From positions 1 through 50,329 of the forward strand of contig CAMIWC010000008.1 of the NCBI GenBank assembly GCA_946402315.1: a DNA stretch of 50,329 nt, in the 5' to 3' direction. The notes beneath the pieces are model-generated. The model was not told where the DNA came from. It did no database searches and saw only the letters and a program-made list of their open reading frames with translations. This document shows positions 1-50,329 of this stretch, piece by piece. Position 1 is the stretch's first letter. Every line of letters starts with the position of its first letter. The DNA comes from an uncultured Clostridium sp. GTDB taxonomy: Bacteria; Bacillota_I; Bacilli_A; RF39; UBA660. The translations under genes were made by a program, and so were the position numbers.

Positions 1-2
1 TA

Positions 3-689
3 TTAATTTTAGGAATATCATTAATATCATATAATTACTTCTTAGAAAAAAAAGATTATGCTTTTGATTATATGAATGAAAAATTCTATTTATCACAAAA
101 TGAAATACCTGATTATATAGAAGAAAATGTATTAGCTTACAATACAGATGTGTCTGAATTAGTAGAAAATATAAATAATACTAAAGAAGAAATAAGTAAA
201 ACTTTAAAAGAAAAAGTAACTAATACAAAAGTAACAACACCAAAGACTACTACACCTAAGACTACGACAAGAAAAGACAATTATTATATAGGTTATTTAG
301 AAATACCTAAGATAAGTTTTAAAAGGGGTTTTGTCGACATTAACTCAAAAGACAACGTAGTAAGTAAAAACATAACAATAATATCTGGATCAAAATATCC
401 AAATGTGGATAAAGGTAACTTTATCATCGCTGGACACTCTGGTACAGGAGTACATTCTTACTTTAAAAATTTATACAAACTAAGTACTGGAGATAAAGCA
501 TATGTTTATTACAAGAACATAAAATATACTTATAAAATAGTTAAGATATATAAACAACCTAAGAATGGTTCAGTAACAATCTACAGAGATTATAATAAAA
601 CTACTCTAACACTTGTTACTTGTACTAAGAACGATAAAAAATCACAAACAGTTTATATAGCTGAATTAGTTTCAAAGGATAAATATTAA
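3..689 (+). CDS. Sortase family transpeptidase, 5' end cut by the window edge
   Basis: The frame is open from base 3 and begins with a hydrophobic stretch (LILGISLISY), so this is the end of an N-terminal membrane anchor; the true start lies outside the window and the ATG at 72 is internal. A Lys/Thr-rich linker with PKTTTPKTTT repeats separates the anchor from the catalytic domain. That domain has the sortase His motif IIAGHSG and the Cys motif TLVTC. Sortases cleave a sorting signal and join the protein to the wall or to another subunit outside the membrane. Oddity: the last strand reads KSQTVYIAEL, with Gln where the family normally has its catalytic Arg. No LPXTG substrate is evident nearby. 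Family call is firm; class and substrate are not known. Confidence 0.85.
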   Translation, partial: LILGISLISYNYFLEKKDYAFDYMNEKFYLSQNEIPDYIEENVLAYNTDVSELVENINNTKEEISKTLKEKVTNTKVTTPKTTTPKTTTRKDNYYIGYLEIPKISFKRGFVDINSKDNVVSKNITIISGSKYPNVDKGNFIIAGHSGTGVHSYFKNLYKLSTGDKAYVYYKNIKYTYKIVKIYKQPKNGSVTIYRDYNKTTLTLVTCTKNDKKSQTVYIAELVSKDKY

Positions 690-692
690 AAT

Positions 693-706
693 AAAAAAAG
701 GGGGGG
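693..706 (+). promoter_or_regulatory. A7G7 tract used as ribosome binding site
   Basis: Seven As followed by seven Gs lie 7 nt upstream of the ATG at 714. The G run is the only Shine-Dalgarno-like element for that gene. A homopolymeric G7 is striking in DNA this AT-rich. Slippage would change the spacing or strength of the site. Confidence 0.5.
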
Positions 707-713
707 ATGTCGG

Positions 714-1688
714 ATGTTAAAATTAACTTTATTTGATAAATTAAAAATAATGTTTGATTTAATGCTCGACTCTCCTCTGTTTATTTTCTTATTTATCTTT
801 TCTATTTTATCTTTATGTATCTTACTAGATCTTAAAGAAAAAAATAAAAATGTTACAAAACTATCTATTGCGGGAGTATATTTAGTATTAATTCTTACAT
901 TAGTAATTAAATATCATACTTCAGTTTTTAATACTTTAGATTATTTCATAAATAACTTATTTATAGTATTCTATTTCCCAAATCTAGCTATATATGTAGT
1001 TATGATTATTATAAGTAATATTCTTATGTTTAAGAATTTATTCTTAGATAAGAAAGAGCCAATTAGAGTAATAAGTTTATGTGCATATGTATTAATAATG
1101 TATATGATGATGCTTATTATTCATACAGTTGGTATCGAGCATATAAATGTATATGATGAGTTATCAGTATATTCAAATACTAATGTCTTATCGTTAATAG
1201 AATTATCTAATATAGTATTTGTTATTTGGATAATAGCTTTATTAATAGATAAAATATTATATATGCTTGAAAATAAAGAAGTAATTGTAACTAATAGAAG
1301 TAAGAAAAGAATAGTAACAAGAGTTGTTGAAAAGCCAGTAATTCAAAAGATACCGGTACAAATTCCAGTTGAGAAGGAAGTAATAAAAGAAGTTCCAGTA
1401 CCAATAGAAAAAGAAGTTATCAAGGAAGTAATTAAAGAAGTTAGGGTAGAGGTACCAGTTGAAAAAGAAATCATCAAAGAGGTTAAGGTAGAAGTACCTG
1501 TTGAGAAAGAAGTAATAAAAGAAGTACCTGTACCTACTGGAAAAGAAATAATCAAAGAAGTAAAAGTTGAAGTACCAGTAGAAAAGATTATTTATAAAGA
1601 AAAAGAAGAAAAAGATATGTTCACTAAAGAAGAATATATAATCATGAGTGAAATATTAAAAAGAATTCAAAAAGATATGAATAAATAA
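714..1688 (+). CDS. Five-pass membrane protein with charged EVIKEV/VPVEK repeat tail
   Basis: I do not recognise the family. The first ~185 residues hold about five hydrophobic segments (near 22-38, 50-66, 82-104, 118-136 and 162-182). From about residue 200 a tail repeats motifs such as KEVIKEVPVP and VEVPVEKE about six times, ending in a charged helical segment (EEYIIMSEILKRIQKD). Such repeats often form extended rods or coiled-coil-like spacers, probably cytoplasmic or at the membrane face. The ATG at 714 follows a run of seven Gs acting as the ribosome binding site; an ATG at 707 is in another frame. The gene starts 25 nt after the sortase stop and is probably cotranscribed, and a terminator follows at once. 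Confidence 0.75.
   Translation: MLKLTLFDKLKIMFDLMLDSPLFIFLFIFSILSLCILLDLKEKNKNVTKLSIAGVYLVLILTLVIKYHTSVFNTLDYFINNLFIVFYFPNLAIYVVMIIISNILMFKNLFLDKKEPIRVISLCAYVLIMYMMMLIIHTVGIEHINVYDELSVYSNTNVLSLIELSNIVFVIWIIALLIDKILYMLENKEVIVTNRSKKRIVTRVVEKPVIQKIPVQIPVEKEVIKEVPVPIEKEVIKEVIKEVRVEVPVEKEIIKEVKVEVPVEKEVIKEVPVPTGKEIIKEVKVEVPVEKIIYKEKEEKDMFTKEEYIIMSEILKRIQKDMNK
1330..1605 (+). repeat. Degenerate tandem repeat coding EVIKEV / VPVEKE units
   Basis: Within the preceding gene, units of about 11-22 codons built from [VI]-P-V-E-K-E-[VI]-I-K-E-V recur about six times. The copies differ at synonymous and some non-synonymous positions, so the array is old rather than freshly duplicated. It could still vary in length between strains by recombination. 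Confidence 0.7.
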
Positions 1689-1689
1689 A

Positions 1690-1715
1690 AAGCATCTATG
1701 AAAGATGCTTTTTTT
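1690..1715 (+). terminator. Rho-independent terminator after the repeat-tail membrane gene
   Basis: Stem AAGCATC/GATGCTT with a 7-nt loop, followed by five further Ts. It starts 2 nt after the stop codon. Confidence 0.85.
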
Positions 1716-1748
1716 ATGGTATAACATAGATAGAATAGAGGTGTTGAT

Positions 1749-2489
1749 ATGAAAAAAACATTAGGTTTATTATTTGTTATTGTAGGATTAGGATGTATTG
1801 CAGGATCTAATTTCTTGCCAAAAGAAGAAGAAACTACTCCTACTAAAAAAGAAGAAAAGAAAGAACCTGAAAGCGCAGTTGTAACTCCAACTGATGAAAA
1901 AAGTGTTGTAGAAACAGAAATAAATAAATTGGTTAAATATCTTAATTTGGATGTAGAAGATAGTGAAGAGGAAAAAATGTGTGCTATACATTTAGGTACA
2001 CTTGAACCAATGGATAATGAAGGTAGTTTATTAACTCCAGAATTTACTGTTCCAATGTATGAATGTTTACATAGTGTTGAGACTGTTCATATAGAAGACA
2101 GTCCATTTGGTGGAGATCAAATATTAAGTACAGATCAATATAATGATTTTAAAAAATACTTCAATGCATCTTTAAATTCTTTTGATGAAGAAATTGGTTC
2201 TGAAAAAAATTTAGCTACTGGATTTGATCCAACTCCATATTATGGAAAAGGGTACTATTATGGATATGAGTGTGGAGATGGATTTGGATCTTCTGGATTA
2301 CATTATAAAGTAGAATCTATTGATAAGAATAATAATTACTATGAAATACAAATCAAAGTAACTTTGGATCAATTAGATGAAGATGGTATTAACATAGTTG
2401 GTACTAAAGATGCATATATTATTACAATTAACGCAGAAGTAGTTGGAAATTATTTAAAATACAATAAAATTGAATTAAAAGAAGTTTAA
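1749..2489 (+). CDS. Secreted or membrane-anchored protein of unknown function
   Basis: The N-terminus is a signal or anchor (KKTLGLLFVIVGLGCIAG). Cys18 lies in GLGC, an imperfect lipobox because the -3 residue is Gly, so lipoprotein or simple signal anchor are both possible. An acidic Lys/Glu/Thr linker (about 25-50) leads to a globular domain of ~190 residues with spaced cysteines (MCAIH, YECLH, YECGDG) and aromatic-rich loops (PTPYYGKGYYYGYE). I do not recognise the domain. The start is supported by GAGGTG upstream of the ATG. Terminators lie on both sides, so it is a single-gene unit, possibly from an extended -10 (TGGTATAAC) near 1717-1725. Confidence 0.75.
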   Translation: MKKTLGLLFVIVGLGCIAGSNFLPKEEETTPTKKEEKKEPESAVVTPTDEKSVVETEINKLVKYLNLDVEDSEEEKMCAIHLGTLEPMDNEGSLLTPEFTVPMYECLHSVETVHIEDSPFGGDQILSTDQYNDFKKYFNASLNSFDEEIGSEKNLATGFDPTPYYGKGYYYGYECGDGFGSSGLHYKVESIDKNNNYYEIQIKVTLDQLDEDGINIVGTKDAYIITINAEVVGNYLKYNKIELKEV

Positions 2490-2499
2490 ATTTACAAGG

Positions 2500-2525
2500 T
2501 CTACACATAAGTGTAGATTTTTTTT
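2500..2525 (+). terminator. Rho-independent terminator
   Basis: Perfect 7-bp stem TCTACAC/GTGTAGA with ATAA loop, then eight Ts. Confidence 0.9.
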
Positions 2526-2573
2526 AATTATGATTATATAATTAAAGAGAATAGAGATATGGGTTGTGATAGT

Positions 2574-3644
2574 ATGACTAGAAAGATTAATAAAAGAGTT
2601 AAATTAAAACTTAGAGTTAGAATGATTATAGATATTATACTTATATCTGTATTGTTTTTTGGCTCTGTTTTTTTATTCATTTTCTCTAGTAATATAGAAT
2701 ATGATGTCTCTAAAAATATAATTGAATATAAAGAAAAAAGTGATGTTAAATATTCTGTTAATTTAAAAGATAATACTTATTATCCAACTAAGAAACTTGA
2801 TATGGGACAAACATATCCATCTTTATTAATAGATAATATTAATATAGATTACAAATATGAATTTAATTTTACTAAAGATGTTAATTATGAATATACATTT
2901 TATACTACTGCGACAGTAGTTATTAATGATAAGAGTGGTACAAGTAATAATAATACTTTATTATTAGAGAAATCTTATCAATTAGAACAACCTAGTACTG
3001 TTCAAACTAAAAATAATAATTTATATATAACTAGAAGTTATGTTATAGATTATGCTACTTATAATAACTTTGTTAATCAATATCGTTCTTCTTTAGGACT
3101 AGCAGTAGATGCTTATGTAAAAGTTGATATGTATGTAGAAATGACTGGTAAATATGGAAAACATAATATTCATAATATGAAAGTTATGGAAGTAGAAATA
3201 CCATTAATAAAGAATTCTATTAATATTAATGTTAATGGTTCTAAAGATGTAGATGAAAAGATTTCTGAAACTAATATGGAAATAACGGGTAATACATTAT
3301 TTATGATCTTTTCAATTATAATGTTTGTAGTATCTATACTATTATTTGTCCAAGAATTCTTAAGTGTACTTAGAAGTGATAAAGAACAATCTAAATATAT
3401 TAAACAATTAAATAAGATTGTTAATGCTAATAGTGATGTTATAGTTAGAGTTAAGAATAAAATTAATCTTAAAGGACATAATGTGATGGAAGTAGATAGT
3501 ATTGAGAAACTTCTTGATGTTCAAAATGAATTAAGAATACCAATTGCTTATTACGAAGAAATAGAGAATAAAAAAGGTTACTTTGTTATAGTAAATGGTA
3601 ATGCAGCTTGGGAATTTAAATTAAGTGCTGATGAAGAGCGTTAA
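2574..3644 (+). CDS. DUF5305-like two-TM membrane protein
   Basis: Two transmembrane helices (about 19-40 and 242-262) bracket an exported domain of ~200 residues. The exported part contains YSVNLKDN, MGQTYPSLLIDNINIDYKYEF and a late VDMYVEMTGKY strand, an arrangement I associate with DUF5305; that assignment is from memory of the family. About 90 cytoplasmic residues follow, with KIVNANSDVIVRV and EVDSIEKLLDVQNELRIPIAYYEE. Family function is unknown; in other bacteria members can occur near signal-peptidase and sortase genes, as here. The longest frame starts at 2559, but GGGTTGTGAT before the ATG at 2574 resembles the ribosome binding sites used elsewhere in the window. The 3' end runs into the next terminator. 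Confidence 0.65.
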   Translation: MTRKINKRVKLKLRVRMIIDIILISVLFFGSVFLFIFSSNIEYDVSKNIIEYKEKSDVKYSVNLKDNTYYPTKKLDMGQTYPSLLIDNINIDYKYEFNFTKDVNYEYTFYTTATVVINDKSGTSNNNTLLLEKSYQLEQPSTVQTKNNNLYITRSYVIDYATYNNFVNQYRSSLGLAVDAYVKVDMYVEMTGKYGKHNIHNMKVMEVEIPLIKNSININVNGSKDVDEKISETNMEITGNTLFMIFSIIMFVVSILLFVQEFLSVLRSDKEQSKYIKQLNKIVNANSDVIVRVKNKINLKGHNVMEVDSIEKLLDVQNELRIPIAYYEEIENKKGYFVIVNGNAAWEFKLSADEER

Positions 3645-3657
3645 TGCTCTTCTTTTT
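3633..3657 (+). terminator. Terminator whose loop contains the stop codon
   Basis: Stem GAAGAGC/GCTCTTC with loop GTTAAT, then five Ts. The 5' arm encodes the last residues of the upstream protein and the TAA (3642-3644) is in the loop. Confidence 0.85.
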
Positions 3658-3700
3658 ATTTAGGATATAAGTTATAATAAATTATACATAGGAGGACTAT

Positions 3701-5812
3701 ATGGACTTAAGTGAACTAAATAAAGAACAAAAGAAAGCCGTATTAACTACTGAAGGACCAATATTAGTCCTTGCTGGAGCGGGATCTGGTAAAACTAAAG
3801 TATTAACTACTAAGATTGCTTATTTAATAGAAGAATGTGGTATTCCTGCTTATAATATTCTAGCAATTACTTTTACTAATAAAGCAGCAGGAGAAATGAA
3901 AGATAGAGTAATAAAACTAGTAGGAGATAAAGCAAATAGTGCTCAAATATCTACTTTCCATTCTTTTGGAGTAAAAATAATAAGAGAAAATGCAACTCTT
4001 CTTGGATATAGTTATAACTTTAATATTGTTGATAGTGATGATTCTTTAACAGTAGTAAAGAAAATCTTAAAAGATATGAATTTAGATCCTAAGAATTTCA
4101 ATCCTACTAATATTAGAAATAAGATTAGTAGTGCTAAAAATGAAATGATATCTCCTGATGATTATAAAAAATATGCTTGTAGTGAATTTGAAAATATAGT
4201 ACATAATGTATATGCTAAATATGAAATTCTTTTAAAGAAAAGTGATTCTGTAGACTTTGATGATTTATTACTTTTACCTATTAAATTATTTAAAGAATAT
4301 CCAGAAGTATTATTAAAGTATCAAGAAAGATTTAAATATATTTTAATAGATGAGTACCAAGATACTAATGAAGCACAATATATATTAACTAAAATGATTA
4401 GTTCTAGATACAAGAATATATGTTGTGTAGGAGATAATGATCAATCTATATATGGATTTAGAGGTGCTAACTACAGAAACATCTTAAACTTTGAAAAAGA
4501 TTATAAGAATGCTATTGTAATTAAACTAGAACAAAACTATAGATCAACTACTACTATACTTGATGCAGCTAATGATGTAATTAGTCATAATAAAGAAAGA
4601 AAAGATAAGAATCTTTGGTCTAATAAAGGTAAAGGAGAAAAGATTACTTATTATAAAGCTTATGATGAAAAAGATGAAGCTTATTATGTAATTAGAAAAA
4701 TAAAAGAAATAGTTAAAAATAATAATTATCAAGATATTGCTGTTATATATCGTACTAATGCACAATCTCGTGTAATTGAAGAAGCATTATTAGGTGCTAA
4801 TATACCTTATCATATTGTAGGAGGTACAGGGTTTTACAATAGAAAGGAAATAAAGGACTTATTAGCCTATTTAAGACTTATTAATAATACCAGTGATAAT
4901 ATTAGTCTAAGTAGAATAATTAACGTTCCTAAGCGAGGTATAGGTACTAAAACAGTACTTAATATAGAAACCAAAGCTAATACCAATGGAACTAGTATGT
5001 ATGAAGCTATAGATTCTGGTAAAGAATTAGTATTTAAGCAATTAATAGAAGAATTAATTAATGATAGTCATGATATTACTTTAACTGATTTAGTTGATAA
5101 AATATTAGATAAATCTGGTATTAAAGAAGAATATATTAGTGAACATAGTTTAGAGGCTGACATTAGATTAGAAAACTTAGATGAGTTTAAAACTATTACT
5201 AGAGCATTTGAAGAAGAAAATGGAGTAATATCTCTTAGTGATTTCTTACAAAGTATTAGCCTTATTACTGATACTGAATATAAGTATGATCCTAATACAG
5301 TTAATTTAATGACAGTACATTCAGTTAAAGGTTTAGAATTCCCATATGTATTTGTTATGGGATTAGAAGATGGATTGTTTCCACATATTAATTCAATTAC
5401 TGGTGGTTTATCTGAGTTAGAAGAAGAAAGAAGACTATGTTATGTAGCAATTACAAGAGCTAAAGAAAAGTTATATTTATTAGGTGCTCGTTCAAGAACT
5501 ATATTTGGTGAAAATACATCTTGTTCTGAAAGTAGATTTATTAATGAAATAAGACCAGAACTAATAGAAAAAGACTTTAAAGAAGAAGAAATATCTAAGA
5601 AAGTATTCTTTGATTTAGATGAAAGACCTAAGGTTAGAGATCATAGTGATGAATTTAAAGAAGATATAGAGTATAATATAGGTGATAATGTATATCATGA
5701 AGTGTTTGGCACAGGAAAAGTACTTGAAGTTGGTAAGAATACATTATCTATAGCTTTTAAAAGTGGAATTAAACAATTGATGAAGAATCATAAGAGTATA
5801 AATAAATTATAG
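3701..5812 (+). CDS. pcrA: ATP-dependent DNA helicase PcrA (UvrD/Rep family)
   Basis: Superfamily 1A 3'-5' helicase used in repair, rolling-circle replication and removal of RecA filaments. All motifs are visible: Walker A AGAGSGKT near residue 27, motif Ia ITFTNKAAGEM, Walker B LIDEYQDTN, motif III GDNDQSIYGFRGA, motif IV QNYRS, motif V TVHSVKGLEF, and motif VI ATRAKEKLY read as VAITRAKEKL. The C-terminus carries the Tudor-like domain typical of PcrA (YNIGDNVYHEVFGTGKVLEV), which contacts RNA polymerase in related species. Length 703 aa is normal. A strong AGGAGG precedes the ATG. The downstream nucleotidyltransferase starts 8 nt after the stop, with its AGGAGG overlapping the stop codon. 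In many Bacillota pcrA sits directly beside ligA; here two genes separate them. Confidence 0.97.
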   Translation: MDLSELNKEQKKAVLTTEGPILVLAGAGSGKTKVLTTKIAYLIEECGIPAYNILAITFTNKAAGEMKDRVIKLVGDKANSAQISTFHSFGVKIIRENATLLGYSYNFNIVDSDDSLTVVKKILKDMNLDPKNFNPTNIRNKISSAKNEMISPDDYKKYACSEFENIVHNVYAKYEILLKKSDSVDFDDLLLLPIKLFKEYPEVLLKYQERFKYILIDEYQDTNEAQYILTKMISSRYKNICCVGDNDQSIYGFRGANYRNILNFEKDYKNAIVIKLEQNYRSTTTILDAANDVISHNKERKDKNLWSNKGKGEKITYYKAYDEKDEAYYVIRKIKEIVKNNNYQDIAVIYRTNAQSRVIEEALLGANIPYHIVGGTGFYNRKEIKDLLAYLRLINNTSDNISLSRIINVPKRGIGTKTVLNIETKANTNGTSMYEAIDSGKELVFKQLIEELINDSHDITLTDLVDKILDKSGIKEEYISEHSLEADIRLENLDEFKTITRAFEEENGVISLSDFLQSISLITDTEYKYDPNTVNLMTVHSVKGLEFPYVFVMGLEDGLFPHINSITGGLSELEEERRLCYVAITRAKEKLYLLGARSRTIFGENTSCSESRFINEIRPELIEKDFKEEEISKKVFFDLDERPKVRDHSDEFKEDIEYNIGDNVYHEVFGTGKVLEVGKNTLSIAFKSGIKQLMKNHKSINKL

Positions 5813-5820
5813 GAGGAAAA

Positions 5821-6759
5821 ATGGAAAAAGATTTAACATTATTAATATTAGCTGCTGGAATGGGGAGTAGATTTGGTGGATTAAAACAAATTGAACCAAT
5901 GGGACCTAATGGAGAATTTATTATTGATTACTCAATATATGACGCTATTAAGGCTGGGTTCAATAAAGTAGTATTCTTAATTAAAGAAGAGAACTTTGAA
6001 TTATTTAAAGAAACAATAGGTGCTAGAGTAGAACCACATGTTAAAGTAGATTATTGTTTTCAAAAAATGGATAATGCACCAATTTATTATGATGAATTAA
6101 AGGATCGTGAAAAACCTTTAGGTACAGCTCATGCTGTTCTATGTTGTAAGGATAAAATACATGAACCATTTATGATGATTAATGCAGATGACTTTTATGG
6201 ATCAGATGCTTTTAAAAAAGGTGCTGACTTCTTAAGAGCAAATATGGATAATGATAAGAATGATTATGGAATAGTAGGATACTTAATAAAGAATACTATT
6301 ACTGAAAATGGATCAGTTAAAAGAGGAGTATGTAAGATAGAAAATGGACATCTTACTAATCTAGTAGAATCTAAAGTAGAAAGAAGAGAAGATGGTATTA
6401 TTTATGCTACACCATTAGATGAAACTCTTCCTGAATTTAAAGTAGATGATAATGATACTGTATCTATGAACATGTTATTATTTGAAGAAAGTATATTTGG
6501 TTATATAGAAGAAGGATTTAAACCATTCTTAGAGAAAAATAAAGATAATTTAGCAAAATGTGAATATTTAATTCCTGAAGTATTATTTGATACAGTTAAT
6601 AAAGGAGAAGCAACTTGTACAGTTATTCCTACAACTGCTACTTGGTATGGGGTTACTTATAAAGAAGATGCTCCTGCAGTTAGAGCTTCTATTGCTTCTT
6701 TAGTTAAAACAGATGATAATCCTGATGGATATTATCCAAATCATTTATGGACTGAATAA
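5821..6759 (+). CDS. Sugar-type nucleotidyltransferase (NTP_transferase fold)
   Basis: The N-terminus has the nucleotide-binding signature LAAGMGSRFGG followed by LKQIEPMGPNGE, as in enzymes that join an NTP to a sugar phosphate. NADDFYG near residue 121 supplies the metal-binding Asp, and PLGTAHAVL is the substrate-proximal loop seen in glucose-1-phosphate-type transferases. At 312 aa it is a catalytic domain without an added LbH acyltransferase domain. The C-terminal WYGVTYKEDAP is common to a group of short bacterial nucleotidyltransferases whose sugar substrate I cannot state. It is coupled tightly to pcrA (8-nt gap), which is probably only cotranscription. A terminator follows. Confidence 0.85.
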   Translation: MEKDLTLLILAAGMGSRFGGLKQIEPMGPNGEFIIDYSIYDAIKAGFNKVVFLIKEENFELFKETIGARVEPHVKVDYCFQKMDNAPIYYDELKDREKPLGTAHAVLCCKDKIHEPFMMINADDFYGSDAFKKGADFLRANMDNDKNDYGIVGYLIKNTITENGSVKRGVCKIENGHLTNLVESKVERREDGIIYATPLDETLPEFKVDDNDTVSMNMLLFEESIFGYIEEGFKPFLEKNKDNLAKCEYLIPEVLFDTVNKGEATCTVIPTTATWYGVTYKEDAPAVRASIASLVKTDDNPDGYYPNHLWTE

Positions 6760-6764
6760 AAAAA

Positions 6765-6792
6765 GAAATACTATTTAATATAGTATTTTTTT
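6765..6792 (+). terminator. Rho-independent terminator
   Basis: Stem AAATACTAT/ATAGTATTT with a short AT loop and T-run, 6 nt after the nucleotidyltransferase stop. Confidence 0.8.
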
Positions 6793-6795
6793 AAT

Positions 6796-6803
6796 GGTAT
6801 AAT
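6796..6803 (+). promoter_or_regulatory. Extended -10 promoter for the GH13-ligA-rhodanese operon
   Basis: TGGTATAAT is an extended -10; a weak TTAATA lies 17 nt upstream of the TATAAT. Transcription would begin near 6810, giving a leader of about 15 nt before the ATG at 6826. Confidence 0.5.
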
Positions 6804-6825
6804 TTAATTAACAATAGAGGTGCAT

Positions 6826-9763
<2,938 letters not shown>

Positions 9764-9764
9764 T

Positions 9765-10136
9765 GTGAAGAAATTATTAATATTAAGTGCATTTTTACTA
9801 TTATTAGTAGGATGTAGTAGTGAAGATCAAGAGGCTTACTTAGCATCTGGTAAAATATCTTGTAGTGATATTGAAACTGTTAAAAGTTATAAAGACTATA
9901 TGATTATAGATGTTCGTACTCCTGAAGAATATAGCGAAGGTCATTTAGATGATGCTATAAATATAGAATATCAAGATGTAGTAGAAAAACTTAATGAAAA
10001 GAATATATCTAAAGATACACCTATTATAGTCTATTGTAAGAGTGGTGGAAGAAGCGGACAAGCTTATGAATCACTTAAACAAGTAGGATTTACTCATATT
10101 TATGATTTAGGTGCGATGATTAATTGTACAAAATAA
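9765..10136 (+). CDS. Rhodanese-domain lipoprotein
   Basis: Starts with GTG 1 nt after the ligA stop; AGGAG in the end of ligA is its ribosome binding site. A signal peptide ends in a clear lipobox (LLLVGC), so the mature protein should be lipid-anchored outside the membrane. The single rhodanese domain has IIDVRTPEEYSEGHLDDAINI and the active-site loop YCKSGGRS with Cys91. Rhodanese domains carry sulfur or reduce thiols; the partner of this extracytoplasmic one is unknown. Two further cysteines (SCSD and the C-terminal NCTK) might form a disulfide. Confidence 0.88.
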   Translation: MKKLLILSAFLLLLVGCSSEDQEAYLASGKISCSDIETVKSYKDYMIIDVRTPEEYSEGHLDDAINIEYQDVVEKLNEKNISKDTPIIVYCKSGGRSGQAYESLKQVGFTHIYDLGAMINCTK

Positions 10137-10137
10137 G

Positions 10138-10157
10138 AGACACACAAGTGTCTTTTT
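10138..10157 (+). terminator. Rho-independent terminator
   Basis: Stem AGACAC/GTGTCT with ACAA loop and short T-run, just after the rhodanese stop. Confidence 0.75.
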
Positions 10158-10190
10158 AATGTTATACTATTACTGATAATAGGAGGATAT

Positions 10191-11393
10191 ATGGATAAGA
10201 AAAAAGTATTTGGAATTATAATTGTTTTAGTAGTTATATTAGCATTAGTAGGTATGTTTTTTGTTATGAATAACAAAAAAGAAGAAAAACAAGGAACAAA
10301 AAAAGATGATAATAAAAATGAACAAGTTAAGGAAGAAATTACTGAATCTACCACTTTATTAGATTTAGATTTTGATTGTGATGGATCTACACTAGATAGT
10401 TCAAATTGCAAAATATTATACTATAATGAAAACGGAGATAGAGTAGTTATAACTGATAAGAGTCCTACATCAGTATTTGGTTCATTCGACAAAGATGTAT
10501 ATTATGTATCTAATGATAATTATATTCATATATATAATGTAGATACTAAAGAGGATAAAAAAACTGATATACAAATAAAAGAAGAACTTTATAGAATTCA
10601 AATTAATAGTAAATATTTAATGATTGAGCAATTGGATGATTCCATAATATTATATAATAAAAATGATTTAAGTAAGATAGATGTCAATATATGTTCTGTC
10701 AGTGGAAAACTGATAAAAGACAATTATGTTTATAATAATTGTGATAATAAAGTTGCAGTATATAATATAAGTACTAAAAAAGATAAAATACTATTAGAAG
10801 AAGAAACATTACATTTAGATATATATGCTGATAAAGATAAAGTTTTATTAGTACCAACTGAATCATATTATGATATATTTTTATATGATTTAAAAGAAGA
10901 TAAATTAGAGAAAACAGATATAGAAAGAAGTGAACCTATTTTTGAAGCTGTTTTATTAAGAGATAATGTAATAGTTTATACTGATTATGATACATTTTAT
11001 AAATATGACATAAATACTAAGAAAACAATTGAAAAGCAAGTAGCATATGATTTTTATAATAGTAAAATAATTAATAATAAATTAGTATATGTATACAATA
11101 ATATTATTCAAGAATTTGATTTACTTACATTTGAAAACAAAAAATTATATACAATAGATAAAAAGATTGTTAATGTTGAAAACAGTAAAGATAATAAAAT
11201 ACAATTTGAATCAACTGCATACAATCATAATTTTGTTATTACAAAAAGGACTGATATAGGATCAAAAATAGATTGTACTGGTGGAGAATGTCATGGTACA
11301 GTTAAAAAAAAGAAAGAATATTATATATATAATTATGCTAATAATACCTTTAAAAAATTAGATGTTGTTGAAACATATGAATCAGAAGAATAA
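10191..11393 (+). CDS. N-terminally anchored protein with propeller-like repeats, unknown function
   Basis: One transmembrane helix (about 7-27) precedes a Lys/Glu-rich linker and ~340 exported residues. The exported part is a series of short beta-rich units with a recurring hydrophobic-D/N pattern (VYYVSNDNYIHIYNVDTKED, YDIFLYDLKEDKLEK, DTFYKYDINTKKTIE), suggesting a beta-propeller. Cysteines occur in pairs (CDGSTLDSSNC, CTGGEC). I do not recognise a named family. AGGAGG lies 7 nt before the ATG. A TATACT at 10163-10168 may be its -10. It ends at a bidirectional terminator facing the minus-strand pair. Confidence 0.75.
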   Translation: MDKKKVFGIIIVLVVILALVGMFFVMNNKKEEKQGTKKDDNKNEQVKEEITESTTLLDLDFDCDGSTLDSSNCKILYYNENGDRVVITDKSPTSVFGSFDKDVYYVSNDNYIHIYNVDTKEDKKTDIQIKEELYRIQINSKYLMIEQLDDSIILYNKNDLSKIDVNICSVSGKLIKDNYVYNNCDNKVAVYNISTKKDKILLEEETLHLDIYADKDKVLLVPTESYYDIFLYDLKEDKLEKTDIERSEPIFEAVLLRDNVIVYTDYDTFYKYDINTKKTIEKQVAYDFYNSKIINNKLVYVYNNIIQEFDLLTFENKKLYTIDKKIVNVENSKDNKIQFESTAYNHNFVITKRTDIGSKIDCTGGECHGTVKKKKEYYIYNYANNTFKKLDVVETYESEE

Positions 11394-11424
11394 AAAAATA
11401 TCCACAATTATTGTGGATATTTTT
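11394..11424. terminator. Bidirectional terminator between converging genes
   Basis: Stem of about 14 bp centred on ATATCCACAA/TTGTGGATAT with a TTA loop. A-run and T-run flanks serve both strands: the plus-strand propeller-like gene and the minus-strand ytqA. Confidence 0.9.
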
Positions 11425-12364
11425 ATTTGTTGTATTTATCTCCTTGATAGATATCAAGTTTTGCCATACGTTTATCTATTTCATTCATAACTACAAATTT
11501 CTTTAAGGTCCAAGAAGGTTCAATTAATTCTTCTGGATCAGGATCTCCTGTAATACGATTAACAACTATATCTTCTCTTAAATATTCTAATTGACTACAT
11601 ACTATATCTACATATTCATCTCTAGTTAAGATATGAAATTTTTCTTTTTCATACATCTCAGCTAGTTTAGTATCTTTTACAATATGTAACATATGTATTT
11701 TTATTCCTTGAATATCTAAGTTAGATAAATATTTAACTGTATCTATCATCATTTCTTTTGTTTCGTAAGGAAGACCATTTATAATATGTACTACTACATT
11801 TATATTTCTTTTTCTAAGTTCTTTAACTGCTTCTTCAAAATTAGATAACGTATGACATCTATTAATTAATAAAGATGTTCTATCATGTATTGTTTGTAAT
11901 CCTAATTCTACTGTTAGATACGTTCTTTTACTTAATTCCTCTAAGTAGTTATAACATTCTTCTGTAATACTATCTGAACGAGTTGCGATATTTAGTCCTA
12001 CTACATTATCTAATTTTAATATTCTTTCATACTTATCTTTTAACTCATTTAGTGGTGCATAAGTATTAGTATTAGCTTGAAAGTAACCAATATACTTACT
12101 GTTAGGCCATTTCTTACTTATTAAGTTCTTAACTTTTTCAAATTGTACTTCTAGTGGATCTTCTTTATCTCCACCAAATTCTCCACTACCTAATTTAGAA
12201 CAATAGATACATCCTCCATATCCTACTGTTCCATCTTTATTAGGACAAGTAAATCCACCATTTAAACTTACTTTAAATACTTTAGAATTAAATTTATGTT
12301 TATAAAAATAATCTAAAGTATAATATCTTTTATTTGAATCACTATATTTAAATTTATTCTTCAT
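11423..12364 (-). CDS. ytqA: Radical SAM protein, TIGR01212/YtqA family (MnmL)
   Basis: The Fe4S4-binding pattern of this family is visible near residue 40 (TCPNKDGTVGYGGCIYC), followed by GSGEFGG. The SAM barrel continues with YFQANTNTY, LNIATRSDS and TVELGLQT. In Bacillus subtilis YtqA (renamed MnmL) works with the methyltransferase YtqB/MnmM in a Gram-positive route to the mnm5 modification at wobble uridine of tRNA; that role is from the literature and no mnmM-like gene is in this window. Length 313 aa is normal. The start is 1 nt from the patatin stop and lacks a clear ribosome binding site, so translation is probably coupled. Confidence 0.88.
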   Translation of the reverse strand: MKNKFKYSDSNKRYYTLDYFYKHKFNSKVFKVSLNGGFTCPNKDGTVGYGGCIYCSKLGSGEFGGDKEDPLEVQFEKVKNLISKKWPNSKYIGYFQANTNTYAPLNELKDKYERILKLDNVVGLNIATRSDSITEECYNYLEELSKRTYLTVELGLQTIHDRTSLLINRCHTLSNFEEAVKELRKRNINVVVHIINGLPYETKEMMIDTVKYLSNLDIQGIKIHMLHIVKDTKLAEMYEKEKFHILTRDEYVDIVCSQLEYLREDIVVNRITGDPDPEELIEPSWTLKKFVVMNEIDKRMAKLDIYQGDKYNK

Positions 12365-12365
12365 A

Positions 12366-13598
12366 TTATATTATTGTATATAAGTAGATCGCAGCCATAT
12401 ATTCTTTTGGGAATAAAGTACTTAATTCATATAATTCTTTATGGTGTTCTACTGGACTTAATAGATAAGTGTAGATAGTTTTTACTACTTGTTTTTTATT
12501 TATTACTTCATTTAGTTTTAATTTCTTAATACTATTTAATTTAATTAATTTCTTTTCATTATAATTAGCATATTTAATTCTTATCATATGATTAAATAGT
12601 TTAACGTCATAGATTAATTCTAATGGTAATTCAAATATTTCTCCTAAGTATTCCATAGAATTGTTCATAGTTTCTTCACTATCAAATTCTGTATCAAATA
12701 CTTGTTTATATATAGGAATATTGTTTAATTCTCTTATTACTTTCTTATTATTTATTCCAAGTCTTCTTTTTAAGATATAAGAGAAATCATCTTTATATTT
12801 TTCATAATTCTTTTCTAGATCATTCTTTTTAAAAGTATAATAATCCCCATCTAATTTCTTAAATAATTTCATGGTATCGTTATACCCTAATTTATAATTT
12901 CTCTTATTTAATTCTTTATTAAATACAGTTATATCTCCTAAATCTACTTTAGGTCTTATTGTTAGAACATGAACTTTTTTATTCTTAGTATTTCTCTTCA
13001 TACCAATAGCTTCTAGATCAACCGCAATGATTTCATCAGCACCCAAATCAATTGCTAGATTAATAGGTAAATTATCATAATAACCACCATCTATATATTT
13101 CTTTCCCTTTATTATTTTAGGTTCTAATATAGGAAATGCTGAAGCAGAAGCTATAATATAGTCTTCTAAATCTTTTCTATGTTTATTATCTTTTAATACT
13201 ATTTCTTGTTTCATATTAGATAAATTATAAGTAACTATCCCATATTTAATATTAGATTCATATACTTTATCTAAATCTACATGTTTCTTTATTAAATGTT
13301 CAAATTTACTAGTATCTATACCAGTACCTTTTAAGAAATTCTTTCTATATATTCTTACAGCTTTTTTCTTATTATTTAATTCTTTTAAATCCTTTCCAAA
13401 GTACTTATACATATCTTTTTTAAGCCATAATTTTTTTAAAGTATGATATTTATTTTCAACAATAAAGATACCATTAACTGCCCCAATAGATGTACCTGTA
13501 ACAATATCAAATTTAATATTTAATTTCTTTAAAGCTTTCCAAGCACCTAATTGATATGCTCCTTTTGCTCCCCCACCTGATAAGACTAATGCTTTCAT
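12366..13598 (-). CDS. Patatin-like phospholipase (RssA/YlbK type)
   Basis: Serine acyl hydrolase with a Ser-Asp dyad. The oxyanion loop GGGAKGAYQLG is at the N-terminus, the nucleophile is in GTSIGA, and the Asp is in DGGYYDN. No signal peptide is present, so it is probably cytoplasmic or membrane-peripheral and acts on lipids or lysophospholipids. The domain fills about the first 220 residues. The rest, about 190 residues (Lys-rich, ending PVEHHKELYELSTLFPKEY), is an extension I do not recognise. The frame is open to 13631, but GGTGAT precedes the ATG at 13598 and the protein then begins MKALVLSGGGAKG as usual. It is followed by ytqA. Confidence 0.88.
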   Translation of the reverse strand: MKALVLSGGGAKGAYQLGAWKALKKLNIKFDIVTGTSIGAVNGIFIVENKYHTLKKLWLKKDMYKYFGKDLKELNNKKKAVRIYRKNFLKGTGIDTSKFEHLIKKHVDLDKVYESNIKYGIVTYNLSNMKQEIVLKDNKHRKDLEDYIIASASAFPILEPKIIKGKKYIDGGYYDNLPINLAIDLGADEIIAVDLEAIGMKRNTKNKKVHVLTIRPKVDLGDITVFNKELNKRNYKLGYNDTMKLFKKLDGDYYTFKKNDLEKNYEKYKDDFSYILKRRLGINNKKVIRELNNIPIYKQVFDTEFDSEETMNNSMEYLGEIFELPLELIYDVKLFNHMIRIKYANYNEKKLIKLNSIKKLKLNEVINKKQVVKTIYTYLLSPVEHHKELYELSTLFPKEYMAAIYLYTII

Positions 13599-13696
13599 AT
13601 AATCACCAAAAATATTATAACAAAAAAACAAAAAATATTATAGATACTTGTATACTTATGATATAATTGTAATAGTAGAGTAATCGGGGTGATTAT

Positions 13697-16183
13697 ATGT
13701 ATAACTTAGGCGCACATTTTACTGTCGATCCAACTAAATTAAAAGCTAAAGCTGATGTTGTATATGAAGGATCTAACTATAGAATAACTGTACTTACAGA
13801 AAGATTAGTTAGATTACAATATAGTCCAAATGGAACATTTTCAGATGACGCTACTCAACTAGTTATCAATAGAGTATTTGATAAACCTCAATTCGAAACT
13901 AAAGAAGATAGTTTATATCTTGAAATAAAAACCAAATACTTTTCTCTAAGTTATGCTAAGAACAAACCATTTAAAGGTGCTTCTGGTAATACTATGAAGA
14001 ATCTTAATATTAAAGTAAATGGTACTGAATCATATTGGTATTACGGATGCCCTGAAGTAAGAAATTATTATGGTAATAACTCTACATTAGAGAACTTTAA
14101 AACTAAGACTCCTCTAAATAGAGGATTATATTCTATCGAAGGATTTGCAAGTTTTGATGATTCTGATTCTTTAAGATTTGACTTAGATGGTACGATTAAA
14201 CCTAAGAGCCCTGAAGAAGAAGGAAATTTAGATATATATGTATTTGTTTATGGAAAAGATTTTGGTTTCTGTATTCAAGATTATTTTAAATTAACTGGAA
14301 TGCCATCATTTATACCTAGATATGTTTTAGGTAACTGGTGGTGTCGTAATTTACCTTATACTGCAGATGAAATAGAGAATGTAGCTAGATACTTTAATGA
14401 GAATAATATGCCTTTATCGGTATTCTTATTAGATAAAGATTGGCACTTTAGACAAAAACCAGTAGAAGTTACTACTAATCCTGATGAGATTGTAGTAAAA
14501 GAACAAGGATTAGTTACTAATAGTGAAGATAAAGTATATGATTCTGGATTTACTTTTAATACTGATTTAATACCTAATCCTAAAAAATTAATAGATAATT
14601 TACATCAAAAAGGTATTCGTGTAGGACTACATACTAATCCTAAAGATGGTATAAGAAATTATGAACATTTTTATAATGAATTAATTAAATATTTACAACC
14701 AAATGAAGATGGTACAATTCCTTTTGCTCCATATGATCCTAAGTTTATGGATGTATATTTAAAATTATTAATACATCCACTAGAGAGTTTAGGTACTGAC
14801 TTTATTTGGAATGATTATGATGCTGATAATCCTGATATGAAAATAACATGGACGTTAAACCATTATTTATACAAAGACCTTGAAAGACTTCCTGCAAAAA
14901 GAGGAATGGTTTTTGGACGTAGTGGTATGGTAGCGGCTCATAGATATCCAGTACTATATTCCGGTAAAACTGAAGTAAGTTGGGATAACTTTAAATCAAT
15001 CCCGTTCTTTAATTTATCTGCATCTAACATAGGTGTATGTTGGTGGAGTCATGATATAGGTGGATATAATGGAGGTATAGAAGACTCAGAACTATATATT
15101 AGATCTGTAGAATTAGGTTGCTTCTCTCCAATACTTAGATTCCATTCTGATAAAGGTAAGTATTATAAAAGAGAACCTTGGAAATGGGATAAGAAAACAT
15201 CTGAAATTACTGATGACTATTTAAGACTTCGTCATCAATTAATAAGTTACTTATATACAGAAGCATATAAATATTACACTGAAGGAGTAATGATATTCCA
15301 ACCATTATATTATCTATATCCTAGATTCTATGATGATGATGTTTATCGTAATGAGTACTTCTTTGGTAGTCAAATGTTTGTATGTCCAATTCTTACTAAA
15401 AAAGATTTAGTAATGAATCGTACTATTCACCATTTCTATTTACCAGAAGGAATATGGTATGATTTCTTTACTGGACAAAAGTACATAGGTAAGCATAAAT
15501 TCGTTGCTTTCTATAAAGAAGAAGATTATCCAGTATTTGTAAGAGAAGGATCAATTATACCTTTATCATTAAAAGGAAATATAAATAATACCTCAGCACC
15601 AACTGATTTAGAAATACAAGTATTTGCTGGTGCTAGTAACGTATATAATATGTATGAAGATGATGGTATAAGTTCTTTATATAAAGAGGGATACTTCTTA
15701 AAGACTGAGATTTCTTATAACTATTTACCTAATAACTATTCAGTTATGGTAAGAGCAGCTGAAGGTAAGAGTGGAATTATTCCTGAAAAACGTAATTATA
15801 AGATTAGATTTAGAAATACTAAAGAAACAGATAAAGTATCAGCATATTATAAAGATCAACCTCTACAAGAAGAACACTATGTAGAAGGACATGACTTTAT
15901 AGTAGAAGTTAAAGATGTACCTACTATTGGACAATTTACTGTTAATGTTAGAGGCGACGATATTGAAATTGCCGCAGCTCACGTTATGGCAAATGATATT
16001 GATGACATCTTAAATAACTTACAAATTGAAACTAAGATAAAAGAAGAAATATCTAGGATTATCTTTAGTGAATTAGATACTAATAAAAAGAGAATAGAGT
16101 TAACTAAATTAAAGAAAAAAGGATTAGATAGATCATTTATTAACCTATTCAAGAAATTACTTGATTATATGAATCAAATTTAA
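13697..16183 (+). CDS. GH31 family glycoside hydrolase, cytoplasmic
   Basis: 828 aa without signal peptide. An N-terminal beta-sandwich leads into a (beta/alpha)8 barrel. WNDYDAD supplies the expected nucleophile Asp373, followed by GRSGMVAAHRYP and SNIGVCWWSHDIGGY. Beta domains follow (PVFVREGSIIPL, YEDDGISS), and a helical C-terminal extension of about 65 residues. GH31 enzymes mostly cleave alpha-glucosides. Oddity: where characterised alpha-glucosidases read W-x-G-D-N with the acid/base Asp, this protein reads Y-S-G-K-T, giving Lys424. I recall the same S-G-x-T form in related Bacillota proteins, so it is probably a subfamily feature, and the substrate may not be simple maltosides. GGGGTGAT precedes the ATG. 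No terminator follows; the next promoter overlaps its 3' end. Confidence 0.88.
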   Translation: MYNLGAHFTVDPTKLKAKADVVYEGSNYRITVLTERLVRLQYSPNGTFSDDATQLVINRVFDKPQFETKEDSLYLEIKTKYFSLSYAKNKPFKGASGNTMKNLNIKVNGTESYWYYGCPEVRNYYGNNSTLENFKTKTPLNRGLYSIEGFASFDDSDSLRFDLDGTIKPKSPEEEGNLDIYVFVYGKDFGFCIQDYFKLTGMPSFIPRYVLGNWWCRNLPYTADEIENVARYFNENNMPLSVFLLDKDWHFRQKPVEVTTNPDEIVVKEQGLVTNSEDKVYDSGFTFNTDLIPNPKKLIDNLHQKGIRVGLHTNPKDGIRNYEHFYNELIKYLQPNEDGTIPFAPYDPKFMDVYLKLLIHPLESLGTDFIWNDYDADNPDMKITWTLNHYLYKDLERLPAKRGMVFGRSGMVAAHRYPVLYSGKTEVSWDNFKSIPFFNLSASNIGVCWWSHDIGGYNGGIEDSELYIRSVELGCFSPILRFHSDKGKYYKREPWKWDKKTSEITDDYLRLRHQLISYLYTEAYKYYTEGVMIFQPLYYLYPRFYDDDVYRNEYFFGSQMFVCPILTKKDLVMNRTIHHFYLPEGIWYDFFTGQKYIGKHKFVAFYKEEDYPVFVREGSIIPLSLKGNINNTSAPTDLEIQVFAGASNVYNMYEDDGISSLYKEGYFLKTEISYNYLPNNYSVMVRAAEGKSGIIPEKRNYKIRFRNTKETDKVSAYYKDQPLQEEHYVEGHDFIVEVKDVPTIGQFTVNVRGDDIEIAAAHVMANDIDDILNNLQIETKIKEEISRIIFSELDTNKKRIELTKLKKKGLDRSFINLFKKLLDYMNQI

Positions 16184-16189
16184 TATAAT
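16161..16189 (+). promoter_or_regulatory. Promoter of the T-box/leuS transcript
   Basis: TTGATT (16161-16166), 17 nt, then TATAAT (16184-16189). The -35 is inside the last codons of the GH31 gene and the -10 follows its stop directly. Expected start is near 16196. Confidence 0.75.
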
Positions 16190-16191
16190 AC

Positions 16192-16390
16192 TAGTAATTG
16201 CTGACTGGAAGTAGTAGTAATAATATACTTATAGAGAACTAGTGCTTGGTGGAAACTAGTAGTTAAAAATTATGAACTTGTCTGGTTATTAAGTAAATCG
16301 TTATACGCGTTAAGTATTTAAGATAGATAATTCTATGAATTAAGGTGGTACCGCGATATATTCGCCCTTATAGGTATCATCTTTTTTTAT
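16192..16390 (+). promoter_or_regulatory. T-box riboswitch, predicted leucine-specific
   Basis: A tRNA-sensing leader. Stem I is marked by AGAGA (16233-16237) and a distal hairpin closed by ACTAGT/ACTAGT around GGTGGAA. The sequence GAA-CTT-G at 16274-16280 offers CTT (16277-16279) as a leucine specifier codon. The hallmark T-box AAGGTGGTACCGCG is at 16342-16355; its TGGT can pair with the ACCA end of uncharged tRNA-Leu. The competing terminator pairs AAGGTGGTACC with GGTATCATCTT around GCGA/TCGC, then seven Ts to 16388. When leucyl-tRNA is charged, transcription should stop before the membrane gene and leuS. The specifier assignment is inference from alignment by eye plus the downstream leuS. 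Confidence 0.93.
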
Positions 16391-16405
16391 TTAGGAGGTA
16401 TAGAT

Positions 16406-16942
16406 ATGAGATTATTATATTTAATGATTAATTTTATAATTATATATTTAATAGTATATAGTTTTTACTATGTATTTATGATTAATAAATATGATAAAGA
16501 TGGTAACAGAAAAAAGAAAAAAGAAAAGAAAAAGAAGGAGTCTAAATTCCTGAAAGCTTTAAGAAGTAGATTTATAAGTGAAAAAGATGAATTACTGCTT
16601 AGAGGAAGAGATACTAATAAAAAGAAGAAAAAAGATAAAGATGAAGAAGAAAAGATTCCTACTGAAGTAGAATTACTCTTATATAAATATAATTTAGATA
16701 TGTCTAAAATGAATTATAAAAAATTATTAAAAATGATAGGTAGTGTATGTGCTTTTGATATAGCATTTATACTTACTATTATTTTTGCAATACCTACTAA
16801 TAATATTTATATAGAATTAATAGTAGGTGCATTACTAATTATTCCGGTAATACTTATTAGTTATAGTATTTTAGGGAATTACTTAAAGAAGAAGGGAATG
16901 ACAAAAGATGAAGTTAGAAAACGTACAAAAAATAGAAAATAA
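16406..16942 (+). CDS. Three-TM membrane protein with charged loop, between T-box and leuS
   Basis: An N-terminal helix (about 4-26) is followed by ~85 highly charged residues, including KKKKEKKKKESK and KKKKKDKDEEEK, and then two helices (about 112-130 and 134-155) before a basic tail. I do not recognise the family. AGGAGG lies 7 nt before the ATG. It lies between the T-box and leuS and its last 35 nt overlap leuS, so its expression should rise on leucine starvation. That could be incidental to the operon or could indicate a role linked to leucine supply. Nothing in the sequence shows which. Confidence 0.75.
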   Translation: MRLLYLMINFIIIYLIVYSFYYVFMINKYDKDGNRKKKKEKKKKESKFLKALRSRFISEKDELLLRGRDTNKKKKKDKDEEEKIPTEVELLLYKYNLDMSKMNYKKLLKMIGSVCAFDIAFILTIIFAIPTNNIYIELIVGALLIIPVILISYSILGNYLKKKGMTKDEVRKRTKNRK

Positions 16943-19325
16943 ATGGCAAATGTATTGGGATGATAATGAAACTTTTAAAGCCGTAAATGGCGATAAAACA
17001 AGAGATCCATATTATGTATTAGTAGAGTTTCCATATCCAAGTGGTAGTGGATTACATGTAGGTCATGTAAGAAGTTATACTGCTCATGACGCAATGGCAA
17101 GAATGTTAAGAATGAAGGGAAAAAATGTATTATTTCCAATGGGATTTGATGCATTTGGAGCACCTGCTGAACAATATGCTATAAAGAATCATATTCATCC
17201 AAGTGAAGCTGTTAAAGAAAATATAAAAACTTTTAAAGGACAAATGAAGAAGTTAGGATTCTCATTTGATTGGAGTAGAGAATTCTCAACAACTGATCCT
17301 GATTATTATAAATGGACTCAATGGCAATTCTTACAATTTTATAAACATGGAATGGCTTATAAAGATACAATACCAGTAAACTGGTGTCCTACTTGTAAGA
17401 GTGTATTATCTAATGAAGATGCAGCTGGTGGAGTATGTGAAAGATGTGGTACTGAAGTAATCCAAAAAGAGAAATCACAATGGATGTTAAGAATGAGTGA
17501 TTATGCAGAGGATTTATTAAAAGGATTAGATGATACTAATTTTGCTGATCGTGTTAAATTAGGACAAATTAACTGGATAGGTAAATCTAGTGGAGTAGAG
17601 ATGGATGTAGAGATATCAGGAGGAGGAAATTTCTCAGTATTTACTACATGTATTGAAACTGTATATGGTATTACTTTCTTTGTTATCGCACCAGATGGTA
17701 AGTTAATTAAGGAATTAATGCCTAGAGTAGAAAACAAAGAAGAAGTAGAGAACTACATAAAAGAAACGCAAAAGAAATCTGATATGGATCGTACTGAGTT
17801 AAATAAAGGTAAAACTGGATGTATGATTAAAGGAATTAAAGCAATCAATCCAGTAAACGGTAAAGAAGTACCAGTGTTCTTAGGAGATTTCGTATTAGGA
17901 AGTTATGGTACAGGAGCTGTTATGGCAGTACCTTCTCATGATCAAAGAGACTTTGAATATGCAGTTGAACATAAATTAGATATGATTCAAGTTATTGATG
18001 GAAGAGAAACTGAAACTTGTGCTTTTGAAAAACAAGATTATTTAGGTAAAGGTTGCAAGTTAATTAATTCAGAAGAATTCACTGGTTTAACTGTAGAAGA
18101 AGCTAAAGAAGCAATAACTCAAAAGTTAGAAAAAGCTGGAATAGCAAGAAGAGTTAATAATTACAAGATGAGAGATTGGATCTTCTCTAGACAAAGATTC
18201 TGGGGAGAACCAATTCCAATGATTAATTGTCCTAAATGTGGATGGGTACCAATGAATGAAGAAGATTTACCATTAGTGTTACCTAATGTAGCTGAATACG
18301 AACCAACTGATGATGGTGAAAGTCCTTTAGCTAAAATCACTGATTGGGTAAATTGTAAGTGTCCTAAGTGTGGAGGAGATGCTAAGAGAGAAACTGATAC
18401 AATGCCTCAATGGGCTGGATCAAGTTGGTATTTCTTAAGATTTATGGATGCTCATAACGATAAAGAATTTTGTAGTATGGATGCGATGAAATACTGGAAT
18501 AAAGTAGATTGGTATAACGGTGGAATGGAACATACGGCTAGACACTTATTGTATGCTAGATTCTGGGTACAAATGTTATATAACTATGGATTAGTACCTA
18601 ACAAAGAAATGATTTGGACAAGAGTATCTCATGGTATGGTTTTAGGACCTAATGGAGAAAAGATGTCTAAATCTAAAGGAAATGTAATTAATCCTGATGA
18701 TGTAGTTAATGAATATGGTGCTGACACATTAAGATTATATGAAATGTTTATCGGAGATTACACTCAAGATGTAGCTTGGAGTGTGGATTCATTAAAAGGA
18801 TGTAGAAGATATATAGAAAGAGTATGTAAGATTGGAGATAAGTTAAATGATAAATCAGGATATACTGATGAAGTCTTAGTTAACAAAACAATTAAAAAGA
18901 TTGAATCTGATTTAACTACTTTGAAATTTAATACTGCTGTATCTACTTTAATGATTATGTTAAATGAATATGATAAGTTTGATTCTATAACTAAAGATGA
19001 TTATCGTGTATTATTACATTTATTAAATCCAATAATTCCACATATTACAGAAGAATTAAATGAGTTCTATAACTTAGGACCTAAGTTCTGTGAAAGTTCT
19101 TGGCCAGTATATGATGAATCTAAGATAGTAGAAGAAGAAAAAGAAATTGCTGTTCAAGTTAATGGTAAAGTACGTGCTACTATAAAAGTAAATGTTAATG
19201 ATTCTGAAGAAGATATTAAGACTAAAGCAATGGCTGAAGAAAATGTTAAAAAGCACACTGAAGGAAAAGAAATAGTTAAGGTAATAGTTATCAAAGGAAG
19301 AATAGTTAATATAGTAGTAAAATAA
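16908..19325 (+). CDS. leuS: Leucyl-tRNA synthetase
   Basis: Class I synthetase charging tRNA-Leu. The HIGH motif is in PYPSGSGLHVGHV. A zinc-type CPTCKSVL...CERCG module, the CP1 editing domain (GTGAVMAVPSHDQRDFEYA) and a second cysteine cluster (CPKCGW, CKCPKCGG) follow. The KMSKS loop is in GEKMSKSKGNV. The C-terminal tRNA-binding domain ends with IAVQVNGKVRATIKV. Length 805 aa matches bacterial LeuS. The start overlaps the upstream membrane gene by 35 nt, with AGAAGGGAAT as a usable ribosome binding site. It is controlled by the T-box leader at 16192-16390. Confidence 0.97.
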   Translation: MKLENVQKIENKWQMYWDDNETFKAVNGDKTRDPYYVLVEFPYPSGSGLHVGHVRSYTAHDAMARMLRMKGKNVLFPMGFDAFGAPAEQYAIKNHIHPSEAVKENIKTFKGQMKKLGFSFDWSREFSTTDPDYYKWTQWQFLQFYKHGMAYKDTIPVNWCPTCKSVLSNEDAAGGVCERCGTEVIQKEKSQWMLRMSDYAEDLLKGLDDTNFADRVKLGQINWIGKSSGVEMDVEISGGGNFSVFTTCIETVYGITFFVIAPDGKLIKELMPRVENKEEVENYIKETQKKSDMDRTELNKGKTGCMIKGIKAINPVNGKEVPVFLGDFVLGSYGTGAVMAVPSHDQRDFEYAVEHKLDMIQVIDGRETETCAFEKQDYLGKGCKLINSEEFTGLTVEEAKEAITQKLEKAGIARRVNNYKMRDWIFSRQRFWGEPIPMINCPKCGWVPMNEEDLPLVLPNVAEYEPTDDGESPLAKITDWVNCKCPKCGGDAKRETDTMPQWAGSSWYFLRFMDAHNDKEFCSMDAMKYWNKVDWYNGGMEHTARHLLYARFWVQMLYNYGLVPNKEMIWTRVSHGMVLGPNGEKMSKSKGNVINPDDVVNEYGADTLRLYEMFIGDYTQDVAWSVDSLKGCRRYIERVCKIGDKLNDKSGYTDEVLVNKTIKKIESDLTTLKFNTAVSTLMIMLNEYDKFDSITKDDYRVLLHLLNPIIPHITEELNEFYNLGPKFCESSWPVYDESKIVEEEKEIAVQVNGKVRATIKVNVNDSEEDIKTKAMAEENVKKHTEGKEIVKVIVIKGRIVNIVVK

Positions 19326-19330
19326 ATATA

Positions 19331-19360
19331 AAATCAATAAGATATTCTTATTGATTTTTA
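19331..19360 (+). terminator. leuS terminator; 3' arm contains the next -35
   Basis: Stem AAATCAATAAG/CTTATTGATTT with a 5-nt loop and T-run. TTGATT at 19351-19356 within the 3' arm also serves as a -35 box. Confidence 0.85.
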
Positions 19361-19379
19361 TTATGCTTTTATATAAAAT
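19351..19379 (+). promoter_or_regulatory. Promoter of the ABC transporter gene
   Basis: TTGATT (19351-19356), 17-nt spacer, TAAAAT (19374-19379). The -35 is embedded in the leuS terminator stem. Confidence 0.55.
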
Positions 19380-19398
19380 TATGATAGGGTGAAGAGAT

Positions 19399-21939
19399 AT
19401 GCTAGAGATAAAGAAAGTAAGTAAGATTTACGAAGTAGGTACTTTTAAACAAAAAGCATTAGATAACGTAAATATTAAATTTAGAAAAAATGAATTTGTA
19501 AGTATTTTAGGTCCATCTGGATCAGGAAAAACTACATTATTAAATATTATCGGAGGATTAGATCATTATACTAGTGGAGATTTAATTATAAATGGTAAAT
19601 CTACTAAAAAGTATAAAGATAGAGATTGGGATGCATATCGTAATCATCGTGTAGGGTTTGTATTTCAAACTTATAACTTAATTCCCCATCAAAGTGCCCT
19701 AAGAAATGTTGAACTAGCACTTACTCTTTCTGGTGTCTCTAAGAAGGAAAGATTAAAAAGAGCTAAAACAGTTCTTAAAAAAGTAGGATTAGAAGATCAT
19801 ATGTATAAAAGACCTAATCAAATGAGTGGAGGTCAAATGCAAAGAGTAGCGATAGCTCGTGCTCTTATAAATGATCCAGATATACTACTTGCCGATGAAC
19901 CTACTGGAGCATTAGATTCTGAAACAAGTATCCAAATAATGGAACTTCTTGAAGGAATAGCTTCTGATAGATTAGTTATTATGGTTACTCATAATCCTGA
20001 TTTAGCTAAAGAATATTCTACAAGAATTATAAATTTAAAAGATGGAAAAATTACTGCTGATTCTAATCCAGTAAGCGATAAAGAAACAGAAGAAGAAATG
20101 AGTAAAGATAAAAAGACTCATATGTCATTTATGACTGCGCTTTCTCTTTCTCTTAATAATTTAATGACTAAAAAAGGAAGAACTTTCCTAACAGCTTTTG
20201 CTGGATCAATTGGAATAATTGGTATTGCTTTAATTCTATCTTTATCAAATGGAGTTAATAAGTATATTAAGAGTGTAGAAGAAGATACTTTAGCAAGTTA
20301 TCCTCTTATTATAGAAAAAGCAAGTTTAGATACATCTAGTATTTTTATTAGAATGATGGATGATAATGTAAAAGAAAATGATGGAAAGAAAGTTTATGCT
20401 AATAACATAATGACTGATATCTTAGAAAGTGTATCTAAAGGAGTTACTACTAATGATATGCGAAGTTTTAAGACTCATTTAGAAAAACATCATGATGAAA
20501 TAAAAAGATATGTTACTGATATTAAGTATTTATATAATTTAGATTTGAATTTATATAAAGCTGATTATAATAAAGAAATAGTTCAAGTTAATCCTAGTAC
20601 TGTTATGGAAAACTTAAGAATTCCAGGAACAGAAGGGGTTAATAATAATGCATATTCTACTATGGGTATGAGCGAAATGAATACTTGGGTAGAATTAACT
20701 GGAAATGATAGTTTCTTAAAAACTCAATATGATTTAGTATATGGTAAATGGCCTAAAAAATATAATGAAGTAGTACTTGTTATGGATAAAAATAATAATG
20801 TAAGTGACTATGCATTATATTCATTAGGATTACTTAATCAAGAAGATTTAAGTAAATTTATGACTGCTATGTACAAAGGTGAAGAATATAAAGTAGAAAC
20901 AAAAGACTTTGAATATGATGAAATAGTTGGTCTTAAATTTAAATTATTACTTAATACTGATTATTATGAAAAATCTAATGGTATTTGGATAGATAAAAGA
21001 AATGATGAAAAGTATATGAAAAAGATTCTATCTAAAGCAGAAGATATAGAAGTAGTAGGAATTATTAAAGTAAATGAAGATTCTACTATGTCAACTACTG
21101 GTTCAATAGGATATCTTCATAGTTTAACTGAACATACTATTAATAAAATTAATAATTCAGCTATAGCTAAAGAACAAAAGGCTAATCCTGAAATAAATAT
21201 ATTCACAGGACTAGAGTTTAGTGATGGAAAATTCTCTATGGATAATTTAACTGATCAAGAGAAAATGTATTTAGCATCTCTTTCTCAAGAAGAATTAGCA
21301 TCACTTATCGCTGCTTATACAGAAACATCTACATATGAAAATAATTTAATGAAACTTGGAATAGTAGATTTAGATAATCCTGATATGATTAATATTTATC
21401 CAGTAGATTTTGAATCTAAAGATGAAATAATTAAGTTTATAGATGAGTATAACAAAGATAAAGATGAAGATAATAAATTAACTTATACTGATGTAGTAGG
21501 TGCTCTTATGAAGAGTGTTACTAATATTGTTAATACTATTAGTTATGTACTTATTGCCTTTGTAGCAATATCTCTAGTTGTATCTTCTATAATGATTGGT
21601 ATTATTACATACATAAGTGTACTTGAAAGAACTAAAGAAATTGGAATACTACGTGCTATGGGAGCATCTAAGAAAGATATATCTCGTGTATTTAAAGCAG
21701 AAACATTTATTGAAGGTACATTCTCAGGAGTTCTTGGTATATTAATTACTATTTTATTAAATATTCCAATTAATATAGTAGTTGAAAACTTAACAGGAAT
21801 TGCTAATTTAACTAGACTTCCTGTTATGGGAGCAATTATATTAATAATTATATCTATGTTACTTACTATTATAGCTGGATTAATTCCTGCTAAAGTCGCA
21901 AGTAAGAAAGATCCTGTTGAAGCATTAAGAAGTGAGTAA
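19399..21939 (+). CDS. ABC transporter with fused ATPase and FtsX-like permease (MacB type)
   Basis: Residues 1 to about 225 are an ATPase of the LolD/MacB/BceA group: Walker A GPSGSGKTT, signature MSGGQMQRVAIARAL, Walker B ILLADEPTGALD, and H-loop VTHN. A TM helix near residue 265 is followed by ~400 extracytoplasmic residues, then three more helices including the FtsX-type VLERTKEIGILRAMGASKKDI. Such transporters pump peptides, antibiotics or lipoproteins, or transmit force to envelope enzymes, rather than importing solutes. The architecture suggests it works as a homodimer. No two-component system is adjacent, so a bacitracin-type sensing role is not supported. GGGTGAAGAG precedes the ATG. 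Confidence 0.9.
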   Translation: MLEIKKVSKIYEVGTFKQKALDNVNIKFRKNEFVSILGPSGSGKTTLLNIIGGLDHYTSGDLIINGKSTKKYKDRDWDAYRNHRVGFVFQTYNLIPHQSALRNVELALTLSGVSKKERLKRAKTVLKKVGLEDHMYKRPNQMSGGQMQRVAIARALINDPDILLADEPTGALDSETSIQIMELLEGIASDRLVIMVTHNPDLAKEYSTRIINLKDGKITADSNPVSDKETEEEMSKDKKTHMSFMTALSLSLNNLMTKKGRTFLTAFAGSIGIIGIALILSLSNGVNKYIKSVEEDTLASYPLIIEKASLDTSSIFIRMMDDNVKENDGKKVYANNIMTDILESVSKGVTTNDMRSFKTHLEKHHDEIKRYVTDIKYLYNLDLNLYKADYNKEIVQVNPSTVMENLRIPGTEGVNNNAYSTMGMSEMNTWVELTGNDSFLKTQYDLVYGKWPKKYNEVVLVMDKNNNVSDYALYSLGLLNQEDLSKFMTAMYKGEEYKVETKDFEYDEIVGLKFKLLLNTDYYEKSNGIWIDKRNDEKYMKKILSKAEDIEVVGIIKVNEDSTMSTTGSIGYLHSLTEHTINKINNSAIAKEQKANPEINIFTGLEFSDGKFSMDNLTDQEKMYLASLSQEELASLIAAYTETSTYENNLMKLGIVDLDNPDMINIYPVDFESKDEIIKFIDEYNKDKDEDNKLTYTDVVGALMKSVTNIVNTISYVLIAFVAISLVVSSIMIGIITYISVLERTKEIGILRAMGASKKDISRVFKAETFIEGTFSGVLGILITILLNIPINIVVENLTGIANLTRLPVMGAIILIIISMLLTIIAGLIPAKVASKKDPVEALRSE

Positions 21940-21953
21940 TCACTTCTTTTTTT
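21929..21953 (+). terminator. Terminator with stop codon in the loop
   Basis: Stem GAAGTGA/TCACTTC with loop GTAA, then seven Ts. The transporter's TAA (21937-21939) is in the loop, so the 5' arm is coding. Confidence 0.88.
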
Positions 21954-21996
21954 ATTTGTATCTATATGTGTTATAATTAATTAAGGAGATATAAGT

Positions 21997-23538
21997 ATGG
22001 GAAACAGTATAAATAAAAAATCATTTATATTTATCTTTTTAAAACTATTAAGTGTACTATATGTAATACCATTATTCTTAATTATAGGTAATATTGGTGG
22101 TGCTTTATATGGATATGCTTATAGTATTATTCTTGTGCTTACAGTTTTTTCTACTACAGGAATAACTTTTGCATCTTCTAAATTAATAAATAAATATAAT
22201 AATGATATAAAAATATTAAATGTATCTAAACGAGTTATGTATGTAATAAACCTAATAGTATTCTTAATTCTACTTATCGCATCTAATAGTTTAGCTAAAT
22301 ATATAGTAGGGGATTTATCTTTAATAACAGTAGAAGATATGGACTTTATAATTAAATGTAGTGCTTTCTATATACTATGTACTACACCTATTAGTATTTA
22401 CAAAGGGTACATTGAAGATAAAAATCTTAGTCAAAGTTTAACTTTATCAGATATATTAGAAGGAATAGTTAAATCATTACTTATTATTTTCTCTACTTTA
22501 ATAGGATTAAAAGTATTTAAATTAGAACTTAAATATTTAATTCTTTTAATACTTATTTCATCTTTTATTAGTAGTTTAGTATCTAGTATTTATTTAAAAA
22601 CAGTAATACTTAAATATAATAAAAAAGGTATTATAAAGAGTAAGATTAAAATAGATAAAAAGATGATTAATTTAATAATTGCTTATTCTGTACCATTTAT
22701 TATGTTAGATCTATTTAATAGTGTATCTACTGGGTATGATGCTTTATACTTAGTAAGATTATTAGTAAATGATTACAAGTATAATATATATGATGCATAT
22801 GAAATATTTGGTATTATTTCTTTCTATGCTCGTTATTTAAATGAATTAATAATGGTATTCTTAAGTGGAATAATTGCTTATGTTATTACTAATAATAGAT
22901 ATAAGACTAGTGAGCAAAAGATAAATAAATCTTTTCAATTAGTATTATTTATAGGATTACCTATAATAGTAATAATTAGTGTACTTTCTGGTAATATTTG
23001 GAATATATTCTATGGAGTAAGTGAACATGGACCAATAATATTTGCTTATTATATATTCTTAGTATTCTTCTATGTATTATTCTTAATATGTAGTAAGAAT
23101 CTATTAGAATTAAAAGAATATAAGTTCTTATATATAATTATGTTTATTGGAATAATGATTAATATACTATTAAAAATACCATTAATAGATGGATTCAATA
23201 AAATGGGACTTCCTGCTTATTATGGTTCAATAACATCTATAGTATTGGGATATTTTATACCAGTATTAATTAGTTTAATTTATTTAAATATTAAATATAG
23301 TATTAATTATGAAAATACAGTTAAAGTAATATTAGATATCATTTTAAGTATTCTTGTTTTAGCTATAGTACTAGTACTGTTAAAGATAATAATACCTATT
23401 AATACTCCTAATAGATTTATAAATATCTTAGTAGCATTAATAGAATTTATAGTAGGTATGTTAGTATACTTATTTGTAAGTATTAAAACGGGAGTAATAT
23501 ATAAAATATTAGATACTTTTTCTATAGGAGGTAAGTAA
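21997..23538 (+). CDS. Polytopic flippase-like protein (MurJ/Wzx, MOP superfamily)
   Basis: 513 aa with about 14 hydrophobic helices spread over the whole length, small charged loops and no large soluble domain, as in oligosaccharide-lipid flippases of the MOP superfamily. Early segments (FLKLLSVLYVIPLFLIIGNIGG... and SIILVLTVFSTTGITFASSKLI) resemble the YtgP/SpoVB branch that carries lipid II in Bacillota. The next gene starts on the base of this gene's stop and encodes a FemABX enzyme acting on lipid II. Context therefore favours transport of a wall precursor, although a teichoic or capsule precursor cannot be excluded. AAGGAG precedes the ATG. Confidence 0.8.
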   Translation: MGNSINKKSFIFIFLKLLSVLYVIPLFLIIGNIGGALYGYAYSIILVLTVFSTTGITFASSKLINKYNNDIKILNVSKRVMYVINLIVFLILLIASNSLAKYIVGDLSLITVEDMDFIIKCSAFYILCTTPISIYKGYIEDKNLSQSLTLSDILEGIVKSLLIIFSTLIGLKVFKLELKYLILLILISSFISSLVSSIYLKTVILKYNKKGIIKSKIKIDKKMINLIIAYSVPFIMLDLFNSVSTGYDALYLVRLLVNDYKYNIYDAYEIFGIISFYARYLNELIMVFLSGIIAYVITNNRYKTSEQKINKSFQLVLFIGLPIIVIISVLSGNIWNIFYGVSEHGPIIFAYYIFLVFFYVLFLICSKNLLELKEYKFLYIIMFIGIMINILLKIPLIDGFNKMGLPAYYGSITSIVLGYFIPVLISLIYLNIKYSINYENTVKVILDIILSILVLAIVLVLLKIIIPINTPNRFINILVALIEFIVGMLVYLFVSIKTGVIYKILDTFSIGGK

Positions 23539-24800
23539 TGGAATTTACAACATTAACTGAAAAAGAGTTTAGAGACTTTACTAGTAATTATGAACAAGCC
23601 TCTTTTATGCAAACAGTAGAACTTGCTAATTTAAAAAGAGAATTAGGAAGTATTCCTCATTTTGTAGGAGTTAAAAAAGGTAAAAAAGTAGTTGCTGCTA
23701 CACTAATACTTGAAGAGAATTCTATTTTAGGACATAAAACATTTTATGCACCTCGTGGTTATTTAATAGATTATCATGATTATGATTTATTAAAATTCTT
23801 TAGTGATGAACTAATTAAATATGTTAAAGCTCATAAAGGATTTAGAATTACAATTGATCCTAATGTAGTATATAGAATGCGTTCTAGTGAAGGAGATATT
23901 CTAAATGATGATAAAGATAAAGATGATTTAACAATGGAAAATCTTAAGAAATTAGGATATAAGTACTTTGGATTTAATCTTTATGCTGAAACTTATCAAG
24001 TTAGATGGGAATATCGTTTAAAACTAGATGAAGATTATGAAACTAAGAAAGCTAAGTTTTCTAAGAGTACTAGAAAGAATATAGATGCTTGTTATAAAAA
24101 AGGTTTAAAAGTTAGAATTGGTAAAATAGAAGATTTAGATTCTATGACTGAGATCTTTGATGTTACTAGTAAAAGAAAAGATTTTGATTCAAGAAGTTTA
24201 GATTATTACAAGAAGATGTACAATCATATGAAAGATTTAATGACTATTTATATAGCTTATTTAGATCCAGATATTTATTTAGCTGATACTAAAGAATTAC
24301 TTAGTGAAGCAGAAAAAGAAAAAGAAGTAATCTTGGGTAAAATGAAAACTAGTATTGTAGGTTCTAAATTAACTAATCAAATGGATACTGTTGAGAAACA
24401 AATAGAAAAGTATAAAGAAGAATTAAAAGTCGCAGAACAATTTAAGAAAGATAATCCTAATGGAAAAGATATAGGTGCATTACTTTCACTTCGTTCTGGT
24501 AATGAATATTTAACTCTAAGTAGTGGAATGTTAAAAGAATATGGAAGATTTACTCCTAAGTACGCTATGTATGATCAACATATAAAAGATGCTTATAAAG
24601 AAGGATTTGAATGGGTAGACTTCTATGGTATTACTGGAGACTTTAATAAAGATTCTAAATGGTATGGAATGTATGAAATAAAAAAAGGTTTCAATGGAAA
24701 TGTAGTAGAGTTAATTGGACAATTCGAAATAAAAACAGGATTTGTTTATAATATCTATAATTTTGGTAAAAGAATAAAAAATATAGTAAAAAGAAAATAA
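23538..24800 (+). CDS. FemABX peptidyltransferase, copy 1
   Basis: 420 aa protein of the family that adds amino acids from aminoacyl-tRNA to the lysine side chain of lipid II to build the interpeptide bridge. Two GNAT-like halves are visible (first with KTFYAPRGYLIDYHD, second with AMYDQHIKDAYKEGFEWVDFYGITGDF), split by a charged coiled-coil insertion (about 250-310), as in FemA. AKFSKSTRKNIDACYKKG is the family signature. Its start overlaps the flippase stop by one base (TAATG), implying translational coupling. It is a distant paralogue of the two FemABX genes on the opposite strand. Confidence 0.92.
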   Translation: MEFTTLTEKEFRDFTSNYEQASFMQTVELANLKRELGSIPHFVGVKKGKKVVAATLILEENSILGHKTFYAPRGYLIDYHDYDLLKFFSDELIKYVKAHKGFRITIDPNVVYRMRSSEGDILNDDKDKDDLTMENLKKLGYKYFGFNLYAETYQVRWEYRLKLDEDYETKKAKFSKSTRKNIDACYKKGLKVRIGKIEDLDSMTEIFDVTSKRKDFDSRSLDYYKKMYNHMKDLMTIYIAYLDPDIYLADTKELLSEAEKEKEVILGKMKTSIVGSKLTNQMDTVEKQIEKYKEELKVAEQFKKDNPNGKDIGALLSLRSGNEYLTLSSGMLKEYGRFTPKYAMYDQHIKDAYKEGFEWVDFYGITGDFNKDSKWYGMYEIKKGFNGNVVELIGQFEIKTGFVYNIYNFGKRIKNIVKRK

Positions 24801-24825
24801 TACTTGTAAATAGTATTATTTTTTA
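24796..24825 (+). terminator. Terminator overlapping the femABX stop codon
   Basis: Stem AATAATACT/AGTATTATT with a 7-nt loop and T-run. The TAA stop is part of the 5' arm. Confidence 0.8.
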
Positions 24826-24826
24826 T

Positions 24827-24854
24827 TTGATTATTTATGAAGAAGTATTATAAA
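24827..24854 (+). promoter_or_regulatory. Promoter of the small membrane protein gene
   Basis: TTGATT (24827-24832), 16 nt, TATAAA (24849-24854), directly after the T-run of the upstream terminator. Confidence 0.5.
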
Positions 24855-24874
24855 ATAATAATAGGAGGAAGAGA

Positions 24875-25201
24875 ATGAATAAGAGGTTAAGAAAAAAATT
24901 GCTTACTGCTTTTTTATGGAATGGTATTTTTATATTCATTGCTTTATGTATTTTTAGTGGACTATTCTTATTATTGATTACTAATGAAGAATTTGTTGGT
25001 ACAGTTCAAGGATTAGCTAATCATGATGCAAACATTTTCTTAGTATGGGCAATTTTAATTCCAGTGTATATCCTTGTATCTGCACTTGGAGGATTAGGAT
25101 TTGCGTTCTTCACTATTGGAATGGCTGAAGAAGAAAAGAAAGCAGAAACAAAAAAGGTTGTTCATAAAAAAACAACAACCACAAAAAAAAGAAAGAAATA
25201 A
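24875..25201 (+). CDS. Small two-TM membrane protein with basic tail
   Basis: 108 aa. Two hydrophobic helices (about 12-35 and 53-80, the second Gly-rich: ALGGLGFAFFTIG) are followed by a cytoplasmic Lys/Thr tail ending in KKTTTTKKRKK. No family recognised. AGGAGG lies 6 nt before the ATG. It is monocistronic between two terminators. The basic tail might contact nucleic acid or acidic lipids, but nothing specific shows this. Confidence 0.7.
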   Translation: MNKRLRKKLLTAFLWNGIFIFIALCIFSGLFLLLITNEEFVGTVQGLANHDANIFLVWAILIPVYILVSALGGLGFAFFTIGMAEEEKKAETKKVVHKKTTTTKKRKK

Positions 25202-25207
25202 TAAAAT

Positions 25208-25234
25208 AAAAAAAGATACTTAGGTATCTTTTTT
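25208..25234. terminator. Bidirectional terminator
   Basis: Stem AAAAAAGATAC/GTATCTTTTTT with TTAG loop. It serves the plus-strand small membrane gene and the converging minus-strand gene ending at 25233. Confidence 0.85.
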
Positions 25235-25598
25235 ATTTTGTAAAATGTTCTGGTTCTATTTCTAATGCTTTATCTTGTAATTCTTGAGGAGCAACTTTAA
25301 GTGGCATTGTTTGTTTAAAATTTGCACCACAATCTTGATCCCAACTAAATATATGAAATGTTCCATTTTGATCTAAACCATCTTCTCCATAAATATATGG
25401 ATTATCAGTAAGACCACCACTCCAAGTACATTGTAATTGCCCTGTACCATCAACAGTAAATATTTCAGTTGTTGTAGTAGGTGTGTCGCTTGAGTAATTT
25501 CCACCTCTAGTTGAATATCGATCTTTCTTCCAAATAAATTGATTATCACCAAATTGGAATAATACATCCTTTGGCATTGTTCTTAAATTTACTTCCAT
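25233..25598 (-). CDS. Hypothetical 121-aa protein coupled to femABX
   Basis: Soluble, no signal peptide or TM helix, rich in Gly, Thr and aromatics (FQFGDNQFIWKKD, TGQLQCTWSGGL, IFSWDQDCGANF), suggesting a small beta-rich fold. No family recognised. Its ATG overlaps the stop of the upstream femABX gene (TAATG), and its ribosome binding site AAGGAG lies within the last codons of that gene. This tight coupling is the best evidence that it is real. An overlapping frame in the same strand (25373-25567) is a shadow. Confidence 0.65.
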   Translation of the reverse strand: MEVNLRTMPKDVLFQFGDNQFIWKKDRYSTRGGNYSSDTPTTTTEIFTVDGTGQLQCTWSGGLTDNPYIYGEDGLDQNGTFHIFSWDQDCGANFKQTMPLKVAPQELQDKALEIEPEHFTK

Positions 25599-26839
25599 TA
25601 CTTTCTCCTTATTTTATTTTTTATATTTTTAGCTTTCTTATATGTACCAAAAGCTATTTTATAGAAGTTGTATTTAGCTTTACTTATAGGTAAATCAAAT
25701 TCACCAATAAGTTCAACTACTTTACCACCAAATCCTTTTTTAAATTCATATACTCCATACATAGGGTTGTTTTCTTTTTTAAAGTTACCTTCTATTCCAT
25801 AGAAATTATATAATTCGTAACCATTTTCTTTAGCCCATTTAATAGCTTCCCATTGAATACCATACATGGCATCATACTTCATAAATTCATCATATCCACC
25901 ACCAAATAGGTTAAGTAGTTCTTTTTCACAAGAGATAAACATTGAACCAGCAAGAGGTATTTTATTACCATGAGCTTTTTTTACTTCTTCTAGTTCAGCT
26001 ATCTTTTTCTCATATGAAGCAATTTCTTCTTTTCTTTTCTCAGTAATATCAGAGAACCCTTTAATAGTATCTATTTCTTTTTGGAATAGGGCAATTGATT
26101 TATCTGGTTCTAAGTAACATAGAAGAATTTTTATATCATCACCTAAGTATTTAAACATTTCTTGGTAGTATGATAGTGGTCTATCAATAAATCCGCGTCT
26201 ATCACCAGTATGATCAGTAATCTTCTTAAATTCAGTAAGACCTTCTTCACCAATGAATTCCATAGTTAAACCTAACTTAATAGTTTGTTTAACATTCTTT
26301 CTAGTAGGTTTAATCATATTCATCATTAAACCTTCTTCATCTTTGTCCTTTAAATCAAGAGTAAACATCCAACGAGGTTGTAGTTCTTTACTAGCATCAA
26401 TATTATATCCATGATGTTTAAAACCAATCTCTTTTAAATGATCAACTAGTTTACTATTATCAGTACCACCTTCAACAACATCTCCATTAACATCTCTTTC
26501 TAGATGTACTAGATATGGATCGATTTTTAAGAAAGCAGCGCCTTTCTTTTTTAAATAGTCTTTTAGTTTTAAAACAAATTCATCTAATAATTCATAGTTA
26601 TCAAAATCTATTAAGAAACCTCTTGGTGCATAGAACATCTTTAAACCAAAAGGCATATCTTTTTCTAGAAGTAGAGTAGCGGCAACTACTTTTTTATCAT
26701 CTTTCATACCTAGAAGTTCATATTTCCATCCATTTTGTTCTTTTAGTTTTCCCCAAGATTCTTTTTGATGAAATGTTACATATTTATTCTTCTTAGCAAA
26801 GTTCTCAAATTCTTTACTAGTTAGAGTAGTTATTTCCAT
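25598..26839 (-). CDS. FemABX peptidyltransferase, copy 2
   Basis: 413 aa lipid II aminoacyltransferase-type protein. It shows FYAPRGFLIDFDNYE in the first GNAT-like half, MIKPTRKNVKQTIKLG as family signature, a coiled-coil insertion (about 260-300: ITEKRKEEIASYEKKIAELEE), and YDAMYGIQWEAIKWAKENGYELYNFYGIEGNF in the second half. Start at 26839 follows GGAGAT and is 1 nt from the stop of copy 3, so the two are cotranscribed. By analogy with FemA/FemB each copy may add a different bridge residue; which residue cannot be read from sequence. Confidence 0.92.
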   Translation of the reverse strand: MEITTLTSKEFENFAKKNKYVTFHQKESWGKLKEQNGWKYELLGMKDDKKVVAATLLLEKDMPFGLKMFYAPRGFLIDFDNYELLDEFVLKLKDYLKKKGAAFLKIDPYLVHLERDVNGDVVEGGTDNSKLVDHLKEIGFKHHGYNIDASKELQPRWMFTLDLKDKDEEGLMMNMIKPTRKNVKQTIKLGLTMEFIGEEGLTEFKKITDHTGDRRGFIDRPLSYYQEMFKYLGDDIKILLCYLEPDKSIALFQKEIDTIKGFSDITEKRKEEIASYEKKIAELEEVKKAHGNKIPLAGSMFISCEKELLNLFGGGYDEFMKYDAMYGIQWEAIKWAKENGYELYNFYGIEGNFKKENNPMYGVYEFKKGFGGKVVELIGEFDLPISKAKYNFYKIAFGTYKKAKNIKNKIRRK

Positions 26840-26840
26840 A

Positions 26841-28127
26841 TTATCTCCTTTTTAATTTAGTAATAGATCTAGAAATCTTACGACGAATTGGTACAAGTTT
26901 AGTAAATACAAAGTACATAAACTTATTTGTAACTAAATCAAATTCTCCCATGAATTCGACATAGTCTCCACCAAATTTCTTTTTAAATATATGAAGACCA
27001 TATCTAGGATTATTTGGATTAGTATCTCCAATCGTACCAAATTGATCATACATCTTTATACCATTATCTTTGCAGTACTTCATTTGTTCATAATAAGTAG
27101 TGTAGTTAACGCAAGAATCAGTTAATACATTATGATTTCCTGCATATAATACCCATGCTTTATCAGCATATATTATTACAAATTGACTAGCTAGTGTAAT
27201 GATATTACCAAATTCATCTTTAGCTTTTTGATATTCTTTTATATATTCATTTAACTTTTCATTACGTTGTTCAAGTTCTTTTAATTTAGTTTTATTACTC
27301 TTACTTAAGTTTTCAGTATTTTTAAGTTTTTCTATTTCAGGAAGGATTCCTTCTTTTTCTTTTGTATAGTCATTAATTACTTTATCACAGTCTATACTAC
27401 CCATATATAAAGCAATATCATTATCTCTAGTATAGATATCATATAAAGTACGATAGTATTCTAAATCGTGTGATAAGAAATCTTTACGAGATTCAGTAAG
27501 TTCCATTAAATGATTAAATTCATCTATATCATCGATTGTACCCTTTCTTACAATCGCACCTAGTTCTCTACCTTTTCTTATTCTTTGCTGATTAGTCTTA
27601 TTAAATTTAGATTCAATTTCTTCCATAGATTGATTTAGATCTATTCTAAAACTATATCTAGGTTGCATAGTTTCAAAGTTTTTAGTAAAACCTAGATGTT
27701 TATATCCTAGTCCTTTTAAAGTATTAAATACTTCTTTAGGATCTTTTATTTCTACTTCTTCATCTTTATAATTATATTCTTTCCAAATAATATCTGGATC
27801 TATTTTAATAAATATACCTTTTTTAGTTTTAGTATATTTAACTATTTCATTGGTAAATTCAGTTAGAAGTTCTTTGTTCCAGAAATCTATTACATATCCT
27901 CTTGGTGCATAAAAATAAGAATAACCTAATGGTAACTTCTTTTGTAAAAGTAAAGTTACACAAACTAATTTTCTTTTATCATCCTCAAGTCCTATATAAT
28001 GAGGTACTAAATTTCTAGCTTTATATGAAAACTCACCCCAAGCATAACTTTGTAAAAAGTGAGACTTTTCATGTTTCTTTACAAAAGTGTCATATTTCTT
28101 CTTATCTATATCTGTTACAAATTTCAT
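26841..28127 (-). CDS. FemABX peptidyltransferase, copy 3
   Basis: 428 aa and first gene of the minus-strand unit. Family features include YSYFYAPRGYVIDFWNKE, KFNKTNQQRIRKGRELGA (signature), a coiled-coil insertion (about 265-300) and YEQMKYCKDNGIKMYDQFGTIGD with HIFKKKFGGDYVEFMGEFD at the C-terminus. The ribosome binding site is AGGAAG upstream of the ATG. Transcription should start from the promoter at 28151-28179. Paralogy with the plus-strand copy suggests three successive bridge additions or substrate variants. Confidence 0.92.
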   Translation of the reverse strand: MKFVTDIDKKKYDTFVKKHEKSHFLQSYAWGEFSYKARNLVPHYIGLEDDKRKLVCVTLLLQKKLPLGYSYFYAPRGYVIDFWNKELLTEFTNEIVKYTKTKKGIFIKIDPDIIWKEYNYKDEEVEIKDPKEVFNTLKGLGYKHLGFTKNFETMQPRYSFRIDLNQSMEEIESKFNKTNQQRIRKGRELGAIVRKGTIDDIDEFNHLMELTESRKDFLSHDLEYYRTLYDIYTRDNDIALYMGSIDCDKVINDYTKEKEGILPEIEKLKNTENLSKSNKTKLKELEQRNEKLNEYIKEYQKAKDEFGNIITLASQFVIIYADKAWVLYAGNHNVLTDSCVNYTTYYEQMKYCKDNGIKMYDQFGTIGDTNPNNPRYGLHIFKKKFGGDYVEFMGEFDLVTNKFMYFVFTKLVPIRRKISRSITKLKRR

Positions 28128-28150
28128 AAATACACTTCCTAACTATTAAA

Positions 28151-28179
28151 AGTATACCTTAACTAGATAATAAATGCAA
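28151..28179 (-). promoter_or_regulatory. Promoter of the minus-strand femABX operon
   Basis: Reading the minus strand: TTGCAT (28179-28174), 17 nt, TATACT (28156-28151). Divergent from the trmB promoter; a small AAGGTT/AACCTT inverted repeat lies between the two. Confidence 0.7.
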
Positions 28180-28200
28180 ACCTAGAAAGGTTCAAAAACC

Positions 28201-28228
28201 TTGATTTTATTATGATAATTGATAGAAT
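28201..28228 (+). promoter_or_regulatory. Promoter of trmB
   Basis: TTGATT (28201-28206), 16 nt, TAGAAT (28223-28228). The predicted start near 28235 lies downstream of the ATG at 28212, which therefore cannot be the translation start. Confidence 0.65.
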
Positions 28229-28244
28229 ATTAATAGGTGATTTT

Positions 28245-28871
28245 ATGCGTCTTAGAAACGTAAAAAATAAAGAAGAAATTCTTAGTAATTGTCCATTTTT
28301 AATTAGAAATGGTGAAGAATATTTAGGTAAATGGAAAGATTTGTTTGACAATAATAATCCTATCTATATTGAAATAGGTATGGGTAAAGGAGACTTTATT
28401 ATAGAGAATGCTAAGAATTATCCTAATATCAATTTCATAGGTATTGAAAAATATGATAGTGTTATAGCTCGTGCATGTGAAAAAGTACCAGAAGGGCTAA
28501 ATAATCTTTTTTTAGTTCGTATGGATGCTTTAGATATAGATAAGACTTTTAAGAAAGAGATTGATTTAATCTATCTTAATTTTTCTGATCCATGGCCTAA
28601 GAAAAGACATTCTGATAGAAGACTTACTAGTCATATCTTTTTAGAAAAGTACGATCATATCTTTAAGAATAAGAAAGAAATAATACAAAAAACAGATAAT
28701 AAGAATCTCTTTGAATATTCAATTGTATCTTTATCAACATATGGTTATACAATTGATGATATTACATTTGATTTACATAATAGAGATGAAAACATTATTA
28801 TGACTGAATATGAAAAAAAATTTACAAGCAAAGGTAATAATATTTATTATCTAGTTGCGACAAAAGAATAA
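28245..28871 (+). CDS. trmB: tRNA (guanine-N7-)-methyltransferase TrmB
   Basis: Methylates G46 of tRNA to m7G using SAM. The Rossmann core has EIGMGKGDF and NFIGIEKYDSV for SAM binding, and LNFSDPWPKKRHSDRRL is the TrmB signature. Length from ATG 28245 is 208 aa, and the start MRLRNVKNKEE matches the usual MRLRN opening of Bacillota TrmB. AGGTGAT sits before this ATG, whereas the longest frame begins inside the promoter at 28212. The gene is single and divergent from the femABX operon. Confidence 0.95.
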   Translation: MRLRNVKNKEEILSNCPFLIRNGEEYLGKWKDLFDNNNPIYIEIGMGKGDFIIENAKNYPNINFIGIEKYDSVIARACEKVPEGLNNLFLVRMDALDIDKTFKKEIDLIYLNFSDPWPKKRHSDRRLTSHIFLEKYDHIFKNKKEIIQKTDNKNLFEYSIVSLSTYGYTIDDITFDLHNRDENIIMTEYEKKFTSKGNNIYYLVATKE

Positions 28872-28905
28872 AACTATGTTATAATTATAATGAGTAGGTG
28901 AATTT

Positions 28906-29571
28906 ATGAAGAAATTACTAATTCTACTTACTTTAGTTTTTCTTGTAACAGGATGTAGTATTAATCAAGTTGAAGATAAAGACTATGATAAATTGGTTAA
29001 TGATGTTTTAGTATATGATACTAATCTTATTAATAAGAACTATTCTGGGTATAAATTTTATTTACCTAGAGAGGTTAGTATAGTTAAAAAGAATAATTAC
29101 AATTTTGTTTTATTATATCGTGGAAATAAAATGTATATGTATGTAGATTTAATAGCGTATTTCCACAAAGTTAAAACAAATTATTCTGTAGATGAAGATA
29201 TATATTATTCAAGATTATTACAAAAAGATGATAAGTTTGGATATGTAAATATTACAAAGATTAATGAAGATAGATTCTTTATTGATATGGAATACAATTA
29301 TGCTAAAATAGAATCATATGTAGATAAGAAGAATTTAAGTAGAACGTTAAGACAAATGTGCATTATCTTAAATAGTTTTAAATATAATGATAAGGTAATA
29401 GCTAGTATGATAGGTGAGAATCAAATATCATATGAAGAAGAAGAGTTTAGTTTATTTAAATCTGAAGGTAATTCAGATGATTATTTAGAAACTGTAGATG
29501 GTAAAGAAATAAAAACAACAAAAGAACTTATAGATGATGAAAATTTAGATATAAATGATTTTGAGTTTTAA
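28906..29571 (+). CDS. Lipoprotein of unknown function
   Basis: Signal peptide with a good lipobox (VTGC, Cys19). The mature part (~200 aa) is charged and beta/alpha mixed, with GYKFYLPREVSIVKKNNYNFVL and KINEDRFFIDMEYNYAKIESYV, and ends in an acidic tail. No named family recognised. A GGTGAATT site precedes the ATG. The next gene, an acidic scaffold-like protein, starts 19 nt downstream without a terminator, so the two and probably the DUF948/YtxH pair form one operon. Confidence 0.75.
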   Translation: MKKLLILLTLVFLVTGCSINQVEDKDYDKLVNDVLVYDTNLINKNYSGYKFYLPREVSIVKKNNYNFVLLYRGNKMYMYVDLIAYFHKVKTNYSVDEDIYYSRLLQKDDKFGYVNITKINEDRFFIDMEYNYAKIESYVDKKNLSRTLRQMCIILNSFKYNDKVIASMIGENQISYEEEEFSLFKSEGNSDDYLETVDGKEIKTTKELIDDENLDINDFEF

Positions 29572-29590
29572 TACATAAAGAGGTGGATTT

Positions 29591-30610
29591 ATGGGATTAT
29601 TAAATAAGGTAAAAAATATTTTCTTTGAAGAAGTTGAAGTAGAAGAAGAAATAGAAGAACCTAAAAAAGCAGAAAAGAAAAAAGAAAAGAAAGAGAAACC
29701 AGTCGCTAAAAAGATTGAACTTCCTAAAGCTGAATCTAGATCAGTAGATAAAGATGTAGAAGAAGATATCTTTGATTTAGTAGATGAAGATGTTAATAGA
29801 AAGTTAGAAAAAGAGACTGAAGAAAAAGAGAGTAAAATATCTATGGATTTTGATGAAGATGACTTCATGTATGAAAAAACACGTGAATATATAGATATGA
29901 CTCCAGTTTCTCGCCGCGAAGAAACTAAAACATATGAAGAGGTACCAGAAGAAGAACCAACTCCAGTTTATGAAGAGGTGGTTGAAGAAAAAGAAGAAGT
30001 AGTAGTTGAACCTCCTAAATATGAAGAGGTATACGGAAAATCTAAAGAAGAATCACATGGTTTATATGAAGGTAGACAAACAAAGAAAAGATTTACACCA
30101 ACTCCTGTTATTTCACCAGTATATGGTATTTTAGATAAGAACTATAAAAAAGAAGATGTAGTTAGTAAAAGAGAAGTTAGACTTTCAACTGCACCAAATA
30201 AAAAAATAGATCTAGATACTGTTAGAGAAAAAGCTTATGGAGATCTTAGTATAGATATTTCTAATTCAATGGAGGAAGTAGTTAAAGAAAAGAAAGTAGA
30301 AGAAGTATCAGAAGTTAAACCTGTTACTGAAGATACTGTTTATGATTTAAATACTAATTCTTCTCCTGAAGTAGAAAAAGTTACTATTGGAGATGCTGAT
30401 GAGTACTATAATGAATTAGGACTTGAATATAATGTAGATTATAAAGACAATAGTACTAAACAAACTAGATCGTCTAGATCTAATCCAGACCTTGTAGAAG
30501 AGTTAGAAGTAATTGATAGTAAACCAGAACCTAAGAAGCATGAAGATACAGAAGAATTAGAAAGTAATCTATTTGATTTAGTTGATTCTATGTATGAAGA
30601 TAAGGAGTAA
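29591..30610 (+). CDS. Acidic, mostly disordered scaffold-like protein
   Basis: 339 aa dominated by Glu, Lys, Val and Pro with few hydrophobic blocks, so probably disordered. Two short features stand out. The N-terminus MGLLNKVKNIFFEE closely resembles the start of FtsY in this same window ([14 protein letters not shown]) and could be a membrane-seeking amphipathic helix. A motif appears twice, IFDLVDEDV near residue 58 and LFDLVDSMYEDK at the C-terminus, as a binding peptide might. SepF-like or division-scaffold roles are conceivable but no SepF domain is present. The DUF948 gene starts 6 nt after its stop. Confidence 0.7.
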   Translation: MGLLNKVKNIFFEEVEVEEEIEEPKKAEKKKEKKEKPVAKKIELPKAESRSVDKDVEEDIFDLVDEDVNRKLEKETEEKESKISMDFDEDDFMYEKTREYIDMTPVSRREETKTYEEVPEEEPTPVYEEVVEEKEEVVVEPPKYEEVYGKSKEESHGLYEGRQTKKRFTPTPVISPVYGILDKNYKKEDVVSKREVRLSTAPNKKIDLDTVREKAYGDLSIDISNSMEEVVKEKKVEEVSEVKPVTEDTVYDLNTNSSPEVEKVTIGDADEYYNELGLEYNVDYKDNSTKQTRSSRSNPDLVEELEVIDSKPEPKKHEDTEELESNLFDLVDSMYEDKE

Positions 30611-30616
30611 TAAAGT

Positions 30617-30913
30617 ATGGATGTAACATTACAATTATTAACTATTATTGTATTTATACTACTTGCAGTACTTTTAGTAATATTTATAATTATTGGACTT
30701 AAGTTAATTGAAACTATTGATTCTACTAATAATTTGCTTGATGATTTAGAAAAGAAATCTAAATCATTAGATGGTTTATTTGAAACAGTAGAGCATGTTG
30801 GAGATAGTTTATCTATTGTTACTGATAAATTTGTAGATGGTGCGCTAGGAACAATCAAGAGATTGTTTAATAGAAGAAAAAATAAGAAAGAGGAGGATTT
30901 TGAAGATGAGTAA
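30617..30913 (+). CDS. DUF948 family membrane protein (YtxG-like)
   Basis: 98 aa: one N-terminal TM helix (about 7-30), then an amphipathic helical segment (LIETIDSTNNLLDDLEKKSKSLDGLFETVEHVGDSL would continue as coiled coil) and a basic/acidic tail. The TM-plus-coil layout matches DUF948, and in Bacillus subtilis the DUF948 gene ytxG directly precedes ytxH, as here. Function is not established beyond general stress association there. Its end overlaps the ytxH start. Confidence 0.75.
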   Translation: MDVTLQLLTIIVFILLAVLLVIFIIIGLKLIETIDSTNNLLDDLEKKSKSLDGLFETVEHVGDSLSIVTDKFVDGALGTIKRLFNRRKNKKEEDFEDE

Positions 30914-31319
30914 AAAAGGAATGGGAAAATTCATTTTAGGTGCAGGAATTGGTGCTGCTGCTGGAGTATTACTTGCTCCAAAGAGTGGTAAAGAAACTAG
31001 AGCTGAACTTAAATTAAAAATTGATGAATTAGTAGAAAAAGTTAAAAATCTTGATAAAGAAGAAGTTAAAGCTGATTTAGAAGAAAAGATTGAAAACCTA
31101 AAAGCAGAACTTCGTGACTTAGATAAAGAAAAAGTAAAAGAAAAAGCCTTAGCTAAAGCAGAAGTAATTAAAGAAAAAGCTGCTGAATTAGTAGAGACTG
31201 CTAAAGAGAAAGGTACTCCTGCTGTAGAAAAAGCTGCAACTGAAGTTAGAAAAAAAGCTTTAGCTGTTGTTAAAGGTATGGAGAAGAAGTTAAAAGACAA
31301 AGAAAAAAAGAGCAAATAA
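30906..31319 (+). CDS. ytxH: YtxH-domain protein
   Basis: Begins with the Gly/Ala-rich hydrophobic YtxH motif (GKFILGAGIGAAAGVLLAPKSGKETR), followed by ~110 residues of Lys/Glu/Ala-rich helix resembling LEA-like or long amphipathic helices. The ORF can be read from TTG 30900, but AGGAGG at 30891-30896 places ATG 30906 at correct spacing, so that start was chosen. It overlaps the DUF948 gene by 8 nt. YtxH-type proteins are membrane-associated and stress-linked in Bacillus; mechanism unknown. The terminator stem begins inside its last codons. Confidence 0.85.
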   Translation: MSKKGMGKFILGAGIGAAAGVLLAPKSGKETRAELKLKIDELVEKVKNLDKEEVKADLEEKIENLKAELRDLDKEKVKEKALAKAEVIKEKAAELVETAKEKGTPAVEKAATEVRKKALAVVKGMEKKLKDKEKKSK

Positions 31320-31330
31320 TTGCTCTTTTT
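31305..31330. terminator. Bidirectional terminator between ytxH and rpsD
   Basis: Stem AAAAAGAGCAA/TTGCTCTTTTT with loop ATAA. The ytxH stop TAA (31317-31319) is in the loop. A/T runs on both sides let it end ytxH and the converging rpsD transcript. Confidence 0.88.
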
Positions 31331-31341
31331 TATTTTGTTTT

Positions 31342-31938
31342 TTATCTGTTATAGAATTCAACGATAAGTGATTCATTAATTTCAGAAGTTAATTCACTTC
31401 TTTCAGGATATCTTACGAATACTGCTTCCATTTTGTTTGGATCAAATGTAATGAATTCAACTCTATTAATTACTTTTTCTAATGCTTCTTTAACAACTAC
31501 TAAGTCTTGATGCTTTAAACTAATAACATCTCCTGGTTTAACTCTGTAAGATGGAATATCTACTTTTTTACCATTTACTAAGATATGACCATGGTTTACT
31601 AATTGTCTAGCAGCTCTTCTAGATGAAGCGAATCCAATACGATAAACTAAGTTATCTAATCTAGATTCAAGTAATTTCATGAAGTTTTCACCGTGAATAC
31701 CTTTTAATTTACCAGCTTCATTGAAAGTTTTTCTGAATTGTTTTTCATTCAATCCATATAAGAATCTTAATTTTTGTTTTTCTTTTAATTGGACACCATA
31801 GTCAGATTGTTTTCCTTTACGGTCAGCACCATGTTGTCCTGGTCCGTATGGACGTCTAGCTATATCTTTACCATTTTCAGAAATTGAAAAACCAACTCTT
31901 CTTGCTTTCTTATAAGCAGGTCCAGTATATCTTGCCAT
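31342..31938 (-). CDS. rpsD: 30S ribosomal protein S4
   Basis: Primary assembly protein of the small subunit that binds the 5' domain of 16S rRNA. It shows the conserved start [36 protein letters not shown], and the S4 RNA-binding domain [47 protein letters not shown] (read as separate motifs along 90-140). Length 198 aa is typical of Bacillota. A strong GGAGGAAC precedes the ATG. It has its own promoter and a structured leader, as for autoregulated rpsD in Bacillus. Confidence 0.98.
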
Positions 31939-32093
31939 TTTTGTTCCTCCTTTATTTATTTACATAAACAAAAGACTAATCTTCATTTATATAGGGAGTT
32001 TATTTTAATATTTTCACCAGAACAGCTTAGGCTACTAATAAACTTAATAAACACATTATATAAAGAAAATAACGCTGTTCATTTGAATATGCG
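31939..32093 (-). promoter_or_regulatory. rpsD leader, candidate S4 autoregulatory RNA
   Basis: About 155 nt of untranslated leader. A long-range helix pairs GAACAGC (32080-32074 on the minus strand) with GCTGTTC (32026-32020), enclosing ~47 nt, with AT-rich pairing further down to the start codon. In Bacillus subtilis S4 represses rpsD through its leader; the helix here is compatible with that, but I could not align it to a known S4 leader. Confidence 0.5.
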
Positions 32094-32099
32094 TTTATA

Positions 32100-32128
32100 A
32101 TTATAATTGATTATTACTTAAAAGTCAA
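32100..32128 (-). promoter_or_regulatory. Promoter of rpsD
   Basis: Minus strand: TTGACT (32128-32123), 17 nt, TATAAT (32105-32100). One of the best consensus promoters in the window. Confidence 0.85.
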
Positions 32129-32132
32129 ATTA

Positions 32133-32161
32133 TTTACAATGATTATTTCAAGTGTTATAAT
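32133..32161 (+). promoter_or_regulatory. Promoter of ezrA
   Basis: TTTACA (32133-32138), 17 nt, TATAAT (32156-32161), divergent from the rpsD promoter with only 4 nt between the two -35 boxes. Confidence 0.8.
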
Positions 32162-32184
32162 TCTTATAGAGTAGAGGTGTTACT

Positions 32185-33897
32185 ATGAATATAGCTTTCT
32201 TAAAACTTATTACTTTTATAATAGTAGTTATCGTAGTATTGGTACTTCTATTTTTATTTATCAAAACTAGAAGAGTAAAGAAATATCGTGATTGTGTTTC
32301 TTATCTAGATAAAGAGAAAAATTCTCTAGAAACTGCTCCTATAGTTGCTGAACTTGCTAAAGTAGAACCTATTATTAAAAACGAAAAGATGGAAGAAAAA
32401 TATAAAGAATGGGCTACTGTTTTTGAACGTGTTAAAAATGAAGATATATCTAAGATGAATGATGATATTGTCGACTTAGATATTTTAATAGAAAAGAAAG
32501 ATTATAAGTCATTTGCTGCTGAATATTCTAAAGCAGAATTATTCTTATATCGTATTAAAAATAAAGTAGGACATATCTTAAAAGAAATAGAAGATATTAA
32601 TGGTAGTGAAGAAAAGTATCGTGATATTATTACTAGATTAAAAGCTAAGTATCGTGAACTTAATAAGTTATTCGAAGTAAATAAAGATAATTATGCTGGT
32701 ATAGAAGGTATAATTGAACTTCAATTTGAGAATATTGAAAAACGTTTCCAAGATTTTGAAGATTTAATGGAAGTTAATGATTATTCAGAAGTAATGCATA
32801 TAGTTAAAGCAGTTGATACTATGGTAGATCATATGTCTTTAGTTATAGAAGAAGCTCCAGATTTAATTCTTTTAGCGACTAAAGTAATTCCTAAGAGAAT
32901 AGAACAAATTAAAGAGACTTATGAAGAGATGAAGAAAGAAGATTATCCATTAGATTACTTAAATATTGATTATAACGTAGAAGAATCTCTTAAAAAAGTT
33001 AATGAAGTATATGACCGTGTTAAAGTATTAAATCTAGTTGATTGTATGTTTGAACTTAAAACTATGCTAGAATACTTAGATTCTTTATTTAGTGAATTTG
33101 AAAAAGAGAAAATTGCTCGTAAAGAGTTCGAAGATGAAATCGGTAACTTTAGTAATAAACTTACTAAGACTGTGGGTATAGTTAAAGATATTTATAAACA
33201 AATAGATGATATTAAAAATATGTATGATTTAACAGATAATGATATTAAAGTAATAGATGATGTTAATTCTAGATTACAAACTCTAAGAAAAGAATATAAT
33301 AAATCTATTCGTAAATTATCTAGTAGTAAGACACCATATTCTAAAATTAATAGTGATTTAACTGAGTATACAGATAAATTAAAAAGTATTGAAGATGACT
33401 TGGATGTATCTTTAAAATCATTAGGTAATATGTACAACGATGAAATGCGTGCTCGTGAACAGCTTAATGATATTCAAGATATGCTTAAGAAGAGTAAACT
33501 ACATATTAGAGATTACAAGTTACCAATAGTTAGTGACACATATTTTGTTCAGTTAAATGAAGCTAATGAAGCTATCGCAGAGATTATTAAAGAACTTGAG
33601 AATAAACCTATCGCAATCGCTACTTTAAATACTAGAGTAGATACTGCTAGGGATTTAGTACTTAAAGTTTATAATGCTACTAATGAAATGATTAGAGATG
33701 CAAATTTATGTGAAAGCTTAATAGTTTATTGTAATAAGTATAGAGCAGTAGATCCTAAGATAGATAGAGAGTTATCTAATGCTGAGAAATTGTTCTATAA
33801 AGGAAACTATTCTAAATCAATTGAAACAATTCTAAATGTTATTGGTGTAGTAGATCCTAGTATTAAAGAAAAAGTAGGTAAAGTATATGGAGTTTAA
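32185..33897 (+). CDS. ezrA: Septation ring formation regulator EzrA
   Basis: 570 aa with one N-terminal TM helix (about 5-26), followed by spectrin-like helical repeats over the whole remaining length (long Lys/Glu/Leu heptads), the layout of EzrA. In Bacillota EzrA binds FtsZ and the divisome and limits extra Z-rings at the membrane. The C-terminal part (FYKGNYSKSIETILNVIGVVDPSIKEKV) matches the family ending. GAGGTGTT precedes the ATG. A prepilin-like gene starts inside its last four codons. Confidence 0.93.
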   Translation: MNIAFLKLITFIIVVIVVLVLLFLFIKTRRVKKYRDCVSYLDKEKNSLETAPIVAELAKVEPIIKNEKMEEKYKEWATVFERVKNEDISKMNDDIVDLDILIEKKDYKSFAAEYSKAELFLYRIKNKVGHILKEIEDINGSEEKYRDIITRLKAKYRELNKLFEVNKDNYAGIEGIIELQFENIEKRFQDFEDLMEVNDYSEVMHIVKAVDTMVDHMSLVIEEAPDLILLATKVIPKRIEQIKETYEEMKKEDYPLDYLNIDYNVEESLKKVNEVYDRVKVLNLVDCMFELKTMLEYLDSLFSEFEKEKIARKEFEDEIGNFSNKLTKTVGIVKDIYKQIDDIKNMYDLTDNDIKVIDDVNSRLQTLRKEYNKSIRKLSSSKTPYSKINSDLTEYTDKLKSIEDDLDVSLKSLGNMYNDEMRAREQLNDIQDMLKKSKLHIRDYKLPIVSDTYFVQLNEANEAIAEIIKELENKPIAIATLNTRVDTARDLVLKVYNATNEMIRDANLCESLIVYCNKYRAVDPKIDRELSNAEKLFYKGNYSKSIETILNVIGVVDPSIKEKVGKVYGV

Positions 33898-34528
33898 GTT
33901 AAATAATAAAGGTTTTAGTCTAAGAGAATTTATTGCAGTTCTTTTAGTAATGGTAATAGTAACTTTAGTAGTACTAAATGTGTTCTTTAAAGGAAATAAG
34001 AATTTACCATATAAGAATTTTAGAAACTTAGCTAAAGATTTTTCAATTAACGCTACTAGTTTAAGAGATTCAGATCCTAAGTATCATAATAGAGTATTCT
34101 TAGTAGATACTATTAAAAACAATTATAGTCATGAGCTATCTAATCCTTTTAATAAGAAAGAAAACTGTGATAAATATGAAAGTAAAGTAGTATTTGATGA
34201 AGCTAATAAAAAGAAGATTACTTTAAAGTGTGGTAATTACTTAATATTTAATGAAGATGGATTCTCATCTGCTGATGGATATACTATTTATAAAGTATCT
34301 AAGTGGAGTGAAAAAGTAATAACTGGTGGTAATGTTCAAACTCAAACGTTCTATAACTATTCATTAGATGGTAATTTAGTATTAGATAAGTACTTAATTG
34401 AAAAAGAATTTTTAGAAACATATTCTTCTAAGACTGGTAATAATATCTTATCATTATCACAAGTAGATACTGATAAATATACTATTGAAAAGAAAACTTA
34501 CTATCGTACAATGGAAGAAGTAGATTAA
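33887..34528 (+). CDS. Orphan prepilin-like protein (type IV pilin N-terminus)
   Basis: The N-terminus carries the class III signal NNKGFSLREF followed by a hydrophobic helix (IAVLLVMVIVTLVVLNVFF). That is the G-F-x-L-x-E processing site of type IV pilins and pseudopilins, cut after Gly and then methylated. The remaining ~175 residues are mixed polar, with one Cys pair (NCDKYESKVVF, LKCGNYL) and no recognised pilin head. No prepilin peptidase, ATPase or platform gene is in the window. It overlaps ezrA by 11 nt, so it is cotranscribed and possibly coupled to a division protein. A Com-type pseudopilin or a stand-alone membrane protein are alternatives. Confidence 0.75.
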   Translation: MEFKLNNKGFSLREFIAVLLVMVIVTLVVLNVFFKGNKNLPYKNFRNLAKDFSINATSLRDSDPKYHNRVFLVDTIKNNYSHELSNPFNKKENCDKYESKVVFDEANKKKITLKCGNYLIFNEDGFSSADGYTIYKVSKWSEKVITGGNVQTQTFYNYSLDGNLVLDKYLIEKEFLETYSSKTGNNILSLSQVDTDKYTIEKKTYYRTMEEVD

Positions 34529-34530
34529 TA

Positions 34531-34552
34531 AGACCAATTTGGTCTTTTTTTC
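34531..34552 (+). terminator. Terminator of the ezrA operon
   Basis: Stem AGACCA/TGGTCT with a 3-nt loop and seven Ts. Confidence 0.85.
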
Positions 34553-34581
34553 TTTATAATTTAATTTAGTTTTGTTATAAT
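34553..34581 (+). promoter_or_regulatory. Promoter of the ftsY-ylxM-herA-like-ffh cluster
   Basis: TTTATA (34553-34558), 17 nt, TATAAT (34576-34581). The predicted start near 34588 is downstream of the ATG at 34586 and supports ATG 34598 as the ftsY start. Confidence 0.5.
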
Positions 34582-34597
34582 TAAAATGGTGATTTAT

Positions 34598-35692
34598 ATG
34601 GGAATATTTAACAAAATTAAAAATATGTTTGCAAAAGATAAATCCGATGAATCAGAAGTAGTTGAGGTTTTGGAAGAGGAAGAACAAGTAGAAGAAGAAC
34701 TTCCTAAAGCAAAAGAAGAAAAAAAAGAAGAAAAACAAAAAGTAGAAGAAAAGAAAAAAGTACAAGAAGAAGTAAAAGTATATGAAAAAGGATTAACTAA
34801 AAGTAGAGAAGGATTTGTATCAAAGCTTGCTAATCTTACTAATAAATATCATAAGATTACAGAAGATTATTTTGATGAATTAGAAGAAATACTTATAATG
34901 GCAGATATAGGAGTAGATACAGTTATATCTTTCATGGATAGACTTAGAAAAAGAGTTAAACATGAAAATATAGAATCTACTGAATATTTGAAAGAAATCA
35001 TAGTTGATGAATTATTCATTATCTATGTTAATGATTCTGTAATTGTTAATAAGATTAATTTTAGCGAAAAGAAACCTACTGTTATTTTATTTGTAGGAGT
35101 TAATGGAGTAGGCAAAACTACTACTATAGCTAAACTTGCTAATAAGATGATTGATGAAGGTAAAAAAGTTAAGTTAGTAGCAGGAGATACTTTTAGAGCT
35201 GGTGCAACAAAACAATTAGAAGAATGGGCAACTCGTGTTGGGGCTTCTTTCTATGGTAAAGAAGAAGGTGCTGATCCTTCAAGTGTAATCTACGATGGAT
35301 TAAGTGAGGCATTAAAAGATGATACGGATGTTGTAATGATAGATACGGCAGGAAGACTACAAAATAAAGTTAACTTAATGAATGAGTTAGAAAAAATCAA
35401 TCGAGTTATTGGTAAAATTATTCCTGATGCTCCACATGAGACATTACTTGTAATTGATGCTACTACTGGACAAAATGGTATTAGTCAAGCAGTCTCTTTT
35501 AAAGAGATAACTAATATTACAGGAATAGTACTTACTAAATTAGATGGTACAGCTAAAGGTGGAATCGTACTTGCTATTAAAGAACAAGTAGGAATACCAG
35601 TTAAGTACATTGGTCTAGGGGAAAGAAAAGAAGATCTTCAAGTATTTGATATTGAAAAATATATATATGGATTATTTAAGGATATGATGTAA
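34598..35692 (+). CDS. ftsY: Signal recognition particle receptor FtsY
   Basis: GTPase that receives SRP-ribosome complexes at the membrane. An amphipathic N-terminus ([11 protein letters not shown]), an acidic Glu-rich A region (about 15-60), then the four-helix N domain and the G domain with [15 protein letters not shown] (G1), [24 protein letters not shown] (G3), [10 protein letters not shown] (G4) and [15 protein letters not shown]. The longest frame starts at 34586, but GGTGAT precedes ATG 34598 and the promoter lies too close for 34586. ylxM follows 1 nt after the stop. It sits with ylxM and ffh as in Bacillus, with one extra gene inserted. Confidence 0.97.
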
Positions 35693-35693
35693 T

Positions 35694-35987
35694 ATGGAAA
35701 AGAAAGTATTATTAAGTGAAATCTATGTTTATTACAGAGACTTATTTACTGATAAACAACAAGAGTATTTCGATGACTACTATTTAAATGATTTATCCCT
35801 TGGAGAGATTGCGGATAACTATGGAGTTAGTCGTAATGCTATTTTTAATCAAATTAAAATAGTAGAAGAAAGATTAGAGTTTTATGAAAAAGTAATAGGT
35901 CTTAAAAGAAAAAGAGAAGAAGTACTTGAAATTTTAAAAGATAAAGTTGATCAAAAGACTTATGATAAAATAGATGATATTCTATAG
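35694..35987 (+). CDS. ylxM: YlxM, UPF0122 helix-turn-helix protein of the SRP operon
   Basis: 97 aa. The central helix-turn-helix reads LSLGEIADNYGVSRNAIFNQIKIVEERL, sigma-4-like, with the family opening YYRDLFTDKQQEYFDDYYLNDLS. YlxM/YlxM-like proteins lie beside ffh in Bacillota and in streptococci interact with SRP components and stimulate Ffh-FtsY GTPase activity (from the literature). It begins 1 nt after the ftsY stop, so it is coupled. The distance to ffh is larger than usual because a HerA-like gene intervenes. Confidence 0.92.
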   Translation: MEKKVLLSEIYVYYRDLFTDKQQEYFDDYYLNDLSLGEIADNYGVSRNAIFNQIKIVEERLEFYEKVIGLKRKREEVLEILKDKVDQKTYDKIDDIL

Positions 35988-36007
35988 AATAGAAATGGGG
36001 AATAATT

Positions 36008-37765
36008 ATGTTTGAGAAGATTACTTACATGGATGAAGCTAACATATATGTTGCTTTAAAGCCTGGAGTAGAAATTAAAACTAATTTGCTTAGTGTGCAT
36101 GTAATTATTGAAGATACTGAGAAAAAGGTACTAGGAGAGATTACTCAAATTGATAATGGTAAAGTGAAGATTAAATTACTAGGAGAATTTGAAGGAGATA
36201 AATTACGCATAGGATTAATTAGAAAACCTTTAATGGATTCTACTATTAGAGAAATTACTCAGCAAGAAATACCATTAATCTTAGGACAAAGAGATAATGA
36301 ATCTTTATATTTAGGTAGAAATCCTTCTTATAATGGATTCCCAGTATATTTAAATGTAAATGAATTCTTTAGTAATCACTTTGCGATATTTGGTAATTCT
36401 GGTGCTGGTAAATCTTGTGGTGTAGCTAGACTTATTCAAAATGTATTCTTAAATGAAACTGCTAAACCATATCGTGCTAACTTTGTTTTCTTTGATATTT
36501 CAGGAGAATATACTCAAGCGTTTAAAGATATAAATCAAATTAACCCTAATTATAACTATCGTGTATTTAGTAGTAATGAAAATGAACCGGGAGCAGAGAA
36601 ATTAAGAATACCTATTTGGTTACTTAATAGTAGTGATATCGCATTACTTCTTGCTTGTAATTCACATACTCAAATACCAATGATAGAAAGAATGCTTAAA
36701 CTTGCTAGAGTTTTTGCAGAATCTGGAGAAAGAGCTACCCAATTTAAAGATCACTTAATAGCTAGTGCAATTATTAGTGTTCTATTTAGTGATGGAGCTC
36801 CATCTGAAAAGAAAAATGATATCTTTGGAATAGTTGCTGAATGTAGTACTGAACACTTTAACATGGAAGCAGAAATCCAAGGAGTTGGATATACTAGAAG
36901 ATTTAGAGAATGTTTTAATATAGATAAGACTGGTACATTTACTGAAGGAATCTTATTTACTGAATACGCATCTAGTTTTATAAGACCTGAGTTTGATGAT
37001 TATGAACCACAAACTAATGTTAAATATACATTACAAGATTTAGAGAAAGCTTTAAAGTTTACTCTTATATCTGAAGGATGGTACAAGAATGTTCAAACTT
37101 ATTCTGATGCGGTAACTATCAAAGTAAGACTTCATTCACTTATTACTGGTCCTTATGGTAAGTTATTTGATTATCCACAATATCTTACTGTAGAACAATA
37201 TCTTGCTAGTTTATTAATTAGTCAAGGTAAGAAGTACCAAATCATTAATATCAATATGGATGATATTGATGACCAAGTGGCTGCGGTAATTACGAAGATA
37301 TTCTCTCGTATAATCTTCGATTATTCGAAGACAATCGCAAATCGTGGTAGTATTCCTTTCCATATACTAATTGATGAGGCCCATCGTTATGTAAGAAAGG
37401 ACCAAGATACATTCTTAATTGGTTATAATATATTTGAACGTATTGCTAAAGAGGGACGTAAATATGGAGTTCTTTTAGGTATAATTACTCAAAGACCAGT
37501 AGAACTTTCTGATACAGTTATCTCTCAATGTTCAAATTTCTTAATATTTAAAATTAATAACCCACTAGATTCAGAATATATTAGACAAATGGTACCTAAT
37601 ATTAATGAAGAGGTTATTGAAAAACAAAAGACGCTACAATCAGGAACTTGTTTAGGATTTGGTAATGCCTTTAAGATTCCTGTTATTGTTAAATTAGATA
37701 TGCCAAATCCATCTCCATTATCTAGTAACAGTAATGTTATTAAGTTCTGGGGTGGAGGACAATAA
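36008..37765 (+). CDS. HerA/VirB4-like ATPase (DUF87 family)
   Basis: 585 aa hexameric-type ATPase. The N-terminal ~110 residues look like a HAS-barrel beta domain. They are followed by Walker A GNSGAGKSCG near residue 132, IPFHILIDEAHRYV as Walker B, EGRKYGVLLGIITQRP (sensor region) and arginine-finger-like loops. HerA pumps DNA during end resection in archaea with NurA; bacterial homologues occur in housekeeping and defence settings. No nurA or SIR2 gene is adjacent. It lies between ylxM and ffh in the same strand with no terminator, so it is cotranscribed with SRP genes, an unusual place. DNA translocase is the likely activity; the role is unknown. Confidence 0.85.
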   Translation: MFEKITYMDEANIYVALKPGVEIKTNLLSVHVIIEDTEKKVLGEITQIDNGKVKIKLLGEFEGDKLRIGLIRKPLMDSTIREITQQEIPLILGQRDNESLYLGRNPSYNGFPVYLNVNEFFSNHFAIFGNSGAGKSCGVARLIQNVFLNETAKPYRANFVFFDISGEYTQAFKDINQINPNYNYRVFSSNENEPGAEKLRIPIWLLNSSDIALLLACNSHTQIPMIERMLKLARVFAESGERATQFKDHLIASAIISVLFSDGAPSEKKNDIFGIVAECSTEHFNMEAEIQGVGYTRRFRECFNIDKTGTFTEGILFTEYASSFIRPEFDDYEPQTNVKYTLQDLEKALKFTLISEGWYKNVQTYSDAVTIKVRLHSLITGPYGKLFDYPQYLTVEQYLASLLISQGKKYQIININMDDIDDQVAAVITKIFSRIIFDYSKTIANRGSIPFHILIDEAHRYVRKDQDTFLIGYNIFERIAKEGRKYGVLLGIITQRPVELSDTVISQCSNFLIFKINNPLDSEYIRQMVPNINEEVIEKQKTLQSGTCLGFGNAFKIPVIVKLDMPNPSPLSSNSNVIKFWGGGQ

Positions 37766-37795
37766 GACAAAAAATAAATTACAAGAGGTGATTAT

Positions 37796-39103
37796 ATGTT
37801 TGAAAGTTTAGGAGATAGACTTCAAAATGTAGTACAAAAAGTAAAAGGATATGGGAAAATAACAGAAGAAAACATATCTGAAATGACTAGAGAAATAAGA
37901 TTAGCATTATTAGAAGCAGATGTTAACTATAAAGTCGTTAAAGAGTTTGTTAATGATGTTAAAGAAAAAGCTTTAGGAGAAGAAGTACAAAAGAGTTTAA
38001 AACCAGGAGAAGTATTTGTTAAAATTGTAAAAGATGAATTAACTGATTTGCTTGGTGGAGAAAAAGAAGAACTTAATCTTAAAGGTAATCCAGCTATTTT
38101 AATGCTTGTTGGATTACAAGGTTCAGGTAAAACTACCGCTATTGGAAAACTTAGTTTATTTCTTCGCAAGAAACATGCTAAGAAACCATTAATGGTTGCT
38201 TGTGATGTATATCGTCCTGCTGCTATTGATCAATTACACGATATTGGTAAACAACTTAATATCGAAGTATATGATGAAGGTAAAACTGATCCAGTTAAGA
38301 TTGCTCGTAATGCAATTAATTACGCCAAAGAGAATCATTTTGATTATGTACTTATAGATACTGCTGGACGTCTTCATATCGATGAAGTTCTTATGGAAGA
38401 ACTAAATAAAATTAATAATGAAGTATCTCCACAAGAAATACTTCTTGTAATAGATTCTATGATGGGACAAGATGCCATCAATGTAATAGAAGGATTTAAT
38501 AATGCTCTTCCTTTAACTGGAGTAATTCTTACTAAGTTAGATGGAGATACGCGTGGTGGAGTAGCTCTTTCTGTTAGACATCTTACTAATGTACCTATTA
38601 AGTTTATTGGTACTAGTGAAAAAATGGATGGACTTGATTCATTCGATCCAGAACGTATGGCCGGAAGAATTCTTGGTATGGGAGATATAATTTCTCTTGT
38701 AGAAAAAGCTCAAGAATCAATAGATGAAAAAGAAGCAGAAAAAACTGCTAAAAGAATGCAAAGTGGTAAATTTGATTTAGAGGACTTCCTTAGTTCGATG
38801 AAACAAATTAGAAAACTAGGACCACTAGAAAATCTTGTGAAACTTATTCCAGGAGCTCGTAAAGCTGGACTTGATCAAATACATATTGATCCTAAAGAAA
38901 TAGCTCGTGTTGAAGCTATAGTCCTATCTATGACTCCTTATGAAAGACGTCATCCTGAAATAATTAAAGCAAGTCGTAAACAAAGAATTGCTAAAGGATG
39001 TGGACGTAGTGTTCAAGATGTAAATCGTCTTTTAAATCAATTTGAAGATATGAAAAAAGCCATGAAACAAATGTCTAATGGTAACTTCAAAATGCCGTTC
39101 TAA
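37796..39103 (+). CDS. ffh: Signal recognition particle protein Ffh
   Basis: GTPase that with SRP RNA binds signal sequences on ribosomes. The NG domain has GLQGSGKTTAIGKLS (G1), DVYRPAAIDQLHDIG, DTAGRLHIDE (G3) and TKLDGDTRGGVAL (G4). The Met-rich M domain follows (SSMKQIRKLGPL, IVLSMTPYERRHPEII, RIAKGCGRSVQDVNRLLNQF). Length 435 aa is on the short side but complete. GAGGTGATT precedes the ATG. The SRP RNA gene itself was not found nearby; the long RNA downstream is a different molecule. Confidence 0.98.
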   Translation: MFESLGDRLQNVVQKVKGYGKITEENISEMTREIRLALLEADVNYKVVKEFVNDVKEKALGEEVQKSLKPGEVFVKIVKDELTDLLGGEKEELNLKGNPAILMLVGLQGSGKTTAIGKLSLFLRKKHAKKPLMVACDVYRPAAIDQLHDIGKQLNIEVYDEGKTDPVKIARNAINYAKENHFDYVLIDTAGRLHIDEVLMEELNKINNEVSPQEILLVIDSMMGQDAINVIEGFNNALPLTGVILTKLDGDTRGGVALSVRHLTNVPIKFIGTSEKMDGLDSFDPERMAGRILGMGDIISLVEKAQESIDEKEAEKTAKRMQSGKFDLEDFLSSMKQIRKLGPLENLVKLIPGARKAGLDQIHIDPKEIARVEAIVLSMTPYERRHPEIIKASRKQRIAKGCGRSVQDVNRLLNQFEDMKKAMKQMSNGNFKMPF

Positions 39104-39109
39104 ATATTG

Positions 39110-39137
39110 AAATCAAGTGCTAAACTTGATTTTTTTA
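39110..39137 (+). terminator. ffh terminator; 3' arm contains the next -35
   Basis: Stem AAATCAAG/CTTGATTT with a 7-nt loop and T-run. TTGATT at 39126-39131 lies within the 3' arm. Confidence 0.85.
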
Positions 39138-39154
39138 TGTATTTATGTTATAAT
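39126..39154 (+). promoter_or_regulatory. Promoter of the OLE-like RNA
   Basis: TTGATT (39126-39131), 17 nt, TATAAT (39149-39154), predicting a start near 39161. The -35 is part of the ffh terminator stem. Confidence 0.8.
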
Positions 39155-39160
39155 TTACTC

Positions 39161-39742
39161 ATGTAATGGCACATTATCCTAGTCAATACATTATTATGAA
39201 GACGAGCCTAAAAATTCGTTAAAGAGCACATCGTTGAAGCGTTTGGTGTTTGCTTTGGGCGCCCAGCTTGGGGTGAATGCTGGATTGAAGAATTTATGGA
39301 CGATCGTAACGGCATACGGCAACCGTTCCATTTATTCGTTGAGACCTAATCTTGTGGATGTAGATGAACCTATATGGCAATGTCTATGAATTGGGATTAA
39401 ACCTATTTGTGGTGAAAGCTATGAATAGTGTAGCTTGACTTGCGTGGTGTTTGGGGATTGAGACAACTAAGTAATTAAGTCGACATAATTACTTTGTATC
39501 GCTACATGAAACATACATTGCAAAAAAGTCTAATAATAAAACGTATTGGTGAGGAAAACTCCTAGGGTGTTGTTAATATGAGTTTATAGTATGCTCTAAG
39601 TGGTAATCAAGTCGTAGATAGGGAGACCTACTACTCGCGTCAGTAAAGAGGAATCGCTATACTGGTAACGGTACAGTTGATACGGGGGAAATCCAACTTG
39701 ACCTAAGGTATAAGGTTAATCATGTTAATAGCCATTTTTTTT
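39161..39742 (+). ncRNA. ole: Large structured RNA, candidate OLE RNA
   Basis: About 580 nt with no long ORF and base composition much richer in G than the flanking genes. Visible helices include AATGGC/GCCATT joining the two ends (39165-39170 with 39731-39736), CCAGC/GCTGG (39263-39283), AACGG/CCGTT (39309-39327), AAGCTA/TAGCTT (39416-39436) and a 9-bp AAGTAATTA/TAATTACTT (39469-39494). A U8 tract closes the RNA. OLE RNAs are ~600-nt membrane-associated RNAs whose genes directly precede oapA, and the next gene here is an OapA-like four-TM protein. ROOL or GOLLD RNAs are of similar size but do not share this gene partner. tmRNA, RNase P and SRP hallmarks are absent. Identity rests on synteny, length and recalled family knowledge. 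Confidence 0.78.
39714..39742 (+). terminator. 3' end hairpin and U-tract of the OLE-like RNA
   Basis: GGTTA/TAGCC can form a hairpin (39714-39733) directly before eight Ts; the same GCC can instead pair with the RNA's 5' end. It may be leaky, allowing readthrough into the oapA-like gene. Confidence 0.55.
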
Positions 39743-39766
39743 ATTGTTTAAAAAAGGAGTCTTTTT

Positions 39767-40312
39767 ATGAAAAAGAAAAATAGTAAAAAGAAAATTTTTG
39801 ATTATAGATGGGTGTTCACAGTAACATTCCTTGCTTTTTTTATTTCTGTAATATTTTCTAGTATTTCAGAAGTTATTATGCCTAATGCTTATCTATGGGT
39901 AAGTATTATTTTAATCTTAGTATTTATTTATCTAGGAGTAATCTTTGATATGATTGGAGTAGCTTCTACATCTGCGGATACATCAGTATTCCATGCGATG
40001 AGTGCTAGAGGAGTTAAGAGTGGTAGAGTTGCTATTAAATTAATTAATAACTCTGCTAAAGTATCTAGTATTTGTTGTGATGTTATTGGAGATATTTGTG
40101 GTATTATTAGTGGTTCTTGTGCTGCTACTATATCTATTGCTTTAATAAATCAATTACAAGTACAAGGATTCTTTATATCTGTAATTATTACTTCTTTAAC
40201 CGCAGCTTTAACTATAGGTGGTAAAGCTTTAGGTAAAGGTTATGCAGTTAATAAAGCAAATACTATTATTGAAAGATTTGCAAAAATTTTATATCCATTT
40301 ATGGGTAGATAA
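39767..40312 (+). CDS. oapA: OapA-like OLE-associated membrane protein
   Basis: 181 aa, basic N-terminus (KKKNSKKK) then four hydrophobic helices (about 17-38, 45-66, 105-128, 132-153). Conserved-looking polar stretches are DMIGVASTSADTSVFHAMSA, RVAIKLINNSAKVSS and DVIGDICGIISGS. I associate these with OapA and proteins often annotated as CorB/CNNM fragments. OapA binds OLE RNA and holds it at the membrane; OLE/OapA mutants in Bacillus halodurans are affected in cold, ethanol and Mg2+ tolerance (literature). AAAAGGAG precedes the ATG, 25 nt after the RNA's U-tract. The many basic residues fit an RNA-binding membrane protein. Confidence 0.8.
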   Translation: MKKKNSKKKIFDYRWVFTVTFLAFFISVIFSSISEVIMPNAYLWVSIILILVFIYLGVIFDMIGVASTSADTSVFHAMSARGVKSGRVAIKLINNSAKVSSICCDVIGDICGIISGSCAATISIALINQLQVQGFFISVIITSLTAALTIGGKALGKGYAVNKANTIIERFAKILYPFMGR

Positions 40313-40359
40313 CTTGAATAAGTGTTACTTAAATGATATTATTTTAGAAGGTGAATAGA

Positions 40360-40929
40360 ATGAAAAGAGTAATTATTATTTTAATAACAATCGTTATTAT
40401 TGGTTTAGGTATAGGTGGTACATTTTTAACTATTAAAGTTGAAAATGAAAGAAAAGCTGATAAAGAATTTAAAGAAACTATTAATAATGATTACATAGCA
40501 TTTAAAAAGGCTGTAGAAGAGTTCTCTACAGAAAGAACTAATGTCTATGATGCTCTTTCTAAAATAGATTATCTTGAGTCCATTCCTGGATTATATGAAG
40601 AATTAATTGGCACATATAAGAAATATGAAGAAAAATTAGATAATGTTATTAAAACAGGGGATATTTTAAAAGAAAAATTACTTGAAAAAGACTTTAGAAA
40701 TAAAGATTTATCTAATAAAAAAGAAGCTTATATTACTAATTACGAAGAAACATATAATTACTTTGTTAGTGATGTTAAAAAATTAAATTCTCAATTAGAT
40801 TTATATAATGTTATGGCAGAAGCAGATACATCTAATAGTTTTAAGAAACTAGATTTATATGAATCTAAATATAAAGAATTAATCGATGTAAATGAAGACG
40901 GTATATATAGTGGAATTGATCCAGAATAG
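40360..40929 (+). CDS. Membrane-anchored coiled-coil protein, unknown
   Basis: 189 aa: one N-terminal TM helix (about 4-25) followed by a Lys/Glu-rich helical region with several heptad stretches (FKETINNDYIAFKKAVEEF, YKKYEEKLDNVIKTGDILKEK) and an acidic end (DVNEDGIYSGIDPE). No family recognised. The frame is open from GTG 40351, but that GTG belongs to the ribosome binding site AGAAGGTGA of ATG 40360. No terminator separates it from the OapA-like gene 47 nt upstream, and the NAGPA gene starts 10 nt downstream, so the three may share a transcript. Confidence 0.7.
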   Translation: MKRVIIILITIVIIGLGIGGTFLTIKVENERKADKEFKETINNDYIAFKKAVEEFSTERTNVYDALSKIDYLESIPGLYEELIGTYKKYEEKLDNVIKTGDILKEKLLEKDFRNKDLSNKKEAYITNYEETYNYFVSDVKKLNSQLDLYNVMAEADTSNSFKKLDLYESKYKELIDVNEDGIYSGIDPE

Positions 40930-40939
40930 AAGGTGAATT

Positions 40940-42235
40940 ATGACTAGGGAAGAAAGAAAGAAAAATAAAACTAATAATAAAAGAAAAACTGGTATTAGAT
41001 TAATATTACTATCTCTATTATTAATTCCATTCTTTACTTACATGTATATCATATCTCTTCATAGTAATGGATTAATTAAACTACCAGTTTCCATAGTTTT
41101 AGTATGGTTAGATGTATTATCTCTACTTATATTAGTTACTGGTATAGTGTTAGTAATTAATAATAAAAAAGATGATAATTATAAAAAAATGAGATTATGG
41201 AAGAAAATAATTCTTATTATATTCTTTATTGGATATATGGGATGTTCTTCTACTTTAATGTATTTATTCTATGGACCATATAATGGATTTAGAGATTGGT
41301 ATGTAACAAGTGCGATGACTACATTATCACATCAATATTTAGCTAGATGGATCTATGATGATGATACTATTGAAAGAATTAGATTTGATAATGATGTTAT
41401 TGAAATAAAAGAAGATACTAATCCAGATTTAGTAGAAATTACTGGTGGAGATGTTACTATTTCTGTCTATGCTAATGAATATGAGGAACAAGTACTTAAA
41501 AAAGATCCAGGAAACGATTTATATAAGATAATAGATATTAATGAAAAGAACTTTAAAGGAAAGATGGCTGTTATTTATGATCCATCTAAAGTGCATATTG
41601 CTGTGTCTGCTGGTATAGGTAGTGATGTTAATAGTGCTTATGGACAAATGATTTATACTATGGAAAAGAATTCTGGTTCAGTAATATCTATGAATGCTTC
41701 TGGATTCTATGATCCAGGATATAATAGTAGAGGTGGAGTACCTAGAGGTTGCGTTATTTCTAATGGTAAAATAGTTATTAATAATGCTGGATATAAGTTT
41801 TCTGTTGGTGGAATGATTGGTTTCAATAAAGATAATAAATTGGTTTTATCTAAAACTATGACTTGTCAAAAAGCCATTGATTCTGGAATTAGAGATGGTA
41901 TTCAATATGGACCTTTCTTAATCGTAAATGGTAAATCATCATTTGTTAAAGGTAATGGTGGATGGGGTACTGCTCCTAGAAGTGCTATTGCCCAAAGAAA
42001 AGATGGTATTGTTCTATTCTTAGTAATAGATGGTAGACAAAAAGCATCTGTTGGTGCTGATATGAATGACTTATCTAATATTTTATTAAGATATGGTGCT
42101 TATAATGCAGCTAATCTAGATGGTGGTACATCTAGTGCTATGAGTGTTAATGGTTCTATTATTACGCATCCTATGAATGGTAGTTTTAAACCTAAAACAA
42201 GAATAGTTCCAGATGCTTGGGTTGTATATAAATAG
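40940..42235 (+). CDS. Membrane-anchored phosphodiester glycosidase (NAGPA domain)
   Basis: A basic N-terminus and three TM helices (about 20-40, 50-75 and 90-112) precede an exported domain of ~270 residues. NAGPA hallmarks are visible: MNASGFYDPG, GGVPRGCVISNGK, APRSAIAQRKDGIVLFLVIDGR and NLDGGTSSAM. The family includes the mammalian mannose-6-phosphate uncovering enzyme; bacterial members cleave or transfer phosphodiester-linked sugars and are often tied to exopolysaccharide or wall polymers. Substrate is not known. AAGGTGAAT precedes the ATG. It is followed by a strong terminator. Confidence 0.88.
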   Translation: MTREERKKNKTNNKRKTGIRLILLSLLLIPFFTYMYIISLHSNGLIKLPVSIVLVWLDVLSLLILVTGIVLVINNKKDDNYKKMRLWKKIILIIFFIGYMGCSSTLMYLFYGPYNGFRDWYVTSAMTTLSHQYLARWIYDDDTIERIRFDNDVIEIKEDTNPDLVEITGGDVTISVYANEYEEQVLKKDPGNDLYKIIDINEKNFKGKMAVIYDPSKVHIAVSAGIGSDVNSAYGQMIYTMEKNSGSVISMNASGFYDPGYNSRGGVPRGCVISNGKIVINNAGYKFSVGGMIGFNKDNKLVLSKTMTCQKAIDSGIRDGIQYGPFLIVNGKSSFVKGNGGWGTAPRSAIAQRKDGIVLFLVIDGRQKASVGADMNDLSNILLRYGAYNAANLDGGTSSAMSVNGSIITHPMNGSFKPKTRIVPDAWVVYK

Positions 42236-42240
42236 TTTGT

Positions 42241-42272
42241 AAAGAAGATGTACGCATCTTCTTTATTTTTTT
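42241..42272 (+). terminator. Rho-independent terminator
   Basis: Perfect 10-bp stem AAAGAAGATG/CATCTTCTTT with TACG tetraloop, then A and seven Ts. Confidence 0.93.
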
Positions 42273-42308
42273 AAAATGTGTTAATATATTATTAGTGGAG
42301 GTGTCGAT

Positions 42309-44636
42309 ATGTACGGAAACGATAGTGGTATAATTGAAAATGATGATACAAATAGTACAACTGTTACAACAACTACTGTAACAACAGAAACAGTTGAAAC
42401 TACACAAAATATAGATAATGATATGACTTCTAACAATGAAAATGCTAGTAATGGTACATATGATGGATATATAAAAGAAAATTATAATACTACAGGTACT
42501 TATAAAGATAATATTACTTTTGGAGGATTTGAAGAGACTAATCCTAAACCTAAAAAGAAACTAAGTATATGGATTCTATTAATACCTGTAATACTTATAT
42601 TCTTAATTTTAATTATTCTATTAATAGTATTAAGTTCTAAGAGTAATTACACAGTTAAGACTAAGAGTATTACTATTAAAGTAGGAGAATCTGAAACTAT
42701 TAAAGTAACTGGTAGTAATAAAGTATTAAAAAAATTAACTTATTCTTCTGCTGATGATGGAGTAGCTACTGTAAATGATGAAGGAAAAGTTACTGGAGTT
42801 AGTATTGGTAATACTAAGATTTGGATTGGTCTTAATGGTAAGAAATCTAAATCAGTAAATGTAATAGTTAATACTAATAAAACTGAACTAATCTTAAAAG
42901 AAACTAATATTACTTTAGAAAAAGATAGTACTTATCAATTAGTAGTTACAAATACATTATCAGATGATGTCTTTACTTGGAAATCTAATAATGAAGATGT
43001 TGCTACTGTAGATGAAACTGGATTAGTAACAGGAATTCATGGTGGTACTACTACTATTACTGTTACTGAGAGTGATGGTAGAAAAGTAAAAACTAAAGTA
43101 ACTGTTACAAGTGATGAAATAATACCTGAAAGTATATCTTTAAATGATGAAGTAATAGGTATAGGAGAAACTAAGAAATTAGTACCTACTATTCTTCCTG
43201 CTAATTCTATAAAGATATTTAAATGGGAAAGTAGTAAAGATACAGTTGCTACTATAGATGAAGAAGGTAATGTTACAGGATTAAAAGATGGAACTACTAC
43301 TATAACTTTAACAACACATAATGGTTTAACTGCTAAAGCTAAAATAACAGTAGACCCTAAAGCTGTAACAAGTATAAAAATAAATGGATGTGTTAAATCA
43401 TTAAAAGTAGGAGACTCTACTACTTTATCAGCAGTAGTTGCACCTTCTACAGCTAATCAAACTGTAAAATGGTCTACTTCTAATGGAACAATTCTTTCAG
43501 TAAGTGGTGGAAAGGTTACTGCTAAAGGAAAAGGTAGTGCTACTATAACTGCTACTGCTAATAATGGTAAGACAGCTACTTGTACAATTGCAGTTGGATC
43601 TATGGCTATTAATAGTTTAACTATGAGTACTCCTTCATTTACTATTAATCAAGGAGCTACTAAAGTATTAACTGTTAGATTTAATCCAAGTAATGCTCAA
43701 GATTATTACACAATTAGTTGGTCTAGTAGTAATAAGAATGTTGCTACTGTAGATCAAAATGGAGTAGTTACTGGAGTAACTCCTGGAACTGCTGTAATAA
43801 CAGCAAGTGCTGGAGGTAAGAAAGCTACTTCTACAGTAACAGTTAAGAGAACAAGTACTAGTTCATTACAAATTACTAATTGTCCTACAAGTTTAACTGT
43901 TAATCAAAAATATACATTTAAAGCTCAATCTGATTTCTCAGGAGCTAGAATAGCTTGGGAAGTATCTAATACTAACTTAGCAACAATTTCATCTGCTGGA
44001 TTATTAACTCCTAAGAAAGTTGGTACAGTAACTGTAACAGCTAGTTCAAATGGAGTAGAAGATTCATGTACATTTACTATTACAGATAGCATTGCTATTA
44101 ATGGATGCCCTTCTAAGAGTGTAGAAGTTGGTACTTTAGTTACTTTAACTGCTTCTGCTGAATCAGGAAGTACAGTTACATGGTCTTCATCTAATACTAA
44201 TGTTGGTACAGTTAGTGCAGGAAAGGTAACAACTAAAGGAGTTGGTTCAACTACTATTACTGCTACTAGTGCTAGTGGTAAATCTGCTACTTGTAAGATT
44301 AATGTAATAGTACCAGCAATATCTACATTAACTCCTAATCCAACATCGTTGTCCTTCTCAAAGACAGCTAATGCTAGTAAGAGTTTTACAGTTAAAGCTT
44401 ATAAGACTGGTGGTACTGTATTCTCACAATCAGATTTATATAAGTTCTATCCAACTGTAACAACTACACTTGCTAATACTAATTGTGGATATTCGGTAAC
44501 TAAAGAATATACTGCTAGTACATTTAAGATTACTGTTACAGGTAATAAACCTACATGTAATACTACATTACATGTAACTGTTAAAGCAGCATCTGGTACA
44601 AGTGCTAATATGACGATTAATTTAACAGCAAGTTAG
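42309..44636 (+). CDS. Surface protein with tandem Big_2 (Ig-like) domains
   Basis: 775 aa. Residues 1-80 are Thr/Asn-rich and polar (TTVTTTTVTTETVE), then a basic stop and one TM helix (about 84-108), so the N-terminus is probably cytoplasmic and the rest outside. About seven Big_2 repeats of ~75-80 residues follow (each with a W-x-S-x-N/D core, VATVDxxGxVTG and TTITxT strands), then a divergent C-terminal beta domain of ~110 residues (SFSKTANASKSFTVKAY). Big_2 repeats act as stalks or adhesion modules. Pairs of cysteines in later repeats (INGC, ATCTI) suggest disulfides. No LPXTG motif, so it is not a substrate of the sortase. GGAGGTG precedes the ATG. Confidence 0.9.
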   Translation: MYGNDSGIIENDDTNSTTVTTTTVTTETVETTQNIDNDMTSNNENASNGTYDGYIKENYNTTGTYKDNITFGGFEETNPKPKKKLSIWILLIPVILIFLILIILLIVLSSKSNYTVKTKSITIKVGESETIKVTGSNKVLKKLTYSSADDGVATVNDEGKVTGVSIGNTKIWIGLNGKKSKSVNVIVNTNKTELILKETNITLEKDSTYQLVVTNTLSDDVFTWKSNNEDVATVDETGLVTGIHGGTTTITVTESDGRKVKTKVTVTSDEIIPESISLNDEVIGIGETKKLVPTILPANSIKIFKWESSKDTVATIDEEGNVTGLKDGTTTITLTTHNGLTAKAKITVDPKAVTSIKINGCVKSLKVGDSTTLSAVVAPSTANQTVKWSTSNGTILSVSGGKVTAKGKGSATITATANNGKTATCTIAVGSMAINSLTMSTPSFTINQGATKVLTVRFNPSNAQDYYTISWSSSNKNVATVDQNGVVTGVTPGTAVITASAGGKKATSTVTVKRTSTSSLQITNCPTSLTVNQKYTFKAQSDFSGARIAWEVSNTNLATISSAGLLTPKKVGTVTVTASSNGVEDSCTFTITDSIAINGCPSKSVEVGTLVTLTASAESGSTVTWSSSNTNVGTVSAGKVTTKGVGSTTITATSASGKSATCKINVIVPAISTLTPNPTSLSFSKTANASKSFTVKAYKTGGTVFSQSDLYKFYPTVTTTLANTNCGYSVTKEYTASTFKITVTGNKPTCNTTLHVTVKAASGTSANMTINLTAS

Positions 44637-44640
44637 ACAT

Positions 44641-44668
44641 AAAAAGAGATTAAATAATCTCTTTTTTT
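44641..44668 (+). terminator. Rho-independent terminator
   Basis: Stem AAAGAGATT/AATCTCTTT with loop AAAT and T-run. Confidence 0.88.
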
Positions 44669-44723
44669 ATTTATATTTGATTTTATTTATTATATAATTA
44701 TAGAGTAGGTTAGGAGGATATAT

Positions 44724-47700
44724 ATGGGTTATAAAATTATGGATGGTAACGAAGCTTGTGCTTATGTTGCTTATAACTTTACTGAAATAGCTGGAATTTA
44801 TCCTATTACTCCATCATCAACTATGGCAGAACTTATAGATCAATGGAGTAGTGAAGGAAAAACAAACTTTTGGGGAGATAGAGTAAAAGTAGTAGAAATG
44901 GAGAGTGAGGCAGGTGCTGCTGGAATGATCCATGGTGCTTTACAAAATGGTTCTATAGCATCAACTTTTACAGCTTCTCAAGGATTATTATTAATGATTC
45001 CTAATATGTATAAAATAGCTGGAGAAATGCTTCCAGGAGTAATAAATGTTGCGGCTAGAACTTTAGCTAGTCACTCTTTATCAATACTAGGAGACCATCA
45101 AGATATTTATTCTGTAAGACAAACTGGATTTGCAATACTTGCTAATTCATCAGTACAACAAGTAATGGATTTAACTAGTGTAGCATATCTATCAGCACTT
45201 GATGGTAAGATTCCATTCTTAAACTTCTTTGATGGATTTAGAACAAGTCATGAACTACAAAAAGTAGAACTTCTAGATATGGATAAAGTAAAGAAATTAA
45301 TCAATGAAGAAAGTCTAAAAGATTTCAAAAAACGTGCACTTTCTAATAATATCGTAACTAGAGGTACAAACCAAAATGATGATATCTTCTTCCAAGTAAG
45401 TGAAGCTAGAAATAAATATTATGATGATCTTCCAGATATAGTTAATAACTATATGGAAGAAATTAGTTTAATTACAGGAAGAGAATATAAACCATTTAAC
45501 TATTACGGATCTAAGAAAGCAAAGAAAGTAATAGTAGCGATGGGTTCTGTATGTGAAACTATTAAAGAAACAATAGATTTCTTAAATAAGAATGGAGAAG
45601 AACTAGGACTTATTGAAGTACATCTATATAGACCATTTAGTAGTAAGTATTTATTAAATGTACTACCTAAAACAGTAGAAAAAGTCGCAGTTCTAGATCG
45701 TACTAAAGAAAACGGATCTGCTGAACCATTATACTTAGATGTATTAGATGCTTTAAAAGGTAAGAATATCGATATTATTGGTGGTAGATATGGACTATCT
45801 AGTAAGAATACTACTCCATATCAAATTAAAGCAGTATATGATTTCCTAGATGATCCTAAGAAATTTAATGGATTTACTATAGGTATATTTGATGATGTAA
45901 CTAATAAGAGTTTAAAAGAAAAGAAGTTTGATTATGATAATGGTGCACATGAAATATTAATCTATGGATTTGGATCAGATGGTATGGTAACTGCTTCTAA
46001 AGATATTATTAAAATAACTGGTACTAATACAGAAGCTTATACTCAAGGTTATTTTGAATATGACTCTAAGAAGAGTGGTGGTTTAACTAGATGTCATTTA
46101 AGATTCTCTAAAAAACCAATAAGAAGTACTTATTATGTACAACATCCTTCACTAGTAGTATGTACTAAAGATAATTACTTAAGTAAGTACTACATGCTAG
46201 ATAATATTGAAGAGAATGGTGTATTTGTAATTAATACTACTAAGACTCAAGAAGAGTTATTTAACTCTATGACTAATAGAGATAAGAAGATTATTAAAGA
46301 AAGAAACATCAAGATGTATATGGTAAACGCTACTAGAGTATCTTTTGATGTAGGTTTAGGTAATAAGATTAATACTATAATGGAAACTATAATCTTTAAA
46401 TTAAGTAAGATTATTCCATTTAAGTTTGCTGAAGAAAAGATGAAAGCTAACTTGGAGGCTTTATTTGGTAAAAAAGGACCAGATGTAGTAGAAAAGAATG
46501 TTAAAGCAATTGATCAAGCAATAGAAAACTTAGTAGAAGTAGATACATCTAAGATGGAACTTAATAAGAAAGCAGACTATAAAAAGACTGTATTTGATCT
46601 TATTGATGCTAAGATGGGAGATAAATTAAGAGTATCTGAAGTAGAAGAGTATATAGATGGTACTTTTGAAGGTGGAAGAAGTAAAGATATCAAGAAAGAT
46701 ATCGCTGATATGCTTCCAGTATATGATTCTTCTAAATGTATTACTTGTAACCAATGTTCATTTGTATGTCCACATGGTGTAGTAAGACCATTTATAATTG
46801 ATGAAGAAGAGTTCGAGAAACTTCCAGAAGGAATTAAAGCTAAAGCAATTCCTGCAAACATTCCAAATCAAAACTATAAGTTCGTAATTGGAATTAATAT
46901 AGATAACTGTACTGGTTGTGGACTATGTGTTAATACTTGTCCTGGTAAACGTGGAGATAAAGCACTAAATCTTAAACCAGCAGAGGAAGTTAGAACAAAA
47001 GAAACAATCGAAGAAAATATGTATCTATTTAACAATATTTCTGAGAAAAAGAACGTATTCAATCCAAATACTGTTAAGGGAAGTCAATTTATCAAACCAA
47101 AATTTGAATATAGTGGGGCTTGTGCTGGATGTGGAGAGACTCCATATATTAAATTACTAAGCCAATTATTTGGAAATGAATTAGTAATAAGTAACGCTAC
47201 TGGATGTTCTTCTATCTATGGTGGAGGAATACCAGCTACACCTTATTCTGTACCATGGGCTAACTCATTATTTGAAGATAATGCTGAATTTGGATTTGGT
47301 ATGGAAGTAGCTGATCGTATCCGTAAAGATAAGATTAGAAATATTATTGAAGAAAATATTCATAGTATTCCTAAAACATATCAAGAGATATGTGCTAGTT
47401 ACTATAAGAATCCTACATATGAAAACAGTTGTCTTTTATATGAAGCAGTAGATAATCTAAAGATTAAAGAACTTAAAGAAATGAAAGAATTCATTAAAAC
47501 TAAGTCTTTCTGGATTATCGGAGGAGATGGATGGGCATATGATATTGGATTTAATGGACTAGACCATGTAATCTCTAATAGAGAAAATATAAATATCTTA
47601 GTACTTGATACTGAAGTATACTCTAATACTGGAGGACAATCTTCTAAATCAAGTAAAGTAGGAAGTATTGCTAAGTTTACTTCAGCAGGAAAAGAAAATG

Positions 47701-48140
47701 CTAAGAAAGACCTAGCAAAGATTGCTCTTACTTATCCACATGTATATGTAGGAACTATTTCATTAGGTGCTAATATGCAACAAGCAATTAATACTTTAAA
47801 TGAAGCTAAGAACTATAATGGACCATCAATAGTAATAGCTTATGCTCCATGTATAGCTCAAGGTATCTTAAAAGGAATGAGTAACTCTATTGAAGAAGAA
47901 AAACTAGCTACTCAAGTAGGATACTTCCCAATATTTAGATATAATCCTGAAACTAAAGAATTTAAACTTGATTCTAAAGCAGAGTTTGATGGTTATAAAG
48001 AATTCTTATTAGGAGAATCAAGATATCGTAATCTACAAAAGATAAATCCTGATAAAGCAGAAGAACTTTATAATCAAAATGAAGAAAATGCTAAGATGAG
48101 ATATGAATTCTATGAAAGTTTAGATAAAAAAGAATCTTAA
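44724..48140 (+). CDS. nifJ: Pyruvate:ferredoxin (flavodoxin) oxidoreductase
   Basis: Single-chain PFOR of 1138 aa, converting pyruvate and CoA to acetyl-CoA, CO2 and reduced ferredoxin; the marker of anaerobic metabolism here. Domains in order: pyrimidine-binding TPP domain (NEACAYVAYNFTEIAGIYPITPSS), transketolase-C-like domain, CoA/EKR region, two 4Fe-4S sites (CITCNQCSFVCP and CTGCGLCVNTCP), the proximal-cluster motif CAGCGETP, and the TPP/Mg2+ site GGDGWAYDIG with NTGGQ. Length is slightly under the usual 1170-1200 aa but no motif is missing. AGGAGG precedes the ATG. It has terminators on both sides and is monocistronic. Confidence 0.97.
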   Translation: MGYKIMDGNEACAYVAYNFTEIAGIYPITPSSTMAELIDQWSSEGKTNFWGDRVKVVEMESEAGAAGMIHGALQNGSIASTFTASQGLLLMIPNMYKIAGEMLPGVINVAARTLASHSLSILGDHQDIYSVRQTGFAILANSSVQQVMDLTSVAYLSALDGKIPFLNFFDGFRTSHELQKVELLDMDKVKKLINEESLKDFKKRALSNNIVTRGTNQNDDIFFQVSEARNKYYDDLPDIVNNYMEEISLITGREYKPFNYYGSKKAKKVIVAMGSVCETIKETIDFLNKNGEELGLIEVHLYRPFSSKYLLNVLPKTVEKVAVLDRTKENGSAEPLYLDVLDALKGKNIDIIGGRYGLSSKNTTPYQIKAVYDFLDDPKKFNGFTIGIFDDVTNKSLKEKKFDYDNGAHEILIYGFGSDGMVTASKDIIKITGTNTEAYTQGYFEYDSKKSGGLTRCHLRFSKKPIRSTYYVQHPSLVVCTKDNYLSKYYMLDNIEENGVFVINTTKTQEELFNSMTNRDKKIIKERNIKMYMVNATRVSFDVGLGNKINTIMETIIFKLSKIIPFKFAEEKMKANLEALFGKKGPDVVEKNVKAIDQAIENLVEVDTSKMELNKKADYKKTVFDLIDAKMGDKLRVSEVEEYIDGTFEGGRSKDIKKDIADMLPVYDSSKCITCNQCSFVCPHGVVRPFIIDEEEFEKLPEGIKAKAIPANIPNQNYKFVIGINIDNCTGCGLCVNTCPGKRGDKALNLKPAEEVRTKETIEENMYLFNNISEKKNVFNPNTVKGSQFIKPKFEYSGACAGCGETPYIKLLSQLFGNELVISNATGCSSIYGGGIPATPYSVPWANSLFEDNAEFGFGMEVADRIRKDKIRNIIEENIHSIPKTYQEICASYYKNPTYENSCLLYEAVDNLKIKELKEMKEFIKTKSFWIIGGDGWAYDIGFNGLDHVISNRENINILVLDTEVYSNTGGQSSKSSKVGSIAKFTSAGKENAKKDLAKIALTYPHVYVGTISLGANMQQAINTLNEAKNYNGPSIVIAYAPCIAQGILKGMSNSIEEEKLATQVGYFPIFRYNPETKEFKLDSKAEFDGYKEFLLGESRYRNLQKINPDKAEELYNQNEENAKMRYEFYESLDKKES

Positions 48141-48155
48141 AAAAGATTCTTTTTT
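48127..48155 (+). terminator. Terminator overlapping the nifJ stop codon
   Basis: Stem AGAATCTT/AAGATTCT with loop AAAA, extended by A/T flanks; the TAA (48138-48140) lies at the stem-loop junction, so the 5' arm is coding. Confidence 0.85.
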
Positions 48156-48156
48156 C

Positions 48157-48185
48157 TTTTGAAAATAAACTTTTTATGATATAAT
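48157..48185 (+). promoter_or_regulatory. Candidate promoter of recG
   Basis: TATAAT at 48180-48185 with TTTTGA 17 nt upstream (or TTGAAA at 15 nt). The -10 is convincing, the -35 weak. Confidence 0.45.
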
Positions 48186-48206
48186 ATACGGCAGGAAGTG
48201 ATGGGA

Positions 48207-50204
48207 ATGACTAATCTATCAGAAGTAAAAGGAATTGGTCCTAAAACTGAACTTTTATTTAATAAAATTGGGATATTTACAGTTGATGATTTAGTAACAC
48301 ATTACCCATTTAGATATGATGTTTTAAAACGTAGTAATTTAGAAGAAATAACTGAAGATGAAAAGGTTATTATGGATGGTAAAGTAGAAAGTATTCCTTT
48401 AATTGTTAGATTTAAAGGAGGACTTAATAAGTTAAACTTTAGACTAGCTAGTCCAAATGGACCAATAGGAGTATCTATATTTAATAGAGCATTCTTAAAA
48501 CCACAATTAACTATTGGTACTAATGTAATTGTAATCGGTAAATATGATAAAACTAAAAATATAATAAGTGCATCCGATATTAAGTTCGGTACTTTAACTA
48601 AAGAAGATAAGATTGAACCAGTATATCATAGTACATCAGGATTAACTCAAAAGAATATGAGTAATTATATTAATTCTTGTTTATTAAAGTTTGGAAATGA
48701 AATAGAAGATAATATTCCTAAGTACTTAATGGATAAATATAATTTCTCAAATAAAAAAACTGCACTTAATATTATTCATAATCCACCTAACTTTGATAAG
48801 ATCAAAGAAGCTAGTGTAAGATTAAAGTATGAAGAATTATTTGAATTTATGTTTAAAGTAAACTATTTAAGACTACAAAATGAGAAAAAAGAAGCTGGAA
48901 TAAGTAGAGATGGAGATATCTCTATGTTAGATGATATTATTAAGAGTTTATCTTTTGAACTTACAGGAGATCAAAAAACAGTATTAAATGAAATAATAGA
49001 AGACTTAAATAGTAGTAAAAAGATGAATAGAATAATTGAAGGGGACGTTGGTTCAGGAAAAACTATAATTGCTTTTCTTGCTATGTACTATAATGCCTTA
49101 TGTGGATATCAATCTGCCCTAATGGCACCAACTGAAATTCTTGCTATTCAACACTACAACAACTTTAAAAGTCTATTTAAGGGAAGAAAAGTAAATGTAG
49201 AACTTCTTACTGGATCAATCACAAAGAAAGATAAGAAGCCTATTTATGAAGGTTTAAAGGATGGATCTATTGATATTGTAATTGGAACTCACGCTTTAAT
49301 CCAAGATGAAGTAGAATATAATAACTTGGGTTTAGTTATAACAGATGAACAACATCGTTTTGGAGTTAACCAAAGAGCTAACTTAAAGAATAAAGGTAAG
49401 AAACCAGATGTTCTATATATGAGTGCTACTCCAATTCCTAGAACTTATGCTTTAACAATCTATGGTGATATGGACGTATCAATCATAAAAGAAATGCCTA
49501 AGGGTAGAAAACCAGTTAAAACAATAGTAAAAAATACAAGTGAAATAAAAGATGTTCTATCTATGATGTATGAAGAATTACAAAATAAACATCAAGTATA
49601 TGTAATCGCGCCATTAATAGAAGAATCCGATAATATTGATTTAACTACTGTATATAACTTGAGAGATAAAATGAATCTAGCTTTTGGATCAAAGTATAAT
49701 ATTGATATAGTTCATGGTAAAATGGCATCTCAAGCTAAAGACTTAATAATGAATGAATTTAAACAAAATAAAGTAAATATACTTATAAGTACTACTGTTA
49801 TTGAAGTAGGAGTAGATGTACCTAACGCTACTATGATGGTAATATTTGATGCTAACAGGTTCGGTCTATCTACACTTCATCAATTAAGAGGTAGAGTAGG
49901 TCGTAGTGAACTAGAATCTAAATGTGTCTTAATAAGTGATATCGAAGATGTTAAAAGACTAGAGATCATGGAAAACACTAATGATGGATTTGAAATAGCT
50001 GAAGAAGACTTTAAATTAAGAGGTGCTGGAGATATCTTCGGTACTAAACAATCAGGAGATATGAACTTTAAGATAGCGAACTTAAAATCTGATTATAAGA
50101 TTCTATCTCAAGCTAAAAAAGATTCATTAGAATTTTTGAAAAATAAAGAAGAGGACTCTAACCCTTTAAAGATAAGGCTTATCGAAAAAATAGATGTAAA
50201 ATAA
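48207..50204 (+). CDS. recG: ATP-dependent DNA helicase RecG
   Basis: Superfamily 2 helicase that rewinds and regresses stalled forks and Holliday junctions. The N-terminal wedge/OB domain (LSEVKGIGPKTELLFNKIGI ... HYPFRYD) is followed by Walker A EGDVGSGKTI, DEQHRFG as the DEAH-type motif II, SATPIPRT (motif III), VEVGVDVPNATMMVIFDANRFGLSTLHQLRGRVGR (motifs V-VI, read in parts), and the TRG-type end GAGDIFGTKQSG. Length 666 aa is standard. The frame opens at GTG 48198, but AGGAAG is best spaced for ATG 48207, giving MTNLSEVKG. Confidence 0.97.
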   Translation: MTNLSEVKGIGPKTELLFNKIGIFTVDDLVTHYPFRYDVLKRSNLEEITEDEKVIMDGKVESIPLIVRFKGGLNKLNFRLASPNGPIGVSIFNRAFLKPQLTIGTNVIVIGKYDKTKNIISASDIKFGTLTKEDKIEPVYHSTSGLTQKNMSNYINSCLLKFGNEIEDNIPKYLMDKYNFSNKKTALNIIHNPPNFDKIKEASVRLKYEELFEFMFKVNYLRLQNEKKEAGISRDGDISMLDDIIKSLSFELTGDQKTVLNEIIEDLNSSKKMNRIIEGDVGSGKTIIAFLAMYYNALCGYQSALMAPTEILAIQHYNNFKSLFKGRKVNVELLTGSITKKDKKPIYEGLKDGSIDIVIGTHALIQDEVEYNNLGLVITDEQHRFGVNQRANLKNKGKKPDVLYMSATPIPRTYALTIYGDMDVSIIKEMPKGRKPVKTIVKNTSEIKDVLSMMYEELQNKHQVYVIAPLIEESDNIDLTTVYNLRDKMNLAFGSKYNIDIVHGKMASQAKDLIMNEFKQNKVNILISTTVIEVGVDVPNATMMVIFDANRFGLSTLHQLRGRVGRSELESKCVLISDIEDVKRLEIMENTNDGFEIAEEDFKLRGAGDIFGTKQSGDMNFKIANLKSDYKILSQAKKDSLEFLKNKEEDSNPLKIRLIEKIDVK

Positions 50205-50205
50205 T

Positions 50206-50240
50206 AAAATCAGTTCTTGAAAAAGAATTGATTTTTTTTG
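50206..50240 (+). terminator. recG terminator; 3' arm contains a -35 box
   Basis: Stem AAATCAGTTCTT/AAGAATTGATTT (one G-U pair) with loop GAAA, then a run of Ts. TTGATT at 50228-50233 lies in the 3' arm. Confidence 0.88.
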
Positions 50241-50256
50241 TATTCTATATTATTAT
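50228..50256 (+). promoter_or_regulatory. Candidate promoter at the right edge
   Basis: TTGATT (50228-50233), 17 nt, TATTAT (50251-50256). Expected transcript start near 50263, at the base of the hairpin that follows. Confidence 0.5.
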
Positions 50257-50260
50257 TAAA

Positions 50261-50327
50261 TTACATAAAGATAGACAATAATCTTTATGTAAGATGAAAC
50301 ACTATTACGGTCTTAATGTGATAGTGT
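50261..50327 (+). other. Two hairpins at the start of an edge transcript
   Basis: A perfect 12-bp inverted repeat (TTACATAAAGAT/ATCTTTATGTAA, 50261-50292, 8-nt loop) is followed by ACACTAT/ATAGTGT (50299-50327, 15-nt loop). Neither is followed by a T-run. They would form at the 5' end of RNA from the promoter at 50228-50256. A leader or riboswitch of the next gene, the beginning of a small RNA, or an operator are all possible. The window ends here. Confidence 0.55.
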
Positions 50328-50329
50328 AA

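Follow-up and report, generated by a model that had tools for sequence, protein, structure and literature searches.

The window, as we call the whole 50,329-nucleotide stretch analysed here, contains an ole–oapA locus in which a genuine OLE RNA adjoins the gene of its partner OapA, and we hold with high confidence that its lineage makes a reduced membrane OLE ribonucleoprotein built on OapA, operating without OapB and OapC and with bS21 as a possible second partner. The initial annotation implied that OLE RNA in a host-associated non-extremophile was a surprise; the RNA is there, but the find itself is not new, because OLE RNAs have been reported from RF39 and TANB77, two gut clades of uncultured bacteria in which OapB and OapC are largely missing (Fernando and Breaker 2024, PMC11332333). 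The locus adds one more member to the known OLE RNAs, and its lineage is most likely the very same clade (RF39) as in that study.

The ole–oapA locus

When the window was compared with 4227 Rfam families, the OLE model (RF01071) scored 365.4 bits (E 7.2e-104; gathering cut-off 50 bits) over model positions 1–616 without truncation, and no ROOL, GOLLD or other large-RNA model scored in the same interval, in agreement with the initial annotation, which had proposed an OLE RNA from the sequence alone and had named a rival large-RNA match in place of OLE as one observation that would count against it. The sole other Rfam match in the window is an ordinary T-box leader (16198–16372, + strand, 95.3 bits). 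The ole transcript is expected to run from about 39161 to 39742 (~580 nt), and the complementary ends (ATGGC/GCCAT) and U8 terminus attributed to it are present (Table 1), the terminal helix (helix 1) being paired in 77% of cells of the family alignment. The proposed promoter, TTGATT-17-TATAAT, is likewise present and is the best sigma-70-like site of the ole region (10/12 matches), but it is plausible rather than proven because promoter-like sites in the region are no denser than in shuffled sequence (9 versus 8.6). As read from the sequence, ffh is followed by a terminator-like hairpin (AAATCAAGT/ACTTGATTT, then a T run), and the -35 element of the promoter overlaps its 3' arm.

Table 1. Features of the ole–oapA locus, in window coordinates.
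Feature	Position	Strand	Basis
Likely ole promoter, TTGATT-17-TATAAT, TG before -10	39126..39154	+	10/12 matches
OLE RNA	39150..39751	+	RF01071 match; covariation in relatives
Terminal helix, 5' arm, AUGGC	39166..39170	+	helix 1
J4a/5, k-turn 5' strand, CGUUGAAG; C85 to G92 by B. halodurans numbering	39232..39239	+	direct extraction
J5/6, 3' strand of k-turn 1a, AUUGAAG; GUNA core absent	39284..39290	+	direct extraction
J6/7, GAG, strand of alternative k-turn 1b, retained	39341..39343	+	direct extraction
Terminal helix, 3' arm, GCCAU (39731-39735), running into U8 (39735-39742)	39731..39742	+	sequence, helix 1
Shine-Dalgarno of oapA, AAGGAG	39754..39759	+	sequence
oapA, OLE-associated protein A, 181 aa, CNNM-type + DxxxD (residues 105-109) + extra N-terminal TM helix	39767..40312	+	homology, motif, fold
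Small membrane-anchored protein, adjoins oapA in genus	40360..40929	+	same position in L003, L008, L014, L017, L025, L106

The oapA gene starts 24 nt past the U8 run (25 had been estimated; the lengths and the count of transmembrane helices were also right within a few bases) and encodes a protein of 181 residues that is basic, as predicted, with a pI of 9.76. It matches Pfam CNNM with 30.9 bits (cut-off 28.4), and its AlphaFold model (mean pLDDT 92.7) has four transmembrane helices in a CNNM-like fold: residues 42–178 superimpose on archaeal CorB (MtCorB, 7m1t) with Z 14.4 and 2.2 A over 129 residues (Foldseek E 2e-3, probability 1.00), while helix 13–37 is predicted to be an additional N-terminal helix ahead of this CNNM part. 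The protein thus shares the CNNM-type membrane fold of the MpfA/CorB Mg transporters (CNNM + CBS + CorC_HlyC) and differs from them in consisting of the CNNM-type part only, with neither the CBS pair nor a CorC_HlyC domain by Pfam and model, and in having the extra N-terminal helix and a DxxxD motif, here D105-V-I-G-D109. In an alignment of 50 members, D105 and D109 are invariant together with D61, G64, C103, V106, G108, S115, G116, K153 and K157. These features match the published description of OapA as a four-transmembrane CNNM relative with DxxxD (PMC11332333), a motif absent from CNNM domains.

Homology gives the same answer. At least 80 OLE loci were pulled from public genomes by a conserved RNA pattern, as examples rather than a census; among the matches listed, 72 of 80 carry an oapA homologue, nearly always just downstream, and five of the eight without one end no more than 300 bases from the RNA. 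Such homologues adjoin OLE in Bacillaceae, Paenibacillaceae, Alkaliphilus and Alicyclobacillus. A profile built from the homologues at OLE loci has matches that form one family, with D[VIL]xGD in 104 of 106 sequences, the other two being cut at locus ends. The 181-residue protein, flagged at the outset as an OapA-like partner, is OapA.

Upstream of ole lie ftsY, ylxM, a HerA-like ATPase gene and ffh; the genes after oapA encode a membrane-anchored protein of 189 aa and then a phosphodiester glycosidase. The ffh surroundings, noted early on as unusual, are shared by only one other locus among the matches listed, from the same genus. The membrane-anchored protein is diverse in sequence though its position behind oapA is kept in the genus and in L106, and it might be functionally linked to OLE.

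Among the public records, the OLE of Pusillibacter faecalis pMM59_01 (NZ_AP023421.1, L245 4298-5534; 399.8 bits) is followed by oapA and then dxs, tlyA, nadK, argR and recN; this 504-kb record is labelled a conjugative plasmid, yet its gene cluster is chromosome-like, and the plasmid label or the assembly may be wrong. A phage-borne OapA was considered and rejected: MT835614.1 (L246 1-9000) is entered as 'Bacteriophage sp.' but is a scaffold of a bacterial chromosome, with the order xseA-oapA-tlyA-nadK-argR-recN and a spoIVB-like gene, and its OapA-like gene has no OLE match beside it. Loci of Clostridium senegalense and two MAGs (L093, L075 and L127) have OLE with no OapA within 5.9, 2.8 and 3.5 kb downstream, respectively. 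One MAG labelled Actinomycetota (L079) carries OLE with OapA, probably through transfer or contamination, an explanation that the literature offers for matches of this kind.

Distribution and partner genes

Among 97 relatives, OLE is confined to the window's family, where 38 of 58 genomes have it, and none of the 39 others of the class does; in a set of 392 genomes from across the phylum it again occurs only in this family. Within the family 36 genomes have both OLE and OapA, two have OLE only, none has OapA only and 20 have neither (Fisher p 1e-13). In one of the two exceptions (G026) OLE lies at a contig end; the other (G042, 93% complete) has a full OLE of 359 bits (L203 8077-8679, - strand) with no OapA detected beside it or genome-wide, and is possibly an exception to the OLE–OapA rule or an assembly gap. 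A second, diverged OLE copy in G033 (L206 7956-8424) runs off a contig end, and a full OLE–OapA pair is present elsewhere in that genome. In the OapA tree one supported clade (98/87) unites the family with MAGs mostly named 'uncultured Bacilli bacterium', several of which have goat or rumen in their sample names; Bacillaceae, Paenibacillaceae and Clostridia fall outside it. The family shares its class with genomes that seemingly read TGA as sense.

Searches for OapB and OapC elsewhere in the genome, suggested by the initial annotation, were carried out on the relatives, and the family lacks both; these absences rest on the relatives, the source genome (962 kb in 15 contigs) being 74% complete. 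The Pfam KOW model is a poor detector of OapB (1/7 OLE genomes), so we searched with a Halobacillus protein that corresponds to OapB of the PDB (7k9b, E 4e-30) and included positive controls. This query was positive in all 14 named genomes with OLE, at identities as low as 27%, and found OapB (YbzG) in none of the 97 relatives. The gene order agrees: Halobacillus has oapB between map and infA, whereas these two genes overlap or abut in three family members; in a fourth, infA directly follows adk. OapC (YbxF), and with it every L7Ae-family protein, is missing from all 36 family genomes searched, the source genome included. Outside the family, 36 of 38 OLE genomes encode an L7Ae-family protein, most of them two, as do 21 of 23 other class members. 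The source genome has a bS21 gene, and so do 34 of 36 genomes of the family. These contrasts lie between clades, and small p-values attached to them do not count independent events.

MpfA, recognised by its CorC_HlyC domain, is found in none of the 58 family members, which have no CorC_HlyC protein at all, and in 32 of the 39 other class members. The notion that MpfA substitutes for a lost OLE fails within the family because its 20 OLE-free members lack MpfA too.

Binding sites and structural selection in the RNA

In Halalkalibacterium halodurans the OapC-bound k-turn 1a consists of J4a/5 with J5/6 (PMC9723947), and cryo-EM describes a k-turn 1b of J4a/5 with J6/7 (PMC12286853, PMC12054373). 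Reading the family at these positions, whose names are inferred from H. halodurans numbering (PMC9723947) and at which the family's short variants are not readable, we find that 53 of 54 sequences from outside have CGAUGAAG as J4a/5, and that the family mostly has CUGUGAAA or CUAUGAAG/A there but retains C85, G89 and A90. The GUNA core of J5/6, present in 51/51 sequences outside the family, occurs in 1/33 inside it, while the GAG of J6/7 is kept in 38/40 outside and 31/33 family sequences. A simple loss of k-turn 1a was toned down: MAFFT columns had misplaced J5/6, and direct extraction showed that 22/33 family sequences, the window's included, still have an A-G step where A143-G144 would lie. 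To judge from these sequences, the lineage has lost part of one RNA binding site, the J5/6 core of the OapC-linked k-turn.

The retained C85, G89 and A90 and the A-G step of these 22 sequences would also fit an OapC-like k-turn switch that is still in use, another protein having replaced YbxF and J5/6 having drifted within the tolerance of a k-turn; we consider this unlikely, if worth keeping in mind, as the A-G step is missing at that place in the other 11, the GUNA core has all but gone and the family genomes hold no L7Ae-family protein. Tentatively, and with slightly more doubt than belief, we propose instead that a minimal RF39-type OLE particle of RNA, OapA and perhaps bS21 may work without OapB and OapC, with k-turn 1a given up and 1b kept.

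The literature on variants had led us to expect that P13 would lack its OapB site, but the P13 region is largely kept, and the sequence AAAGGGGAACCGC occurs in many family members as well as in 10 non-family OLE RNAs. That this site persists though oapB is gone shows that the conservation of a site is not in itself a guide to the proteins bound there. In P6, two G-C pairs (columns 159-191 and 160-190) are invariant in the alignment of 31 family sequences and may correspond to the bS21 determinants.

Missing partner genes, loss of J5/6 conservation, the absence of OLE from 20 of the 58 family members and the short or broken copies in G043 and, as the second copy, in G033 are what one would expect if the RNA were a decaying remnant that no longer works in a reduced genome. 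The family RNA is nevertheless under structural selection. In an alignment of 31 OLE RNAs, all of the window's family, we scored the base pairs of the Rfam structure as projected by the match in the window itself, together with the five-pair terminal helix. Standard pairs fill 86.4% of cells versus 72.9% in column shuffles and ~38-44% in slid controls, and double-sided compensatory changes occur in 114 of 160 helix pairs, a number reached in 0/500 shuffles; helix 11, at the tip of a long arm, is poorly aligned and its pairs are unsupported. Moreover, 193 alignment columns are conserved to at least 95% among 59 OLE RNAs from outside the family, and in 54 sequences of the family 136 of these columns remain conserved to at least 90%; several of the remaining columns are compensatory, for example C39307-G39316 to U-A. 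The oapA reading frames, too, are intact in family members, and against the compensatory changes, the kept columns and these frames a remnant is very improbable. That the RNA is a different large RNA (ROOL, GOLLD or raiA-type) or an OLE-like mRNA leader of oapA is next to inconceivable, for its leader-like position directly upstream of a gene is outweighed by the full-length match of OLE as sole scorer in the region and by its own promoter-like site and U run before oapA.

A proposed reduced OLE particle

Compared with the OLE systems of H. halodurans and Clostridium acetobutylicum, the window shares the full-length RNA match, the conserved loops and helices, and an oapA directly downstream whose product has DxxxD and the CNNM-type fold; it differs in its A/U-rich helices, its changed J4a/5 bulge and J5/6 core, and its position behind ffh rather than in an isoprenoid/argR/recN cluster, and the family differs from the H. 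halodurans-type particle in the lack of OapB and OapC. With the RF39/TANB77 variants (PMC11332333) it has in common a reduced gut genome, OLE with OapA, and missing OapB and OapC. The window RNA is longer than 'variant 2', which is described as common in RF39 and as without P7 and P8 (PMC11332333), and its P13 OapB-site region is present; the score classes of that study rest on another model than the one used here. Four details are additions made here, not found in the accessible texts: the abutting map and infA genes, the different fates of J5/6 and J6/7, the kept P13 site, and the lack of MpfA in relatives that have no OLE.

In the reduced particle that we favour, the ~580-nt RNA adopts the OLE architecture and OapA, as a CNNM-type protein, would anchor it at the membrane, possibly as a dimer, with the still-encoded bS21 possibly bound at P6 and with the two chaperone-like partners, OapB and OapC, absent. 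The OLE complex of H. halodurans, which depends on OapA, OapB and OapC, helps cells to grow under stress from cold, alcohol, Mg2+ or carbon source (PMC12054373, PMC9723947). By analogy, we suggest that the particle may help against cold, alcohols, excess divalent metal and poor carbon sources, and that OapA may transport divalent metals in a way governed by the OLE RNA; of OapA, OapB and OapC, only OapA could be required in this family.

Twenty years after the discovery of OLE, genomes of ~1 Mb that keep OLE and OapA without OapB, OapC and MpfA narrow what its core biochemical function needs, and the lineage offers a natural comparison for structural work on OLE. Finally, if the minimal particle with k-turn 1b only is real, this clade would separate the core function of OLE from partner-dependent switching.
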